A stretch of 64,000 nt of DNA, taken from positions 1-64,000 of the forward strand of contig PBCC01000037.1 in NCBI GenBank assembly GCA_002716825.1, in the 5' to 3' direction. The DNA comes from Halobacteriovorax sp. Lineage in GTDB: Bacteria > Bdellovibrionota > Bacteriovoracia > Bacteriovoracales > Bacteriovoracaceae. Below are positions 1 to 64,000 of this stretch, one piece after another. The notes beneath the pieces were generated by a model. The model was not told the DNA's origin. It saw only the letters and a list, made by a program, of their open reading frames with translations, and searched no databases. Position numbers and translations under genes: made by a program. Each line of letters starts with the position of its first letter. Within the stretch, counting starts at the first letter, position 1.

Positions 1-324
1 AGTGAATGGAATGATCGGCATATTATATAAGAGTGTGAAAAAACCACTTAGGGCAGAAATCTCAAGAATTTGCTGACCAATAAGATCGAAGAACGGGTCA
101 AACAAATAAGCAATCAATGCAAACAAGAAGGCGCTAGCAAAAGCCGCTCCCATTTGGATGCGAAAGAAAAATAAGAGGACAAAGATAAGTAGAGTTTGAA
201 GTGATAATGCTGGAGCAAAGCCAAGCACTAGGCCACAAGCAATACCGGCGGCCAATTGATTCTCACCAGTATCCGAGTTTAATAACTTAAGTAGAGCAAA
301 CAGCTGCTTTAGCATGACTGTCAT
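1..324 (-). CDS. TIGR03546/DUF2062-like membrane protein (C-terminus off the window)
   Basis: This reading frame is open from an ATG at 324 to the window edge, giving 108 N-terminal residues. GGAGG lies about 6 bases upstream of the start. The protein begins MTVMLKQLFALLKLLNSDTG and then has the G-L-x-L-G-F-A-P pattern and long hydrophobic segments (roughly residues 26-55 and 60-80, with another near 95) seen in the TIGR03546/DUF2062 group of small integral membrane proteins. No biochemical role is known to me for that group. It is the last visible gene of the minus-strand group starting at 2954, separated from the preceding gene by about 60 bases. The family call is by pattern memory; the missing C-terminus limits it. 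Confidence 0.6.
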   Translation of the reverse strand, partial: MTVMLKQLFALLKLLNSDTGENQLAAGIACGLVLGFAPALSLQTLLIFVLLFFFRIQMGAAFASAFLFALIAYLFDPFFDLIGQQILEISALSGFFTLLYNMPIIPFT

Positions 325-385
325 AAGAACCTCCCAAGATTGCGTGACACTATCTTAGGACTTTTGCGGATTAAGTAAAACCTAA

Positions 386-886
386 TTAGTAATTGCGACG
401 GATTTTTGAAAACACGCCAGAAAGCCAATCAAGAAAGATATGACATGCATCAGCAAGGGCCATTCCGATATACAGCCAGCTAAGGCTTTTATAGACAGTC
501 TTGTCGTAATCATACTCACGAACAAACTCGACAAGCCCAGACCAATAACCTTCCGCAGCAAAATCGATATACCCCATCTTTGACAGGACAAAGACTAAGA
601 GTCCTCCCAATAATACACTGTAGGTTATACGCGTGAGTGTTCCGGTTATAAGGCCGTGAGACAGGCCACGGTGTTTAAACAGTATCGAATAGGGGTAGAG
701 AAAAAACTGTAAAATACCCGTGCGTTTTTTAGGCATTAAATCTGTGTCGGGTGAAAAAACCAGCGTTGAAAATAGCCAACCAAAAATAAAAGGCAACCAA
801 ACAATGAGTGAGTGCTGATAGCCGATCAAGCCGCCTGTTAAGACCGCGCCGATAAATAAATTAAACCCGTCGTGGGTCTTTCCCAT
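386..886 (-). CDS. DUF2227-type putative metal-binding membrane protein
   Basis: About 166 residues with several hydrophobic segments. Visible motifs are H-D-G-F-N near the N-terminus, SPDTDLMPKKRTG, and KHRGLSH followed by a late D-x-x-H-x-x-x-D, an arrangement of His and Asp residues typical of the DUF2227 putative metal-binding family (weakly related in style to YdjM/LexA-regulated membrane hydrolases). The ATG at 886 is preferred; a GTG at 892 would overlap the stop of the upstream gene by one base (TAGTG), which suggests translational coupling either way. No strong Shine-Dalgarno sequence is visible. Function is unknown; a metal-dependent membrane hydrolase is the best guess. Confidence 0.6.
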   Translation of the reverse strand: MGKTHDGFNLFIGAVLTGGLIGYQHSLIVWLPFIFGWLFSTLVFSPDTDLMPKKRTGILQFFLYPYSILFKHRGLSHGLITGTLTRITYSVLLGGLLVFVLSKMGYIDFAAEGYWSGLVEFVREYDYDKTVYKSLSWLYIGMALADACHIFLDWLSGVFSKIRRNY

Positions 887-891
887 CGCCA

Positions 892-2172
892 CTAGAAAAA
901 CCGGGAAAGACTAAGGCTGATGTGGTGATCTTGATCTAAAACTTCTAGCCCCACTGGTGTCGCTGCTTGTTTTGGAGCATCATAAACTCTAAGTGTCGCT
1001 CCCACCTTCCACACGTCTGAGAGCCTACGTGAGAATTGAAAGTTATAAAGTTTTTCATGGGTGCGCTTTAAATCAAAGATGGCCGAAAGAAGAAACTCTG
1101 TGCCCATAATATCGTTTCGCACATGACGAATACCAATAAATACATCATTTTGAAAGGCAGTCAAAGCTTCTGCTTCAGCCTCTTCAGTGCCTAGAATTTT
1201 GACGGCTTCTAAAAACACAGTTGAGTCTGAACCATCCGCATGCGAAGTGGCATATTCAAGCCCAAGGGCCACTTCAGAGTGATCAACTGGCTTTTGTAGT
1301 CCGGAGGCAGTTAGTACGCTTAAGTCTTTTTCAAAGCTGCGTTTGGCACCTTCGAGTTTAAAGAGCCAGGCATCGAATACAGGCATTTGCATACTGGCGC
1401 CAAATTGTGCCACCTGGAAATAATGTGGCACATTCATAGAGCTTGTCCCTTGATTAGGGATTGCATTCATTCCAACAATTGAATAATCGCTTGTACCGAT
1501 GATTGGGTTTAAGCGATCAAAGTGTTGCAAATAATGAATTGAAACATCAGCGCCCATAATCAGTTGAGTCAGTCGGGCTGCGTACTGGGGGTGCCATCTA
1601 TCACTTGTGGCCTCTAGTCCATCGACCCAAAGTGGCTCAGCGATCTGAGTACCAAGCCCAAGCCTTGAAGCCGCCCCAGGAAAATGCGGAGCTTCTGTTC
1701 TAGGAAAAACAAAGAGCGTGAGTGCTCCCTCATAATAAGGGATTTCGAGTTCAACCCCTAGCTCCCCTCTTTTTTCAGGTTTTTCCAAAGGTGCATCATA
1801 GTTGCGACTATTAACTGAGTCATTAGGACGAAAAGCTTCAAGCCCAGTCCAATTATAAATTTTATAGCCTGCCGACACTCGCCAAAGTTTTTCTTGGTCT
1901 AAGAAATAGCTCGCGTAGGCATCTTCCACCCAAATAAGGTCTCGCGATGGCTCTTTCGAGTCGACGCGGGCAAAGCCTCTAAGAACGTGAGAGTAAAAAT
2001 CATCTTCGAATCTTGATTCGAGTCTAGAGAATACGGCCACTCCAGTATCTTCTGTGGTCTTTGAGTCATCATCTTTAAATTGACGATACTCAAGGGCCAC
2101 TTCACCCATTGAAGAATATTCGGCATAACTCTCTAGAGAAACAAATGCTAATACAAAGAAGAATACTTTCAT
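892..2172 (-). CDS. Secreted outer-membrane beta-barrel-like protein
   Basis: A 426-residue protein with a signal peptide (MKVFFFVLAFVSLESYA) followed by alternating polar and aromatic stretches and a final aromatic residue (SLSLSRFF), which fits an outer-membrane barrel. The stop of the LolA-like gene upstream lies only 5 bases before this ATG, with AGGTGA as ribosome site, so the two are co-translated. In many bacteria, genes of this type and the LolA-like partner accompany an MMPL/RND-type transporter that moves hydrophobic cargo; no such transporter is in this stretch. The exact family (alginate-export-like, or an unnamed barrel) is not clear from sequence alone. Confidence 0.6.
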   Translation of the reverse strand: MKVFFFVLAFVSLESYAEYSSMGEVALEYRQFKDDDSKTTEDTGVAVFSRLESRFEDDFYSHVLRGFARVDSKEPSRDLIWVEDAYASYFLDQEKLWRVSAGYKIYNWTGLEAFRPNDSVNSRNYDAPLEKPEKRGELGVELEIPYYEGALTLFVFPRTEAPHFPGAASRLGLGTQIAEPLWVDGLEATSDRWHPQYAARLTQLIMGADVSIHYLQHFDRLNPIIGTSDYSIVGMNAIPNQGTSSMNVPHYFQVAQFGASMQMPVFDAWLFKLEGAKRSFEKDLSVLTASGLQKPVDHSEVALGLEYATSHADGSDSTVFLEAVKILGTEEAEAEALTAFQNDVFIGIRHVRNDIMGTEFLLSAIFDLKRTHEKLYNFQFSRRLSDVWKVGATLRVYDAPKQAATPVGLEVLDQDHHISLSLSRFF

Positions 2173-2177
2173 GTCAC

Positions 2178-2954
2178 CTACTTAAGTCGTGATTGTGAAA
2201 AGTCAGACTCTGGAAACTTCTTACCCAAGACTCGATTATCCCAAGTAAAGATGGACTCTTTTTTAGTCTGGGCATTTTTCATATGAATTTTATTAGCGCG
2301 ATAAAGTTTCTTGGAGCCAATGGTATATTGCTTATAAGCTGAAAATTCCGCCGTCTTTAAAAGTTCACCGCGCTGATTGTAGTACTCGATTTTCATGGGA
2401 TTAAAGATCTGCTTATCCATATACATAATTTGCTTACTATAACCAGATGGCTCTTTTGAAACTCTCTCCAGCACCCATACGTCGCGCTTATCAACTTTCT
2501 CATCGCGCAGCCATTTATAGTTAAACTTCTCAATTTCTTGAGAGCCAAGATCTTCAAAGGCAAACTCGCTTCCCATAAATGATGAAGACTTTGAGCTCGA
2601 GTTAATACGCTTCACACGACGAAAGGCCGGGATGTATAACCATTGATCGTCTTCTTTATTCTTATACGACCAAGTCAGCATCTTAGTGCCCTTGACGTCC
2701 TTCGGGTTTTGAAACTCCATCAAAGAACGATCACCATCCTTGCCACCTTCATGTACCTTGCCATCCATTTCGCGAACAACTTGTTGCCCACTCGCGGTGA
2801 TCAAAACCATTTTCATTTTTGATTCTTCGCCAGCAAAGCCATTATTTTTATCACGTACTTGCTTGGCGATCTCTAGTCCCTTTTGTTCGGGAGTGGCCGA
2901 CATGACAGGGGCAAACAAAAGACTGATCAAACAGGAAAATGCCAAAAAACGCAT
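2178..2954 (-). CDS. Outer membrane lipoprotein-sorting protein (LolA-like)
   Basis: From the ATG at 2954 (GGAGC 7 bases upstream) this encodes a 258-residue secreted protein with signal peptide MRFLAFSCLISLLFAPVMSA. The open frame extends to 3056 but that would put 34 unlikely residues before the signal peptide. The mature part has the pattern of the LolA-like outer membrane lipoprotein-sorting family: DGDRSLMEFQNPKDVKGTK, a tryptophan-rich DDQWLYIPAFRRVKRI, then a gap-filled MGSEFAFEDL. Members are periplasmic beta-sheet carriers of lipid or lipoprotein. It leads a minus-strand operon with the barrel protein (5-base gap), and probably works with it in envelope lipid or lipoprotein traffic; the substrate cannot be told. 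Confidence 0.75.
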   Translation of the reverse strand: MRFLAFSCLISLLFAPVMSATPEQKGLEIAKQVRDKNNGFAGEESKMKMVLITASGQQVVREMDGKVHEGGKDGDRSLMEFQNPKDVKGTKMLTWSYKNKEDDQWLYIPAFRRVKRINSSSKSSSFMGSEFAFEDLGSQEIEKFNYKWLRDEKVDKRDVWVLERVSKEPSGYSKQIMYMDKQIFNPMKIEYYNQRGELLKTAEFSAYKQYTIGSKKLYRANKIHMKNAQTKKESIFTWDNRVLGKKFPESDFSQSRLK

Positions 2955-3082
2955 GAAACAGCTCCAAAAAAAGATTGTCCTAATGATATCTTGACCAAGT
3001 AAGCCTGACCAGTTTGTTGACTTAGATTTCAAGCAGTTGATAGGATCACTTAGCAATTACTGCTCTGTGCAAAAGGAAAAAC

Positions 3083-4450
3083 ATGAGCGTTTACGTCAAC
3101 AGAATACTAAATCTTAAAAAAATCAAGGCTATCGGTTTCGATATGGACTACACCTTAGTGCGCTACAACACTGAGGAATTCGAGCGTCTAACTCACCAAA
3201 AAAGTCTGGCAAAGCTGATTGAGCTTAAAAATTATCCCAAAGAAATTGGCTTACTTTCTTTTGAGTTTAATCGAGTCATCCAAGGTCTCGTCATCGACAA
3301 GAAAAAAGGTCACCTACTTAAGGTTTCTCGCTTTGGGAAAGTTAAGCATGCCGTCTTTGGTGAAGAGCCACTAGCCTATAAAGAACAAGACCGAATCTAT
3401 CGCAACCGCGTGATAGATCTTAACGATACAAATATTCAAAGTTTGGATACATCGTTCTCAATCTCAAATGGTGTTCTTTTTGGTCAATTAGTAGAACTCA
3501 AGAAGAAAGGCTTGGCCCTACCTGACTTTGAAACAATTGCCACTGACATTCGCGAAGCCATCGATCTGTGTCATGCCGATGGGACACTCAAAGATATTGT
3601 TCGCGATGATGTCAAAAGATTTATTGTTCAAGATGCCGATATCGTACGCGTACTCGAGCGCCTAAAAGATTATGATAAAAAGTTATTGGTCATTACAAAC
3701 TCTGACTGGAGCTATTGCAAGCTCTTGCTCGACTATGCCATCAATCCTTTCCTAAAAGAGCACAAGGATTGGAGTGAGCTGTTTGATATCACCATCACGC
3801 TGGCTTCAAAGCCACGTTTTTTCACTGGGCGCCAAGCCTTTTTGGCCATCGATCCGGCCACCGGACTCATGTCTAACACCTTTGGTAAAATTGAAAATGG
3901 CATCTATCAGGGTGGTTGGGCCGGAAAGCTTCAAGACGACCTAGGCTTTGACGGCGATGAAATCTTGTACCTTGGTGATCATATCTACGGCGATGTAGTT
4001 TCAATTAAGAAGACATTTAACTGGAGAACCGCGCTCGTACTAGAGCCTCTTGAAGAAGAAGTGGCCGCGGTTAAGGCGTCATTACCAGTTCAATCAAGAA
4101 TCGATGAGCTGATGATCAAAAAAGAAGCGCTCGAGACAAAACTTAATAATATGGATCTCAAACGCAAAGAAGAAAAACAAGAAGTTGATCGTAAGGATAT
4201 TAATAAGCTCTTTGCCGAGATTGAAAAAATCAACGAAGAGATTTCTAGCCTTCTTGAAGATTATCGAAAGTTCTTTAATCCCAATTGGGGCGAGCTTATG
4301 CGCGCCGGCCAAGAAGAAAGTCGAATGGCCGATCAAGTTGAAAAGTATGCCTGTATTTATATGGCCAAGGTCTCAGATCTTTTGGCCCATTCGCCAAAAA
4401 CCTACTTTAGACCGGCCAAACGCGTGCTTCCCCACGAATTAGTCGAGTAG
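3083..4450 (+). CDS. HAD-IG family 5'-nucleotidase
   Basis: A 455-residue cytosolic protein of the HAD superfamily. The nucleophile motif GFDMDYTL is at residues 18-25 (Asp20 and Asp22), the TNSDWSY segment supplies motif II, and GDEILYLGDHIYGD supplies the acidic motif IV. The layout matches the purine 5'-nucleotidase-like family (cytosolic NT5C2 relatives), which remove the phosphate from nucleoside monophosphates such as IMP or GMP. A charged, helical insert lies at about residues 350-395. It stands alone on the plus strand and its last 12 bases overlap the convergent deacetylase-family gene. Substrate specificity is inferred only from family. Confidence 0.85.
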   Translation: MSVYVNRILNLKKIKAIGFDMDYTLVRYNTEEFERLTHQKSLAKLIELKNYPKEIGLLSFEFNRVIQGLVIDKKKGHLLKVSRFGKVKHAVFGEEPLAYKEQDRIYRNRVIDLNDTNIQSLDTSFSISNGVLFGQLVELKKKGLALPDFETIATDIREAIDLCHADGTLKDIVRDDVKRFIVQDADIVRVLERLKDYDKKLLVITNSDWSYCKLLLDYAINPFLKEHKDWSELFDITITLASKPRFFTGRQAFLAIDPATGLMSNTFGKIENGIYQGGWAGKLQDDLGFDGDEILYLGDHIYGDVVSIKKTFNWRTALVLEPLEEEVAAVKASLPVQSRIDELMIKKEALETKLNNMDLKRKEEKQEVDRKDINKLFAEIEKINEEISSLLEDYRKFFNPNWGELMRAGQEESRMADQVEKYACIYMAKVSDLLAHSPKTYFRPAKRVLPHELVE

Positions 4451-5392
4451 CTCACTTAAGAAATTAACATAAGGGATATGGGCGTGTTGTCCATATCCTC
4501 CCCCCATCACATAAGCACGTGGAATATTCAAAGAGCTCAAACTCTTCTCAATCAGTTGATCGCGCTTGAGCATTTGCTTGTCACTAAGCTTTATCCCACT
4601 AGCACTTGGAAGTTCATCGTTCTCCCAAGCGTCGGCGCCAAGAACAATGATGCCTAAGTCAAAGGGCTGCTTAAGCGTTTGCTTTAGTCCCGACTCAAGA
4701 AGTTCTAAGTACTGACTCTCTTGATTTGGCAAAATCTCAATATCCAGATCACTTGGTAGCTCCCAAGGACCGCTTCCCAGACTACCATCTAGAGGCCATC
4801 CGTTTTTCATGTGGATACTCAAAGTAAAAATCGAGTCATCACGTTGAAGAATCTGGGCCGTGCCATCGCCCTTATGTGCATCGACATCAATAATTAAAAC
4901 GCGCGAGACTCCAAGCTCTCTTTGGGCCTTACGCGCTCCAATCACAATATCATTGAGCAGACAAAAACCGCGTCCAGCGAAACTCATCGCGTGATGCATC
5001 CCTCCTCCTAAAAAGAAGGAAGAACCTTGATCGAGTGCTTTTTGAATTGAGGCGTAGGTGCCACGACACTGAGTTATTACATCGGCCGGCATTTCATCTA
5101 TATTTTTAACAGCAGAAAGAAGCTGTTCATATTCGTAACAACATTTAATTTCATGGGCCACGAGACTGGGATCGAATAAGCGCGCGATAAAATCGAGGTC
5201 GTGGGCAAGCCTCAGATCATCAAAACTGATGTCAGGTAAGTTTTCTGGATTTGTTTCCTTAAGCGCTGGAAACTGTTTTTTTAAAGCATGGAAAATCTTA
5301 TTCGAGCGATCATGTTTAAGCGGCACAGGAATGCCGTACTCGGCAAAACGAGGGGCCAATAACTGGTGATAAATGAGTGCGTCCGCTTTAAT
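4439..5392 (-). CDS. Histone deacetylase family protein with apparent ATT start
   Basis: The protein has the zinc-deacetylase landmarks GGGMHHAMS (catalytic His pair), DVDAHKGDGT (metal Asp and His), GADAWENDEL (third metal Asp) and the late GGGYGQHA (catalytic Tyr). This is the class I/II deacetylase fold used by AcuC, acetylpolyamine amidohydrolases and related bacterial enzymes. The first conventional start in frame is a TTG at 5359 with no ribosome site, and it would cut off the family-typical ALIYHQ segment. Coding continues upstream to an ATT at 5392, which has AGGGAG exactly 6 bases before it, so I chose ATT. Substrate is unknown; deacylation of lysine or a polyamine is possible. Confidence 0.8.
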   Translation of the reverse strand: MKADALIYHQLLAPRFAEYGIPVPLKHDRSNKIFHALKKQFPALKETNPENLPDISFDDLRLAHDLDFIARLFDPSLVAHEIKCCYEYEQLLSAVKNIDEMPADVITQCRGTYASIQKALDQGSSFFLGGGMHHAMSFAGRGFCLLNDIVIGARKAQRELGVSRVLIIDVDAHKGDGTAQILQRDDSIFTLSIHMKNGWPLDGSLGSGPWELPSDLDIEILPNQESQYLELLESGLKQTLKQPFDLGIIVLGADAWENDELPSASGIKLSDKQMLKRDQLIEKSLSSLNIPRAYVMGGGYGQHAHIPYVNFLSELLD

Positions 5393-5398
5393 GAGATT

Positions 5399-5404
5399 CT
5401 CCCT
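5399..5404 (-). promoter_or_regulatory. Ribosome binding site for an ATT start
   Basis: Read on the minus strand the bases are AGGGAG, followed by AATCTC and then ATT AAA GCG. It is the only good Shine-Dalgarno sequence near the 5' end of the deacetylase-family gene and decides the start. Confidence 0.55.
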
Positions 5405-5420
5405 AGTTAGCAGTCTAACT

Positions 5421-5439
5421 CTTGGTAATCTTTACCAAG
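5421..5439. promoter_or_regulatory. Perfect inverted repeat between divergent genes (possible operator)
   Basis: CTTGGTAA, three bases, TTACCAAG: 8-base arms with no mismatch. It sits in the 86-base gap between the deacetylase-family gene (minus) and the saccharopine dehydrogenase gene (plus), 29 bases from the former's RBS-proximal start and 40 from the latter's ATG. There is no T-run after it, so it is more likely a binding site for a dimeric regulator than a terminator. The regulator is unknown. Confidence 0.5.
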
Positions 5440-5478
5440 TCTATTTACCCTTCGCCAAGTCGCTGCTAAGCATAATCT

Positions 5479-6597
5479 ATGCTTTCAAGAACTCTCTGGC
5501 TACGCCACGAAACAAAACCATTCGAGGAACGTGTTGCTTTGACCCCAAGTGCGGCCAAGCAGCTCCAAATGCGTGGCCATGATGTACGCATTGAGCGATC
5601 AAGCACGCGTATATTTACCGATGCTGAATATGAAAAACTCGGGCTTCCCTTGGTCGATACAAATTCATGGAGAAGCGCTCCTGAGGATGCCATCATTCTT
5701 GGCCTAAAAGAGCTTGAGGAAGAAAGTTCTCCACTCATTCATCGCCATATTTTTTTCGCCCATTGCTATAAAGGGCAAACAGGTGCCGATGAACTTCTCA
5801 CTCGCTTTGCCTTAGGTGATGGCAAGCTTTATGACCTGGAGTTTTTAGTTGATCGTGCCGGTCGTAGGATTGCTGCCTTCGGTGTTTGGGCCGGATTTGT
5901 CGGTGCAGCTCTTGCCATCGACTTTTGGATCGATCGACAACTGGGGCTCAACCCAAATGATAAAGCTCCGCTTAAGCCATGGACTTCATCACAAGACTTA
6001 GTTCTTTATTTAAAAGAGCGATTAGCATCACTCGGCCGTGCTCCAAGCACGCTTATCATCGGTGCTCGTGGACGCTGCGGGCGAGGTGCAAAAAAACTTC
6101 TAGATGCACTCGCTATCAACACAGTCGCTTGGAATTCGAAAGAGACAAAAGGCCGTGGACCGATTAAAGAAATTCTAGATTTTGATGTCTTCATTAACTG
6201 TGCCTTGATGATGTCAAAGACTAAGCCTTTCTTAACTCCCGACCTGCTTAAGCAGCCACGCAAACTTCAAGTTATTTCTGATGTGGGATGTGATCCAACA
6301 GGACCCTGCAATCCGATTCCGATTTACTCCGATACGACGAGCATGGATCATCCTGCCAAGCAATTAAGCTTTACTGAGCAAGACTTGTGGATCACAGCAA
6401 TTGACCATTTACCTTCACTTTTACCACGTGAATCAAGTGACGATTTTTGCTCGCAGCTTCTGCCTCACCTTGAAGTCTTTCTCAGTGGCAGAATTGAAGA
6501 CACACCATGGGAGCGCTCTCTTTCGCTATTTTATCGTCATCTAGGCCGCATCGGCGTAGAGCCAACATTGCAACCTGAAGCCAATCTTTCTCTCTAG
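5479..6597 (+). CDS. Saccharopine dehydrogenase (NAD+, L-lysine-forming), fungal Lys1 type
   Basis: A 372-residue protein of the alanine dehydrogenase/PNT superfamily that matches the fungal Lys1 pattern over its full length: LRHETKPFEERVALTP at the N-terminus (Lys1 has LRAETKPLEARAALTP), FAHCYKGQ, LYDLEFL, GARGRCGRGA (nucleotide-binding loop; Lys1 GALGRCGSGA) and IDHLPSLLPRESS (Lys1 IDHLPSLLPREAS). The Lys1 reaction interconverts saccharopine with lysine plus 2-oxoglutarate using NAD. Length (372 against 373 in yeast) is normal. The ATG at 5479 has only a weak ribosome site. It is divergent from the deacetylase-family gene; no other aminoadipate-pathway gene is in view, so biosynthetic versus degradative use is open. 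Confidence 0.88.
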   Translation: MLSRTLWLRHETKPFEERVALTPSAAKQLQMRGHDVRIERSSTRIFTDAEYEKLGLPLVDTNSWRSAPEDAIILGLKELEEESSPLIHRHIFFAHCYKGQTGADELLTRFALGDGKLYDLEFLVDRAGRRIAAFGVWAGFVGAALAIDFWIDRQLGLNPNDKAPLKPWTSSQDLVLYLKERLASLGRAPSTLIIGARGRCGRGAKKLLDALAINTVAWNSKETKGRGPIKEILDFDVFINCALMMSKTKPFLTPDLLKQPRKLQVISDVGCDPTGPCNPIPIYSDTTSMDHPAKQLSFTEQDLWITAIDHLPSLLPRESSDDFCSQLLPHLEVFLSGRIEDTPWERSLSLFYRHLGRIGVEPTLQPEANLSL

Positions 6598-6665
6598 AGT
6601 TTCTCTTGCTAATTAGACCTGTTTAAATGAAAATTTAAGCCTGTTCTTAATTTATAGGGGAAAAT

Positions 6666-7067
6666 ATGAAGAAAATTATTTTTTGTGCCTCATTGCTTTT
6701 TGGTTTTAATACATTTGCTGCTGATTCAAGCAGTGGTTGTGGCCTAGGCTGGCAGGTCACTCAAAGAACTTCACTGTCTGCAAGTTCAACAAGATCAACA
6801 ACACATGCAATTTTACCCAATACAATCAGCATGACTACAGGTATCTCTGGCTGTGCTCACCACTCAATTGTAAAAGTTGACAGTGAAGTTCAGTACTTTG
6901 CTGAAGCTAATCTTGAAAACCTTCAACTTGAAATCGCTCAAGGCAACGGTGAATACCTAGTTACCCTTTCAAACCTTATGGGTTGTGATGCTGGTTATAC
7001 TTCACGCTCTCAGTCGATGCCACTTCCAATGAGCGCACAAGACTTAGTTTCTAGAGGCTGTCTATAA
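6666..7067 (+). CDS. DUF3015 family secreted protein
   Basis: A 133-residue protein with a signal peptide (MKKIIFCASLLFGFNTFA, cleavage near residue 19). The mature part starts with GCGLGW and contains the TTHAILPNTISMTTGISGC segment typical of DUF3015, a family of small exported proteins of unknown role. Three further cysteines suggest disulfides. GGGG lies 6-7 bases before the ATG. The next gene, a DUF4105-type protein now broken, starts at or overlaps its stop; DUF3015 and DUF4105 genes side by side are in my experience a recurring pair in Bdellovibrionota, but I could not verify this here. Confidence 0.8.
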   Translation: MKKIIFCASLLFGFNTFAADSSSGCGLGWQVTQRTSLSASSTRSTTHAILPNTISMTTGISGCAHHSIVKVDSEVQYFAEANLENLQLEIAQGNGEYLVTLSNLMGCDAGYTSRSQSMPLPMSAQDLVSRGCL

Positions 7068-8861
7068 TTGTATTTTTTCTAAGTTTATTTTTTAGTATTA
7101 GCATAAGCGCGGCCGAAGTCGATGATCTGTCAAAAGATCCCACTTGGCTGCGCTTACTGCATTTTGAGGGCTCAAACTCACGAGTAGATTCGAAAGAATT
7201 CTTCATCCACCCTCGTGGCCATCAGGATGCAAAGCTTGAACTCAGTGCCACGATTGAAGCCTTCAAGCATTCCAGTATTCTAGGCACCGATCGCTGGAGT
7301 GCCGCCTGCGCCTTTCCTGCTAGACATCAATTTTTACTAGATCGAGGCTTTGTTTTTCCAAAGGTTTTATGTCTTGAATACGATCAATGGCGAAAACTTC
7401 TTCCAATCAAGAGCGTTTCAATTGTTTTTTTCTTCTTACTATCCAGGTAACCCTGCAAGTATTTTTGGTCATACATTTTTAAAGCTTAACTTTAGCGAAG
7501 ATCATCAGTCTAAGCTCACTGACTATGCCGTTAGCTTTTCCGCCAGGGCCACCGATCCTGTTGGAGTGGTCTACGCCATCAAAGGTCTGCTTGGTGGCTA
7601 CCAAGGCTTCTATGAGATTAGTCCCTACTATATGAAGGTTAACGAGTACCTCCATACCGAGAGTCGAGACCTGTGGGAGTATCCCGTCCTCATGAAACCA
7701 AAACAAATAGATCGCCTACTTGCTCATCTGTGGGAACTGAGCAAGAAAGCTTCCTACTCCTACTGGTTTATGAGTGAAAACTGTTCGTTTCAATTGCTAG
7801 CACTTCTCGATGCGACTTATGGCGATACTAACTTTGCCGAGAATTCACCCACTATCGTTTTACCGGCCAGAACTTTGACGATCTTAGATAAGGGACAGAA
7901 GCTGGGACAAGGCTCTATTCGACCTTCTTTCAAGAAACAATTGCTCTATCGCTACAATTTACTCTCCTCTAAGGAGAAAGAAACCTTCGAGAGCAATGAT
8001 AGCAATGCGCGCATACTGGACTCTAAAATTGCAGTTGTCCGCTATCAGCAACTCTTAGTTAATGAAGATCCTAAAAAACGCGCCCAACTAACAAAAGAGC
8101 TTTTACCATTGATTCAAAAGCGCGCCGCCCTTGGCACAAAAACCCCGGATTTTGATCCTCTGTGGCTCCAGTCCATGAAAGCAGAGAACCCTCTACTGGC
8201 CCACGATCCCCATCGCTTACAACTCTCTAGTGGTGTTAAGAATGATCAGCTACTCAATCGGATTGAAGCAAGGTTTGGCTTGCACTCTCCACTTGATAGA
8301 GAGGATGGTATGCCTCATCATAGTGAAGTAAATTATTTCTCCTTCACTCTTGAACACACAAATCGTGAAATCTACTTACAAAACTTTAGACTCATCGATA
8401 TCTTATCGCTTCAACCTGCCAATATCGCGAGTTCTGGTTTTTCTTGGCGCGCCGGCGCTGGAGCCCTAAGAAGACTTGGCTACTTTGATAAGCTTCTTCC
8501 TCAGCTAAGCTTTGCTGGTGGGTACTCGCTAGCACCAACCCAAACTTTTACTTTATATGCACTGCTTGGAGCTGAGTAACTAATTCACCTAAATAAATTC
8601 GAAGATACTGCCATTGGTAATACTTTAGAGCTTGGGCTCATCATCAGCCCAACGTGGACACGCATCAAGGCTCACCTTAAAGGCCATGCCTTTTATGATT
8701 ATACTCGTACTAAAATGTGGAGCTCACTAAGCCTACAAACGCAGTACGATTTAAATCATAAGTGGGAAGTCGGTCTAAGTGGTGAAGCTATTTTTAACAC
8801 TCCCTATCAATTAGAAAAAAAATCAAATCAATATCTGGCCATGATCAATCGACATTTCTAA
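7067..8861 (+). pseudogene. Disrupted DUF4105/Lnb-type periplasmic cysteine-peptidase-like gene
   Basis: Three pieces of one gene are visible. 7067-7424 encodes a signal peptide then WLRLLHFEG, FFIHPRG and CAFPARHQFL in one frame. After a run of seven T (7425-7431) the frame shifts by one and continues as SSYYPGNPASIFGHTFLKLNFS and later MSENCSFQLLALLD, the His and Asn-Cys motifs of DUF4105. That frame meets TAA at 8577-8579, yet stays coding-like for 93 more codons (LIHLNKFEDTAIG to MINRHF) up to TAA at 8859. No ATG, GTG or TTG lies in frame at the 5' end; a TTG at 7068 would serve if the six-T run at 7073-7078 had one more T. The longest intact part is 7350-8579. Decay, sequence error or slippage are all possible. 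Confidence 0.8.
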
Positions 8862-8870
8862 GATAGTCAT

Positions 8871-9509
8871 GTGGAACAAGTTATCTCAGATACATTAAAG
8901 TTTGGAATCGGATTAATCTCAATTCTTAACCCCATTGGTGTTATTCCAGTCTTCCTTTCCCTAACTTCTCGCTATTCAAATCATAAGATCAAACTCGTCG
9001 CCCGTTCTTGCTCTATAACTGTAGCTGTGACCATCTTAATTAGTTTATTTTTAGGACAAAAGATTTTAGGTTTCTTTGGGATTTCAATCGCATCTTTTAC
9101 CATCGGTGGTGGTTTTCTTATTTTCAGCATGGCCTTCTCTATGATTCGTGCCCAGCAAACACAAGCTAAAATGAATCAAGATGAAATTGATGATGCAGAA
9201 GAAACAGCTGAGATTGGAATTGTGCCATTAGCGATACCACTACTGTCTGGTCCAGGGACCATTTCAACTTCTATTATTCAAGCCAAGCACTTTAACGATA
9301 TTACTCACTGGATTGGCGCAGTCGTCATTATTTTCGTCGTTGCACTGATTGTTTATTTCATTCTTAGAAACTCTAGAGCAATCGGCGATCGTCTAGGCAA
9401 GATTGGCTTAAACGTAATGACCAGGGTGATGGGCTTGATTCTTCTGTCAATTTCAATTGAAATGATTGTCTCGGGAGTAAAAGAAATACTCCCGATTTTA
9501 AAAGGCTAA
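8871..9509 (+). CDS. MarC family integral membrane protein
   Basis: A 212-residue protein with six predicted membrane segments and the MarC family pattern: IGLISILNPIGVIPVFLSL near the N-terminus, FGISIASFTIGGGFLIF, PLAIPLLSGPGTISTSI and a final segment with VMTRVMGLILLSI. MarC/YhgN proteins sit in the inner membrane; despite the name (multiple antibiotic resistance) their transport role is not settled. The start is GTG at 8871; an overlapping ATG two bases earlier runs into a stop after nine codons. It begins 9 bases after the broken DUF4105 gene and its stop directly abuts the convergent L,D-transpeptidase gene (TAATTA). Confidence 0.85.
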   Translation: MEQVISDTLKFGIGLISILNPIGVIPVFLSLTSRYSNHKIKLVARSCSITVAVTILISLFLGQKILGFFGISIASFTIGGGFLIFSMAFSMIRAQQTQAKMNQDEIDDAEETAEIGIVPLAIPLLSGPGTISTSIIQAKHFNDITHWIGAVVIIFVVALIVYFILRNSRAIGDRLGKIGLNVMTRVMGLILLSISIEMIVSGVKEILPILKG

Positions 9510-10232
9510 TTAGTTACCAACAACAACAATCAAGGCGTCGTAAGTCCACATTGTGGCATTTCCAAACTTGCCAGTATTTCTATCAACAACTGGAAACTTG
9601 TCTCTGTTGATATAAAGAATTCGTTTTAATAGTACATCATCAATGACTTCTGACTGATCAACTGTTCTAAAGTTTGGCTCACCACGAGAAACAATCAACT
9701 GATTGACCTCTTCAGCTTCTTCCAGTCTCATTCTGACACAACCACCACTTGCTCTTGAGCCGAGGCGATTATATTGCCCGCGAGTTGTTGCGTGGGTGGC
9801 GATACCGCCATTAAAGAAAACGGCCCAAGTCATTGGCGCCGACAGAAATGTTCTAGACATATAATCGGTGTAAGCGCGGATAGGGCGAAAAATACCCACT
9901 GGTGTCGTAGCAATATAACGACGGCCTGAAGTTGTTTCTTTAATTTCTTCGGTTCCAGTTGAAACGTCATAAACAGAGTAATAATCCCCATCGACATAAA
10001 CAGTTGCGGTTTGTCCGTTTGGTCTTGAAGCAGTTCTAAGTGATTTATCAACAACGACAACAACACCACTTTTTTTAATTAAGGCATCTATATTGGGTTC
10101 AAAACCAACACCTTTTCTGGTCGGCATAAGCTCTTCAACCGGAGTCATTCCAAGATCGATCGCCTCTTGATCACTCAAGGCAAAGGATTGGCCCGCAGTC
10201 AGCATTAGCGCAAGAAAAAATAACGTTTTCAT
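9510..10232 (-). CDS. L,D-transpeptidase (YkuD domain), secreted
   Basis: From ATG at 10232 (GGGGAA upstream) the product is 240 residues with signal peptide MKTLFFLALMLTAGQSFA. The YkuD catalytic centre is clear: His147 in IATHATTRG and the SGGCVRM motif with Cys165. L,D-transpeptidases join peptidoglycan stem peptides through meso-DAP or attach proteins to them, and work in the periplasm. An ATG at 10250 is in frame but would add six residues before the signal peptide. Convergent with marC, with abutting stops. In a predator it could act on its own or the prey wall; the sequence does not say which. Confidence 0.85.
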   Translation of the reverse strand: MKTLFFLALMLTAGQSFALSDQEAIDLGMTPVEELMPTRKGVGFEPNIDALIKKSGVVVVVDKSLRTASRPNGQTATVYVDGDYYSVYDVSTGTEEIKETTSGRRYIATTPVGIFRPIRAYTDYMSRTFLSAPMTWAVFFNGGIATHATTRGQYNRLGSRASGGCVRMRLEEAEEVNQLIVSRGEPNFRTVDQSEVIDDVLLKRILYINRDKFPVVDRNTGKFGNATMWTYDALIVVVGN

Positions 10233-10291
10233 AGATTCCCCAAATATCAAATTTGGGCAAAACTACAACGAGACAGTCTGTTTAGCGAGAT

Positions 10292-11242
10292 TCATGCATT
10301 TTTTACACATTTTAAGGCTTCTACCTGGAGATCCTGGGGTAAAGGATTGGCGAGGGCGGCCAAAATGCCGTCTAATTGCTCAGGACTCTTAGCTCCACAC
10401 AAACTAGTACCTATCAATCCATACTGCTCATAAAGGCTTAGGTTATGACTTAGGGCCAATTCTAATCCCGTATGACCATGATCTGAAATGAGTGGAAGAA
10501 TCTTTGCCATGGCCTTAAGTTTTGGCGCGTTCACCTCATCATTCCACCAAGGGGCATCCGAAGAGCGAACATCGTCCTTATCAAACGAACGATTTCTATT
10601 CACACGCCCAGTGATAATCCCCTTATCAAGAGTCCCCCATGACATAAAAAACTGCTTATTTTGCGCCAAGCTCGAAAACAACTCTTCACTACTTCGTTCA
10701 AAAATATTCAGTTGATTTTGTACTACTTTAACTCGACCAACTTCGGCAGCTTTTATCAGCTCGTCTTGATTCGTATTACATAGGCCGATATAGCGAATCT
10801 TGTTGGCATCTTGTGCTTTCACTAATACTTCCATTGTTTTTCGAATATCAGTCTCAGCATCTGGCCAATGAACCATATATAAATCGATGCAATCGGTTCC
10901 GAGTCGTTTTAGACTCTCCTCAAGCATTTTCTGTGTCGTCTTTTTGTCATTTCTAATCGCTACGTTCTTTTTGTTATCCCAATCAATACCGCTTTTCGAA
11001 ATAATGAAGACATCATCTCTAATACTCTTAATCGCCTTTCCAAGTCTGACTTCCGAAACTCCAAAGCCATAGATCGGTGCTGTATCAAACAACTTCAAAC
11101 CTTTATTAAAGGCATAATCAACAAGCTCTAAGGCCTTAACTTCGCTCATGCCACCAAAGCCGTAGCCACCGCCTTCTCCAGAGATTGATGCGCCTCCAAA
11201 GGCAATTGGAGATGAATGAAAAGCATCTTGAATTGTTAACAT
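10292..11242 (-). CDS. Aldo/keto reductase
   Basis: A 316-residue NADPH-dependent oxidoreductase of the aldo/keto reductase TIM-barrel family. The catalytic tetrad can be read directly: Asp53 and Tyr58 (LFDTAPIYG), Lys83 (ISKSG) and His125 (MVHWPD). Later QNQLNIFER and MSWGTLDKGIITG are family-like, as is the C-terminal GTSLCGAKSPEQL that contacts the cofactor phosphate. It reduces aldehydes or ketones; the substrate is unknown. The gene starts one base after the stop of the membrane-anchored unknown upstream (11244), so they are one transcript, and AAAGG precedes the ATG. Confidence 0.88.
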   Translation of the reverse strand: MLTIQDAFHSSPIAFGGASISGEGGGYGFGGMSEVKALELVDYAFNKGLKLFDTAPIYGFGVSEVRLGKAIKSIRDDVFIISKSGIDWDNKKNVAIRNDKKTTQKMLEESLKRLGTDCIDLYMVHWPDAETDIRKTMEVLVKAQDANKIRYIGLCNTNQDELIKAAEVGRVKVVQNQLNIFERSSEELFSSLAQNKQFFMSWGTLDKGIITGRVNRNRSFDKDDVRSSDAPWWNDEVNAPKLKAMAKILPLISDHGHTGLELALSHNLSLYEQYGLIGTSLCGAKSPEQLDGILAALANPLPQDLQVEALKCVKNA

Positions 11243-11243
11243 A

Positions 11244-12158
11244 TTATCGACCTTTAGGTATTTCGTACTTTAATCGCTCAATGACATCGAGGATAGAAGT
11301 ATTAAGTTGATTGAGTTCTTGATAAAAGTCTTGCATCACTTCCAAATTGGAAAGTGGCGCGCCCTGGGGCCTGAAGTCTGACTCATAATTTTGAATGAGA
11401 CCAATCAGAGATTGTCTCAACTGAGATAATTCTTCCATGTTGGACCTAGGAATTAACTCATTGTCTGAAAGTGAAAAAAGAATCTCCATCGCCGATGAAG
11501 TATACTCTACGGATGAAGCGGAGTAGATATAACGGTGAGCGGTCTCGACAAACGCTCGGGTTAACTCATTTCGTTCATCAGGATCAATCTTGGCCATGGC
11601 AATATCTTTAATCAAAGCATTAGTGTAATTGGTAATCTTAACATCTGAACAAATTGTACTCTCAGACATCTTTCCCTGAAGCTTTTGTGGATCTGTTTTG
11701 GGATTATACAAAAGCTTAAGATTAAGTTCATGGATGACTTCAGATGTTTGTACCGTATTTAAAATATCATTTAATAAATTCACGGCCTGATTATAAGAAC
11801 CGTTAATTCTTAATGCTGTTTGATTGGGGTCGATATAGTCTTTTTCTTGAAAGAGATTCTCCAACGCTAGCATACATGATTTATTGGCAGGCAAAACCAG
11901 TCTAACAATTAAGTCATCATAAGCTTGCCAAAGCTCATTGATCGTTTCGTTCTTTACTTTTGTGATCTCGACTTGCTCAAGCTGAGTATCATCTTGCTCA
12001 AAGGTAATTTCCTCGTCGGCCAAACTTTGCGGCGTACTGTGCTCGACAGACTTTGATTGTTTAAGTACCGGGTCTTGCTTAAACGAATACAGACCAACGA
12101 CAAAGCCGATCATCAGAGCTACCAATATTAATAGTAGTAATGGTGAGAGTTTTTTCAT
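11244..12158 (-). CDS. Membrane-anchored protein of unknown function
   Basis: A 304-residue protein I do not recognise. It has a single N-terminal membrane segment (MKKLSPLLLLILVALMIGFVV) and then an acidic low-complexity linker to about residue 70. The rest is mostly helical, with a possible disulfide pair (Cys at about 95 and 171). This is the layout of a bitopic inner-membrane protein with a periplasmic helical domain. It is the promoter-proximal gene of a two-gene unit with the aldo/keto reductase and is divergent from the 2OG oxygenase gene with only 23 bases between starts. Confidence 0.6.
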   Translation of the reverse strand: MKKLSPLLLLILVALMIGFVVGLYSFKQDPVLKQSKSVEHSTPQSLADEEITFEQDDTQLEQVEITKVKNETINELWQAYDDLIVRLVLPANKSCMLALENLFQEKDYIDPNQTALRINGSYNQAVNLLNDILNTVQTSEVIHELNLKLLYNPKTDPQKLQGKMSESTICSDVKITNYTNALIKDIAMAKIDPDERNELTRAFVETAHRYIYSASSVEYTSSAMEILFSLSDNELIPRSNMEELSQLRQSLIGLIQNYESDFRPQGAPLSNLEVMQDFYQELNQLNTSILDVIERLKYEIPKGR

Positions 12159-12181
12159 TGGTTTTATTATAGACTTGGCCC

Positions 12182-12637
12182 ATGGCTTTTCCCAAGGGAC
12201 ATATTCTTTTAAATCTTAAGCTTTCAGAGTCTGAGCTCGCCTTAGTACGAGGCAGAGACTGGCAAAGTCTCGATCAGGTGGCCAAGCACTGGCTAAACCC
12301 GGGTGGCAAGCTTTGGAGTCTGCTTGCTGAACACGCTAGGTTTACCTCAGTTGAACATATTTTGGCCCTCAGATCCGGTCCTGATGATGATGAAGGCATC
12401 TGGCACGATGATGGCTCCAGACTTCTAGCCTTCTCTTTAAGCCTCACATTAAAGCATGAGTCGGTTCATGGCGGTGAGATCTCGATTCGCCCAAAGGGTT
12501 CGAGTGAGGCCTATGTGCTGACATGTCAGCCGCTTGGAACTCTGGTTATTTTTAATACTGGTCAAGATAATTTTGAACACCGCGTTAGCGCCGTTAAAGC
12601 TGGCGAGCGGCTCGTTTTGGCTGGTTGGTGCACTTAA
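12182..12637 (+). CDS. 2-oxoglutarate/Fe(II)-dependent oxygenase (prolyl-4-hydroxylase type)
   Basis: A short 151-residue protein with the full iron and 2-oxoglutarate set in the right order: the H-x-D motif at His75-Asp77 (GIWHDDGS), the distal His133 (DNFEHRVSAV) and Arg143 for the 2OG carboxylate. It also has the GGEISI strand before the core typical of P4H-like dioxygenases. It probably hydroxylates a protein or small molecule in the cytoplasm; no signal peptide is present. Stands alone, with no strong ribosome site before the ATG at 12182. Confidence 0.75.
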   Translation: MAFPKGHILLNLKLSESELALVRGRDWQSLDQVAKHWLNPGGKLWSLLAEHARFTSVEHILALRSGPDDDEGIWHDDGSRLLAFSLSLTLKHESVHGGEISIRPKGSSEAYVLTCQPLGTLVIFNTGQDNFEHRVSAVKAGERLVLAGWCT

Positions 12638-12668
12638 ATAGCTAATTATTGGGAACTACAAAAAGGAC

Positions 12669-12697
12669 TTGTCGAAATTCGACAACTTGGATAGATT
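12669..12697 (+). promoter_or_regulatory. Candidate promoter with palindrome over the -35 region upstream of rpmB
   Basis: TTGTCGAA-A-TTCGACAA (12669-12685) is a perfect 8-base inverted repeat about 60 bases before the L28 start. TTGTCG could be a -35 element with TAGATT (12692-12697) as -10 at a 17-base spacing, so a dimer bound to the palindrome would block the promoter. Binding factor unknown. Confidence 0.4.
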
Positions 12698-12745
12698 ACG
12701 TGCCTTATTGCACCTAAAGAAGTGAATTTAGAAAAGGACCTAGAT

Positions 12746-12982
12746 ATGGCACGCGTTTGTGATTTAACTGGAAAACGTCGTCTTGTTGGTAACAAAGTTT
12801 CTCACGCCAACAACAAGACAAAAATGACTCAAAAGCCAAACCTTCAAATGAAGCGTATTTTTGACCCAGAAACTGGGCAAACGGTTAAGCTACGTCTTTC
12901 TACAAGTGCGATTCGTACTTTGGACAAAGTTGGATCTCTATCTAAGTTTGTTCGTAAGTATCGTCACCTTTTCGAAGCTTAA
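12746..12982 (+). CDS. rpmB: 50S ribosomal protein L28
   Basis: A 78-residue basic protein starting MARVCDLTGKR, followed by GNKVSHANNKTK and LRLSTSAIRTLDKVG, the standard L28 signature. The ATG at 12746 is chosen over the in-frame position at 12722 because AAAGGA precedes it by a normal distance and the mature family start is MA(R/K)xCxLTGK. Only the first cysteine of the zinc-type L28 is kept, so this looks like a zinc-independent form. It is monocistronic, ended by a bidirectional terminator. Confidence 0.97.
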   Translation: MARVCDLTGKRRLVGNKVSHANNKTKMTQKPNLQMKRIFDPETGQTVKLRLSTSAIRTLDKVGSLSKFVRKYRHLFEA

Positions 12983-13005
12983 TTTTTTAAAAAATTGAAA
13001 ATAAA

Positions 13006-13029
13006 AAAGCCGCCTTTAAAGGCGGCTTT
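13006..13029. terminator. Bidirectional rho-independent terminator
   Basis: AAAGCCGCC, loop TTTAAA, GGCGGCTTT: a perfect 9-base stem preceded by an A-run and followed by T-rich sequence. It serves rpmB on the plus strand and the S8 protease gene on the minus strand. Confidence 0.9.
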
Positions 13030-13052
13030 CTTGTATTAACTTTTAGCTTTTC

Positions 13053-14732
13053 TTAGTACTGAACTTCAACTTCAGTAATTACAAATCCCCAAGCATCAAC
13101 CGAGCGATCTGAAGTAAACGTAGCGTGAATGGTGTCACCTTCTACATAGTCAGTCACATGTCCTTCACCTTTACCAGAAACCTTCTCAACAACTTGGCGA
13201 GAAGCATTCTTTACAGAGATAAAGTCATAGTTTTTCTCAGTATCGTACTTAGAAATTTTTAGACGCATGAACTTTGCACCCGGAACATTGAAAGTACGTT
13301 CCATGTTTACGTTATGACCATATGGATGAGACGTTTCCCATGATTGCTCAAGAGCTACTGTCTTCCAATCACTTGGATTTGGCTCATTACGTTCTGGACG
13401 AGTATTTGTAAGTAGGTTGTAAGCATTTAGACGGCCACTATTAATAGTACGACCTCTAAGTGCGCCTACTGGCTCTGAAGTAGCCATCAAACGCTCACGA
13501 ACTTCAGCTACTGGCATACGACCTTCTTGAGCAAGAAGAAGTCCTAGAGCACCAGTTACGTGTGGAGTTGCCATTGAAGTACCTGAGTAAACTGCATAAC
13601 CACCATTTTTGGTTGTTGAAAGAATGCGGTGACCAGGAGCTGCAATATGTACTGTACGACGGCCATAACAAGAGAATGAAGCAAGATCATCTTGAGCAGT
13701 TGAAGCAGCAACTGAGATTACGTTCGCAACATCATAGTTTGATGGGTAGTGAGGTGACTGGTCATTATTTGAACCTGAGTTACCAGCAGCAGCTGTGAAA
13801 AGAATTCCAGCTTCGCTTGCACGCTCAATCGCTTCTTTAAGAGCTTCAGAGTATCCGCCTCCGCCCCATGAGTTTGACATGATATCTACGCCACGAAGAG
13901 TTGCATAATCGATGGCGGCAATAGCATCAGCTGTTGAACCAGAACCTGAGTCAGAAAGAAATTTAACTGCAAGGAACGAAACTTCACTCATGACACCAGC
14001 AACACCCACGCCATTGTCATGTGTAGCACCGATTGTACCAGCACAGTGAGTTCCGTGAGAGTGACCATCCATTGGATCGCCATCTTTACCTGCGAAGTCA
14101 TAACCATAGATATCATCAACAAAACCGTTGCCGTCATCATCAACGCCTTCAGTTCCGTTTAGCTCTGCTTCGTTAATAAGCATATTGTCTTTAAGATCTG
14201 GGTGACGGTAGTCAATACCAGTATCGATTACCGCGATTTTGACAGCGCGAGAACCTTTTGTGATCTCCCAAGCTTTAAACGCATCAACGTCAGCACCAAC
14301 AAGACCGGCTTGAGTTCTGCTTGGCTCATTCTCACCTGTATTATCAAGTCCCCAAAGTTGACCGAACTTTGGATCATTAGGAGCACCAAATTGCATTAGT
14401 GGCGCCATAAGAGATTGAAGGTTTACTTCTTTTTCAGGAACAATCGCGCGATAAACAAAGTTTGGCTCGGCATATTCAACTGATGGATCTGAAGCAAGGG
14501 ATTTTACGACTGACTTAATATTTGATTTTTGATCAAGCTTTAAAACGTGAACATCGCCGTAGCTAAGCTTCACTGTACGAGCGAGAGTCGCTCCAACATT
14601 ATTCATAACAGACTTAAGAGCGGCTTTATCAGTGCCTTTAAGTTTAACGAGAACTTCGCCTGGCACAGTTTCTACTGCTGCGTGAGCGTTTGCGGCGAGT
14701 ACTAAGCCTGCCAAAAATCCGAGCTTTTTCAT
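13053..14732 (-). CDS. Secreted subtilisin-family (S8) serine protease with C-terminal CUB-like domain
   Basis: From ATG at 14732 (AAGGAG 9 bases upstream) the protein has 559 residues. It has a signal peptide (to about residue 18) and an inhibitor-I9-like propeptide (about 20-95, PGEVLVKLK to EYAEPNFVY). The S8 domain carries Asp170 (VIDTGID), His226 (HGTHCAG), Asn318 (AAAGNSG) and Ser386 (GTSMATPH). The last ~90 residues (MERTFNVPGAKFMRLKISKY and on, YDFISV, GFVITEVEV) resemble a CUB-like beta-sandwich. The open frame runs to 14942 but the extra residues lack a signal peptide. A complete, active exported protease, plausible for prey or extracellular protein digestion. Confidence 0.92.
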   Translation of the reverse strand: MKKLGFLAGLVLAANAHAAVETVPGEVLVKLKGTDKAALKSVMNNVGATLARTVKLSYGDVHVLKLDQKSNIKSVVKSLASDPSVEYAEPNFVYRAIVPEKEVNLQSLMAPLMQFGAPNDPKFGQLWGLDNTGENEPSRTQAGLVGADVDAFKAWEITKGSRAVKIAVIDTGIDYRHPDLKDNMLINEAELNGTEGVDDDGNGFVDDIYGYDFAGKDGDPMDGHSHGTHCAGTIGATHDNGVGVAGVMSEVSFLAVKFLSDSGSGSTADAIAAIDYATLRGVDIMSNSWGGGGYSEALKEAIERASEAGILFTAAAGNSGSNNDQSPHYPSNYDVANVISVAASTAQDDLASFSCYGRRTVHIAAPGHRILSTTKNGGYAVYSGTSMATPHVTGALGLLLAQEGRMPVAEVRERLMATSEPVGALRGRTINSGRLNAYNLLTNTRPERNEPNPSDWKTVALEQSWETSHPYGHNVNMERTFNVPGAKFMRLKISKYDTEKNYDFISVKNASRQVVEKVSGKGEGHVTDYVEGDTIHATFTSDRSVDAWGFVITEVEVQY

Positions 14733-14923
14733 TGGATACATCTCCTTAACTGTTACTCGTTTCTTCCTGAAACGAGTTGTTCTTCCTAAACAATCCGTAA
14801 TCAACCTAAATAAACTAAAGTCATAAAAGACTAAGTCGATGACTCTGTGCTCACCCAGATGGAAATCTTTTCCATTATAAGTTTGAGCTGCATAAAAAGG
14901 GGGAATGAGAGAAAATATTAGAT

Positions 14924-15646
14924 ATGATATATCACAACTCAAATGATCCGGTATTAATCAAGAAGATTCCTCTTAAAATCTGGACTCTTCGTGATGAGCT
15001 CGAAGCCGTCATCGCCGCAAGAATTGAAAGCGGGGAATACAGTGAAGATAATCCCCCATCCATTGAAGACCTGATTGCCGAGTACGGTAAGAAGGTGCCG
15101 ATGAAAAGACTTGAGCCTGAAGCAGATGAGGCCAATCTTAAGCTCGTTCCGGAAGAGGAAGAGTCAGCGTCAGACGAAACGGAGGATGTTGAGCAAGAAG
15201 CCACAGCTGAAACAGAGGTTGAGAAAAAGGACCCTGTTCAGGTTACTCAAAGACGTCCAAAACTTAGTGAAGATAAAATTTTTAATGGCACGCTAGTTTT
15301 GGCCGAGTTAGAAATGGATCACTTATACTTCTTCTCTAATCGTCAGTTCACGCCGGGCCAGAGCATTGTGATTGAATTTCTCATCCCTAAAAAGTTCTCG
15401 ATGAATGTCGATATCGCCTACTGTCGCGCCTTTAATCTTAAAAGTAGAATTATCTCGAGTCAGAATTATCGCTACCGCGTGGCCGCAAAGTTTACTTTTC
15501 TAAAAGAAGGCGAACGCACTCTCCTGCGCCAATTTATCAAATCAGTTGAGCCTGAAGTTCAAAAGCAAGTCATGCCTAAAATCACAAAAGGTAAAGCAGA
15601 AGAGACTGATGATGGCTTTGGTGATCTGGACGATCTCGATATTTAA
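14924..15646 (+). CDS. PilZ-like domain protein
   Basis: A 240-residue soluble protein in three parts: an N-terminal helical region (1-65), a very acidic linker rich in Glu (66-105), and a beta-rich C-terminal domain (about 110-220). The last reads LYFFSNRQFTPGQSIVIEF, then YCRAF and ERTLLRQFIKSVEP. The spacing resembles PilZ domains of Bdellovibrionota, but neither the RxxxR nor the (D/N)xSxxG motif is clear, so c-di-GMP binding is doubtful. It overlaps the convergent ExbD stop by 4 bases (TTAA). The gene begins with ATG at 14924, divergent from the protease. Confidence 0.5.
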   Translation: MIYHNSNDPVLIKKIPLKIWTLRDELEAVIAARIESGEYSEDNPPSIEDLIAEYGKKVPMKRLEPEADEANLKLVPEEEESASDETEDVEQEATAETEVEKKDPVQVTQRRPKLSEDKIFNGTLVLAELEMDHLYFFSNRQFTPGQSIVIEFLIPKKFSMNVDIAYCRAFNLKSRIISSQNYRYRVAAKFTFLKEGERTLLRQFIKSVEPEVQKQVMPKITKGKAEETDDGFGDLDDLDI

Positions 15647-16059
15647 TTTGAACTTGTCTCAGCAGCTATCGCAAATTGGGTCGCGCCTGCTGCCTTCGCT
15701 ATATCCATAAGAGTCACCGCACTTCCAAGATCAGCGGCCTTGTCTCCTTCTAGTATAACGAGGCTTGTTTTTCCTGCAGTGAGAGCATTTTTAATTTCGC
15801 TTTCAAGCTGGTCCTTTGAGACTTGCTTGCCGGCCACCGATATTTGTCCTGCAGCGCTAAGGCTTATGATAACGGCTCCAGGTTTGTCTCCCCCACTCGT
15901 ACTCGATGCCGTAGGTAACTCAACATCTAAGCCTGACTCTAGTGACACTGAAGACGTAACCATAAAGACGATCAAAAGGACCAACATGATATCAATCAAT
16001 GGCGTGACATTAATTTCAGCGTTGATATCATCATCTTTATCGTTGAAATTAAGCGCCAA
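15643..16059 (-). CDS. ExbD/TolR family biopolymer transport protein
   Basis: About 138 residues: short cytoplasmic N-terminus (ALNFNDKDDDINAEINVTPLIDIML), one membrane helix with the conserved Asp at the start (PLIDIMLVLLIVFMVTS), and a periplasmic domain. ExbD/TolR subunits form the proton-driven motor with ExbB/TolQ and energise outer-membrane transport or envelope constriction. The TTG at 16059 has GGGGAG 5 bases upstream and is preferred; an ATG at 16077 is in frame but has no ribosome site. It overlaps the ExbB gene end by 11 bases. Confidence 0.85.
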   Translation of the reverse strand: MALNFNDKDDDINAEINVTPLIDIMLVLLIVFMVTSSVSLESGLDVELPTASSTSGGDKPGAVIISLSAAGQISVAGKQVSKDQLESEIKNALTAGKTSLVILEGDKAADLGSAVTLMDIAKAAGATQFAIAAETSSN

Positions 16060-16648
16060 GATTACTCCCCGATTCATTCATTTGATCGCGAAGGTCTTCC
16101 ACTCGATTTTTAAAAAGAATCAATGTGCGTGATAACCTTGTTTGAAAATAGTTATACAAAACAACAGCGATCACCGCCACGATAATACCAGCAGCGGTTG
16201 CGATCAAAGCCTCAGAAAGACCAGCAGCAACAACGGCAAATCCGCTTTTTCCTGTGCGCGCGATACTTTCAAAGGACTTGATAATTCCCACGACTGTTCC
16301 AAACAATCCAATAAATGGAGCTGACGAACCAATCGTTCCAAGAATCCATAAAAACCTTCTCATCCCGAGGCGGCTTTCTTTCAGTCTTCTTTCTAGTCTT
16401 TCCTGGCCCCCATCCATAAGCGCTAAGTATGGTGCGCCAACGATGGGATGATAGCTATTACAAAGGCCCCTCGCCTCATGGAGTTTATTGGTGCGCAATA
16501 ATTCACTGGCCTTGAGGTGGAGTTGATTGGCGCGTTGATCAAATTTGCTTAAAAACCACAGTTTTTCAAAAGTCACGGCCCAAACGAGAAAGGAGCAAAC
16601 TAAGAGAGGTGCCATGATAAAGCCACCTTCTTGAATTAAATTTAGCAT
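16049..16648 (-). CDS. ExbB/TolQ/MotA family proton channel protein
   Basis: A 199-residue inner-membrane protein with three membrane segments (about 10-30, 100-125 and 140-165). The MotA/TolQ/ExbB core is clear: LGTIGSSAPFIGLFGTVVGIIKSF and GLSEALIATAAGIIVAVIAVVLYNYF. It forms the stator ring with the ExbD encoded directly downstream and overlapping. GGGAGG precedes the ATG. This is one of two ExbB/ExbD pairs in the window (the other at 47999-48907); which outer-membrane partner each drives cannot be told. Confidence 0.88.
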   Translation of the reverse strand: MLNLIQEGGFIMAPLLVCSFLVWAVTFEKLWFLSKFDQRANQLHLKASELLRTNKLHEARGLCNSYHPIVGAPYLALMDGGQERLERRLKESRLGMRRFLWILGTIGSSAPFIGLFGTVVGIIKSFESIARTGKSGFAVVAAGLSEALIATAAGIIVAVIAVVLYNYFQTRLSRTLILFKNRVEDLRDQMNESGSNLGA

Positions 16649-16732
16649 TCCTGCCTCCCTAGACTTAAACTTGCCGCTCTTAAAGTGCCAAGATAGAATA
16701 ACGCCTGTTATTGTAGCTAGACAAGGTTAAGC

Positions 16733-17776
16733 ATGGCCAACGGAACTATCCAGGCACAAATTCAACGCCCCGCTAACTGGTTAATGGGTATTTTCTTACT
16801 TATCCTTCTGTTAGCGACTGGGATATCTGAGTTCTTCCAGGCTCCAACCGAGCAAAATACTGAGCTGACTCGCTTTAGAACGCTTTTTACTAAAGAAGAT
16901 TTTGCTAATATCACTGAACTCAAGCTCAGAAACCGACTTGGTGATTTTCACTTCTCAAAAGTCGAAAACGATCCTTATTCACGCTGGAATATGGTTTTGC
17001 CAAAACGCTTTCCCGCCAACAATGAAGTGTTAAAGAAGTTATTTGAAACGCTTAAAGATTTAAAAATTAGAAAAATATTCAGCTACGACCCTATCAATAT
17101 TGCGAACTTTTCTCTCGATGCCCCACTTTATGAAATTACACTTATTGGCACCGATGGCAAAAAGAAGGTTTTATCTTTTGGACTTGTAAATCCGATTGAT
17201 AACTCAACTTATGTTTCTAACTCTGCCGAGACGGAAGCTATTTATCATATCGATGCGGTTCAAAGTGATCTCGCATCCCTTGATATGACTGACTTTGTCG
17301 ATAGCCATATCTTTACGCCAAAGTCAGCCCAAGTAAAAACTCTTAAGATTTATCGCGGCTCGGTTTCTGGAACTCCAGCATTTCAACTTCAACGAGGTGA
17401 CCGCGGAGAATGGATAAGTCGTGGCAGAGAACTCGATGAAGCCAAAACTCTCCAGTGGATGGATGAGCTACTTTTACTGAAGACTATGCTGATTGTTGAT
17501 AAGAGCACACCTGAGCTCGATGACAGCGTACAAAAGCTCATTGAATCGCCTCAGTTTACACTTGAGATTGAAGACCTCAACGAAAACGTTCTCACTTGGA
17601 GTGTTTCCAACTCTATTAACTCTCTACCAGATGTTCGAGTAGAAAAAAGAGCCTACGTACTCATTAAGGCATCTAATCGCCCTTACCCATGCCTCATACA
17701 TAAAGATCAACTAAGGCTCTTCCAGCCCCGTGAGCAAGACATGAGAAAGCTACCTATCAATAAAATTTTCTATTGA
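16733..17776 (+). CDS. DUF4340 domain-containing membrane-anchored protein
   Basis: A 347-residue protein with one N-terminal membrane segment (about 15-32, WLMGIFLLILLLATGISEFF) and a large extracytoplasmic part. The repeated beta units (ITELKLRNRLGDFHFSKVEN, YEITLIGTDGKKKVLSFG, TYVSNSAETEAIYHID) have the DUF4340 pattern. DUF4340 proteins often sit beside Gld-type ABC transporter genes; none is next to this one, so it stands alone. Its stop overlaps the convergent HD-GYP gene by 7 bases. Function unknown. Confidence 0.65.
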   Translation: MANGTIQAQIQRPANWLMGIFLLILLLATGISEFFQAPTEQNTELTRFRTLFTKEDFANITELKLRNRLGDFHFSKVENDPYSRWNMVLPKRFPANNEVLKKLFETLKDLKIRKIFSYDPINIANFSLDAPLYEITLIGTDGKKKVLSFGLVNPIDNSTYVSNSAETEAIYHIDAVQSDLASLDMTDFVDSHIFTPKSAQVKTLKIYRGSVSGTPAFQLQRGDRGEWISRGRELDEAKTLQWMDELLLLKTMLIVDKSTPELDDSVQKLIESPQFTLEIEDLNENVLTWSVSNSINSLPDVRVEKRAYVLIKASNRPYPCLIHKDQLRLFQPREQDMRKLPINKIFY

Positions 17777-19164
17777 TTCGAGGTTAGTTTTTTAAGTTTT
17801 TCTGGCTCAACAAAAATTTTAATAAAATTTTCGACAATGACTGTATTGTAACGAGAGACAAGTGACTGATCGATTAGGATTAATTTCAAGGCTTCGGTCG
17901 GTTTTAATTTTTTCATAATCATCATATGAACGAAGTCATCAACAAGGCAGATAATATTGGCCAACGTCAAAATCTTGCTGCCCTTCTTTTTAAAAGGAAA
18001 ACCTGTGCCATCATAATACTCGTGATGCTGGAGAACGATTTGCTTTACTGAATTATTGATTAAGTTTTTACCATCAATCATCTCTGCCCCTAGAACAGGA
18101 TGATTATGATACAGCTCAAGTTCTTCAGCAGACATATCACCAGGTCTTGTATTTAAAAGCTTTGGTGGCATTTTCATTTTACCAATGTCGTGAAACATAC
18201 ACGCCATCGAGGCTGTCTCAATCGTGGTTTGGCTTTGCCACTCAAATTGCTTAATAATTGAAGTGGTAAAGAGAGTTACAAGGTAGGCATGATCCACTGC
18301 GGAGGGATCAAAATCTTGATAACTGCGAAGAAGCTTGTAGAGAGTTTTATCTTTTTCGACTAATTGATAAACTTGCTCACAAATTTCTTTACCTTGTTCA
18401 ATGATCTGAGGCTTAAGTCCTTCAGACATGACTTCTTCAACATACTTTGAAGTCACATTTTTTAAAAACCTTGCCTTCATTTCAATCGGAACTTTTTGAG
18501 AGCTTACTAATTTTTCAGTGAGGTGACTTTGATATTTAATGTACTTGGATCGATCAGATGTTTTGAACCAAAGGTACTCAACATTTTTTTCATTTTTATA
18601 TTTATCAATACGCTCTTGTGAGAATGTATCACCGGCATGAAGAATCTTGATGTACTTACCGCTACCAAGTTGAATAAAAACATCAAAGAGAACGGCCTTG
18701 GAGGAATAGAACTCTCCAATTTTTATACTGGTAAAAGCGGCATCACTCTCACTGACTTCAACTTCATCGGACACACCTTCTCTGCGCTCAGTTCCAGCTA
18801 AAAGGTCATTGACACTTTTACCACCTTCAAAGATCCTAAGAATCTCTTCAATCGGTGCCTCTTTAGAAAGAACAGACTGAGCACCAAGCTTGATCCATTT
18901 ATCGCCTTCAAACTCTTCGGCCAAAAAAATCACACTAATCCCAGTCGACTTGGACTTGGCAAAGGTTAAAACTTGCGACCCCGAGTGATTGGTCAGATCT
19001 TCACTAATAACGGCGGTGAAAAATTTATCTTGAGCAATAGCGATTTGCGCGTGCTTACCAGAATCAGCGGTCACGACCTCGTAGCCCTGCGAGCGAACAA
19101 GTTCGCTAGAAGCTTCGAGCCACTCGCTCGAGGGATGGGCTAATAAGATTTTTAATTGGGCCAA
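17770..19164 (-). CDS. HD-GYP-type phosphodiesterase with a degenerate receiver domain
   Basis: A 464-residue protein. Residues 5-115 are receiver-like but the phosphoacceptor region reads AVISEDLTNHSG, so the usual lone Asp is displaced (Glu55/Asp56), suggesting a pseudo-receiver. A middle region of about 145-245 links to an HD-GYP domain: His-Asp in FHDIGKMKMP (324-333), NHPVLGAEMI, HHEYYDGTGFP (380-390). HD-GYP enzymes hydrolyse c-di-GMP; here GYP is GFP, which is tolerated. The start is TTG with GGAG 5 bases upstream; no better codon is in frame. It probably lowers c-di-GMP in response to an unknown cue. Confidence 0.8.
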   Translation of the reverse strand: MAQLKILLAHPSSEWLEASSELVRSQGYEVVTADSGKHAQIAIAQDKFFTAVISEDLTNHSGSQVLTFAKSKSTGISVIFLAEEFEGDKWIKLGAQSVLSKEAPIEEILRIFEGGKSVNDLLAGTERREGVSDEVEVSESDAAFTSIKIGEFYSSKAVLFDVFIQLGSGKYIKILHAGDTFSQERIDKYKNEKNVEYLWFKTSDRSKYIKYQSHLTEKLVSSQKVPIEMKARFLKNVTSKYVEEVMSEGLKPQIIEQGKEICEQVYQLVEKDKTLYKLLRSYQDFDPSAVDHAYLVTLFTTSIIKQFEWQSQTTIETASMACMFHDIGKMKMPPKLLNTRPGDMSAEELELYHNHPVLGAEMIDGKNLINNSVKQIVLQHHEYYDGTGFPFKKKGSKILTLANIICLVDDFVHMMIMKKLKPTEALKLILIDQSLVSRYNTVIVENFIKIFVEPEKLKKLTSNQ

Positions 19165-19224
19165 AACATCTCCAAGTAGCCATTATACGTTACTTATCGA
19201 AATTTCAGGAAAAAACACAAAAAA

Positions 19225-19247
19225 AAAGCCACCAAAATGGCGGCTTT
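19225..19247 (-). terminator. Rho-independent terminator of rpmG
   Basis: Read on the minus strand: AAAGCCGCC, loop ATTTT, GGTGGCTTT, then a run of seven or more T. The only imperfect pair is a G-U. Confidence 0.88.
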
Positions 19248-19268
19248 AAAAGCAAAAGAATGCAAAGA

Positions 19269-19448
19269 TTATTTTACTTCTTTATGAATCGTCACACGCT
19301 TTAGGTAAGGATTGTATTTTTTGATTTCAATACGATCTGGTGTGTTTTTCTTATTTTTTTCAGTTGTGTAACGAGAAGGAGTTTTCCCCTCTTTACGAGC
19401 TTCTGTACACTCTAGTGTAATGACAAAACGGTTACCTTTCTTGGCCAT
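19269..19448 (-). CDS. rpmG: 50S ribosomal protein L33
   Basis: From ATG at 19448 the protein is 59 residues, [19 protein letters not shown], then [21 protein letters not shown], the L33 signature. TTGGAG lies upstream. Of the four zinc-ligand cysteines of the classical form only one remains, so this is the zinc-independent type. The in-frame ATG at 19460 adds four atypical residues. A terminator follows at once. Confidence 0.96.
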
Positions 19449-19499
19449 AACTGACTCCAACGAGCAAATATTACTTAATAATAGCTAAATCGAATCGGT

Positions 19500-19528
19500 A
19501 AGTTACACGTCAGCACTTGCACTGGCAA
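19500..19528 (-). promoter_or_regulatory. Candidate sigma-70 promoter for rpmG
   Basis: On the minus strand TTGCCA, 17 bases, TAACTT: five of six and four of six matches to the consensus at the ideal spacing, about 50 bases before the rpmG ATG. Confidence 0.45.
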
Positions 19529-19565
19529 TGCTAAATTGATAAAAATCCTCACCCTTGGAGATTTC

Positions 19566-19832
19566 ATGGCCATTAGTCCGCTAAATTGGAACACAAATAC
19601 TTATAAGTCTTCGAATTTAAAGGCTTTTATTTCGATTGGTGCATCACCTTCTGATCCCGAGGAAGTTCTTTATCTGGTCAATCTGACTGATGATGAGCAC
19701 CGCGAGTACTTCCAAGAGGAGTTTTCGAGCCTGGATCAAGCCTGCTCGTTTATTAACGAGCGCTGGGGAGACTGGGAGCAAAGCGATTTGGCCAACTCAG
19801 GTTCTGGCTGTGGCACCTGTGAAGCTCACTAA
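19566..19832 (+). CDS. Small protein with C-terminal GCGTC motif, unknown function
   Basis: 88 residues from ATG at 19566, with TTGGAG 6 bases upstream (the frame could open at 19536 but lacks a site there). The middle is acidic (PSDPEEVLYLVNLTDDEHREYFQEEFSS) and the protein ends GSGCGTCEAH, a C-x-x-C motif with a terminal histidine, possibly a metal or thiol site. No signal peptide, no membrane segment. I recognise no family. It lies between L33 and L31 genes, divergent from the former. Confidence 0.7.
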   Translation: MAISPLNWNTNTYKSSNLKAFISIGASPSDPEEVLYLVNLTDDEHREYFQEEFSSLDQACSFINERWGDWEQSDLANSGSGCGTCEAH

Positions 19833-19837
19833 TAGCA

Positions 19838-19875
19838 TTGACAAATAAGCGCAAATTCGCGAAATTGTGCCAGCT
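19838..19875 (+). promoter_or_regulatory. Candidate -35 element and imperfect palindrome upstream of rpmE
   Basis: TTGACA at 19838-19843 is a perfect -35 hexamer, but no good -10 follows at 16-18 bases. The spacer holds the imperfect palindrome GCGCAAATT-CGCG-AAATTGTGC (about 19849-19870). This may be a regulated promoter; the assignment is weak. Confidence 0.3.
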
Positions 19876-19926
19876 TTCGCTTAAACCGGCCTTGTGATTG
19901 GCAAGGCGCATTGAAGGATCCAAGTT

Positions 19927-20190
19927 ATGAAAGAAGGAATTCACCCAAATTACCGTGAGATCGTTTTCGAAGACATCTCAAGTGATTTTAAAATTTTGAC
20001 TCGTTCAACGATCAAAACTGACCAAACAACAACTTTTAACGGCAAAGAATATCCATATTACAAGTTGGACATCTCTTCAGCTTCTCACCCGTTCTATACT
20101 GGTAAGACTAAAGTTCTTGATACTGAAGGCCGTATCGACAAGTTCAAAAAGAAATTTGGCGCTTCATTCTCAAACGCTGTTAAGAAATAA
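19927..20190 (+). CDS. rpmE2: 50S ribosomal protein L31, type B
   Basis: An 87-residue protein, [16 protein letters not shown], then [29 protein letters not shown] and [14 protein letters not shown]. This is the cysteine-free type B L31, which replaces the zinc form in many bacteria under low zinc. Its stop codon lies inside a long A/T-rich hairpin (20184-20222), and a second terminator follows. Like L28 and L33 here it lacks the full zinc ligands. Confidence 0.96.
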
Positions 20191-20222
20191 TTTTCAAAAG
20201 CTTCGCTTTTAAAAATTATTTC
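20184..20222 (+). other. Long hairpin spanning the rpmE stop codon
   Basis: 18-base arms (20184-20201 and 20205-20222) with one mismatch and a TTC loop closed by GC. The TAA of rpmE (20188-20190) is inside the left arm. A/T-rich and not followed by T; it may protect the 3' end of the mRNA or help termination. Confidence 0.6.
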
Positions 20223-20240
20223 ACGAATGTGACTAATTTA

Positions 20241-20270
20241 AAAAAAGCCCTGCAAATGCGGGGCTTTTTT
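20241..20270. terminator. Bidirectional rho-independent terminator
   Basis: AAAAAAGCCC, TGCAAATGCG, GGGCTTTTTT: strong symmetric stem with A- and T-runs. Ends rpmE (plus) and the Rsm22-like gene (minus), overlapping the last bases of the latter. Confidence 0.9.
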
Positions 20271-21267
20271 ATTTCAGTAATTTCGCTCTAAGAATGCCAT
20301 CGCCCAAGACTTTCTCTACTTCATATCTAAAACGAATTCCTACATTCTGCTTTTGCATTTCTTTAGCTTCGCTCTTGGAGAATTGTTTCTTTTGTAGTTG
20401 AACTTTATGAAGCGTTTCACTGCCGTCACAAATTTCCCAATCAAAAGAGAATTTAGTTTCGGTTAGAAAGCGTGTCAAAGTCGAGCGATCATCTTTAAAC
20501 TCTTCTTTTGAATATAAGTGAGCCGTCATGGCCTGGGAACGGCGATCTATTTGAGCCTTTTGGCAAAGTCTTTCGACTTCAAGGTCATGACTCCCACGCC
20601 AAACTTGGTGGCACCAATCATTGGGACATTTAGCCAGACTAGGACAAGGATAAGCAATCGACATACCCTGTTCGATTAAAGCTGTCCTAAGTTTAATTGC
20701 CTGCTTGAAGAAGTCACTTGTGCCCGGCTCTATAAAGAAAACATAATCGGGGTCTAAGCGACGGATAACATCAAGAGCTCCATCAACACCAATCTCATTA
20801 ATAGAGTGACCAAAAAACAAAACAACTTTTCCTTCTGGTCTTGGAGGGGTCATCCTGTAAACGGAGGCTGGGACGTTAGGGTAAAAATGCTCCATAAGCT
20901 TATTCGCTTGATCCAGCATTCCATGGGCACGATCGACGAGAGTCACACTCTTGGCTTTGATCGAGTCACACCACGCCAGCGAGTAAGTACCTGGGCCACA
21001 GCCAAAGTCGATAAAGTGGGCATCCGATAAGTTCTGTTTTATCTCGTCGCTTAGTTGCGACAAAACGAACTCGAGCTTAGGCCAATTTGTGGGAAGGTAA
21101 AGCTGGGTATAAGCGGAAACAAGATCTGGGTTATCCCCATAGTTTCCCATCTTATCTCGTGAAGAAGTAAACCCAGAACTTAGAGAGCGAATAGCTTTTA
21201 AGCAATCCGCTTCACTTAAGTCTGGGTTTAATAAATGCGGTCTTAATTCACTAAGACTTGGAATCAC
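20269..21267 (-). CDS. Rsm22 family ribosomal small-subunit methyltransferase-like protein
   Basis: 332 residues. A Rossmann SAM-binding motif (FIDFGCGPGTYSLAW, about 86-100) is followed by the cysteine cluster PCPSLAKCPNDWCHQ (about 208-222) that marks the Rsm22 family, relatives of the mitochondrial small-subunit protein METTL17/Rsm22 that binds an iron-sulfur cluster. Bacterial members are probably rRNA-associated but the reaction is unproven. GTG start at 21267 overlaps the citrate synthase stop (GTGA), so it is coupled to gltA. Confidence 0.82.
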   Translation of the reverse strand: MIPSLSELRPHLLNPDLSEADCLKAIRSLSSGFTSSRDKMGNYGDNPDLVSAYTQLYLPTNWPKLEFVLSQLSDEIKQNLSDAHFIDFGCGPGTYSLAWCDSIKAKSVTLVDRAHGMLDQANKLMEHFYPNVPASVYRMTPPRPEGKVVLFFGHSINEIGVDGALDVIRRLDPDYVFFIEPGTSDFFKQAIKLRTALIEQGMSIAYPCPSLAKCPNDWCHQVWRGSHDLEVERLCQKAQIDRRSQAMTAHLYSKEEFKDDRSTLTRFLTETKFSFDWEICDGSETLHKVQLQKKQFSKSEAKEMQKQNVGIRFRYEVEKVLGDGILRAKLLK

Positions 21268-22550
21268 TTTCTTTCATCAACTGGAACGTAATCGCGAACA
21301 CCAGGGCCAGTATAAATCTGACGAGGGCGACAAATTTTTGCAGTTGGAGAGCCTACTTGCTCTCTCCACTGGGCTAGCCAACCAGGCAAGCGGCCAAGAA
21401 CGAACATAGCCGTGAACATATTGGTTGGAATGCCTAGAGCGCGATAAATAATGCCTGAATAGAAGTCAACGTTTGGATAAAGATTTCTCTCAACGAAATA
21501 GCTATCGCTTCTTGCTTCTTCTTCAAGCCCTTTAGCGATATCAAGAAGTGGATCTTGAACGCCAAGCTTTGTCAGTACAGTGTCACAAGCCTTTTTGATA
21601 ATATTGGCACGTGGATCGAAGTTTTTATAAACTCTGTGACCAAAGCCCATGAGTTTAAATGAATCATTCTTGTCTTTGGCTTTCTTGATAAACTTTTTAT
21701 AGTCACCACCATTTTTCTTAATCGTCTCAAGCATTTCGAGAACTGCTTGGTTAGCACCACCATGAAGAGGTCCCCAGAGTGCATCAATACCGGCAGAGAT
21801 GGTTGCAAAAACGTTAGCGTTTGAACTTCCCACCATACGTACGGTTGAAGCAGAACAGTTTTGTTCATGGTCGGCGTGAAGAATAAGGAGAACGTTCATG
21901 GCCTTGGCCACTTCATGATCAACTTCGTAACCAGGCTTGTACTGAATCATATTCATGAAATCGGCGCAGTAACCAAGACTTGGGTGAGAGCGTACTGGCT
22001 CTTCCGATTTAGCACGACGATAGAAGTAGGCCATCATGACTTTAACTTGGGCCATGAGCTGAGCCACGGCGCGATCTTTTTCAGAGTCTGAAAGGTCGTG
22101 ATCCAAAAAGTCTGGGTAATAAGCTGATAGTGCAGCTACACCGGCCGACAAAACACCCATTGGGTGAGCATCTCTTGGAAAGGTATCAAGCATACGTGTG
22201 ATACCTGAAGGCAAAGTTGCGAACGATACAATTTTTTCATTGAAGAAATCGAGCTGGCGCTTTGTTGGAAGCACGCCATTGATGAGAAGATACGAAGTTT
22301 CAATAAAGTTTGAGTGTTCAGCAAGATCTTCAATTTTATAACCACGGTAACGAAGAATACCTTTTTCACCGTTTAAGAACGTAATGTCTGAAGTACATGA
22401 ACCCGTGTTCATATAGCCATTATCAATAGTGATATAACCGGTCTGTGAGCGCAGCTTTGTAATGTCTACAGCATGCTCCCCTTCAGTTCCTTTGATGATT
22501 GGTAGCTCGATAGTTTTTTCACCTAAAACAAGCTTGGCGGTCTCCGACAT
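21264..22550 (-). CDS. gltA: Citrate synthase
   Basis: 428 residues of type II citrate synthase: GILRYRGYKIEDLAE near 65, HPMGVLSAGVAALS, LHADHEQNCSASTVRMVGSS with the catalytic His, GPLHGGANQAVLEML, MGFGHRVYKNFDPRA (second catalytic His) and the C-terminal RPRQIYTGPG. Condenses oxaloacetate and acetyl-CoA in the TCA cycle. GGAG lies 5 bases before the ATG. Downstream, the Rsm22-like gene overlaps by 4 bases. Full length and apparently intact. Confidence 0.97.
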   Translation of the reverse strand: MSETAKLVLGEKTIELPIIKGTEGEHAVDITKLRSQTGYITIDNGYMNTGSCTSDITFLNGEKGILRYRGYKIEDLAEHSNFIETSYLLINGVLPTKRQLDFFNEKIVSFATLPSGITRMLDTFPRDAHPMGVLSAGVAALSAYYPDFLDHDLSDSEKDRAVAQLMAQVKVMMAYFYRRAKSEEPVRSHPSLGYCADFMNMIQYKPGYEVDHEVAKAMNVLLILHADHEQNCSASTVRMVGSSNANVFATISAGIDALWGPLHGGANQAVLEMLETIKKNGGDYKKFIKKAKDKNDSFKLMGFGHRVYKNFDPRANIIKKACDTVLTKLGVQDPLLDIAKGLEEEARSDSYFVERNLYPNVDFYSGIIYRALGIPTNMFTAMFVLGRLPGWLAQWREQVGSPTAKICRPRQIYTGPGVRDYVPVDERK

Positions 22551-22648
22551 GAATTCTCCAGTGTTGCCTATAAATAACGGGTAAATTAATGAAATAATTC
22601 AACTGAACTTTACACCTTTGATGAGTTAATTCAAAGACGCAGCGGCGC

Positions 22649-23281
22649 TTAGGACAAGATTTCCCATTCCTTAGGATTGGCTTGCCATGATTTCGCCTGA
22701 GCAACTTCATTGGCCGACAAAATCCCCTCACTTTCTGCGCTCTCTACTAAAGAAGTAAAGTTTGTAAGCGAGTGAAGCGCAAGGTCATGTTCTTTTAACA
22801 CAGCACGTGCACCACTGGTTTCGTAATCAACAATTGTAAGACAGCCGATTGGTTCAAGCCCAACAGCCTTCACCGAAATAATGGCGTCACCCAAACTTTT
22901 CCCCTGATTGACCAAATCTTCAATTAATAAAACTTTCATACCAGGGCGGACATCCCCTTCAACTTGATTTTGTTTGCCATGTCCTTTGCTCGAGCCGCGA
23001 ACATACATCAATGGTTTTTTAAGTTCCCAGGCGAGAATGCTGGCATGGGGAATACCGGCAGTGGCCAATCCACAAAAAGCATCAAACTCCAAAGACTTCT
23101 GGGCACAGATATTTTTGAAAGCCTCAATAATTTTTAAGCGAGCATCCACATGGGACCATAGCAGTCGATTGTCGCAGTAAATAGGACCCTTGAGTCCAGA
23201 GGCATATGTAAATGGAGGATTGGTACTGAGTTGAACACAGTTTTTTGAAAGTAAAACTTTTGCGATGTCACTTGGACTCAT
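22649..23281 (-). CDS. pyrE: Orotate phosphoribosyltransferase
   Basis: 210 residues from the ATG at 23281 (GGGG 6 bases upstream; an ATG at 23293 in frame has no site). Phosphoribosyltransferase landmarks: FTYASGLKGPIYCDNR, the GLATAGIPHASILA loop, MYVRGSSKGHGKQNQVEG flexible loop, and the PRPP motif VLLIEDLVNQGKSL. Makes OMP from orotate and PRPP in pyrimidine synthesis. Divergent from sfsA with about 30 bases between the starts. Confidence 0.95.
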   Translation of the reverse strand: MSPSDIAKVLLSKNCVQLSTNPPFTYASGLKGPIYCDNRLLWSHVDARLKIIEAFKNICAQKSLEFDAFCGLATAGIPHASILAWELKKPLMYVRGSSKGHGKQNQVEGDVRPGMKVLLIEDLVNQGKSLGDAIISVKAVGLEPIGCLTIVDYETSGARAVLKEHDLALHSLTNFTSLVESAESEGILSANEVAQAKSWQANPKEWEILS

Positions 23282-23310
23282 GTTCTTCCCCATCTATAAG
23301 TTAAGACATT

Positions 23311-24006
23311 ATGAAATTCGATAAACCAACGGTCAAAGGTAAAATTCTCAAACGCTATAAACGATTTCTCGCCGATATCGAGCTTGAAAACGGTGAAATC
23401 GTTGTCGCTCATTCTGCCAACACAGGAAGTATGACAACTTGCTGGGAACCGGGTTGGGATGTTTTACTGACAAAGAATGACGATCCGGCCAGAAAGTTAA
23501 AATACACTCTCGAATACACCCATAACGGTGAAACTTGGATTGGCGTAAATACTGCGCTTCCCAATAAGATGGTTATTGAGGCCATTGAAAATGGCACGAT
23601 TAAAGAACTTCAGGGATATGACACAATTAAACCTGAAGCGAAAATTGGTAAGTCTCGTATCGATGTACTTTTAACCAAAGATAACGGCGAGCAGTGCTAC
23701 GTCGAAGTTAAAAATACCACTCTTCTTCACGAGGGCGATGCTGTCTTTCCCGACGCCGTCACCGAGCGCGGACAAAAACATTTACGCGAACTAACTGAAC
23801 TTAAACAGCAAGGTATACGCGCCTGTATGGTCTATGTGATTAATCGCAATGATGTTGCGAAGTTTAGACCGGCGGGACATATCGATGCTGAATACGCCAA
23901 GCTGTTACAGCAAGCCCATAAGGTTGGTGTTGAGATTATTCCTTATATGGCAAAGCTTGAGCCCAGTGGGCTCGAACTCACCCATTCGATCCCCTATTTA
24001 ATCTAA
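23311..24006 (+). CDS. sfsA: SfsA family DNA/RNA nuclease-like protein
   Basis: 231 residues matching SfsA throughout: the N-terminal OB-like part with VAHSANTGSM, then SRIDVLLTKDNGEQCYVEVKNTTL (endonuclease-like E-x-K core), FPDAVTERGQKHLRELTEL and HIDAEYAKLL. First named sugar fermentation stimulation protein; the fold suggests a PD-(D/E)xK nuclease. It stands alone, divergent from pyrE. Confidence 0.93.
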   Translation: MKFDKPTVKGKILKRYKRFLADIELENGEIVVAHSANTGSMTTCWEPGWDVLLTKNDDPARKLKYTLEYTHNGETWIGVNTALPNKMVIEAIENGTIKELQGYDTIKPEAKIGKSRIDVLLTKDNGEQCYVEVKNTTLLHEGDAVFPDAVTERGQKHLRELTELKQQGIRACMVYVINRNDVAKFRPAGHIDAEYAKLLQQAHKVGVEIIPYMAKLEPSGLELTHSIPYLI

Positions 24007-24107
24007 GTAGTTTTTACACAATCCAAGAGATTTCATTGTGCGTGGCGCATAATCGTGGTTTAACACGCCCAAATTGAACACACGATACTCACACCTTTGG
24101 AGAAAAT

Positions 24108-24815
24108 ATGAAGGTCTTATTATTAGCAGCAACCATCGCATTAGGACTGTTCACAGTCGGTGCAGATGATGCTCAAGCACAACGCCGTGGAAGCCGTGAT
24201 GGTTATGCCACTCGCTACACAACTACCTATTCATCTTGGGACTACACATTCCATACCTATTACGGGTACCAGGAAGATGTTTATGTAACATGTGGATATT
24301 ACACATGTTATGAAGACTACCGTCCATCTAACCGCGTTTATGTGGAAGAGACAGTGATCAGAAACGGTCAGTGGGCCGGATACACTCGCGTCACAGTTTA
24401 TGATTCATCAAGTTATGGTCCAAATGACCGCTACGTAACTTATTACACCCACGGTGGCCGCGTCGTTCGTCGCGATTACCACAGAAATCACCGCTACGTT
24501 AGAAACCGCACTTATGTTCACCGCAGCTACACAACTGTTAATTATGTTGTGCTAGATGAGTTTACGGCCGGCATTATTTTAGGTACAGAATTTGTACGTT
24601 TAGGTGCAACAGTGGCTTCGGCCTGTGATCCACGTTCTGACAGCTATGATGCATGTATGGCCTTGGCCCTTGCTTCATCGGTATCAGGATCGTTGATCTC
24701 AATATCTGCTTCTGAGCGTGAAGCCGAGCGAACAGAACTTCAGCGCCAACTTGAGGCCGCTGAGAGAAATCGCGACGAGCTGAACATTGAAGACAGTTTC
24801 GACCCTAATTTCTAG
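24108..24815 (+). CDS. Tyrosine-rich secreted protein of unknown function
   Basis: 235 residues with a signal peptide (cleavage near residue 24, DAQA). Residues 30-150 are extremely rich in tyrosine (about 24 of the 25 Tyr), Arg and His in YxY-type patterns (TFHTYYGYQEDVYVTCGYY, RDYHRNHRYVRNRTYVHR). A hydrophobic, small-residue stretch at 155-195 follows, and then a charged coiled coil (SEREAERTELQRQLEAAERN). I know no family. The composition resembles beta-rich surface or matrix proteins. It is followed by a strong terminator. Confidence 0.7.
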   Translation: MKVLLLAATIALGLFTVGADDAQAQRRGSRDGYATRYTTTYSSWDYTFHTYYGYQEDVYVTCGYYTCYEDYRPSNRVYVEETVIRNGQWAGYTRVTVYDSSSYGPNDRYVTYYTHGGRVVRRDYHRNHRYVRNRTYVHRSYTTVNYVVLDEFTAGIILGTEFVRLGATVASACDPRSDSYDACMALALASSVSGSLISISASEREAERTELQRQLEAAERNRDELNIEDSFDPNF

Positions 24816-24842
24816 GCTCGATGTTTGTAAATTAAAGGACTT

Positions 24843-24869
24843 GGCCCTCTGAATAGAGGGCCTTCTTTT
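24843..24869 (+). terminator. Rho-independent terminator
   Basis: GGCCCTCT-GAAT-AGAGGGCC then TTCTTTTTTT: perfect 8-base stem and T-run behind the tyrosine-rich gene. Confidence 0.93.
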
Positions 24870-24916
24870 TTTCACGGTCTCCATATTTGGTGTTTATTTG
24901 TGATAAATTATGCACC

Positions 24917-26707
24917 ATGTCAAAAGTATTAATAGCTCTCTTCTTCCTAATCCAAGCCCAGGCTTTCGCTGCAAGTGCTAGCGACTTTGGCTTTGTCATC
25001 TCAAGTGAGAGTGAACTCGAGGGTATCGAAAAGATTGAACACAATCGACTGACAGGTTTTTTTCAAACATTAGAAAGTGATATGCGACTTGGCGTCGTTT
25101 TTGGTGTCGATCGAATTATCACAATTAAGTTTTCTGATTTTGAATCCCCTGCACTGGCAACCTGTGATGGTCAAAACCAACGAGACTTTGTTCGCTTACA
25201 AGACTCTGAAACTCTCCTTATTAATTCATCTATCAAAGAAGACATTCTTGATTTTAGAACTTTCGAAAAAACATCGAATGATTGTTCCATAAGAAAGCAA
25301 CTTCTCAACGCCATTGAAACTGAACTTCTTAAAATTCAATACGTCAGAGACCTAGATCAAGATTGGAGCAAAGTTGAAAGACGTTCTCTCAATATTTGTC
25401 GCGACGAAAGACGTGAATACGGAAATAGATGGTTTAGCGAGAATCCTCACTTTCGAGACCTGTGCGGTATTCTGTTTAAAATCAGCGATCGTCGCTCGGA
25501 CATGAAACGCCATAAGCGTAAGATCAAGAACCTACTTTATAATAGTGCTAAGCTCGAGTTTGATCCAAGTTCTTTTTCTGAAACTGATCTTCGTCGCTAT
25601 AAAATCTGTGACCGAGATTATAAACCTACTAAAGTTTTTGCCAATGGAACTCGCATGAAAATGCTCGGCATGGCCATTGTCTATATGTCACCAGGCTTTC
25701 AAACATCTCAGGCCGGACATGTGGCCGAGCGCTATATCTACTGTAAAAATAATGAACTGGTCGACATGTTGTTTGAGTACACACAAATGACTGAGGAAGA
25801 ATTGGTTAATGCTCGCTCGGTCTATCAAAAACATCTGCCGTTTGTCAGTGATGAATATATCTCAAGCCTTAATGAAACTATTTATATTAAAGTCAGAAGC
25901 CATCCAGGTAGTTCACGCATGGAAGGCTATGGTTTTCACCAACTCTATCTTAATCGCGACGTAGCTGAAGTATGGCCGACAGTTTCAGAGAGTGAAATTT
26001 ACGAAGGCCTACAGACCTCTCTCAAGCACTATATTGAACAGGGTCAAAACTTTAAGAACCAAGTTCGCTTTGAGCCCTATTCACTTCTTAAAAACAATTG
26101 CACCCATCCTATTCGTGATCGCCTTAATAAATTTGGTGGCGAGTATGAAATTGATGATCTGACTGGCTTTAATCCTATCTGGATCTTTAACTTTCTTAAA
26201 AATAAAACTGCCGATCGCATGATTATTTATCCTTCGCAGCGCCTGCTTAGAAAGATGGAAATGCTAGAAGCTGGCAAATCTATGTTCTGGGAAAATACGA
26301 CCTTTTGGTCTAAGTCCTCTGGCGGACGAGAAGGCCTTGGCCCTGGATTTATGGTTTTTTATCCAGAAGTCCACGGAACACTGAAGAGTCTTATATTGAA
26401 GCCGGCCATGGGAGCCGTTAATATCGCAGTTTCAGTAGCACAAGTCGCTGTCGGCATTTTACAAGTGCCGCTCAAACTTTTATCTAAAATTCCAGGTTTC
26501 AAATTCCTTGAGCGCCTAACCGGTGGCCATAATTTGGTCTATGGTCTTCGCGGTATCACGCTGCATCTACCAGAACTTGTAGGCTTTAGACTGCGCTACC
26601 CAATGCCAACACCATGGACACCAGAAGAGTTAGAGTTTGTTGAAGACCTTCTGCCTAATCACGATCCAAAGATTGTTAATTATCTTATGGAAAAAGTTTA
26701 TCAGTGA
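24917..26707 (+). CDS. DUF4105/Lnb-like periplasmic cysteine-peptidase-fold protein
   Basis: 596 residues from ATG at 24917 with signal peptide (SKVLIALFFLIQAQAFAA). The core at about residues 255-400 contains SPGFQTSQAGHVAERYIYC and SLLKNNCTHPIRD, an arrangement of a His and an Asn-Cys pair as in DUF4105/Lnb N-terminal domains, which share the NlpC/P60-like papain fold. A hydrophobic helix lies near 520-540 (MGAVNIAVSVAQVAVGIL). It is the intact relative of the broken gene at 7067-8861. The product is likely a periplasmic or membrane-attached hydrolase; substrate unknown. Stop overlaps the convergent nitroreductase gene by 7 bases. Confidence 0.65.
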   Translation: MSKVLIALFFLIQAQAFAASASDFGFVISSESELEGIEKIEHNRLTGFFQTLESDMRLGVVFGVDRIITIKFSDFESPALATCDGQNQRDFVRLQDSETLLINSSIKEDILDFRTFEKTSNDCSIRKQLLNAIETELLKIQYVRDLDQDWSKVERRSLNICRDERREYGNRWFSENPHFRDLCGILFKISDRRSDMKRHKRKIKNLLYNSAKLEFDPSSFSETDLRRYKICDRDYKPTKVFANGTRMKMLGMAIVYMSPGFQTSQAGHVAERYIYCKNNELVDMLFEYTQMTEEELVNARSVYQKHLPFVSDEYISSLNETIYIKVRSHPGSSRMEGYGFHQLYLNRDVAEVWPTVSESEIYEGLQTSLKHYIEQGQNFKNQVRFEPYSLLKNNCTHPIRDRLNKFGGEYEIDDLTGFNPIWIFNFLKNKTADRMIIYPSQRLLRKMEMLEAGKSMFWENTTFWSKSSGGREGLGPGFMVFYPEVHGTLKSLILKPAMGAVNIAVSVAQVAVGILQVPLKLLSKIPGFKFLERLTGGHNLVYGLRGITLHLPELVGFRLRYPMPTPWTPEELEFVEDLLPNHDPKIVNYLMEKVYQ

Positions 26708-27483
26708 TTTTTTAAAAACAGAGATTTATCAAACCTAACCTGTGGCCCATACACACCATTTTCAGCGCGCTTACCGCAGCCGATCACCATGACAACTTCA
26801 GCATCACTTGGAAGATTTAAAAGTTTTTGAACTCGCACTTCATCAAAGCCTTCCATGGGACAAGTATCATAACCTTGCGCCGACATCCCCAGCATAAAGT
26901 TTTCGCATGCTAAGGCGGTTGTCTTGACTGACCACACTCTCATATCAGCCTGGGACTTTGGTCCACGTGGTGTAGGAGAGAAAAGTCCGCGACAAAAAAA
27001 CATCACCCTTTTGAGTATCCCTTTAATGCCTAAAAAACCCTGACCATAAAAAAGTGGAACAATCTTTTCATAATAGTTTCTAGCAATGGCTGGAACTTTA
27101 TCACCTTGTTTATCAAACTCGGCCAACATCAATTGATTAATCTTTGGCCAGGTCTTAGTTCTTGCGACTGCGACCACAAGCGCACTTGCCGTTCTCGCCG
27201 CCGATTGACCAAGACATGCTTTGACGAGTAACTGTTTTTTATCTTGTGAAGTAACGTGATGAAACTCCCAACATTGTAGATTTGATGAGGTTGGTGCCAA
27301 TAAAGCCCAATCAAGAGCGCGGTCTAAAACTTCCTGAGGCATAGCCTCATCTTTGTAAACGCGAACACTTCTTCTTGAACGAACAATACGATCAAAAATT
27401 TTATCATCACCGCTTTGCACCATAGTCTCTTCTCTATGACGAATATTCGGTACTTTAGTTAATATGTCGGATGATTTATTCAT
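26701..27483 (-). CDS. Nitroreductase family protein
   Basis: 260 residues with the FMN-binding nitroreductase pattern: IVRSRRSVRVYKDEAMP (phosphate-binding Arg cluster), WALLAPTSSNLQCWEFHHV, CENFMLGMSAQGYDTCPMEGF and VVMVIGCGKRAENGVYGP. Such enzymes use NAD(P)H to reduce nitro or quinone compounds. It carries an insert (about 120-170). Start could be ATG at 27483 or at 27423 (AGAGAAGAG upstream); the latter better fits the family N-terminus. Divergent from the peptide importer. Confidence 0.83.
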   Translation of the reverse strand: MNKSSDILTKVPNIRHREETMVQSGDDKIFDRIVRSRRSVRVYKDEAMPQEVLDRALDWALLAPTSSNLQCWEFHHVTSQDKKQLLVKACLGQSAARTASALVVAVARTKTWPKINQLMLAEFDKQGDKVPAIARNYYEKIVPLFYGQGFLGIKGILKRVMFFCRGLFSPTPRGPKSQADMRVWSVKTTALACENFMLGMSAQGYDTCPMEGFDEVRVQKLLNLPSDAEVVMVIGCGKRAENGVYGPQVRFDKSLFLKNH

Positions 27484-27580
27484 AATGCGTTGTTTCCTTC
27501 ATTTATGGACAAAGAGTCGGGCTAAGGGCAAGATAAACCGCCCAATTCAGGTCCGACAAGTATTGATATACGGAGATAAC

Positions 27581-29164
27581 ATGAGGATTTTATTTGCCTT
27601 ACTTCTAACACTCGCATTGTTTCAAAATTCGGCCATGGCGCAGACTTTTGTTTATTGCTCAGAAGGAAGCCCAAGTGCGTTTAACCCACAAATTTTCACC
27701 GATGGCACATCTAACAATGCTTCATCTCATACAGTGTATGAAAGACTCGTTAATTTTAAATACGGCGAGACGACGATTGTTCCAGAGCTTGCTGAGTCTT
27801 GGAAAATTTCTAAAGACCGTATGACTTATACTTTTAAACTTAGAAAAGGTGTTAAGTTTCACACCACTGAATTCTTCACTCCAACACGCGAACTTAATGC
27901 TGACGACGTATTATTTTCCGTTAATCGCCAACGCCAAAAAGAGCATTACTATCACAATGTCTCTGGCGGTCATTACGATTACTTCAATGGTATGGACATG
28001 GGAGCAATCATCAAGGATGTTAAAAAGCTTGATGACTATACTGTCGAGTTCACGCTGACTCGTCCGGAAGCCCCATTTCTTGCAAACTTGGCCATGAGCT
28101 TCATGAGTATTCTTTCAAAAGAGTATGCCGATAAGCTTGCCAAGGATGACAAGAAAGATAACTTCGACAATTTTCCTGTCGGTACGGGTCCATTCGTTTT
28201 TCTTCGCTATATCAAAGACACGCAAATTCGTTACAAAGCTTTTGCCGATCATTGGAATGGCGGACCAAAAGTTAAGCAGCTTGTTTTCTCAATCACACCT
28301 GATGCCTCAGTTCGTTTTCAAAAACTTAAAACGGGTGAATGTCATTTGATTATTGAGCCTTCTCCGGCCGATCTTCCGGCCATGAAGTCAAACAAAGATC
28401 TTAAGGTTGTCTCTGGCGCTAGCTTAAACGTTGGTTACTTGGCAATGAACACCGAAAAGAAGCCTTATGATAACGTTCTTGTTCGTCAGGCTATTAATCA
28501 CGCTCTCAATAAGCGCGCTTATATCGAAGCCATTTATATGGGTCACGCCGAGCCGGCCAAGAACCCACTTCCTCCAACTCTTTGGAGCTATAACAAAAAA
28601 GTTAAGGACTACGACTACTCGCCAGAAAAAGCTAAAGCACTTTTAAAGAAAGCTGGTTTGGCAGATGGTTTTGAAACAGAACTTTGGACTCTTCCTGTAA
28701 CTCGTCCCTACAATCCAAACGGTAAGAAGATGGGCGAGATGATGCAAGCCGATCTGGCTAAAGTTGGGATTAAGGCCAAGCTTGTTTCTTATGATTGGCC
28801 GACTTACTTGAAAAAATCTCGTGAAGGTCTTCACTCTCTTATCCAACTTGGTTGGAGTGGTGATAACGGAGATCCTGATAATTTTTTAGCGGTACTTTTA
28901 AGCTGTACTAGTGTTGAGTCGGGATCAAACGTAGCTCGTTGGTGTCACAAGCCGTTTGATAAACTTATTGATGAGGCCAAACTTTTAACGGCGCAAAAAG
29001 ACCGTGAAAAGCTCTACATGAAAGCTCAAGTCATTGCTAAAGAACAAGCTCCTTGGATGCCTATTGCTCACTCAACTATCTTTAGAGGGATGAGAAGCAA
29101 CGTACAGGGCTACAAGATTGATCCGCTTGGTGGCGATATCTTTAAGCAGGTTTCGTTAAAGTAA
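27581..29164 (+). CDS. Dipeptide/oligopeptide ABC importer, substrate-binding protein
   Basis: 527 residues from ATG at 27581 (GGAG upstream). Signal peptide MRILFALLLTLALFQNSAMA; no lipobox, so periplasmic. The family-5 SBP pattern is clear: SEGSPSAFNPQIFTDGTSNNAS, TVYERLVNFKYG, PELAESWKIS (about 70), FKLRKGVKFH, NFDNFPVGTGPFVFLRY, YNPNGKKMGEMMQ, LIQLGWSGDNGDPDNF. DppA-like sequence suggests dipeptides, possibly also haem. First gene of a tight five-gene operon. The open frame before 27581 is unrelated. Confidence 0.92.
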   Translation: MRILFALLLTLALFQNSAMAQTFVYCSEGSPSAFNPQIFTDGTSNNASSHTVYERLVNFKYGETTIVPELAESWKISKDRMTYTFKLRKGVKFHTTEFFTPTRELNADDVLFSVNRQRQKEHYYHNVSGGHYDYFNGMDMGAIIKDVKKLDDYTVEFTLTRPEAPFLANLAMSFMSILSKEYADKLAKDDKKDNFDNFPVGTGPFVFLRYIKDTQIRYKAFADHWNGGPKVKQLVFSITPDASVRFQKLKTGECHLIIEPSPADLPAMKSNKDLKVVSGASLNVGYLAMNTEKKPYDNVLVRQAINHALNKRAYIEAIYMGHAEPAKNPLPPTLWSYNKKVKDYDYSPEKAKALLKKAGLADGFETELWTLPVTRPYNPNGKKMGEMMQADLAKVGIKAKLVSYDWPTYLKKSREGLHSLIQLGWSGDNGDPDNFLAVLLSCTSVESGSNVARWCHKPFDKLIDEAKLLTAQKDREKLYMKAQVIAKEQAPWMPIAHSTIFRGMRSNVQGYKIDPLGGDIFKQVSLK

Positions 29165-29173
29165 AGGATACGC

Positions 29174-30193
29174 ATGCTTAGATTTATTCTAGGAAAATTT
29201 GGGGATCTCGTCCCTACTCTGATTGGTATTTCAATTCTCTCTTTCGTCCTTGTGCGCTTAGTACCAGGCGACCCCGTTATGTTAATGCTGGGAGAAAGAG
29301 GGGCTGATCCTGCGCTTTATGAAGAGATGAAACGCGATATGGGTCTCGATCTGCCTATGTGGAAACAGTACCTAAACTTTGCCACTGATGCCGTCCAAGG
29401 TGATCTTGGCACATCGATTGTTTCTAAGCGTCCTGTTGTGCAAGAGTTCTTTGATCGCTTTCCCGCCACTCTTGAGCTGGGTGTTGTCGCTCTTATCTTC
29501 GCCATTATCTGTGGTATTCCGCTTGGTATTATTGCCGCCGTTAAAAGAAATAGTTTCTATGATTACTTTCTTATGGGTGGCTCTTTACTGGGCTACTCCA
29601 TGCCGATTTTTTGGTGGGGCCTGGTCCTCATTCTCATTTTCTCAGTCAATCTAGGCTGGACTCCGGTCTCAGGCAGAATGACTGTCATGTATTATATCGA
29701 ACCTTGGACCGGCTTCATGCTGATTGATACCTTAACCAGTGAAGTCCGTGAACTTGATGGGCTGGCTCCATTTTGGTCGGCGCTATCACATCTCATTCTT
29801 CCGGCCATCGCTATGGGAACTATTCCATTGGCGGTGATCGCTAGAATGACCAGATCAAGTATGCTTGAAGTTTTAGGTGAAGATTATATTCGAACAGCTA
29901 AAGCAAAAGGCTTGTCACGCTTTAGGACTGTGGCCGTGCACGCTCTACGAAATGCACTTATTCCTATCGTCACAATTGTCGGTCTTATGTTTGGTTCGAT
30001 TATTACAGGAGCCATCCTTACTGAAACAATTTTCAGCTGGCCTGGGATTGGTCGCTGGCTTGTCGCCAGTATTAATGCGCGAGACTACCCAGTGATTCAA
30101 GGTGGCGTCTTATTTATTGCAACAATGATTGTTCTTATCAACGTATTGGTTGATTTAGCCTATGCCCTCGTTAACCCAAAGATGAGAGGTTGA
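29174..30193 (+). CDS. Dipeptide/oligopeptide ABC importer, permease (DppB-type)
   Basis: 339 residues: N-terminal IGISILSFVLVRLVPGDPV, six membrane segments, and the EAA loop RTAKAKGLSRFRTVAVHALRNALIPIV. This is the DppB/OppB-type permease, inner membrane, pairing with the next gene. AAGGA precedes the ATG; 9 bases separate it from the binding-protein gene. Confidence 0.93.
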   Translation: MLRFILGKFGDLVPTLIGISILSFVLVRLVPGDPVMLMLGERGADPALYEEMKRDMGLDLPMWKQYLNFATDAVQGDLGTSIVSKRPVVQEFFDRFPATLELGVVALIFAIICGIPLGIIAAVKRNSFYDYFLMGGSLLGYSMPIFWWGLVLILIFSVNLGWTPVSGRMTVMYYIEPWTGFMLIDTLTSEVRELDGLAPFWSALSHLILPAIAMGTIPLAVIARMTRSSMLEVLGEDYIRTAKAKGLSRFRTVAVHALRNALIPIVTIVGLMFGSIITGAILTETIFSWPGIGRWLVASINARDYPVIQGGVLFIATMIVLINVLVDLAYALVNPKMRG

Positions 30194-30194
30194 T

Positions 30195-31103
30195 ATGAGT
30201 GAAACTATCGCCCTAGATCTAATCGACGAAAATGAACATGTGCCCGATTCATTCATTAAAGAGTTTTGGAATCATTTCAAACAAAACAAAGGCGCGGTTG
30301 CAGGTCTCGCTCTGATTATTGTTTTTGTTTTAATCGCTTTAGCCGCGCCACTTCTTGCTCCCTACAATCCAACATTCCTGCAAGACAATGCCCTTCGACT
30401 CCCTCCAATTTGGGCCGAAGGTGGTACATGGAGCTACCCACTTGGAACCGATGATGTTGGTAGAGATATCCTCTCAAGACTCATTCACGGTGCCAGAATT
30501 TCTATGGGCATTGGCTTTGCCGTTGTCATTCTTTCCCTGACCTCAGGCTTGTTCTTAGGTTTGTTTGCTGGCTATTACGGCGGAAAAGTCGATCGTCTGA
30601 TTATGCGTTTTATCGATATTGTCATGGCCTTCCCTTCTATTCTTTTGGCCATCACGGTAGTTTCAGTCATGGGCCCAGGAATTAGCAATGCAATTATTGC
30701 GGTGGCAATTGTTGCTATTCCAAACTTCACTCGTATTGTTCGCGCCTCAGTAATGGCGGAGAGAAAAAAACAATATGTCATGGCCTCCAAAACATTTGGT
30801 GCCAGCAATTTTAGAATTATGGTTTTTGAAATTCTGCCAAACTGCTTAGCACCTCTTATCGTTCAAGCGACTCTAGGCTTTTCAGATGGTATTTTGAATG
30901 CCGCTGCACTTGGATTCCTAGGTCTTGGAGCTCAACCTCCTACGCCTGAGTGGGGAACCATGCTTGCTGATGCAAGACCTTTTATTGAAAGCTCACCTTG
31001 GATGGTCACACTTCCAGGACTATGTATTTTATTTTCAGTTTTAGGCTTTAACTTATTTGGTGACGGGCTTCGCGACGCTCTTGATCCAAGGCTTAAGAAA
31101 TAG
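30195..31103 (+). CDS. Dipeptide/oligopeptide ABC importer, permease (DppC-type)
   Basis: 302 residues: the characteristic first segment GAVAGLALIIVFVLIALAAP, LGTDDVGRDILSRLIHGARIS, and the EAA loop YVMASKTFGASNFRIMVFEILPN. DppC/OppC-type permease; forms the membrane channel with DppB. Starts one base after the dppB stop (TGATATG). Six predicted helices with normal length. Confidence 0.93.
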   Translation: MSETIALDLIDENEHVPDSFIKEFWNHFKQNKGAVAGLALIIVFVLIALAAPLLAPYNPTFLQDNALRLPPIWAEGGTWSYPLGTDDVGRDILSRLIHGARISMGIGFAVVILSLTSGLFLGLFAGYYGGKVDRLIMRFIDIVMAFPSILLAITVVSVMGPGISNAIIAVAIVAIPNFTRIVRASVMAERKKQYVMASKTFGASNFRIMVFEILPNCLAPLIVQATLGFSDGILNAAALGFLGLGAQPPTPEWGTMLADARPFIESSPWMVTLPGLCILFSVLGFNLFGDGLRDALDPRLKK

Positions 31104-31104
31104 G

Positions 31105-32085
31105 ATGAGCATGTTATTAGAAGTTGAAGATTTATCTATCACATTTGATACGGCCAAGGGTGCTTTGCAGGCCACGAGGCAAGTCAGCTTTAAGCTAGCT
31201 CAAGGCGAGACTCTCGGCATTGTCGGTGAGTCTGGTTGTGGCAAGAGTATTACTAATCTGGCCATTATGGGACTACTTCCCGACACAGCGACAGTACACG
31301 CTAAAAAGTTGCACTTTGATGGCGCTGACCTTCAAAGCCTTAGTGAAAGCGAGTTTAGAAAAATCCGTGGCGATAAGATCGGAATGATTTTCCAAGATCC
31401 TATGTCTGCCCTTAATCCAAGTTTCACTGTCGGCTTTCAAATTGATGAAACACTTAAAGAGCACTGCCCTGAGATGGACAAATCTGCTCGCGCAGCTCGA
31501 GCTCTCGAGCTGATGAATCAGGTCGGTATTCCCGCTCCGGCGGAACGACTCAAAAACTATGCCCACGAACTCTCTGGTGGCATGAGCCAACGAGTAATGA
31601 TTGCTATGGCCATCGCCTGCAAACCAAAACTTCTTATCGCCGATGAGCCTACGACTGCTCTTGATGTAACAATTCAGGCGCAGATTATGAAACTGCTTAA
31701 AGACCTGCAAAAAGAATATCAAATGGCGATGATCCTTGTGACTCACGACCTTGGCGTTGTGGCCCAAAATGCAGACCGTATCCAAGTGATGTATGCCGGT
31801 GAAGTGGTTGAAAGCGCTAAATCAAAAGAATTATTGGCAGCTCCAGCTCACCCATACACAGATGGACTGTTAAGTTCATTACCTGGGAAAAAAGCCACGG
31901 CCTTTAGACAACCTCTACCAAGTATTGCAGGGATGGTTCCCGACCTGCGCGCTCGTCCCAAAGGCTGTCAGTTCAATCCACGCTGCTTAAAAGCTGAAGA
32001 CAAATGCAAAACTGAACTACCGGCTTTAACTCACGAGCAAGATCGCCAACTGCGTTGTTTTTATCCAGTTGAAGGTACCGTATGA
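31105..32085 (+). CDS. Dipeptide/oligopeptide ABC importer, ATPase (DppD-type)
   Basis: 326 residues from ATG at 31105, one base after the permease stop (a second ATG at 31111 is possible). Walker [10 protein letters not shown]-loop FQDP, signature LSGGM, Walker [14 protein letters not shown]-loop VTHD. The C-terminal oligopeptide-transporter extension (GCQFNPRC, then C at 40-residue intervals) carries the cysteines typical of DppD/OppD iron-sulfur-like motifs. Energises import with DppF. Confidence 0.93.
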
Positions 32086-33020
32086 ATGTCATCGAAGTTC
32101 AAAATCTAAAAAAGCATTACCCTGTAAGAAAGCCATTTAAAGCGCTAAAGCATGTCAAAGCTCTCGACGGTGTAAGCTTTAGCGTTCCAACTAAGAAGAC
32201 ATTGGGAATCGTTGGCGAATCGGGTTGTGGAAAATCAACTTTAGCTAAAACTCTCATGCGCTTAGAAGTTCCAACTGATGGAAGCGTGAGCCTGTCCGGA
32301 ACAGATTTTACAAATATGACTGGTAAAGACTTTCACTCTGCCATTCAAATGATTTTTCAAGACCCATATAATTCAATTAATCCGCGCAAGAAAGCTTGGC
32401 AATTAATCGCTGAGCCGCTTTTGATTAATACTGACCTTTCTAAAGATGAATGCTTTAAGATTGCCTGCGAAACGATGAAAAAAGTTGGACTTCGTCCTGA
32501 ACTTGCTCATCGCTATCCCCATATGTTCTCAGGTGGACAAAGACAGAGGATCGGAATTGCTCGCGCTCTGGTGATGCAGCCGAAAGTGATGATTTTAGAT
32601 GAGCCCGTATCTGCACTCGACGTTTCAATTCAAGCGCAGGTTCTCAATCTGCTTATGAAGCTTCAAGACGATATGGACCTCACTTACCTTTTCATTAGTC
32701 ACGACCTTCACGTGGTTAAGCACATCTCTGATGAAATTTTGGTGATGTATCTTGGAAAAGTTGTTGAATACGGAGCTAGAGATAAAGTTTTTGATGATCC
32801 AAAGCATCCCTATACAAAGGCCTTAGTTGCCAGCTCACCCTCAATTTTGAAAGAAGCATCTGATGAGCCTGCGATTCAAGGAGAGCTCCCATCTCCTCTT
32901 AATCCTCCGTCAGGCTGTGCTTTTCACAAGCGCTGTCCTATGGCGACTGAGCGTTGTTCAAAAGAGACACCAGAATTGACTGAGAAATTTGGACGAAAAG
33001 TCGCTTGCTTTGAAGTTTAA
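32082..33020 (+). CDS. Dipeptide/oligopeptide ABC importer, ATPase (DppF-type)
   Basis: 312 residues: Walker [36 protein letters not shown], Walker B MILDEPVSALD, ISHDLHVVKHI. C-terminal FHKRCPMATERC is the DppF/OppF pattern. The start overlaps the dppD stop (ATGA). Last gene of the operon; its TTAA stop is shared with the convergent PilZ gene. Confidence 0.94.
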   Translation: MNVIEVQNLKKHYPVRKPFKALKHVKALDGVSFSVPTKKTLGIVGESGCGKSTLAKTLMRLEVPTDGSVSLSGTDFTNMTGKDFHSAIQMIFQDPYNSINPRKKAWQLIAEPLLINTDLSKDECFKIACETMKKVGLRPELAHRYPHMFSGGQRQRIGIARALVMQPKVMILDEPVSALDVSIQAQVLNLLMKLQDDMDLTYLFISHDLHVVKHISDEILVMYLGKVVEYGARDKVFDDPKHPYTKALVASSPSILKEASDEPAIQGELPSPLNPPSGCAFHKRCPMATERCSKETPELTEKFGRKVACFEV

Positions 33021-33478
33021 GCGGCGATTGTATACTCTTCAATATGATCTTCCGCGTGCTCAACTTGGCTTCTAAAGGCTTCGACAATTTCTGCTTCCAT
33101 TGGAAAATCAAACTGCACACCAAGACGGTAGCCGTGCGAAAGCTGTTTAAGATAAATTACTTTTCCTGTTACTAGTTTTGCAGCGACATCCCCATGAGAA
33201 TTCCTAAGAACAAACTTGGTTCGTTTGGCCAGGCTAAATCCGTCGACAAAGTGATCGATAAAAATGGCCATTCCACTCTGGGACATATCCAGTACGCAAT
33301 ACTCGCCAGGGCATTTATCCAGTCTGATACGCATTCCTGAATCTCGCATATCAAAGCGTGGCGCTGCATTTCTTGAGGACCTATAAGACCAATAGCGGCC
33401 GAGTGCTTTTGCCCCAATCCAAAGACCCCAAAGGGCCAGTCCACTTATAACAATGCAACCGACGCTGAAAGTACTCAT
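33017..33478 (-). CDS. Membrane-anchored PilZ domain protein
   Basis: 153 residues: a short N-terminal membrane segment (about 8-28, VISGLALWGLWIGAKALG) and a PilZ-like domain (about 42-140) with the DxSxxG motif as DMSQSGMAIF and an Arg-rich lead-in (MRDSGMRIRLDK). PilZ domains bind c-di-GMP. It starts within the stop of the unknown gene upstream (ATGA overlap) so the two are translated together, and it shares stop bases with dppF. A likely local c-di-GMP receptor at the membrane. Confidence 0.7.
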   Translation of the reverse strand: MSTFSVGCIVISGLALWGLWIGAKALGRYWSYRSSRNAAPRFDMRDSGMRIRLDKCPGEYCVLDMSQSGMAIFIDHFVDGFSLAKRTKFVLRNSHGDVAAKLVTGKVIYLKQLSHGYRLGVQFDFPMEAEIVEAFRSQVEHAEDHIEEYTIAA

Positions 33479-34467
33479 TTTAATTCCTTGGTAAACCAGC
33501 TCTCATAACTTGCTGCTGCCTTAACAAAGTCCTCAGTTTTGTCGCCGAATAGCGTCTCTGCTTTTATAAAGAAAAAAGACTGCTCTCCACCACAATTTCT
33601 CTGCCAAACCCGATCGCTAATAAGCTGATCACCTTTAATAACGAGAGGTATTGTTTCCCCTTTGTCGATCATATTTAACACTGGCTTTGGAGAAACGGAC
33701 TCTTTAAGAAATGCTACTGGAAAATGAATCATGACATTTTCACTTGAGCCGTGAATCAGTCTCGTTAAATCGCAGCGACTCTCCACTTTAAAGAGAACGC
33801 CCTTGCTAGAGATCTGATGTACAGTCGTTTCGATAGCATCGAGCGGTGAACTTTTAAGCCACCAAGTTGCACCAACAGATGTTCCAAGTCTAAATTGTCT
33901 TTGCGGAACAAAACCAAGTAGCATTTTTCTAAAAACAAAAAGACCATAGATATGCTTATCAAACCATTTCATAGCGGCAAGTCTAGTAAATGGGCCGGCC
34001 TCACCAACGTCTGAAAACAGAATTTCTCTCTCATTATTGTGGCCACCTTCTACGCCAAAGAGCGAGGCCCTAAGCCTTGGATCAAGGTAGCTTTCGTACA
34101 ACTCATGTAATGAAGTGATGATGGTTCCACGGGGGCTCTTCAGACAAACTTCAATACGCTTAAGGGCCGAGAGAACCTTCTCCAACGCGTCCAACCTCGC
34201 TGGATTCCCAGCGTGGATCTCGCGTTGAAGTTGGCAGGTATATGCCCAATTGGCCCAATGGAAATGCAATTTACCAGCAGGGTCTAAATTGAGAGAACTC
34301 TCAAGTGGAGCCTGTGACAAATAGTCTCTAATGGCTTTCGTTCCCGACATGGGAGCAGAGCAGGGAGATTTTAAGTCATCGAGAATAGTGAACGGGTCGC
34401 TAAAATCGAAGTCTAATGAATCAGCCGACGGACGCAATGAGCGTGCGGCGGAGGCGTCAAAGGCCAT
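33475..34467 (-). CDS. Protein of unknown function coupled to a PilZ protein
   Basis: 330 residues, soluble, no signal peptide. The N-terminus is low-complexity with Ser/Asp (SLRPSADSLDFDFSDPF). The centre has helices with FHWANWAYTCQLQREIH and FTRLAAMKWFDKHIYGLFVFRKM. The last third includes TTVHQISSKGVLFKVES, which looks like the S-x-x-G turn of a PilZ-like beta barrel. I do not recognise the family. GGAGGGG precedes the ATG. It overlaps the PilZ gene by 4 bases and probably partners it. Confidence 0.6.
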   Translation of the reverse strand: MAFDASAARSLRPSADSLDFDFSDPFTILDDLKSPCSAPMSGTKAIRDYLSQAPLESSLNLDPAGKLHFHWANWAYTCQLQREIHAGNPARLDALEKVLSALKRIEVCLKSPRGTIITSLHELYESYLDPRLRASLFGVEGGHNNEREILFSDVGEAGPFTRLAAMKWFDKHIYGLFVFRKMLLGFVPQRQFRLGTSVGATWWLKSSPLDAIETTVHQISSKGVLFKVESRCDLTRLIHGSSENVMIHFPVAFLKESVSPKPVLNMIDKGETIPLVIKGDQLISDRVWQRNCGGEQSFFFIKAETLFGDKTEDFVKAAASYESWFTKELK

Positions 34468-34699
34468 AAGCCCCTCCTAACAGTCGCAAACGATAAACAC
34501 TTAGATTGACACCCAAACGCAGTTTAACAAGCTATGGAAATGGTTGATCAAAAGTTTTGCAAATAATCTAGAAAACCAAACATTTCAGTCTGTTGTCTTT
34601 GAATTGGTCCCTAAACAAGGACTTGCCATAAATCTTTAAAATCGCCTGAGGAAATGGGCACCTACTTTCGAGAGACGACTTATGAGGTTACAATAAGCT

Positions 34700-35728
34700 A
34701 TGGTTCAACTTCGCAGCTCACAATCTATGAGTTTAATTGAACGCAATCATCTTGCGTTTCAACTGACTTCAATCTCGGTCAGAGAACTTCTCTTTGTTAC
34801 GGATCTACCTTGTGATGTCTATGGCATTAAAGATGGTGTGTTTGAGCTTGTGCTCAAGCGCAGATCTTATATCAATAAAGAAGTTATTAAGGGGTTAATC
34901 CAAGCCGGAAGATTCGAGCTATTCATCAATCATGGTGAACGACAAAAACTTATTACTTATCATCAAGATAACCTTAGAAAGCTAACACGTTCACTCTCTG
35001 TGGGTGACCCACTCGAGAAAGGCAAAAAAGTTCTCAATCTTCTCACCATCAATATGGAGTATCTGTATAAAGATCCTACCAATGATGAAACGCTTAACCT
35101 TCAATACCAATCGGCTAAAAACTTATCGGCCTTTCTTGCGGCCAATGTAGACCTGCACGAGCCGCTCTACAAAAGTTCAATACAGATGAAACATCACTTC
35201 ATCTTTGCCCAGCCCCTCTTGTCTTCACTATTTCTTTTGGGCGTTCTTAAAATGTCCCATTTATTTAACGCTAAAGACATCGAGAGCCTTTTTATTACAA
35301 GTTATTTTAAAGATATTGGTATGTCGGCCATACCAACTGAAAAATATGATCAGATGGAAATTAGTGACGAAGAAAAGAAACTTCTGAGCAGACACGCCAT
35401 GCATTCGGTAAATATTTTACAAGGCCGCATCCAACTTGGTCCGCAGTATCTTACCATCATTGAAAATCATCATTCATTTTCATTACTCGCAAAAGATCTC
35501 GATTACTTCTCACCTGCTGGTAGTAAAGGCGAAGTTGTTGCTGGTTTTGAGACGGCGTTGGTCTGCGTGATGGATGTCATTGCCGCCATGATTTCTGGAA
35601 GACCATTTCGGCCGGCAAGCAATCTCTTTGACTCACTTGAGCTTGTGAAAGCGTTGATCGCTGAGCAGTACCCTCAGGAATTTAAACTCATTGTGACCTA
35701 CTTTAAGAACTTCTTTTTCAAAAAATAA
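34700..35728 (+). CDS. Degenerate HD-domain protein (HD-GYP relative)
   Basis: 342 residues. N-terminal part (about 20-90) has the beta-rich shape seen before HD-GYP domains (SVRELLFVTDLPCDVYGI). The C-terminal half aligns in style to HD-GYP (SLFITSYFKDIGMSAIP at about 197-211, RHAMHSVNILQG, ENHHSF) but His of the HD pair is Lys (K204-D205) and no GYP is present. It is therefore probably not a phosphodiesterase but could bind nucleotide or protein. A monocistronic gene with weak ribosome site; about 230 bases of unexplained intergenic DNA lie upstream. Confidence 0.55.
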   Translation: MVQLRSSQSMSLIERNHLAFQLTSISVRELLFVTDLPCDVYGIKDGVFELVLKRRSYINKEVIKGLIQAGRFELFINHGERQKLITYHQDNLRKLTRSLSVGDPLEKGKKVLNLLTINMEYLYKDPTNDETLNLQYQSAKNLSAFLAANVDLHEPLYKSSIQMKHHFIFAQPLLSSLFLLGVLKMSHLFNAKDIESLFITSYFKDIGMSAIPTEKYDQMEISDEEKKLLSRHAMHSVNILQGRIQLGPQYLTIIENHHSFSLLAKDLDYFSPAGSKGEVVAGFETALVCVMDVIAAMISGRPFRPASNLFDSLELVKALIAEQYPQEFKLIVTYFKNFFFKK

Positions 35729-35871
35729 CGAAGTTACTCCAGTATAACTACCCAAGATTGTGTAAATATTAATTTTTTCCTTTTCAATCCATCTCAGATT
35801 TCAGACACTTATATAGAGAGAGTATCGCGCATTCCAAGGAACGGAATGTGATAATTCTAAGGAGGGAATTG

Positions 35872-36087
35872 ATGGCTCAAGAAGTAAGTCCGGTCACGGG
35901 CATTATTGAAGAAGATCAAGTGTTTGTAGATTTTGGAGAGCACGAAGGAAAATCAATCCTCGAACTTTCTGACACTGATCCTGAATACTACGAATTCCTT
36001 GCTGAGAAGAAGAATGAAGGAAATTGTGCTATTCGCCGCACTCGCGATAAAATTTTTCGCCTCTATATGGCCCGCACACTAAACTAA
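35872..36087 (+). CDS. Small exonuclease-X-C-terminal-like domain protein
   Basis: 71 residues from ATG at 35872, with GGAGGG at an ideal distance. The segment VFVDFGEHEGKSILELSDTDPEYYEFLAEKK resembles the small domain found at the C-terminus of exodeoxyribonuclease X and in DUF3820 proteins ((F/V)xFGKYKGKTLxEL). Likely a small nucleic-acid-associated module; the role is unproven. Ends with a terminator. Confidence 0.65.
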   Translation: MAQEVSPVTGIIEEDQVFVDFGEHEGKSILELSDTDPEYYEFLAEKKNEGNCAIRRTRDKIFRLYMARTLN

Positions 36088-36108
36088 GTTAATTAAAATT
36101 TACTGTTT

Positions 36109-36137
36109 AAAAAAGCCTGCATTATGCAGGCTTTTTT
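36109..36137 (+). terminator. Rho-independent terminator
   Basis: GCCTGCA-TTA-TGCAGGC flanked by A- and T-runs on both sides; serves the small gene ending at 36087. Confidence 0.9.
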
Positions 36138-36160
36138 AGTCTGCACGCTACTTGTTTGTA

Positions 36161-36191
36161 TTGCCAAACTTTTGTGGTAATAACCTACAAT
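36161..36191 (+). promoter_or_regulatory. Candidate promoter for feoAB
   Basis: TTGCCA (36161-36166), a 19-base spacer, TACAAT (36186-36191): good hexamers but a long spacer. No recognisable Fur box is seen. Confidence 0.3.
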
Positions 36192-36211
36192 AGCCTTAAT
36201 CGGGGATTGAA

Positions 36212-36451
36212 ATGACGCTTAACGACATCAAAGTCGGTGATACGGTCTGCTTAGACGATTTCTCACACAACCAATCGGTTTACTTCAAACTTATCTCTCT
36301 AGGACTACTGCCAGGAGATCAAGTCATTGTTATGGGCCGCGCCCCTTTTGGCGGACCAATTTCAATCAAGCACGGAAGTGAAACCTTCTTTGCTCTTCGT
36401 CGCTCAGAAGCGCTGAAGGTTCAAGTTAAAACTAGCACTAAAGCTCTTTAG
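36212..36451 (+). CDS. feoA: Ferrous iron transport protein A
   Basis: 79 residues of the SH3-like FeoA fold: LNDIKVGDTVCLDDF, KLISLGLLPGDQVIVMGRAPFGGPISIK, FALRRSEALKVQV. Small cytoplasmic partner that regulates FeoB. GGGG upstream of the ATG. FeoB follows after 8 bases. Confidence 0.93.
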   Translation: MTLNDIKVGDTVCLDDFSHNQSVYFKLISLGLLPGDQVIVMGRAPFGGPISIKHGSETFFALRRSEALKVQVKTSTKAL

Positions 36452-36459
36452 GATTTCTT

Positions 36460-38439
36460 ATGCTTCAACAAACAGCTGCTACTCTCCTACTTATTGGATT
36501 TCCTAATGCAGGAAAGTCGACTTTCTTTAATCTACTGACTGGTGGAAATAGAAAAGTTTCAAACTACTCAGGCGTCACCGTTGATATGGGTCGTGCCGAT
36601 ATTAAGTCTGACAGCGATGGTGGGATTAAACTCAAGCTCGTCGATCTTCCTGGTATTTATAACCTTGTACCTGCTTCACTTGATGAAGGCGTGACGGTTA
36701 AAGCACTACTGAACCTCGAAGGAAAAGATGGGGCTCAAAAAGTTTTAATGCTGCTTGATTGGCAACGAATTGAAGCATCAATGTCACTTGCCCTTGCCGT
36801 TAAAGATATTGTGGGCAGCGATAATATTGCCATCGTTATTAACAAAGATGATAGCGCGGAAATTGACCCCGCTAGAAGAAGCGAGCTTGAGAAAAAGCTG
36901 GGTTGTCGCGTGCTCCCTTTGTCAGCGCTTAATGCCTCTCCAAAAACGGTTGAAGCTTTTATTCGTGGACTTGATCTTTCAAGTCAAGTTGAACCAGTTA
37001 AAAAGTTACAAATCACTAAAGAAGCGCTTGAGTTTTTACCGGCAGGTGATCATAGTGCACGCCTTGCTGTTATTGATGATACAAAAAGCATTACTGATTT
37101 AATTAATTGGTATCATCAAAAAGCCCGCGACGTACTCGGTAGCCTTTCAAGACCAAATGATGAGAAGTCTCGTCTTACTCAAAAAATTGATCGCATCGTT
37201 TTAAATCCTTGGCTTGGTGGCATCATCTTCGCTGCTATTTTCTACTTCATTTTTGATGCCATTTACTCTTGGGCCGGCCCTGCTATGGACTTGGCCGAAG
37301 GTGTCGTCGTTGGCATGGGGGACTTTGTCGGTAACTATTTGCCAGAAGGCCATTTCAAATCACTTATCGTTGACGGAATTTTTGGCGGCGTTGGCGGCGT
37401 GGTTGTTTTTCTACCGCAAATTATGGCGCTCTTTTTTCTGCTCTCACTATTGGAACAATCAGGCTATGTCGCTCGTGCGGCCGTGGTCACAGATAGAATC
37501 ATGGGCGTCTTCGGACTTAACGGCAAGGCCTTCTTGCCTTATATGTCTGGCTTCGCCTGCGCCATTCCTGGAATCATGGCAACAAGAACAATTCCTAACC
37601 CAAGAGAGCGCTACGCCACACTTATGACTTTGCCGCTGATTACTTGCTCGGCCAGACTTCCCGTTTATATCCTTTTAATCGGAACATTTGTTCCAGCAAC
37701 GACTGTGCTGGGTATTTTCAATGCACAGACCTTGTCGTTTTTCTTTCTCTATTTCTTAGGCAGTATTGCGGCACTCGTTATCGCTAAGATCCTACGACTT
37801 TCCTATTTCAAAGGTGAGACAGGAAACTTCATTATCGATCTTCCACTTTATCAAAGACCATCAGTTAAAACGGCTTTTATTCAATCATGGAAAAAAGGTA
37901 AAACGTTTTTGACCAAGGCCGGAACAATTATCTTAGGTCTCTCTATTTTAATTTGGTTGCTCTCGACTTTCCCAAGCGCCAACCCAGAACTACTTGAAGG
38001 AAAAACTCCTGAACAACAAGCTGGTATTTCACTTGAGCAATCAATGCTTGGAACCATGGGCAGAACAATTGAGCCAGTCATTAAGCCCATCGGTATGGAC
38101 TGGAAAATTGGTGTAGGAATGTTAGTTGCTTTTGGCGCTAGAGAACTTTTTGTCAGTGCCATGGGAACGATCTATTCACTTGGTGACGTCGACGAAGAAA
38201 GTACCCCGCTTAGAGATAAGCTTATGGCCGAAACATGGAGTGATACCGGTGCCCCAGTTTTCACACTTGCTACGGCTTGGGCCATTCTCATTTTCTTTGT
38301 CTTCTCTTTGCAATGTACTTCGACTTTGGCGATTTTAAGGCGTGAAACAGGTGGATGGAAAATCCCCATGATTATGTTTACCTACATGGGGCTCTTAGCC
38401 TACGGTGGCGCCTATATTGCTTATAATCTACTGAGCTAG
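36460..38439 (+). CDS. feoB: Ferrous iron transporter B
   Basis: 659 residues. The N-terminal G domain has G1 GFPNAGKST (13-21), G3 DLPGIY and G4 NKDD; the membrane part includes YVARAAVVTDRIMGVFGLNGKAFLPYMSGFACAIPGIMATRTIPN, the core FeoB gate with its Cys, and GARELFVSAMGTIYS later. GTP-dependent inner-membrane Fe2+ importer. It is shorter than the ~770-residue E. coli protein because the G domain and C-terminus are compact. Its stop overlaps the convergent ggt gene by 12 bases. Confidence 0.96.
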   Translation: MLQQTAATLLLIGFPNAGKSTFFNLLTGGNRKVSNYSGVTVDMGRADIKSDSDGGIKLKLVDLPGIYNLVPASLDEGVTVKALLNLEGKDGAQKVLMLLDWQRIEASMSLALAVKDIVGSDNIAIVINKDDSAEIDPARRSELEKKLGCRVLPLSALNASPKTVEAFIRGLDLSSQVEPVKKLQITKEALEFLPAGDHSARLAVIDDTKSITDLINWYHQKARDVLGSLSRPNDEKSRLTQKIDRIVLNPWLGGIIFAAIFYFIFDAIYSWAGPAMDLAEGVVVGMGDFVGNYLPEGHFKSLIVDGIFGGVGGVVVFLPQIMALFFLLSLLEQSGYVARAAVVTDRIMGVFGLNGKAFLPYMSGFACAIPGIMATRTIPNPRERYATLMTLPLITCSARLPVYILLIGTFVPATTVLGIFNAQTLSFFFLYFLGSIAALVIAKILRLSYFKGETGNFIIDLPLYQRPSVKTAFIQSWKKGKTFLTKAGTIILGLSILIWLLSTFPSANPELLEGKTPEQQAGISLEQSMLGTMGRTIEPVIKPIGMDWKIGVGMLVAFGARELFVSAMGTIYSLGDVDEESTPLRDKLMAETWSDTGAPVFTLATAWAILIFFVFSLQCTSTLAILRRETGGWKIPMIMFTYMGLLAYGGAYIAYNLLS

Positions 38440-40146
38440 CGCTCTACCTTCTCCGCGTGGATCAGATACAGCTTTGATCCACGTACCTTCTTTTTCAATC
38501 GCCTGAATTTTACAGCCCAAGTCTTTTTGCACAATCTCGTGTCCCATACTTGTAAGTCGCGTTTTGAGATTAGAAGGGATCTCGACCTCTTCAAAGCGCA
38601 GCTGATCAGGTGACCATTGTTGATGATAACGAAGGGCCGAAACTGATTCCCAAAGAGGCATTCCAAACTCGAGACGATTAATTAATGTTTGCGCCACACA
38701 AGTTAAGATACGAGTTCCCGATGGTGTACCAAGGGCCAAGAATGGTTTGCCGTAGCGAAGAACAATGGTTGGCGACATACTTGAAAGTGGACGCTTCTGT
38801 GGCTCCACAAGATTTTGCTCGCCACCAATAGCTCCAAAAAGATTTGATGCACCAGCTTTAGTCGCAAAGTCATCCATCTCATTATTGAGAACAATACCTG
38901 TTCCTTGGGCGACAACACCTGAGCCAAACCAACCATTAATTGTTTGCGTCGAACTGACAACTAGACCTTCACTATCCATGACTGAAAAGTGAGTGGTTTC
39001 ATCATGATCAGCAAACTTATAATCTGTTGCCTTCACTTCGTCTTTTTTAAGTGCGCGATGACTTGGAATCTTTGTTCTTATCTGTTTTGCATACTCTTTT
39101 GAGATAAGCTTCTTGACCGGAACTTTAACAAAATCGGCATCGCCAAGATGGGTCGCTCGATCAGCAAAGGCTTGTTGCATGGCCGATGAGATTAGATGAA
39201 CACTTCTAGCATCCTGGGCTCCGTAGCGCCTAAGGTTATCATTTTCAATGGTATTAAGAATTTGAATAACGTGTACGCCGCCAGAACTTGGCGGTGACAT
39301 GGAATAAATATCATACTTGTCGTAGCGACCATAAACGGGTTTACGTTGTTTAACATTATATTGATCAAGGTCGGCTTGGCTCATCAGCCCGCCATGACGG
39401 CGATGCTCGGCGATCAATTTCTTGGCCACCGATCCTTTATAAAATCCCTTACTACCTTTGGCGGCAATCAATCTAAGTGTTTGTGCTAAATCCTTTTGCA
39501 CCAGAAGTTCACCAGACTTTTTAGGACTGCCGTCTTTGTTTAAAAAGATCGCTTTCGAGTCTTTATACTGACTCAAGACAGGAGCTCTATCAACAAGCGC
39601 ACGTTCTAGTTCGGGATATATTTTGAAACCTTTCTCCGCCAGTTCAATAGCGGGAGCTACAACGTCGCTCAGTTCAAGTAAACCGTAGCGACGGTGAACT
39701 TCAACAAGTCCGGCCACCAGTCCAGGAACTCCCACGGCAAAAATACCATCGAGTGATTTATTCTTATTCACATTACCTTTGCTATCGAGGTACATTTTTG
39801 AATGGGCTTTAAGTGGTGCTTTTTCGCGAAAATCAAAGGCAATAGGCTCTTCTATGCCAGGCCCATGGACCAACATAAAGCCGCCTCCACCTATGCCAGT
39901 CGATTGCGGTCTCTCAACAGAAATAGCAAAGGAGATGGCTACTGCGGCATCGATTGCGTTACCGCCAAGTGCAAACATTTTAGCACCGGCATTGGACGCT
40001 CCTTCTCCTTGAGTGGCAATGGCAAACTTTTGTCCCTTGGCCTCATGTCCGGCACGCGTTTGTCCGGGAGCCAGCGGAGCTTGGACGATCTCATTTGAAA
40101 AATGAGAACAGCTTGCTAACAGAAATAGAAAAAGAAGTACTTTCAT
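38428..40146 (-). CDS. ggt: Gamma-glutamyltransferase (glutathione hydrolase), lipoprotein
   Basis: 572 residues. The N-terminus has a lipobox (LLFLFLLASC, Cys13), so it is a periplasm-facing lipoprotein. Family motifs: GGNAIDAAVAISFAI, RPQSTGIGGGGFMLV, SPPSSGGVHVIQILN, the autocleavage/nucleophile Thr in DETTHFSVMD, and PLSSMSPTIVL. The precursor self-cleaves to two subunits and hydrolyses gamma-glutamyl bonds such as in glutathione. GGAG lies 8 bases upstream. Divergent from pstS. Confidence 0.93.
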   Translation of the reverse strand: MKVLLFLFLLASCSHFSNEIVQAPLAPGQTRAGHEAKGQKFAIATQGEGASNAGAKMFALGGNAIDAAVAISFAISVERPQSTGIGGGGFMLVHGPGIEEPIAFDFREKAPLKAHSKMYLDSKGNVNKNKSLDGIFAVGVPGLVAGLVEVHRRYGLLELSDVVAPAIELAEKGFKIYPELERALVDRAPVLSQYKDSKAIFLNKDGSPKKSGELLVQKDLAQTLRLIAAKGSKGFYKGSVAKKLIAEHRRHGGLMSQADLDQYNVKQRKPVYGRYDKYDIYSMSPPSSGGVHVIQILNTIENDNLRRYGAQDARSVHLISSAMQQAFADRATHLGDADFVKVPVKKLISKEYAKQIRTKIPSHRALKKDEVKATDYKFADHDETTHFSVMDSEGLVVSSTQTINGWFGSGVVAQGTGIVLNNEMDDFATKAGASNLFGAIGGEQNLVEPQKRPLSSMSPTIVLRYGKPFLALGTPSGTRILTCVAQTLINRLEFGMPLWESVSALRYHQQWSPDQLRFEEVEIPSNLKTRLTSMGHEIVQKDLGCKIQAIEKEGTWIKAVSDPRGEGRALAQ

Positions 40147-40182
40147 ATACTTGGCTCCGGCTCTTAATTTTAGATTGGCATA

Positions 40183-40200
40183 ATCCTAACAGAATCCTAA
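40183..40200 (+). promoter_or_regulatory. Pho-box-like direct repeat upstream of pstS
   Basis: ATCCTAA (40183-40189) and ATCCTAA (40194-40200), an exact 7-base direct repeat with 4 bases between, i.e. an 11-base period as in PhoB boxes. TATAAC (40228-40233) or TGATAT (40221) could be the -10. The core sequence differs from the E. coli CTGTCAT box; PhoB binding is inferred from the spacing and position. Confidence 0.6.
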
Positions 40201-40262
40201 TCCGAAAGCACACCCCGGTTTGATATGTATAACGCGAACCAAAATTTAGCTGGAGTCGTCTG

Positions 40263-41261
40263 ATGCGCTTATTTAGTCTTTTATTTATTAGCCTAGCTCT
40301 ATGCTCAACTAGTGCCAGTGCTCTAACCAAGATTAACGGTGCTGGGGCCACATTCCCCTATCCCATTTACTCTAAATGGTTTTCTGAATATCAAAAAATT
40401 AATAAGGATGTTCAATTTAATTATCAATCCATCGGCTCAGGTGGAGGCATCAGACAGGTTTTAAAAGAAACGGTTGATTTTGGAGCTACTGATGCGCCTA
40501 TGCTTGAAAAAGAAATGGCCAAGGCTAAAAGTCCAATCACTCATATTCCCACAGTTCTCGGTGCCGTCACAGTTGCTTATAATCTTCCAGAAGTTAGTGG
40601 CGACTTAAAACTTGATGCAAAAACACTTGTTAATATTTTTCTTGGAACCATTACAAAGTGGAATCATAAGGATATTGCCATCCTCAACCCTGATCTGAAG
40701 CTTCCGGCTAAAGATATTCTTCCTGTTTATCGTGCCGATGGCTCAGGCACGACTAATATCTTCACCGATTATATGTCGGCCGTTTCGAAAGACTTTAAAG
40801 ATAAAGTTGGGGTTGGTAAGGCTGTCTCATGGCCTATCGGTATTGGCGGAAAAGGAAACGAAGGTGTGACCAATATGGTGAAACAAACTCCGGGCAGTAT
40901 CGGTTATATCGAGCTTGCTTACGCACTTAACAATAATCTTAAAACTGTCGCGATAAAAAATAAATCTGGAAAGTTTGTCAGCCCTACGATTGAGGGAATC
41001 AGTGCTTCAGCGGCGAAGACCGATCTCGCCTCGCAAGGATTTAAAGGCTCGATTGTCAATGCAGATGGTGACGATGCCTACCCCATCTCTGCCTTCACTT
41101 ATATTCTGCTTCCAACAAAAACAAATAATGTCCAACTTGAAGAGGTCAAAAAATTCTTAGTATGGGCCCTAACAAAGGGTCAAAGCTTCACCAAAGAATT
41201 ACATTACGCACCCTTGCCAGCAAATCTCGCAAAGCAACTATTAGAGGTGGTTAAGAAGTAA
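40263..41261 (+). CDS. pstS: Phosphate ABC transporter, substrate-binding protein
   Basis: 332 residues, signal peptide to about residue 20 (CSTSASA), then the PstS start GAGATFPYPIYSKWF, the phosphate-contact loops SIGSGGGIRQV, FGATDAPM, RADGSGTTNIFTDY and GSIGYIELAYA. High-affinity periplasmic phosphate binder. GGAG 7 bases before the ATG. First gene of pst-pho; pstC overlaps its stop by one base (TAATG). Confidence 0.96.
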   Translation: MRLFSLLFISLALCSTSASALTKINGAGATFPYPIYSKWFSEYQKINKDVQFNYQSIGSGGGIRQVLKETVDFGATDAPMLEKEMAKAKSPITHIPTVLGAVTVAYNLPEVSGDLKLDAKTLVNIFLGTITKWNHKDIAILNPDLKLPAKDILPVYRADGSGTTNIFTDYMSAVSKDFKDKVGVGKAVSWPIGIGGKGNEGVTNMVKQTPGSIGYIELAYALNNNLKTVAIKNKSGKFVSPTIEGISASAAKTDLASQGFKGSIVNADGDDAYPISAFTYILLPTKTNNVQLEEVKKFLVWALTKGQSFTKELHYAPLPANLAKQLLEVVKK

Positions 41262-42250
41262 TGCTTAATCAACAAACACATAACGCTACTCCCACAAAAA
41301 GCATCGCAAAGAAACTGTCTGGTGCTTATGGAGATAAGGTAGCAAAAGTGTTTATGCAAACGGTAGCGCTTGCGATTTTAGCGTTACTTTTTCTCATGGT
41401 TTATCTGCTTTTTGAGATGTCGCTTGAAGCAATCAAAGAGTTCGGTTTTGGTTTTCTAACCTCAACGGACTGGGACCCGATCATGGAAGAGTTTTCTGCT
41501 CTTCCTTTTTTTTATGGAACCCTAGTCACATCTATCCTTGCACTTTTAATTGCCGCTCCTATTAGTGTTATGGTTGCCATTTTTATTACCGATATCTTGC
41601 CCGTAAAACTCGGACAAGTTCTTGGACTTTTCGTTGAAATGATCGCAGCAATTCCATCAATTGTTTTTGGTCTGTGGGGGCTCTTTTTCTTAGCTCCCAT
41701 TGTGCGAGAACAGATCACTCCTCTACTCAAATCGACTCTAGGCTTTCTTCCAATTTTTCAAGGACCTAGTTTTGGTATTGGAGTTTTAACCGCCTCGATC
41801 ATTTTGGCCATTATGATTTTACCAACTATTACTTCTATCTCGCGCGAAGTTTTTAAAAGTGTTCCGCAACATCAAAAAGAAGCTGCACTAGCGCTTGGAG
41901 CGACGCGAGAGGAGATGATTCGACTAGCCGTTTTAAGACCATCATTTTCGGGGATTACAGGTGCTATCGTTTTAGGCTTTGGCCGCGCCTTAGGGGAAAC
42001 CATGGCCGTCGCGATGGTGATTGGAAATTCATCTCGTATAAGTGCATCGCTTTTTGCTCCAGGTGCAACTATGTCTTCCGTCATTGCCAATGAATACGCA
42101 GAAGCTAGTGCCGGTCTTCATTTATCCTCGTTATGTTACGTTGGCTTACTCTTATTCTTAGTCACACTTGTAGTTAATTCCAGTGCACGTTTTATCGTTT
42201 GGAAGTTTTCGCCTATCGCGAGAAGTGCCAGAAAGGATAAGCGCGCATGA
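41261..42250 (+). CDS. pstC: Phosphate ABC transporter, permease PstC
   Basis: 329 residues; a cytoplasmic lead then six membrane helices with PFFYGTLVTSILALLIAAPISVMVAIFI, the EAA loop EVFKSVPQHQKEAALALGATREEMIRLAVL and a late GFGRALGETMAVAMVIGNS. Forms the channel with PstA, whose start overlaps this stop (ATGA). Confidence 0.95.
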   Translation: MLNQQTHNATPTKSIAKKLSGAYGDKVAKVFMQTVALAILALLFLMVYLLFEMSLEAIKEFGFGFLTSTDWDPIMEEFSALPFFYGTLVTSILALLIAAPISVMVAIFITDILPVKLGQVLGLFVEMIAAIPSIVFGLWGLFFLAPIVREQITPLLKSTLGFLPIFQGPSFGIGVLTASIILAIMILPTITSISREVFKSVPQHQKEAALALGATREEMIRLAVLRPSFSGITGAIVLGFGRALGETMAVAMVIGNSSRISASLFAPGATMSSVIANEYAEASAGLHLSSLCYVGLLLFLVTLVVNSSARFIVWKFSPIARSARKDKRA

Positions 42251-43110
42251 ATCAATTTAAGTTTAGAAAAGTTCGCAACAAGCTCTTTCTATTTTCCCTA
42301 AGCATTGCAGCGGTTGTATGTTTAGCTCCACTGATTATGGTGACAAGCTTTATGCTGCAAAAAGGTGCTGCTTCACTTGATTTAGATTTCTTTACTAAAT
42401 TACCTGTCCCCGTAGGTGAAGCAGGCGGTGGAATGCTACACGCCATATTAGGAACCATTTATATGGTCACACTCGGAAGCTTAATGGCCGTGCCACTGGG
42501 ATTAATAGGAGGCATCTACCTTAGTGAATACGGTAAGGGTGGAATCTCCAAAGCACTTAGGCTTGCAACTGATGTCATGACGGGAATCCCATCAATTATT
42601 ATTGGTATATTTGCCTATATACTTTTAGTCGTGCCCTTTAAAAGCTTTTCAGCTCTATCGGGTGCAGTTGCTTTAGCAATTATTATTTTACCTGTTGTTA
42701 TCAGATCATCAGAAGAAATCTTAAAACTTGTTCCAAAACATATCAGAGAGGCCGGACTCGCCCTGGGCCTTCCACGATGGAAAGTTATTCTTTTCATTAT
42801 CGTTCGTGGGAATTTAAGTGCCCTCTTTACTGGCGTGATGTTGGCCATTGCTCGCGCAAGTGGAGAGACAGCACCACTTCTTTTTACTGCTTTTGGCAAT
42901 ATGTATCTCTCTTACTCTCCGATGGAACCCATGGCCTCGCTTCCAGTACAAATCTATACTTACGCCATCTCTCCTTTTGAAGACTGGCAGAGGCAATCTT
43001 GGGCCGGCGCATTTGTACTGATTATCTTAGTCATTGGCGTAAATCTAGGCGCACGGTTTTTAATGAACCCTAAAGCTTTAAAAAACTTCTTAAAACGGAG
43101 CTCATCATGA
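42247..43110 (+). CDS. pstA: Phosphate ABC transporter, permease PstA
   Basis: 287 residues with six helices: [43 protein letters not shown] loop [23 protein letters not shown], and [20 protein letters not shown]. Partner of PstC; overlaps pstB by 4 bases (ATGA). Confidence 0.95.
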
Positions 43111-43874
43111 CGAGCAAAAAAAATGTACTGGAAGTAAAAAACCTTCAAGCATGGTTTGGAAAGTTTCACGCCGTTAAAGGTGTTTCTACTGACTATCCGG
43201 AAAAAAGCATTACAGCGATTATCGGCCCCTCTGGCTGCGGTAAAAGCACCTATCTTCGCTGCCTTAATCGTATCCACGAGGAAGTTCCTGGTGCCAGGTC
43301 TTCAGGTCAAGCACTACTGCTTGGGCAAGATATATTTGCCCCTGAAGTCGATCCAGTAGAGCTTCGACAAAATATTGGAATGGTTTTTCAAAAACCTAAC
43401 CCCTTTCCGGCCTTATCTATTTTTGAAAATGTCGTTGTAGGACTAAAACTTCAAGGTATTAAAAATAAAGCAAAGCTTCTTGAGACAGCTGAGCGCTGTC
43501 TTAGAAAGGCCGCGCTTTGGGAAGAGGTCAAAGATAAGCTACATCAGCAAGGAACCAGTCTTTCAGGCGGCCAACAACAAAGACTATGCATTGCGCGCGC
43601 CCTAGCAGTTAACCCTCCAGTGCTGCTCATGGACGAGCCTACAAGTGCTCTAGACCCGATCGCCTCGGCCAAGATCGAAGAACTCATGCAAGACCTTAAA
43701 GAAGACTTCACTGTTATCGTCGTGACCCATAATATGCAACAGGCGGCGAGAGTCGCAGACTATACAAGTTTCCTGATGCTTGGCGAACTTGTTGAACATG
43801 GGCCATCTGAGATTATCTTTACCAATCCAAAGCAAAGTAAAACAGAAGATTATATTACCGGGAGATTCGGATGA
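43107..43874 (+). CDS. pstB: Phosphate ABC transporter, ATPase PstB
   Basis: 255 residues: Walker [20 protein letters not shown], signature [15 protein letters not shown], Walker [28 protein letters not shown]. Energises phosphate import. Overlaps phoU start by 4 bases. Confidence 0.97.
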
Positions 43875-44524
43875 GCCTTTCAAGTGAGGAGCTTCGCGAA
43901 GAAATCATTAAAATGGGTGCGTTGGTCGAAAAGATACTAACTCTCGCTTTGGACAGAAGATCATCGCTTGATGAGATTTTCCAAATTGAAAATGAAGTTA
44001 ATCAGTATCACAAAACCATTGATGATGATGTTTTTAAGTATATAGCACTCAAAACACCCATTGCCCGAGACCTTCGCATGGCGCTTTCGGTAATGAAAAT
44101 TAATGCTGAATTAGAACGAATGGCCGATCAGGCCGTAAGTATTACTCATTGGAGTCAAAAAGTTAAAGGTCAATACCCGATTATTAGCACCATGACTCGA
44201 GAAGTGCTACAGATGGTCAAAGCTGGGATTGATGCTTTTGTTGAGGCAGACGTCAGAAAAGCAACTGATGTTATTCAAAGGGATCAAAATATTAATGATC
44301 TAAACCGTGAGGTTATTAAAGTTTTTTTAGGTCGAATGCAAACGGCAGAAATTACATTTGAGGAAGGTTTCTCAGTCATTAGAGTGGCTAAAAATTTGGA
44401 GCGAATAGGAGATCTCACCACTAATATAGCGGAAGATGTTATATTTTTGGTTTCAGGTGATGATATTAGGCATGGTAAAGGTGAGAAAATTGCGAGAAAG
44501 TATCTCAAGGGTGATGAGGTTTAG
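43871..44524 (+). CDS. phoU: Phosphate-signalling protein PhoU
   Basis: 217 residues, all helical, two PhoU repeats with E-x-x-x-D metal-binding type motifs ([22 protein letters not shown] and [23 protein letters not shown]). Links Pst activity to PhoR, keeping the regulon off when phosphate is ample. Followed directly by phoB. Confidence 0.95.
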
Positions 44525-45235
44525 ATGGCCAAAATTTTTTTAGTCGAAGATGAAGAACATATTTGTGACATTCTAAACTTTCAGCTGAAGAAGGCAGAGC
44601 ATGAAGTACTCGTGTTCAAGGATGGACAGGAAGCCATAGAGGCGCTTCAAAGTTTCGACTCAGGAAATCCGATTGACCTTTTCATCTTGGACAGAATGCT
44701 CCCCGGAGCTAATGGTGTCGACATTTGTCGCTTTATTAGGATGTATAAGCCAACACAGAATATTCCCATTCTCTTTTTAACTGCACTCTCTAAGCCTGAA
44801 GATATTGTTTTAGGTTTAGATGCTGGCGCAGATGACTACCTTACTAAACCTTTTGAATCTCAAGTTTTATTGGCCCGAGTAAGATCACTCCTCAGGCGCT
44901 CCGTCCAAGCACGTCTCAGTCCAACAAAACAAACGACCCATATTCTAAACAATGGTCCTATTAAGCTCGACACTGATCAATGTAAAGTATGGATTGAAAC
45001 ATCTGAAGTCGAACTTACCTTGTCTGAGTTCAAACTCTTGAATACTTTTATGGCCAATGCTGGAAAAGTTTTTACTAGAAATCAACTTGTAGAAGCCATT
45101 CAAGATGGTCCAGTCCATGTGACGGATCGAACCATTGACACTCATATCTTTGGTCTTAGGAAAAAGCTTGGGGAACAGGCAGCATTAGTAGAGACGATTC
45201 GTGGAGTCGGCTATCGAGTAAGACCAAGTGAATAA
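44525..45235 (+). CDS. phoB: Phosphate regulon response regulator
   Basis: 236 residues. Receiver domain with acidic pair VEDEE (7-11), phosphoacceptor in LFILDRMLPG and Lys in YLTKPF. C-terminal winged helix with VELTLSEFKLLNTFMANAGKVFTR and VTDRTIDTHIFGLRKKLG, VGYRV. OmpR/PhoB class. It is in the pst cluster, so its target probably includes the repeat upstream of pstS. GAGG precedes the ATG. Confidence 0.92.
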   Translation: MAKIFLVEDEEHICDILNFQLKKAEHEVLVFKDGQEAIEALQSFDSGNPIDLFILDRMLPGANGVDICRFIRMYKPTQNIPILFLTALSKPEDIVLGLDAGADDYLTKPFESQVLLARVRSLLRRSVQARLSPTKQTTHILNNGPIKLDTDQCKVWIETSEVELTLSEFKLLNTFMANAGKVFTRNQLVEAIQDGPVHVTDRTIDTHIFGLRKKLGEQAALVETIRGVGYRVRPSE

Positions 45236-46982
45236 CCTGTGGCACGCACTAAGACTTAAGGTTATTCGTGGCACATTGCTAGCGAACTTTCTTTGGACTC
45301 TGCTATCACTCGCCATAGGTTATCTTATTATGCATATCGGTCTTGAAGATCGTATGACCGATTACGTCCTTAAAGATTTAAAGGAAAATCTAAACTTTAT
45401 TGCAAGGCCTTTTCAAAACCAAACACAAGCTTCAGTGGTCAGCTGGTGTCATTCAATTGAGCAGTACCAAGGAAAAAGATTTACGATCATCGATCAAGAT
45501 GGGGTCGTGCTATGTGATAATTATGCTGATGTTGATGACCTCGTAAACCACTCAGATCGCCCAGAGTTTATTGATGCCATGGAATATGGCCACGGAGAAT
45601 CGAACAGATCAAGTTCATCAATTGACAAGCTTATGCTCTACGCCTCTATTAGGCTACAGGATGGCAGCTCAAACTCCCCTTTTGTGCTTAGGATAGCCTT
45701 AGCCCAGGGAGAGCTCTCGTACTACCTCTCAAAGATGCGCTCCCTCGTTTTTAAAAATCTAATCGCTGTTTTACTTATACTCTCTGCCATCTTTATTTTT
45801 TCTTCGCTCAGAGTTGGTAACCCTCTTAGACGACTAGAAAATAAACTTTCTCGATTTGATATACAGACCAGTAAGAATCTTAGTTCTTTTCCTCAAGGTG
45901 AAGACGAATGGGAAAAAGTTGATTTAAGTGTCGATCGAATTTATCACGAACTTGAAAATAAGATCGATGAGGTTGAAGCCTCAAATGATAAGATAAGCAC
46001 GATTGTCGACTCTATTGCTGATGGAGTGATTGCAATTGACAGTGAAGAGCATATTATTCTAACTAATCACAATTTCAAGAAGGTTATTGACCTCGAAAGT
46101 GATATACAGCTTCAGGGGAAGTCACTTATTGATGTCATAAGAAACGTCGATATAAGAAATGCACTTCAATCAGTCATTAAAAATAAAGCCCCATATTCAA
46201 TGCAAATCTCGCTCGGAAAAAGAGCCTATCAAGTTCGTGTTTACCCACTCCTACGCGAAATGGGCGCCGTTGCTATTTTTCATGACGTCTCACAAGAACA
46301 ATTGATTCAGCAAATGCGTGAAGACTTTGTGGCAAATGTTTCTCACGAGGTTAGAACTCCATTAACAGCGCTTAAAGGATATTCTCAAATTTTGAGTGAA
46401 CTCTCTCCTACTGAGACAAGCGCATTAACAGAGTACACAAATAAGATTGAACGCAACGTTGATCGCCTAACAGCACTTTTTCAAGATATCTTAAGTCTAT
46501 CGGTTTTAGAGTCGAGACAGACCATCACGAAAGAGAACTTAAATAGCAGCGACATCGTTTTATCTGTTCTCTCCAATATCAAGATCAACTACGCTGATAA
46601 GAACTTCGTGTTTATCATCGATAATAATATCTCGACGATTCACGGCGACTGCATTTTGATAGAGCAGATTTTAACCAATTTACTCGATAATGCCTGTAAG
46701 TACTCTCCAGAAAACTCCCAAATCATGGTCAAGCTCTTCAAGCTTAATAACAATAGTATCATTCATATTATTGACCAAGGCCCTGGCATTCCTGAATCCT
46801 CGTTGACTCGTGTCTTTGAACGTTTTTACCGCGTTGATGAATCAAGATCGCGGGCCATTGGCGGCACGGGACTAGGACTTGCAATTGTGAAGCATGCAGT
46901 ACAAAAGCATCATGGAAAAGTAAGTGTGTGGAACAACGATCAACAGGGCACAACATTTGAAGTTTCTCTTCCTAATGCCTAG
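45228..46982 (+). CDS. phoR: Phosphate regulon sensor histidine kinase
   Basis: 584 residues: two N-terminal membrane helices (about 15-35 and 175-195) enclosing a periplasmic sensor, HAMP-like linker, PAS (about 255-345), HisKA with VSHEVRTPLTALKGYSQ, then HATPase with NLLDNACKYS, DQGPGIPE and GGTGLGLAIVKH. The GTG start overlaps phoB by 8 bases. A periplasmic domain this size is larger than in E. coli PhoR. The TAG is shared with the flagellin gene (CTAG). Confidence 0.92.
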   Translation: MNNLWHALRLKVIRGTLLANFLWTLLSLAIGYLIMHIGLEDRMTDYVLKDLKENLNFIARPFQNQTQASVVSWCHSIEQYQGKRFTIIDQDGVVLCDNYADVDDLVNHSDRPEFIDAMEYGHGESNRSSSSIDKLMLYASIRLQDGSSNSPFVLRIALAQGELSYYLSKMRSLVFKNLIAVLLILSAIFIFSSLRVGNPLRRLENKLSRFDIQTSKNLSSFPQGEDEWEKVDLSVDRIYHELENKIDEVEASNDKISTIVDSIADGVIAIDSEEHIILTNHNFKKVIDLESDIQLQGKSLIDVIRNVDIRNALQSVIKNKAPYSMQISLGKRAYQVRVYPLLREMGAVAIFHDVSQEQLIQQMREDFVANVSHEVRTPLTALKGYSQILSELSPTETSALTEYTNKIERNVDRLTALFQDILSLSVLESRQTITKENLNSSDIVLSVLSNIKINYADKNFVFIIDNNISTIHGDCILIEQILTNLLDNACKYSPENSQIMVKLFKLNNNSIIHIIDQGPGIPESSLTRVFERFYRVDESRSRAIGGTGLGLAIVKHAVQKHHGKVSVWNNDQQGTTFEVSLPNA

Positions 46983-47806
46983 CCAATCAGTTTAAGAACA
47001 TTTTCTGGTGCAATATTAGTTTGCTTTAACATTGTTGTTGCTGCGCCTTGAGTAATTTGTGCCTTCACGCGCTCAGCTGTTGAATTAGCGTAGTCAGTAT
47101 CTCTAATTTTCGATCTTGATGCTTGGATGTTTTCATCCATGATTGAAAGATTATTCCCTGCAGAATTAAGTCTCGTTTGAAAACTTCCGAGATAAGCACG
47201 TCCCTTAGAGACCTTGTCAATAAATGTATCTAATCTAGAAAGCGATGCTTGTGCGCTCCCCTTACTCGCGACACTAACGCCACTAATAGAAAGATTATTA
47301 AATGATGAGAGAACTTTTTTCATGTCATAAGACATTCTGCTCGAGTTTGCATCGCCATCGATACCAACTTGTAAATCGTATTGGTTACTACTCCCATCTA
47401 AAAGCTTATTACCGTTAAATTCTGTATTCTTAGTAATACGCTTTACTTCATTTAAGAGTTGGCTAAATTCCCCTTCGATATTTGCCCTATCAGAGTCATT
47501 ATAGGTTTCAGTTGCGGATTGAATCGCAAGCTCTTTAAGCCTTGCCCCAAGACTGTGAATTTCCCCTAGACTTCCATCTGCAATTTGCAAAAGAGAAACA
47601 CCGTCATTTGTGTTTCGCGTTGCCTGCTGAAAGCTTCTGGATCGTGCACGCATTGTTTCAGATATGGCCAGGCCGGATGGATCATAGGCAGCCTGAGAAA
47701 TGCGATCACCAGACGATAGTCGTACTGATTCACGCTCCCCAATTTGTCTCGTCTCATTGATTCGCCGTTGCGCGACCATGGACGGAATATTGCTACCAAT
47801 TCTCAA
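46979..47806 (-). CDS. fliC: Flagellin
   Basis: 275 residues, starting RIGSNIPSMVAQRRINETR with the conserved N-terminal D0/D1 helices (SVRLSSGDRISQAAYDPSGLAISETMRA, RNTNDGVSLLQIADGSLGEI), a short central region, and C-terminal helices ending SQAxxTMLKQTNIAPENVLKLIG-like. Small, with no large D2/D3. The start is TTG at 47806, AGGGA 7 bases before; an ATG five codons up is out of frame. It has a sigma-28-like promoter upstream. One fewer T in the six-T run would give an ATG start with MFLRIGSN, which is nearer to the usual flagellin N-terminus. Confidence 0.93.
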   Translation of the reverse strand: MRIGSNIPSMVAQRRINETRQIGERESVRLSSGDRISQAAYDPSGLAISETMRARSRSFQQATRNTNDGVSLLQIADGSLGEIHSLGARLKELAIQSATETYNDSDRANIEGEFSQLLNEVKRITKNTEFNGNKLLDGSSNQYDLQVGIDGDANSSRMSYDMKKVLSSFNNLSISGVSVASKGSAQASLSRLDTFIDKVSKGRAYLGSFQTRLNSAGNNLSIMDENIQASRSKIRDTDYANSTAERVKAQITQGAATTMLKQTNIAPENVLKLIG

Positions 47807-47834
47807 AAAACATTCCCTGTTTTAAAGGACTTTC

Positions 47835-47871
47835 AATGCATCCACTGCATTGACTCAGTCAACTTTTCGGC
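47835..47871 (-). promoter_or_regulatory. Sigma-28-like flagellin promoter with overlapping palindromes
   Basis: On the minus strand GCCGAAAA (47864-47871) matches 7 of 8 bases of the FliA -10 GCCGATAA; the -35 region (TACATAAT, 11 bases upstream) is weak. Just downstream lie TTGACT-C-AGTCAA (47850-47862) and AATGCA-tccac-TGCATT (47835-47851), both perfect inverted repeats in the leader. Confidence 0.5.
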
Positions 47872-47902
47872 AAAAAGTGCAGATTATGTAGCTTATTGAC
47901 AT

Positions 47903-47927
47903 GTAACCGAGTCTTGCACTCGGTTAC
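47903..47927. promoter_or_regulatory. Perfect 9-base inverted repeat between fliC and exbB
   Basis: GTAACCGAG, loop TCTTGCA, CTCGGTTAC, in the divergent gap. No T-run on either strand worth calling a terminator, so an operator or RNA hairpin is more likely. Confidence 0.5.
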
Positions 47928-47998
47928 GTTTCCCATGTTGCCAGAAACACGAGCATGATAGAGAATAGATTTTGAATTTAACTGCCTGGAGGCAACCC

Positions 47999-48508
47999 AT
48001 GAGCCTATGGAATTATATCCAACAAGGCGGAGCAATTATGTACTTGCTCCTTTTACTCAACATTGTCGGCTTTGCGCTCATGATCGCAAAGTTCTTTGTC
48101 TTAAAAAGAGAAAATTTACAGAGCGATCAGACAGCTGCGACTTTAAGTTCAAAAATTCCTACAGGATCTCCAGATAACGTTCTTGAACTTGCAAAGCAGG
48201 AAATTGCTTCTCATGTTGCTCAAGTTGAAAGTGGAATTAACACCATTAAGATTATCGCTACCATTTCACCGCTACTAGGCCTACTTGGAACAGTCGTTGG
48301 TATTTTACTCGCCTTTCAAGTCATCTCTCAAAACGGTCTTAACGATCCTGCCGATTTTGCAAAAGGTATTTCGCTTGCCCTTATCACAACTGTCGGCGGA
48401 CTCATCGTTGCAATCCCTCATTTCATTGGTCATACGTATTTAATTGGTGCACTCGATCGTCTTGAGGCGCAACTTGAAAAGTCTGTTTTGGCAAAAGTTC
48501 TAAAGTAG
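47999..48508 (+). CDS. ExbB/TolQ/MotA family proton channel protein (second pair)
   Basis: 169 residues from ATG at 47999 (GGAGG upstream; the in-frame codon at 47972 has no site). Motifs GGAIMYLLLLLNIVGFALMIAKFF, TISPLLGLLGTVVGILLAFQ and GISLALITTVGGLIVAIPHF. Three membrane helices; compact form. Forms a motor with the ExbD just downstream (6-base gap). Distinct in sequence from the pair at 15643-16648. Confidence 0.88.
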   Translation: MSLWNYIQQGGAIMYLLLLLNIVGFALMIAKFFVLKRENLQSDQTAATLSSKIPTGSPDNVLELAKQEIASHVAQVESGINTIKIIATISPLLGLLGTVVGILLAFQVISQNGLNDPADFAKGISLALITTVGGLIVAIPHFIGHTYLIGALDRLEAQLEKSVLAKVLK

Positions 48509-48514
48509 GTCGCT

Positions 48515-48907
48515 GTGAAGAAAAGATCACGTGAGCAATTAACATTTGAAATGACTCCACTTATCGACGTGGTCTTCCTTCTCATCATTTTCTTTATGGT
48601 GACTTCTGTTTTTAAAAAAGATGAACTCTCACTCCTCCTAGCACTTCCAAAAGCATCTTCAGGTGAAGCTACCGAGGCAAAAGAAAAACTCTTTCTTAAG
48701 CTAGAGCTGACAACTGAAGAGTTGGCCATTGCCGGTGAGAAAATCTCTCTCGATGCCCTACCTGCGCGTTTATCAACTGTATCGGATAAAGAGCAGCCAG
48801 TTGAGCTGCGAGTCGATAAAGATGTGCGCTATGAGAGAGTCGTTAATGTGCTTGACGCACTCAAAGCGGCGCAGCTTCAAAATATCAATTTGATTACTGA
48901 GAAATAA
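48515..48907 (+). CDS. ExbD/TolR family biopolymer transport protein (second pair)
   Basis: 130 residues, GTG start. RSREQLTFEMTPLIDVVFLLIIFFMVTSVF is the single membrane helix with conserved Asp, followed by a periplasmic domain ending RVDKDVRYERVVNVLDALKAAQLQNINLIT. Works with the ExbB upstream. Its stop abuts the convergent metallophosphoesterase gene (TAATTA). Confidence 0.88.
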   Translation: MKKRSREQLTFEMTPLIDVVFLLIIFFMVTSVFKKDELSLLLALPKASSGEATEAKEKLFLKLELTTEELAIAGEKISLDALPARLSTVSDKEQPVELRVDKDVRYERVVNVLDALKAAQLQNINLITEK

Positions 48908-49987
48908 TTAATTGGTGTGAACTTCTTCTCTAAATGGTCGCCACTTACCTTGCCATACATTCAGTGCGCCTCTACGAAGAGTGCCCGACTTCTCATGCAC
49001 TTCTACTAAGCAGTAAGTTAGATTTTTAGCACTCTCATGAAGTCCAGCATCCATTGAAGGGATTGGATTCCATGTTCCAGTATTAAAGTAATAACGTCCC
49101 TCTGGAAATCTTCGCCATTCCTGTAAATGTGTGTGACCCATAATGACTGTATGAAGATGGCGCTTTTGTCTAAGAATGGCCTTGGCCTTCTTTTCATATT
49201 TAGGATAGATCGTAATTTGTTTTAGAATGGCCATTGATGTTTTGAAGTTTCTATTTTGTCTCACGTACGTATCAAAACTAGTTTGAATAATATAGCGAAT
49301 GACTTTTACTAATAGCCTAAAAAAGAAAGCCGTATCATGTAAAAGGCACCAAGTGATATAGGCAGACATTGGTCTTACTTTATCAATATGTGGTCTCTCT
49401 TTCTTAAGTAATGGCAAAACACCGATGCAAAACAAACTTCCCCATGGAAGATTTAAAATTTTCTTTCCTTGCGGACCGTTAACAAAGAAATTTTTGGCCG
49501 ACACTGTATTAATCGCTTCAAAGCGGTGTCCATGTTCGATATGAACACCATTTTCATCAAGTTCATCAGCAAACTGCATATCTCGACCAGTCAAACTTCG
49601 GAGTTTTTCCTGAGCACCTTCAAAGGCAATTCCGGAGTCATGGTTTCCAATAATATAAGTGACTCTTTTATTTGGAGCCTGCATGAATTTTTCAAGCGCG
49701 CGAAAAAAAACAGGATGACCTGCTGCAATTGCATCAATTTGGCGGCAAGTCAGTTCATCGTCAATGATGTAGGAAAAGACACCTTCAATATCAATTTGAA
49801 TAAGATTTAAAATATCGCCACCGAGAACAAGGTGCACGGGCTCAAGGTAGTTAGAGTCTGTACTGTAGTACTCTAAGAATTCCTCAAAGCGGTCATCTTC
49901 AAAAAAATCTTCAAGAATATTGAGCTGACCGTTTTTAAGAAACTTACCCTTTCCTAAATGTAGGTCACTAACAACTAAATAAATCAT
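48908..49987 (-). CDS. Metallophosphoesterase
   Basis: 359 residues with the full dimetal set: SDLHLG (7-12), GGDILN, GNHDSG, HGHRFE and MGHTH (late). Two hydrophobic segments in the middle (about 190-225) may touch the membrane. Calcineurin-like phosphoesterases act on proteins, nucleotides or lipids such as UDP-diacylglucosamine (LpxH); the substrate here is not clear. The start overlaps the diguanylate cyclase stop (ATGA). Confidence 0.82.
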   Translation of the reverse strand: MIYLVVSDLHLGKGKFLKNGQLNILEDFFEDDRFEEFLEYYSTDSNYLEPVHLVLGGDILNLIQIDIEGVFSYIIDDELTCRQIDAIAAGHPVFFRALEKFMQAPNKRVTYIIGNHDSGIAFEGAQEKLRSLTGRDMQFADELDENGVHIEHGHRFEAINTVSAKNFFVNGPQGKKILNLPWGSLFCIGVLPLLKKERPHIDKVRPMSAYITWCLLHDTAFFFRLLVKVIRYIIQTSFDTYVRQNRNFKTSMAILKQITIYPKYEKKAKAILRQKRHLHTVIMGHTHLQEWRRFPEGRYYFNTGTWNPIPSMDAGLHESAKNLTYCLVEVHEKSGTLRRGALNVWQGKWRPFREEVHTN

Positions 49988-50964
49988 GATTCAAAAAGTT
50001 CTCCGGCGTGACAAACTCGTCCACGCCCCGATTCTTTTGCTTGATACATCATGCGATCGGCTATATCCAGAATATCGTCTCTGCTTTTTGCATCAAAGGG
50101 ATAGCCGGCCAAGCCGATTGAAACAGAGAGATGCATTGGCTTTGTGGTATCTTTACCAATATTAAAAGGATGGTCTTTGATCGCTTTAAGCATCCTTCTT
50201 CCCACCATAGTGGCAACCTTATCATCGGCGGCCGGAAGGATTAAGACGTACTCATCTCCACCGTAGCGATAGATCAAATCTGTTTCACGTAGGGTGCGTT
50301 TCATTAACTTTGCAACTTCGACCAAGAGCCTAGTTCCTACTAAGTGTCCATGCCCATCATTCACTTTCTTAAAGTGATCGATATCAATAAATAATACATA
50401 GAAAGATTCACCATCATTATTATGTCTTTCTATCGCATCATCTAAATCTTTATAAAGCTTTCTTTGATTGTAGAGTCCAGTAACATCGTCCACATGAACG
50501 AGTGATTGAAGCCGTCTGACCTCTTTGTAGCGCTCCATATTGTCAAAACCAGAGCGTAAAAACTTTGAGAAATGTCCATGAAAGCGACTTAATGGAGAAC
50601 CTGATTTTACTTCTACCAAAACATAAAGTTCTTGTGCCCCTTCTTGTCCAAGAAGAAAACTATAAAACTCATTACCCTCATGAGAGAGAGGTTGATAATC
50701 ATCACCGTCTTGCTCATTAAAGATGGCTTTACTCAAGAGATCACGATCAATTTCATTCTTATCTATTCGCGACTTATTCCAAACGATACGGCAATGATCA
50801 ATCGACCAGTTTTCCTTCTCGCCTACAGGAAGAGAGAAGACGACAATAGGTTTTGCCTGACATTCCTTTTGAACAAAGGTATCGACGGCCCTAAAAAATC
50901 CCTTCTCATCGTGAAAGTCACGAAAGCCGGAGACAAATGTTAATAGTGTTTCGATTTCGTTCAA
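49984..50964 (-). CDS. Diguanylate cyclase (GGDEF)
   Basis: 326 residues. N-terminal 1-150 is a GAF-like sensor region without membrane segments. C-terminal GGDEF domain: DDVTGLYNQRKL (159-170), FIDIDHFKKVND, and catalytic GGDEY (235-239) with the inhibitory RxxD site RETD (226-229). GGDEY is a small change from GGDEF, likely active. Synthesises c-di-GMP and is feedback-inhibited. The gene lies 9 bases after the scaffold-like gene and overlaps the phosphoesterase, so all three form one operon. Confidence 0.9.
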   Translation of the reverse strand: MNEIETLLTFVSGFRDFHDEKGFFRAVDTFVQKECQAKPIVVFSLPVGEKENWSIDHCRIVWNKSRIDKNEIDRDLLSKAIFNEQDGDDYQPLSHEGNEFYSFLLGQEGAQELYVLVEVKSGSPLSRFHGHFSKFLRSGFDNMERYKEVRRLQSLVHVDDVTGLYNQRKLYKDLDDAIERHNNDGESFYVLFIDIDHFKKVNDGHGHLVGTRLLVEVAKLMKRTLRETDLIYRYGGDEYVLILPAADDKVATMVGRRMLKAIKDHPFNIGKDTTKPMHLSVSIGLAGYPFDAKSRDDILDIADRMMYQAKESGRGRVCHAGELFES

Positions 50965-50973
50965 GCTATTGCC

Positions 50974-53193
50974 CTAAAGTTTCCGAGCTTTTTCAATTTG
51001 AGCCCGCGTCTCGTCGTCTAGATCAATATCGTCCTCTAGGAGTTTAATTGAGCCTCTAAGGGTCTTCATCATTTTACCTAGGCGATCTTCTAGTTTCTGT
51101 TTATCCTCTCGTGATTTTTGCTCACGAATTGTGGCATTCTCCATGTTGAATTCGAGCGAGTCAATTTTTCTTTTGAGCTCTAAAATCTTCATATCACGTG
51201 ATTTTACTTGAGATTGAGTATCCATTGTTACGAGTTCAAGCTGACTCTCAAGCTCTTTTTCTCTTTGTTTGACTTTATTAAAGTCGATTCTGATTTTTTG
51301 AGACAGTCGGTCAAACTCTTTTTGTAAGTTTTTGGCCTTCTCTTCAAAAAATTCCTTTCTCTCTTCAAGTACTCTGGTTCGATGTTTTGTTTCTTCACTT
51401 TCTTCAATATGACGCTTTTTCAAGATACTTATCTCAATGCGAGACTCTTCAAGCTCAGCCTTGAGTGTGAGTTTATCTTGTTGCAAAATTCGAACACTAC
51501 CTTTGAGATCATCCATCTGTTCTATAAGTCCAGACCTCTCCTCTCTAAGCTGCTTGATGGTAGCTTGTAAACGTAGCAGATCAGGCTGATCAAGCGAGCT
51601 CAGCACCTGACCTTTTGGCAATGGTTCTTCTGTCGATTTTGGAGCTCTAAAATGTTCACTTGTTGCATGACTTTCTTGATCATAAGAGAACTCTTTGGGT
51701 TCACTCATGGGAGCAATTGTTGTCGCCGCCGTTAGCTCTTCATCAATATCATCGCTTCCAACATCAAATGAAAGATCATCATCATCAAGCTCTCCTTCAT
51801 CATCTAAAGAGAAGCCGTCATCACTGCCTTCTTCTAGCAGAGAGTCGGTGGCGGTGGTCGTAGCGCTGTCATTCACGGCAGAAAATTCTGCCAAATCTTC
51901 TTCTTCAAGATTGAGGCTATCTGCATCGAGTTGTTGCGTTGTCGCTACTATTGTCGGATTCGTTTCATCGCCTAGGTCTAATTCGCCGTCATCATTGTCA
52001 TCAGACGCTTCAGTTTGCTCACTAGCACCCAGGTCCAATTCAAAGTCATCCGCTTCATCTAGATCTAAGTCACTGCTTGCACTCGCCGCAGGCTCTTCGC
52101 CAAGATCTAGATCCATATCTGTATCATCTCCAAGCTCTAGATCATCGGCGCCTAGACTGATAGAGACGTCATCATCATCTTCAGTATCGATTGCACTCTC
52201 AACGTCGCTAGATCCAAATTCTAGAGCGTCGTCTTCCTCAGACTCCTGATCTAAATCGAGCTCTTCTCCTTCGCCGCTGTCAAATTCAAGTGCACCTTCT
52301 TCAAGCTCGACCTCTTCGTCGTCAAACTCTAGGTCAGTTTCATCAAGATCGAGTTCATCATCACTAGACATTTCTACCTCTTCGGTGGATTCATCACTTA
52401 TGGCCGAAAGTTCATCTGAGTCCAACTCAAACTCACCTGTGCCATCTTCGGGAGACAGTCCGGCCTTAAAGCCAGCGGTCATATCTTCGTCGCTATTTCC
52501 AAAATCTACTTGTAATGTAGGAATATCGTCGACTTCTTCCGCTATGCCTAAACTATTATCCGGATCATAGTCGTCTGCACCAAGGTCACTAAACTCATCA
52601 AAGCTCTGTGTTCCATCGCTAGATGATGATCCAAAAACATCATCAAACTTTGCTTGAATCTCTAAGTTAAGTTCAGAATCTAATTCTGGGTTTGCCTTAG
52701 CCCCTGAGTGTTTATCAATTTCAGCTCGTACTTCTGGATTGAAAGTAAACTCTTTGATTGCCGGAGCCTTGCCACCGATGTCGCTAAGTTCAACATCCTC
52801 TAGAGCACTTTCATCGTGATCATCGAGCTGATGATCAATCAGATAGTCAGAGAGCTCGTAATCATTGAGCACTCCATTCACAATCTCGAGACTAAGTGGT
52901 TTGACGAGATATCCATGGGCAGCAAACTTTCCTTTTTGATGTTTTTTTAGATCCTTAATTCGCATCCCCGAAGAAAGAATCACTCGCCTGACATTTCCAT
53001 GGTCATAAAGCTCTTGATTCACTTGTTCAGCGTGCTTTTTGTCGAAATCAAAGTCGATGAAGAAAAGGCAGCGCTCATCTTCGATTTCTGCCTCTAGCCC
53101 ATCTAATGTGTCAGTTAGAACCACATCTGCGCCACTGATCATATCGACCAGTTCCTCAATTTCGCTGTCTTGTGTGAAAAACACTAATTTCAT
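50974..53193 (-). CDS. Pseudo-receiver / acidic repeat / coiled-coil protein (FrzS/AglZ-like layout)
   Basis: 739 residues in three parts. 1-115 is receiver-like: VFFTQDSEIEELVDM, FFIDFDFD in place of the phosphoacceptor strand, and VILSSG and YLVKP at the end. 115-535 is extremely acidic with repeats of LDLGxE/ELDLGDE type (ELDLDQESEED, DMDLDLGEEP, FELDLGASEQ). 545-735 is a long coiled coil (LRLQATIKQLREERSGLIEQMDDLKG and on). The order pseudo-receiver plus long coiled coil is that of Myxococcus FrzS and AglZ, polarity/motility scaffolds. Orthology is not shown. First gene of a three-gene operon with a diguanylate cyclase and phosphoesterase. Confidence 0.7.
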   Translation of the reverse strand: MKLVFFTQDSEIEELVDMISGADVVLTDTLDGLEAEIEDERCLFFIDFDFDKKHAEQVNQELYDHGNVRRVILSSGMRIKDLKKHQKGKFAAHGYLVKPLSLEIVNGVLNDYELSDYLIDHQLDDHDESALEDVELSDIGGKAPAIKEFTFNPEVRAEIDKHSGAKANPELDSELNLEIQAKFDDVFGSSSSDGTQSFDEFSDLGADDYDPDNSLGIAEEVDDIPTLQVDFGNSDEDMTAGFKAGLSPEDGTGEFELDSDELSAISDESTEEVEMSSDDELDLDETDLEFDDEEVELEEGALEFDSGEGEELDLDQESEEDDALEFGSSDVESAIDTEDDDDVSISLGADDLELGDDTDMDLDLGEEPAASASSDLDLDEADDFELDLGASEQTEASDDNDDGELDLGDETNPTIVATTQQLDADSLNLEEEDLAEFSAVNDSATTTATDSLLEEGSDDGFSLDDEGELDDDDLSFDVGSDDIDEELTAATTIAPMSEPKEFSYDQESHATSEHFRAPKSTEEPLPKGQVLSSLDQPDLLRLQATIKQLREERSGLIEQMDDLKGSVRILQQDKLTLKAELEESRIEISILKKRHIEESEETKHRTRVLEERKEFFEEKAKNLQKEFDRLSQKIRIDFNKVKQREKELESQLELVTMDTQSQVKSRDMKILELKRKIDSLEFNMENATIREQKSREDKQKLEDRLGKMMKTLRGSIKLLEDDIDLDDETRAQIEKARKL

Positions 53194-53387
53194 AATAATT
53201 TCTGACCCTTATACATTATCTCAATGATATCAGATGGTTCAATTCAATCAACGCACCGGAACATGGGACAATACTGCCTGGCTAAATGCATCTTCTAAGT
53301 TGCCCCACTAGGGCGGTCTGGATTACAATAGGCTTAACAATTGTCGCTTCTTTTCAGACAGTTAACTCAATCGGAGATGGATTACCG

Positions 53388-54455
53388 ATGCTAAGACTGA
53401 CAAAAACACTTGCCCTCACTACTTTATTCGCCTGGCCTATGGCCCAAGCGGCTGAGGTTTTACCTGCACCACTGCTGCAGCTCGATGATAAATTTTCACA
53501 CCATGTACTGGTGGCGGAAAAATCAACTCATCAACTTCACCTTTTTCAAAATGATAACGGTAAGCCAAAGCTAGTTAAAACTGTGCAAATGGCCACAGGT
53601 AAAAAAGCTGGCGATAAGATTTTTCAAGGTGATCATAGAACTCCTGAGGGCGTTTACCAGATGACCGAGTTTTTAACCCATGAAGATCTTATTAAAAGAC
53701 ACGGGAAAGCCGGAGAGATTTACGGCGTTGGCGCTTTTGTAATGAACTACCCTAACCCCATCGATGAACGTGAAGGTAAAACTGGCGGCGGGATTTGGAT
53801 TCACTCAACCAACGACGAAACGAGAATCGACAAGGGTCTTGATTCACGTGGCTGCGTCGTTACGGCCAATGTCGACCTGATTGAACTTGCAAAATATATA
53901 GAACTCAATCGAACTTCGGTCGTCGTTGTTCACAATCTCAACTATCTAAAATCAGATGCATGGGAAAGCGAAAGAGCAAATATTTTAAAAACTGTTTCAG
54001 ACTGGGCTTCGGCTTGGCAGTCTGAGGACATAACGACATACCTGAAACAGTACGATGCAAAGCAATTTACTGACAGAACCCGTGGGAACTACAGCGCATT
54101 TTCACAATATAAAAAGGCTGTTTTCTCAGCTCCAGGAAAGCCCGAAGTTAATCTTTCAAATATTTCTATTATGATGGCCAATGGCTATGCCGTGGCCACT
54201 TTTATTCAAGACTATAAAGCAACGAATCTAGCAGACGTCGGTAAGAAGCTTTTGTATCTCAAGAAAAATGAATATTACGAGTGGAAAATTGTTTCTGAGG
54301 TTTGGACAAAAAGTGGCATCGAGCCTTCTGAAGAGGAGCTTAATAAAGTTGCTTTTCAGCCTTCGATGCGGTTTTTCAAAACTCTTAACCCAGAGCAAAT
54401 CATGGAAATTATTCCAGCAAATGCAACTTCTGCGACTCAATCAGCAAGCAATTAA
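53388..54455 (+). CDS. YkuD L,D-transpeptidase/carboxypeptidase with NTF2-like domain (Csd6/Bd1075 layout)
   Basis: 355 residues from ATG at 53388 with GGAG 11 bases upstream; the frame could open at 53286 but only this start puts the signal peptide first (MLRLTKTLALTTLFAWPMAQA). YkuD domain about 35-195 with HRTPEGVYQM, IWIHSTND (His139) and LDSRGCVV (Cys156). A C-terminal NTF2-like region (about 205-325: WASAWQSEDITTYLKQYDAKQF, VATFIQDYKATN, YEWKIVSEVW). This two-domain form occurs in Helicobacter Csd6, Campylobacter Pgp2 and Bdellovibrio Bd1075, peptidoglycan carboxypeptidases that set cell curvature. Begins an operon with a bactofilin. Confidence 0.85.
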   Translation: MLRLTKTLALTTLFAWPMAQAAEVLPAPLLQLDDKFSHHVLVAEKSTHQLHLFQNDNGKPKLVKTVQMATGKKAGDKIFQGDHRTPEGVYQMTEFLTHEDLIKRHGKAGEIYGVGAFVMNYPNPIDEREGKTGGGIWIHSTNDETRIDKGLDSRGCVVTANVDLIELAKYIELNRTSVVVVHNLNYLKSDAWESERANILKTVSDWASAWQSEDITTYLKQYDAKQFTDRTRGNYSAFSQYKKAVFSAPGKPEVNLSNISIMMANGYAVATFIQDYKATNLADVGKKLLYLKKNEYYEWKIVSEVWTKSGIEPSEEELNKVAFQPSMRFFKTLNPEQIMEIIPANATSATQSASN

Positions 54456-54458
54456 TTT

Positions 54459-55193
54459 ATGGCCAAAGCTCAGGGACAAGATAAGCTCTCCTTCATTCTT
54501 TACACGAAGCAATTAGCTCCTCGTTATTACGAGATCAGTAGAAATTACTTCAAATTTTTAACTGTAGGACTGCCGGTTATTACTTTTATTTGTATCGGCG
54601 GTTTGATTGCATTTGCAGTCTACTTTAAGCAGCTTGAGGTTTTAGCCAAACGCAAAGAACCTGTTGTAATTAATAATCTTAGAGAAGATAACCTAGCTCT
54701 ATCAAATAAGATCTCAGAGCTCGATCAGCTCAACAAAAGCCTTGAGAATAAGCTAGCCTCACCTGTACAAACGGACAGAGAAATCGGAACACTATCTCTT
54801 TTCAAGCAGATTCAAGGTCAAAAAGATCTTTCTAAGTCACCGGCTTTAACGCTTGAAGAAGTTGAAGTTGTCCCCGTCGATAATGAGATTGCACTTAATT
54901 TCAAAATTGTTAATGCGACAAAAGACGGTGCAAGACAAGCCGGCTATCTCTTTGTGATTATGAAGGCGGGTAATCAAGTCGCTTTGTATCCTGAAGATGC
55001 CTTTGAACGAGATGAGATGCAGCTATCATTTAACAAAGGTGAATACTTTGCCACAAGTCGCTTTAGGCCTGTGCGCGCCGTTTTCCCTAGGGTCAGTGGA
55101 ACCAGAGAAGTCCTATTTAAGATTGTTATATTTTCCGCCACGGGTGACCTCGTTCAAAAGCAAATCGTTTCACAAACATTGGGGACTCCATGA
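54459..55193 (+). CDS. Membrane protein with coiled-coil, unknown family, in cell-shape operon
   Basis: 244 residues: short cytoplasmic start (MAKAQGQDKLSFILYTK), one membrane helix (about 33-53, FLTVGLPVITFICIGGLIAFAVYF), then a coiled coil (NNLREDNLALSNKISELDQLNKSLENKL) and a beta-rich periplasmic C-terminus (EIALNFKIVNATKDG, GYLFVIMKAGNQVALYPEDAF, GEYFATSRFRPVRAVFPR). I do not know the family. It is the middle gene, 3 bases after the YkuD gene and 4-base overlap with the bactofilin, so it probably links bactofilin filaments to the periplasmic enzyme. Confidence 0.75.
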   Translation: MAKAQGQDKLSFILYTKQLAPRYYEISRNYFKFLTVGLPVITFICIGGLIAFAVYFKQLEVLAKRKEPVVINNLREDNLALSNKISELDQLNKSLENKLASPVQTDREIGTLSLFKQIQGQKDLSKSPALTLEEVEVVPVDNEIALNFKIVNATKDGARQAGYLFVIMKAGNQVALYPEDAFERDEMQLSFNKGEYFATSRFRPVRAVFPRVSGTREVLFKIVIFSATGDLVQKQIVSQTLGTP

Positions 55194-55540
55194 GAGAGCA
55201 TAAAGAAGAAATGCAGGACAAGTCCTTTTCTTTCATAGGTAAAGGCTGTGTCATTTCAGGAAAGTTCTCACTCAAAGGAACAACTCATCTTGCTAGCCAC
55301 CTTGAGGGTGAGCTCATAATGGAAGATGATTCAAGGCTAACGATTGAACCAGAAGGATCTTTTGAAGGTCGACTTCAATCTCATGATATTGAAATATTTG
55401 GAAAGTTTGACGGAAACTTAATATCCACAGGCACTGTCATTATCCACTCTTGTGCCAGTGTTTCAGGTGATCTTGAAGCCAGCCATTTAATCGTCAAACC
55501 AGGTGCGACCGTGAATATCGAAGGTCGCACTCTTCACTGA
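55190..55540 (+). CDS. Bactofilin family cytoskeletal protein
   Basis: 116 residues: SFIGKGCVISGKFSLKGTTHLASHLEGELIMEDDSRLTIEPEGSFEGRLQSHDIEIFGKFDGNL... is the right-handed beta-helix of bactofilins (DUF583), here nearly filling the protein. Bactofilins polymerise without nucleotide and localise peptidoglycan enzymes. The ATG overlaps the stop upstream (ATGA). Stop abuts the convergent M16 gene. Confidence 0.9.
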   Translation: MREHKEEMQDKSFSFIGKGCVISGKFSLKGTTHLASHLEGELIMEDDSRLTIEPEGSFEGRLQSHDIEIFGKFDGNLISTGTVIIHSCASVSGDLEASHLIVKPGATVNIEGRTLH

Positions 55541-56911
55541 TTATAGAAAGTCTTTGTAGCCAACGACTGTCACTTTCCCAAACTCAGAGAGTTTTTTAGC
55601 AAGAGACTTATCGCCTAAAATAACGATCGTTTGCTTGTTCCAATCAAAAATCTGACCGCCCCATTTAGCCATTTCGGCCTCATCGACTTTAGATAAGTAA
55701 TCGGGAAAATCTAGAAAACGTTGGTAATTTACTCCAACGTGATCGAGATAAATCAACTGTTGTAAAAAGTCTGAGCTCTTCTCAAAGCGAAATGGATAAC
55801 TTCCCATCAAGCGCCCTTTAGAGATGGCAAAGATATTATCTCTTATTTTGCCTTCTTTGAGCTCTACAAGGAGTTCTTTAACAACGCCTAAAAGAGCTGC
55901 GGCCGACTCATTTTTAGTTGATGTTTGAATGGCCGCACGACCATAGCTTTTTTGTCCAGCGGCAAAGGCACCAGCGGAGTAAACAAGGCCTCGACTACTG
56001 CGAAGCTCCCGCATAAGTAGCGAGGTGAATCCGCCGCCTAGATATGTTGAAAGCAGCTCTACCGCTTCTCTTGGTTGTACGAGCTCCTCTGATAAGAACC
56101 TACCGATACGAACTTGTGCTTGATTCGAGCCAGGAACACTCACGAGGAAAATTTCCGGATCTTTACTTGAGAATTCTTTTGTAAAAGTTATCTCTCGTTT
56201 AAAACTGGCATCTTTTCCTTTCCAACCGCACTCATTATTTAAAATCTCTTTGATCTTAAGAATTTGCTTGGGTCCAGTCACATAGACTCGTTTTGCAACT
56301 TTCTGGTTGAAGTATTCAAGTTTATCCTTCAAGTGGCCTGGAGATAGTCTTGAAAGATCACGAAGCTTACCCTCAACCGGATAAGCATAGGGAGTTCCGG
56401 CCAATGAGAGCTCGCGAAACGCTCTTGAAGCTAAGCTCCCTGGGTCTGAAACCATATTAGTGAGAGCATCTTTGGCGCGCTTGATTTCACGATCAACTTC
56501 CCTTTTAGGATAGGTCGCATCTGTGAACATATGGCATAAACGCTTAAAAGTTGGAATGCTGTCTTTAACCAAGCCTGAGACATTGTACAGACTGTATTCG
56601 TGGGTCACATAAGGTCCGTGTGATACACCAAAAAACTCTAGATGATCGACCAATTCTTTTTGTTTGTAGCGATTTGTTCCCGTAGTGAGAAGTCCAAGAG
56701 CTGCCTGTGACTCACCTTTTCTATTCGGATTATCCGATAGAGCACCATCGGCAAAGTATACGGAAAGGTCGTAAGTGGGGAAACGATCATCTTCAACCCA
56801 AACGACTTCCAGTCCATCCCAGTTAAGTTTATGGACTTTAGAAGCAAGCTCTTTGGCCGAAAGAGAAGTAACTAGAAAACTTGCAAATATTAATGTCGAT
56901 AAAAATTTCAT
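55541..56911 (-). CDS. M16 family peptidase, non-catalytic subunit
   Basis: 456 residues with signal peptide (MKFLSTLIFASFLVTSLSA). It is a two-lobed M16B fold but where HxxEH should be there is none (N-terminal lobe reads YFADGALSDNPNRKGESQAALGLLTTG). The R/Y pair that binds substrate is kept in the second lobe (LRSSRGLVYSAGAF). This is typical of the inactive partner of a heterodimeric M16 protease, whose active subunit is encoded upstream with a 1-base overlap. Confidence 0.88.
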   Translation of the reverse strand: MKFLSTLIFASFLVTSLSAKELASKVHKLNWDGLEVVWVEDDRFPTYDLSVYFADGALSDNPNRKGESQAALGLLTTGTNRYKQKELVDHLEFFGVSHGPYVTHEYSLYNVSGLVKDSIPTFKRLCHMFTDATYPKREVDREIKRAKDALTNMVSDPGSLASRAFRELSLAGTPYAYPVEGKLRDLSRLSPGHLKDKLEYFNQKVAKRVYVTGPKQILKIKEILNNECGWKGKDASFKREITFTKEFSSKDPEIFLVSVPGSNQAQVRIGRFLSEELVQPREAVELLSTYLGGGFTSLLMRELRSSRGLVYSAGAFAAGQKSYGRAAIQTSTKNESAAALLGVVKELLVELKEGKIRDNIFAISKGRLMGSYPFRFEKSSDFLQQLIYLDHVGVNYQRFLDFPDYLSKVDEAEMAKWGGQIFDWNKQTIVILGDKSLAKKLSEFGKVTVVGYKDFL

Positions 56912-58314
56912 TAACGACTCCCCTTCTCTTCTTTGTGCTTATCCCAGATGGAAAGAAAGATTCCTTCACCATTTTTTAGGACTTCATAACAGGCTTTTTT
57001 CACTTCATCAGTCGTGATCGACTCATAGATATCGACTTCTTTTTTGTACTCTTTATAGTCACCGAAAAGACTTTCTCGAAGTCCAACAAAGTGTGCTGCC
57101 CCGGCATTTGTTTTGAGTGATTGAAAGAAGCTAATTAAATACTGGTTCTTTGTTTTTTGAACTGTACGCTCAGTAATGGCATCTTCGCACATCTTTCCTT
57201 TTATCAAATTTTGTAAACTGGATTTAAAGCGAGAAAGGTTTTGACCTCTGGCCAACTCACCACCAAAAAAGAAAACACCATTATGCTGAAGCGTATAGTT
57301 TGCAGCATAGACAGAGGACAGCTGTGCTTTTCTTCCTTTAACCAAGCTTTGATTTAGCCATGAGCTCTCGCCGTCGCCAAGAACTGAAGAGAGAATATCC
57401 ATCACATAAGAAGCACGCTCTCCAACAGGCAAGCCCTGAAAGGCATACATGAAAAGTGGCGTAGGACTGGTACCATTAAGCTTTATCTCATTGGCAATTT
57501 TTTTAGATTTAAACTGGTAGCGAGCTCTGGCATCAGTCTGTTTTTTAAAGTCAGCTAATTCTTTTGACTCGGACAGATCTCCAAAGTTTGACTTCACCAA
57601 TGAATAGACTTCATCGGCATCAACGTCTCCCGCAATCACAATCACCATATTATTTGGAACATAGAAGCGGTCATGAAAAGCGCGAAGATTGTCTGGTGTT
57701 AATGCCTCAAGGTCTTTGACTTCTCCAATGACTGATCCGCCATAAGGAGTCCCCTTGAAAACTTCCTGCATCATACGCAGATAGAGCTTCCCTTCAGGCG
57801 AGTTTTCATAGCGCATCTTTCTCTCTTCAAAGACCACTTGGCGCTCTTTTTCCACCAGCTCAGGCACAAGTAAAAGACCTCTGACTCTATCGGCTTCCAT
57901 TTCAATCATCTCTTCAAGATGGGCTGACGGTAGTGACTCGTAGTAAACAGTCATGTCGAAGTTGGTATAAGCATTCGTGCTGCCACCAAATTTTTCAATG
58001 GTTGAATCAAAGACTTCTGGTGGATAATTTTTTGAGCCCCTAAACATCATATGCTCAAGAAAATGTGTTGCTCCCGTAGTTCCAGGAGTTTCATGTCTTC
58101 CGCCTACTTCATAAAACGTATAATAGGACATAATTGGGAGGGTTTGGTTCTCCAAAACCAGTAACCTAATACCGTTTGGTAGCTCCCACTTCTTAACCTC
58201 TAGTTTAATTGTGGGTCTTTCATCTCCATCTAAACTCGGCTTTTTTTCAACTTGCGAGCAGGATAGGACTATAAGGCTAACAATGAGTAAGAGCAGGTGA
58301 TAAGACCGAATCAT
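56911..58314 (-). CDS. M16 family zinc peptidase, catalytic subunit, lipoprotein
   Basis: 467 residues; signal with lipobox (IVSLIVLSCSQ, Cys19), so anchored to the envelope. Zinc site HFLEHMMF: His84, Glu87, His88, with the downstream Glu in EADRVRGLLL region. Family features VGGRHETPGTTGATHFLEH and FDMTVYYESLP. Cleaves unfolded peptides or proteins in the periplasm. Pairs with the inactive subunit. The two share one base (stop/start). Confidence 0.92.
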   Translation of the reverse strand: MIRSYHLLLLIVSLIVLSCSQVEKKPSLDGDERPTIKLEVKKWELPNGIRLLVLENQTLPIMSYYTFYEVGGRHETPGTTGATHFLEHMMFRGSKNYPPEVFDSTIEKFGGSTNAYTNFDMTVYYESLPSAHLEEMIEMEADRVRGLLLVPELVEKERQVVFEERKMRYENSPEGKLYLRMMQEVFKGTPYGGSVIGEVKDLEALTPDNLRAFHDRFYVPNNMVIVIAGDVDADEVYSLVKSNFGDLSESKELADFKKQTDARARYQFKSKKIANEIKLNGTSPTPLFMYAFQGLPVGERASYVMDILSSVLGDGESSWLNQSLVKGRKAQLSSVYAANYTLQHNGVFFFGGELARGQNLSRFKSSLQNLIKGKMCEDAITERTVQKTKNQYLISFFQSLKTNAGAAHFVGLRESLFGDYKEYKKEVDIYESITTDEVKKACYEVLKNGEGIFLSIWDKHKEEKGSR

Positions 58315-58484
58315 GAAGTCTCCATTTCAAGAATATCGACCAGATTAGAGGTCTTTAGATCAAACTTCAACTTATGGAAATTTAAACCTTTCGCGCCGCA
58401 CGATAGCGATGTAAATTCCCTTCACACAACGGGTGGAAAATGATTAAAGTCTCCCCATAAAATACCTTGAACTCAGGAGCCACC

Positions 58485-59591
58485 ATGAAAATTGGAGTGC
58501 CAAAGGAAATCAAAATTAAAGAAAGCCGTGTTGGTCTTGTGCCAGGTGGTGTTCGTCAACTCGTGATCGATGGTCACCAAGTATTCGTTGAAACGAATGC
58601 CGGTGCCGGTATCGGTATTAGCGATGATGACTATATTCAAGCCGGTGCGAAAATTCTTCCTTCGCTTGAAGCTGTTTTTGAAACGGCCGAGATGATTGTA
58701 AAGGTTAAGGAACCACAGCCACGCGAGATCGCCTTACTTCGTCCACATCATTTACTTTATACATACCTGCATTTGGCTGCTGATACAGAGCTAACGACGG
58801 GCTTAATGGAAAGTGGTGCAACCTGCGTCGCTTATGAAACGATCCAGCTACCAAACGGCTCACTTCCACTTCTCGTTCCAATGTCGGAAGTTGCAGGAAG
58901 AATGTCGACTCAAGTAGGTGCAAGTTATCTACAGATTGATCACGGCGGTAAGGGTGTTCTTCTTGGCGGCGTACCAGGTACTCGCCGCGCTCGCGTCACA
59001 GTTATTGGCTGTGGAATCGCCGGAACAAACGCCATTAAGATGGCCATGGGTATGGGCGCCGATGTGACAGCAATTGATCGCAGCACACGTCGTCTTGCTG
59101 AACTTGATGATCTTTTTGATAACCGCATCACTACTCTTTATTCCAATATGCAAAATATTGAAGAAGCCGTACTGCGTTCAGATCTCGTCATTGGAGCGGT
59201 TCTTATCGCTGGTGCCAAAGCTCCAAAGCTCGTCACTCGCGAGATGATTTCTAAAATGGAAAAAGGTTCTGTTGTTGTCGATATTGCTGTTGATCAGGGC
59301 GGCTGTATTGAGACATGTAAACCAACCACTCACGAAAACCCAACATTTGAAGTCGATGGGGTTGTCCACTACTGCGTGGCCAATATGCCTGGTGCCGTAG
59401 CGAGAACTTCAACTTACGCGTTAACAAACGTTACGCTTGAATATGCCCGCGCCCTCGCCAACCTTGGGACAGAAGAAGCTGCTCGTCGCGACCCTGCACT
59501 TAAGCTTGGGGTCAATATTTTCAAAGGCAAACTTGTTTATGAACAAGTCGCCAATGACCTGGAACTTCCGTACACACCACTCGGTTTTTAA
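58485..59591 (+). CDS. ald: Alanine dehydrogenase
   Basis: 368 residues from ATG at 58485 (GGAG 5 bases upstream). MKIGVPKEIKIKESRVGLVPGGV, HHLLYTYLHLAADTELT, PLLVPMSEVAGRMS (active-site region), NAD motif GCGIAGTNAIKMAMGMGADVTAID and the late YCVANMPGAVARTSTYALTN. Reversible NAD-dependent deamination of alanine to pyruvate; helpful for growth on amino acids. No gene follows closely; FliL-like gene is 64 bases on. Confidence 0.97.
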   Translation: MKIGVPKEIKIKESRVGLVPGGVRQLVIDGHQVFVETNAGAGIGISDDDYIQAGAKILPSLEAVFETAEMIVKVKEPQPREIALLRPHHLLYTYLHLAADTELTTGLMESGATCVAYETIQLPNGSLPLLVPMSEVAGRMSTQVGASYLQIDHGGKGVLLGGVPGTRRARVTVIGCGIAGTNAIKMAMGMGADVTAIDRSTRRLAELDDLFDNRITTLYSNMQNIEEAVLRSDLVIGAVLIAGAKAPKLVTREMISKMEKGSVVVDIAVDQGGCIETCKPTTHENPTFEVDGVVHYCVANMPGAVARTSTYALTNVTLEYARALANLGTEEAARRDPALKLGVNIFKGKLVYEQVANDLELPYTPLGF

Positions 59592-59655
59592 AAAAATCTG
59601 GCTCTCCCACTCGATCATGCTAAAATAAAGTAGTTGAATCATTGGGAGAGCATTT

Positions 59656-60126
59656 TTGACTGGTAAAAAACTCATCGACACGATCTTAATTGGCTTAATG
59701 GTGCTGGCCACCTTGGCCACCGTTGGTGTCTTCGTCTATACACAAATTCTCTATGAACGCCCTCTTCCAAACCCTGAAGCTGAAAGAGCTAAGATGGTGG
59801 AACAAGCCAAAGAACAGCTTTTTCCCAATTCTTACAAACTAGATAAACTCATTATCAATCTCCCCTCTAAATCGAGTCGACTGAGATTTTTGGATGTTCA
59901 AGCTTATTTGGTTCCCTTCACTTCAGAGGCGACTGATTCTTTTGATAAAAAGAAGGCGACTATTCAAGACATCTTCATCGAAGTCGCTTCCGCTATTGAG
60001 CCCAATGAGCTTGGAACTATTTCAGGTAAAATTTTATTAGAGAGCAGGCTTAAAAAGCGAATTAATGAATTATTTGCAAAGCCACTAGTTAAGAATATTC
60101 AGTTTACTGACTTTGTTATCCAATAA
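59656..60126 (+). CDS. FliL-like flagellar basal-body-associated protein
   Basis: 156 residues: one N-terminal membrane segment (about 7-29), short basic start and a periplasmic domain with YKLDKLIINLPSKSSRLRFLDVQAYLVPF, IQDIFIEVASAIEPNELGTISGKILLESRLKKRINELF, the FliL pattern. FliL supports stator function. Located far from a flagellar operon; it may be one of several paralogues. TTG start with GGAG 7 bases before. Confidence 0.8.
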   Translation: MTGKKLIDTILIGLMVLATLATVGVFVYTQILYERPLPNPEAERAKMVEQAKEQLFPNSYKLDKLIINLPSKSSRLRFLDVQAYLVPFTSEATDSFDKKKATIQDIFIEVASAIEPNELGTISGKILLESRLKKRINELFAKPLVKNIQFTDFVIQ

Positions 60127-60130
60127 AAAA

Positions 60131-60147
60131 GCCCCAATTAATGGGGC
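60131..60147 (-). terminator. Rho-independent terminator (mainly minus strand)
   Basis: GCCCC-AATTAAT-GGGGC with a T-run downstream on the minus strand (A-run at 60124-60130), so it best ends the small gene at 60177-60335; it may act weakly on the plus strand. Confidence 0.8.
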
Positions 60148-60176
60148 TTAATATTTCAAATCTAAATTTTAAAAGA

Positions 60177-60335
60177 CTATTTGTTTTCGTCAGTATAAGC
60201 AGCGTTAGCAGTGCTATCTTCTAGCTTTGCCGTGTAGTCTTCAAGTTGCTTCTTAGTAAGTTTACCTTGCTCAACGAGTTTATCGCGAAGGCGTACGTCT
60301 AATTGCTTATCTTCTAATGCATCACTTAGCTTCAT
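60177..60335 (-). CDS. Small charged protein, unknown function
   Basis: 52 residues from ATG at 60335: MKLSDALEDKQLDVRLRDKL then GKLTKKQLEDYTAKLEDS. GAGG with a 6-base spacing decides this start over several in-frame ATGs further up (to 60353). Mostly helical and charged; no family recognised, but the size and ending in Asn/Lys-rich residues are seen in Bdellovibrionota. Followed by a terminator. Confidence 0.7.
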   Translation of the reverse strand: MKLSDALEDKQLDVRLRDKLVEQGKLTKKQLEDYTAKLEDSTANAAYTDENK

Positions 60336-60569
60336 TCTAGACCTCATCATCATGGCGCTTAACGGAATTGTGTAACTGCACGAAATTAGCCAAGAACACA
60401 TGCTATGACAAGGGGGTCTTGAATATTCAATAACTTAAACTAAGTGACCCACAAAAATTGTTGGCAAAACCGACCATTTTAAACCGGAAAAGGCTGCCTT
60501 AAGTCTACGAAATTACTTGGAATGCAAAAGATCCTAAATGTTTATCGATGTGACGTCGATAATGACGGT

Positions 60570-63500
60570 ATGAAGTCTAAAGTATTTAAGACAATTCTCG
60601 TTTCTAGCATCATCCTTCTCACGGGATGTATGCCCGATAGTTTGACCAAGTTCAAACAAGAGACGAAGCCACAAAAATCAGTCTCTGGTGGAACAACAAC
60701 TCAGGATACTGCTCCAAGCGCACTGTCTTATACTAAGTCTACCTACCAATTTACCGTCTCAAATCCAATCGTAGCTCAAAGCCCAACCGTAACAGGCGAA
60801 GTGGTCTCCTATTCAATTAGCCCTGCTCTACCGTCCGGCCTAGCTTTAGATACAACGACTGGTCGTCTTTTTGGTACACCAACTGTGTTCGCTGCAGCTA
60901 CAAATCATGTCATCACGGCAACTAATAGTGCTGGTTCAACCTCTACTACAATCAATATCTCGGCGTTTAATCAGCCGGCCGGCTTAAAGTATAACCTTCA
61001 AGCTCGATCTATTATTACTATGTCTTCGGCCAGTGCACTCAGTGTTGGCGGAAGCTTCACGACAGGTACAGGTGTTGGCGTTGTCAAGCAACTCTCCGGC
61101 AATGTTGCTGAAGTAGAAGTGACAAGTGGTTACTTTGTTCTAGGACAAACAGTTACTGAAACTACTGTTCAAACAATTGATGAGCTAGACTATAAAAACT
61201 CAGTTCAGATCTTTCCGGTTAACACAGCTAATATCGTCAATTTTACAGTAGGTGGGTTTGTATCAAGCCCCGCATCTCAAGGTTCATCTCTAGGTATTGT
61301 TAAGCAACTTTTATCAGACAGCATTGTTGTCGATATTGTCCGCGGAACATTTGCACCAACTGAAACTCTAGATAATGTTGCCACCTATGCTGCTACTGAT
61401 ATGACAGTTGATAAAATTAACTATGTGCTAGAAACTGGCGATAGCATCGACCTTAGGCCTACGATTACTGCTGGTGAGTCGATCTCCTATGAGCTTGCCT
61501 CTGGAGCCCTACCAAGTGGTTTTACTGCATTTGCTGATACTAGCGGGTACATCATTGGCACCTACTCTACATCTGCCACCACGCAAATAACGGTTGAAGC
61601 TAATAACCCAGTCGGTTCAGTATCTTCGACATTTACGATGGGTCCTCTCATTGCCACTCCTCAATACTTAAGTGTTACACAAAACGTCGTCTTAAAAGTT
61701 CTCGATTCAAGTTCCTTTGAATACGGTAAGAAAGTCACAACCTCAAGTGGGGATGTAGGCCAAGTTATCCAGGTAATCGATGGCGAATACTTATATGTCC
61801 GCGTTCTATCGGGAAGCTTTGAAAAAGATGAATCACTAGATAACTCTATTCCTTTTGGTGGTGAAAAAACAAGCGTGCTCGATGTTAAACATGTCTCACT
61901 CGTTCTTGAAGTTCCAAATGGTGGAGCAGCAAATTTCCTCAGAGATGGATATATCTCTTCAAACACTGGTGGCAAAGGGATCGTTTCACATATTTTTGCT
62001 GACGGTGCTAACCCAGACAAAATTTTTGTCAGACAAACTGTCCCTGGTTTTGCAGCAGACTCTGTAACCCCTGTTCAAATTGATAACACCACAACTTTTG
62101 CATTAGCAGAAACGACGATTACCAAAGTTAGATCTAATAACTTGGAGATCTACCTAACCTCTGTCGCAGCCTTTTCGAAAGGCATTGCTGTCACTTATGA
62201 AAGTGGTGCGACCTATGCTTCAGGTTGGGTCCACGATACCAACACTTCATCAAACTCAATGACTGTCAGAGTTAATCGCGAAGGCTTTCACTACGACGTA
62301 GGTCCAGATAACGTTAATCCATTTATTGCTACTGAATCTCCAGTTAGCTCTTATAGAGCAGATAATACAATCTACTTAAGAACCGGTGAAGCGACTCGCT
62401 TAAATACAATTTTACTTGCCGGTAACGACATTGAATTCACTGTTGTTCCCGATCTTCCACCAGGCCTGACTTTAGACTCTGAGACTGGAGTTATCTCTGG
62501 AACTCCCGAGCAGTCATCTGTTAAGAAGTCTTATACACTAAGCGCAACCAATACAGTTGGTGGTGTTCCACAGGTCACAACTTTTAGTTTCAATATTAAA
62601 GTCTACGACGTTTTCAGCCTCGCTAATATCACGCCGAATGCGACAAGCTACGTTCTTCATAAAACTGGCAAAGGTAATGAGATTGCCGATTGCTTGGTCA
62701 CTCAAGAACAAGTCGCCAGTTCAAATCAATCACAAAAAGATATCACCTGTATGATGGAAGGTGGCGAGCTAGACCTCTATCAACTTGGTCTTGGGACTCG
62801 CGTTTTCTCGTCGAAGGGTATGTGTAAATATGTATCGACACGTCCCTATGGTTTTTGGAAGTATCCTTATAAGAAAACGACAACTAACAACGTTAAGCTT
62901 ATAGTCAATGGCTCTTGTTCCGCTGGTGTAAGAACACAGTCTAATACAGATGGCAGTAGCTTTAGATGTCACTCCGATTATAGCGCTGACTCTTCATTTT
63001 TAGGTGGTCCTAATTGTGATGATGGTCGCTATACAGAGGTTACTATTAACTACAATGATGATACCACTCCAAATCCAGATGGAACTTGTGACTCGTTTAC
63101 TGTTACGAGTAATATAAGAGATTGTGGTGGACAGAAGTATGCTTGTTATGGCGGATCACAGAAAGAGGAGTTCTCTGAGGGTCAGCTCGCTGCTGGTATT
63201 CGCTCAACTATCTTTAATGCAACTGAAGGTGCTGCCGTCGAATACACGATCACCTCCCCTCTCAATCAAGGCTTAATTACCAACCGCAACCTTGTGAACT
63301 ACACTGCAAACAACTCTTGCGCGGATGCCGATGGTTACAATCCAAATAATACGAATTGGCGTGCCTATGCAGATCAGTTTGTGAGTAGAACTTTATCAGG
63401 AACAATCAGTTCAGGCGTTCAGTACAGCAATAGTATTGTCGGCGTTGGAACAGTCTTTACAGAAGAGCTCATTGTCGGTGATACAATTAATGTAGGAAGC

Positions 63501-64000
63501 GAGTCCTATGTCATTTTGCTTATCTCAGACGATACAAACATGAGAGTTTCAAATCCAATAGATAATACTTTTGCTGGCCAGACTTACAGCCTATCACCAT
63601 ATAACAGTCCATTGACTGCCGGCGCAGAGCCGTTCTACGAGTTCGCTTGCCTTGACGCAGCCTACGATACCGTTGCAAGAATTAGAATGCTGGTAAGAGA
63701 ATGGGATAGAGACTTTAAAATTACAGACTCTATTGATCGCTTGCAAATACCACTATCAGGTACCGTCGCAACGACTGCAGCCTCTACCACTGCGACAGGA
63801 GCTGGAACAAGCTTTGACACTGAAGTTATTAATGAGCGTCTGATCAAAATCGGAACAGAAGTAAGTACTGTTGATAGTGTGACAAATGCCACAGCGCTGG
63901 AACTCTATCTCAACGCTACTTTAACTCAAGCAGGAGCGACAGCTTATATTCGTCCTCCGCTTAGTGATGCCGGTGATGCTACAGACTTATTTGGCAATCC
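60570..64000 (+). CDS. Large lipoprotein with Ig-like (He_PIG) and other repeat domains, C-terminus off the window
   Basis: From ATG at 60570 the frame is open for 1143 codons to the window end. A lipobox is clear (LLTGCMPDS, Cys20). Domain order: Pro/Ser-poor spacer; He_PIG (about 48-133: SPALPSGLALDTTTGRLFGTP); repeats with GVVKQL.. and V.V.SG.F..GETLD units (about 140-290); He_PIG (about 285-360); further repeats to about 590; He_PIG (about 592-680: PDLPPGLTLDSETGVISGTP); cysteine-rich region (about 704-920); two GTxFTxEL..GDxIxVG modules (63399 and 63759). Surface-exposed adhesin-like protein. Only a weak ribosome site is visible; the start follows the lipobox. Confidence 0.85.
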   Translation, partial: MKSKVFKTILVSSIILLTGCMPDSLTKFKQETKPQKSVSGGTTTQDTAPSALSYTKSTYQFTVSNPIVAQSPTVTGEVVSYSISPALPSGLALDTTTGRLFGTPTVFAAATNHVITATNSAGSTSTTINISAFNQPAGLKYNLQARSIITMSSASALSVGGSFTTGTGVGVVKQLSGNVAEVEVTSGYFVLGQTVTETTVQTIDELDYKNSVQIFPVNTANIVNFTVGGFVSSPASQGSSLGIVKQLLSDSIVVDIVRGTFAPTETLDNVATYAATDMTVDKINYVLETGDSIDLRPTITAGESISYELASGALPSGFTAFADTSGYIIGTYSTSATTQITVEANNPVGSVSSTFTMGPLIATPQYLSVTQNVVLKVLDSSSFEYGKKVTTSSGDVGQVIQVIDGEYLYVRVLSGSFEKDESLDNSIPFGGEKTSVLDVKHVSLVLEVPNGGAANFLRDGYISSNTGGKGIVSHIFADGANPDKIFVRQTVPGFAADSVTPVQIDNTTTFALAETTITKVRSNNLEIYLTSVAAFSKGIAVTYESGATYASGWVHDTNTSSNSMTVRVNREGFHYDVGPDNVNPFIATESPVSSYRADNTIYLRTGEATRLNTILLAGNDIEFTVVPDLPPGLTLDSETGVISGTPEQSSVKKSYTLSATNTVGGVPQVTTFSFNIKVYDVFSLANITPNATSYVLHKTGKGNEIADCLVTQEQVASSNQSQKDITCMMEGGELDLYQLGLGTRVFSSKGMCKYVSTRPYGFWKYPYKKTTTNNVKLIVNGSCSAGVRTQSNTDGSSFRCHSDYSADSSFLGGPNCDDGRYTEVTINYNDDTTPNPDGTCDSFTVTSNIRDCGGQKYACYGGSQKEEFSEGQLAAGIRSTIFNATEGAAVEYTITSPLNQGLITNRNLVNYTANNSCADADGYNPNNTNWRAYADQFVSRTLSGTISSGVQYSNSIVGVGTVFTEELIVGDTINVGSESYVILLISDDTNMRVSNPIDNTFAGQTYSLSPYNSPLTAGAEPFYEFACLDAAYDTVARIRMLVREWDRDFKITDSIDRLQIPLSGTVATTAASTTATGAGTSFDTEVINERLIKIGTEVSTVDSVTNATALELYLNATLTQAGATAYIRPPLSDAGDATDLFGN

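Follow-up and report, generated by a model that had tools for sequence, protein, structure and literature searches.

What might a membrane protein do whose gene is held between those of a predicted peptidoglycan-trimming enzyme and a bactofilin? The question is raised by three plus-strand genes in a 64,000-nucleotide stretch of DNA (the window) from Halobacteriovorax sp., the source being a 2.6 Mb draft genome that is 74% complete. The genes lie at 53388-54455 (355 aa), 54459-55193 (244 aa) and 55190-55540 (116 aa), with a 3-nt gap between the first two and a 4-nt ATGA overlap between the second and third. The coordinates, frames and gene order on which a first-pass annotation had proposed a three-gene operon were all reproduced. 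We refer to the second gene and its product as MID, a working name for the middle gene of the trio.

In the present work we argue that MID is, on the balance of the evidence, a membrane-spanning adaptor that would couple a bactofilin filament to a periplasmic L,D-carboxypeptidase. The cytoplasmic beta-hairpin of MID would dock on the filament formed by the operon's bactofilin, in the way described for the LmdC hairpin, its transmembrane helix and coiled coil would cross the inner membrane and extend towards the wall, and its Ig-like domain would bind, position or regulate the YkuD-NTF2 enzyme, the product of the preceding gene. In this way the filament would determine where tetrapeptide side chains are shortened to tripeptides, and this local trimming of the wall would bend the cell. 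The direct basis for this reading is the conserved gene order, the architecture of MID, the similarity of its anchor to that of LmdC, the gene fusions and the co-occurrence with a second bactofilin, from which we infer the two physical contacts, the orientation of MID in the membrane of the living cell, the activity of the enzyme and its effect on curvature.

The YkuD-NTF2 enzyme and the bactofilin

The first gene (53388..54455, + strand) encodes a predicted YkuD-NTF2 L,D-carboxypeptidase with an N-terminal signal peptide. The first-pass annotation gave it the layout of Csd6, Pgp2 and Bd1075, and this is borne out by Pfam matches to YkuD (5e-15; residues 40-180, 53505..53927) and then to the NTF2-like domain Cds6_C (5e-19; residues 199-304, 53982..54299). 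Its best solved relative is PDB 7o21 (E 7e-43), followed by Pgp2 (6xj6/6xj7) and 4xzz. We read 7o21 as Bd1075 because its aligned chain matches a protein encoded by genome G154, which we take to be B. bacteriovorus HD100 and whose YkuD-NTF2 protein matches the aligned stretch of 7o21. The catalytic histidine and cysteine are in the Bd1075 arrangement, H139 and C156 aligning with the 7o21 chain; among 32 relatives of the enzyme these residues, S153 and G155 are invariant and W306, which follows the NTF2 domain and is apparently equivalent to W303 of Bd1075, is nearly so. The named relatives are from Halobacteriovorax, Bacteriovorax and Bacteriovoracaceae MAGs. An in-frame ATG upstream, at 53286, is an unlikely start because 53388 is where both the alignment and the signal peptide start. 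The protein would be an active L,D-carboxypeptidase with an effect on curvature.

Bd1075 of Bdellovibrio bacteriovorus (PMC8938487, 7o21) thus has the architecture of our enzyme, and its NTF2 domain directs it to the convex face of the cell (PMC8938487). It differs in having neither MID nor a bactofilin as a neighbour and in lacking the C-terminal tail motif AFQPSMRFF (54351..54377, + strand; consensus AFxPSxRFF), which is common to most Bacteriovoracaceae enzymes and is absent also from the YkuD-NTF2 enzymes of other phyla. We rejected this motif as a general means of docking to MID, as it is confined to Bacteriovoracaceae enzymes and missing from MID-linked enzymes elsewhere.

The third gene (55190..55540, + strand; domain residues 14-109) was also correctly recognised at first pass: the 116-aa product matches the bactofilin family PF04519 at 1.4e-18, with 67.3 bits against a gathering cut-off of 27.9, and the protein would form filaments. 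Two bactofilins were found in the incomplete (74%) genome. The other one (L096, G000:C10:4706-5044) adjoins parA, parB and ATP synthase subunit genes, and the Bdellovibrionaceae have a single bactofilin, with a comparable score.

Architecture of MID

MID (54459..55193, + strand) is an undescribed bitopic membrane protein of 244 amino acids. An AF2 model built with 33 sequences (mean pLDDT 90, pTM 0.60) has two strands at residues 9-14 and 22-27, a single helix at 28-100 and a beta-sandwich at about 130-240. The strands form an N-terminal cytoplasmic beta-hairpin (residues 9-27, 54483..54539), the proposed bactofilin-docking element; a profile of the MID N-terminus matches the N-termini of LmdC-type M23 proteins. 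The continuous helix holds both a transmembrane segment (about residues 36-54, 54564..54620; hydropathy 2.44 over 19 residues) and a coiled coil (about 55-100, 54621..54758), in agreement with the earlier description of a bitopic coiled-coil protein, and an Ig-like beta-sandwich (130-240, 54846..55178) completes the chain. Across the family the N-terminal flank of the transmembrane segment is more positive than the C-terminal flank and the beta-domain occurs fused behind a secreted enzyme (see below), both of which point to a periplasmic location for the coiled coil and C-terminal domain.

No Pfam or NCBIfam family matched MID, and scanning 33 members gave no Pfam match beyond weak noise; DUF6776, a candidate relative, was rejected on the same scan. 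Nor could the C-terminal domain, a generic sandwich of Ig-like fold, be named by fold search, which returned generic beta-sandwiches alone, with uninformative viral matches; the best target-normalised TM-score is 0.62, to 3isy. At E<=1e-3 homologues occur in 184 of 369 Bdellovibrionota genomes, though some of the weakest may be spurious.

Similarity of the MID anchor to LmdC

The closest known system is LmdC-BacA of Hyphomonas neptunium and Rhodospirillum rubrum (PMC10945521). LmdC has the same plan of hairpin, transmembrane segment, coiled coil and periplasmic C-terminal domain, and its gene, like that of MID, adjoins a bactofilin gene. Its cytoplasmic peptide binds BacA with a KD of about 15 uM, and mutations in the hairpin abolish its recruitment (PMC10945521). 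LmdC, however, is itself an M23 enzyme, whereas MID lacks a catalytic domain and has an Ig-like one, the YkuD-NTF2 enzyme beside it being a separate protein; we do not file MID as LmdC because none of 33 members has an M23 match and the AF2 model shows a beta-sandwich instead.

We retrieved LmdC-type M23 proteins by their catalytic half only, and many of their genes adjoin a bactofilin gene. Their N-termini align with those of Desulfobacterota MID proteins at an hhalign probability of 96-97%, against at most 4.4% for controls; a further control set, of other N-anchored families, had no members. The similarity is weak with a broad MID profile (39-63%) and with the Bacteriovoracaceae profile, the window's own family (1-44%), which tells against the adaptor reading. 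A profile of the hairpin, at 25 residues too short for significance, has M23 proteins enriched among its matches.

The first-pass annotation had not seen the role of physical link between filament and enzyme described for this family. The role itself has precedents, three membrane proteins (LmdC, Csd5 and Csd7) being known to join bactofilins to wall enzymes or to the wall itself (PMC10945521, PMC9507126). The two from Helicobacter pylori, Csd5 and Csd7, which we liken to MID by description, are non-enzymatic transmembrane proteins contacting CcmA; Csd5 ties CcmA to the wall and Csd7 stabilises the wall enzyme Csd1 (PMC9507126). By the same descriptions they differ from MID in that Csd5 has a periplasmic SH3 domain and the enzyme that Csd7 serves is an M23. 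Such adaptors are already known; the MID family, and its occurrence with enzymes of the Csd6 and Csd4 types, appear to be undescribed, no account of the family or its cassette having been found in the open-access literature searched.

Conservation within the Bdellovibrionota

At testable Bacteriovoracaceae loci the YkuD gene lies immediately upstream of MID in 51 of 51 and the bactofilin gene comes next in 52 of 52, and as this order survives outside the genus, where MID identity is 21-46%, it is not due to chance. In the other Bdellovibrionota families MID is followed by a bactofilin at all 19 loci and YkuD is alongside at one (G309), most of the MID-bearing genomes of these families having a YkuD-NTF2 gene elsewhere. 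The place of MID between the two genes, whose conservation across the Bdellovibrionota the first-pass annotation had named as a test, thus holds throughout the Bacteriovoracaceae, and in other families it is the bactofilin neighbour that persists.

That MID and bactofilin stand without a YkuD gene in most families counts against the enzyme link, and the unbroken adjacency of MID and bactofilin favours the strongest alternative: that MID is mainly a partner of the bactofilin, as a membrane anchor or wall-sensing clamp, and that the YkuD-NTF2 enzyme is co-expressed in the same shape pathway with no contact to MID. The precedent of Csd5, which binds CcmA inside the cell and peptidoglycan outside (PMC9507126), also speaks for it. 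We nevertheless regard it as rather unlikely, given the loci of other phyla discussed below.

The presence of MID coincides with that of a second bactofilin: two bactofilins occur in each of 12 Bdellovibrionota genomes with MID, and one or none in 21 without a MID match (Fisher 3e-9, a value that ignores kinship, with several of the MID-less genomes incomplete). The Bdellovibrionaceae, including the genome encoding Bd1075, have the enzyme and one bactofilin and lack both the second bactofilin and MID. The neighbourhood of Bd1075 contains nothing resembling MID, and weak MID matches in this family (E about 3e-4) were not taken as orthologues. Since Bd1075 reaches the convex face without either protein, the enzyme does not need a MID adaptor everywhere. 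One Bacteriovoracaceae genus (G032, G106, G107 and G108; 88-99% complete) lacks MID, YkuD-NTF2 and any bactofilin, and its cell shape would be informative; the fragmented genome G096 has the enzyme and no match to MID or bactofilin. M99 was not found in the 21 Bdellovibrionota genomes searched for it.

The flanks are conserved too. The Bacteriovoracaceae operon is flanked by a pair of M16 peptidase genes, and both M16 genes lie within about 2.5 kb of YkuD at 10 of 11 Bdellovibrionaceae loci, with one M16 gene at the eleventh, suggesting that the two families share an ancestral locus. One gene separates Bd1075 from an M16 pair resembling that of the Bacteriovoracaceae operon (L227). Across the Bdellovibrionota a block of GGDEF, coiled-coil gene, MID, bactofilin and M16 pair is widely kept, so that part of the linkage there could be frozen gene order. 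In the window the coiled-coil gene (50974-53193), beside the GGDEF gene, encodes a divergent, acidic protein of 739 amino acids with no confident Pfam match; these two genes are often syntenic with MID-bactofilin across the phylum.

MID clusters and fusions in other phyla

The MID family is not confined to the Bdellovibrionota: clusters of the form YkuD-MID-M99-(M23)-bactofilin also occur in the Desulfobacterota and in further phyla. In KSB1, SM23_31, Latescibacterota and deltaproteobacterial bins a MID homologue lies directly downstream of the enzyme, usually followed by M99, YkuD being present by construction because these loci were fetched by the enzyme. A sample of 297 Desulfobacterota genomes was searched with the MID profile alone, a few of them having contributed rows to it. 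Of the 29 unfused MID genes examined there, 22 come directly after YkuD-NTF2 and 19 directly before M99 (PF17033, E down to 3e-41), and for 16 a bactofilin gene is no more than 3.5 kb away; the clusters often include an LmdC-like M23 together with a bactofilin. The order is YkuD-MID-M99-M23-bactofilin at L306 and L308, YkuD-MID-M99-bactofilin at L288, L316, L319-L321 and L339-L341, and YkuD-MID-bactofilin at L324 and L343. This recurrence of MID beside shape enzymes and bactofilins in several phyla suggests that it ties the filament to the cell-bending enzyme.

At three loci (L164, L315 and L318) YkuD, NTF2 and the MID beta-domain are encoded by a single gene (domain E 5e-25 to 9e-27), and each of these genes has a bactofilin gene before it and M99 after it; L315 also has a separate MID. 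A weaker fusion of the same kind (2e-6) occurs at L179, in a different supported clade of the enzyme tree, and two lineages at least thus carry the Ig-like domain of MID fused to YkuD-NTF2. For the L318 fusion, the AF2 model (pTM 0.65) places the beta-domain behind YkuD and NTF2 on a disordered linker, so that no interface between enzyme and domain is predicted. No bactofilin hairpin is recognisable in the L164, L315 and L318 proteins, and this, like the lack of a predicted interface, weighs against the adaptor reading. Aminicenantes L187 and L191, considered as further fusions, were rejected, their C-termini matching the MID domain at hhalign values of at most 2%.

In an enzyme tree of 72 rows the MID-linked state takes 8 changes, compared with 23.4 in shuffles. 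The Bacteriovoracaceae enzymes form a supported clade whose sister group is uncertain, the tree not placing Bd1075 as closest. The clade also contains an unlinked copy from G353, a member of another Bdellovibrionota family in which this Bacteriovoracaceae-type enzyme (L226) lies apart from the genome's own MID-bactofilin pair; the copy was probably acquired by transfer. Very long YkuD-NTF2 enzymes (774-815 aa) occur at L328, L329 and L335, and the neighbouring protein has a MID-like N-terminus without a recognised MID beta-domain.

These loci bear on the alternatives. A MID that was mainly a bactofilin partner sits poorly with its lying, outside the Bdellovibrionota, more often directly after YkuD than near a bactofilin, and with the two lineages in which its periplasmic domain is joined to the enzyme. 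The fusions, the association with M99 in addition to YkuD and the generic Ig-like fold would suit a domain that binds peptidoglycan or substrate and passes it to the carboxypeptidases encoded nearby, with the link to bactofilin being secondary; this we consider improbable, as it leaves the conserved cytoplasmic hairpin and the strict pairing with bactofilin in the Bdellovibrionota unexplained. That the genes are clustered through descent alone, with no functional complex behind the arrangement, as the widely kept block from GGDEF to M16 and the position of Bd1075 near an M16 pair might imply, is scarcely credible when other phyla cluster the same genes with different flanks and their domains fuse. 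The adaptor reading is the one that we retain, and the first-pass interpretation as a whole is partly supported: its idea of a physical link between filament and enzyme gains support, with the link itself still conjectural.

Implications for cell shape

The YkuD-NTF2 and M99 enzymes that cluster with MID share Pfam families with Csd6 and Csd4 of H. pylori and with Pgp2 and Pgp1 of Campylobacter jejuni, and carboxypeptidases of these two types act in sequence on peptide stems (PMC10151779). Unlike the Helicobacter and Campylobacter systems, the MID clusters put both enzymes with a bactofilin in one locus. Tentatively, and with less confidence than we attach to the adaptor role itself, MID may represent an adaptor family that is widespread, so far undescribed and central to an ancient cell-shape cassette made up of YkuD-NTF2, MID, M99, M23 and bactofilin. 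A single membrane protein would in that case connect the filament in the cytoplasm with the two carboxypeptidases that trim peptides one after the other in helical pathogens; the Bacteriovoracaceae operon would then be a reduced form without M99.

The clusters unite, within single loci of other phyla, Csd6-type, Csd4-type, M23 and bactofilin parts that have been studied separately in Helicobacter and Campylobacter. Asymmetric targeting of an enzyme to one lateral wall is described as having no known mechanistic basis (PMC8938487), and MID, with a hairpin of the filament-binding type and a domain that is elsewhere fused to the enzyme, makes the one-sided confinement of a wall enzyme directly testable.
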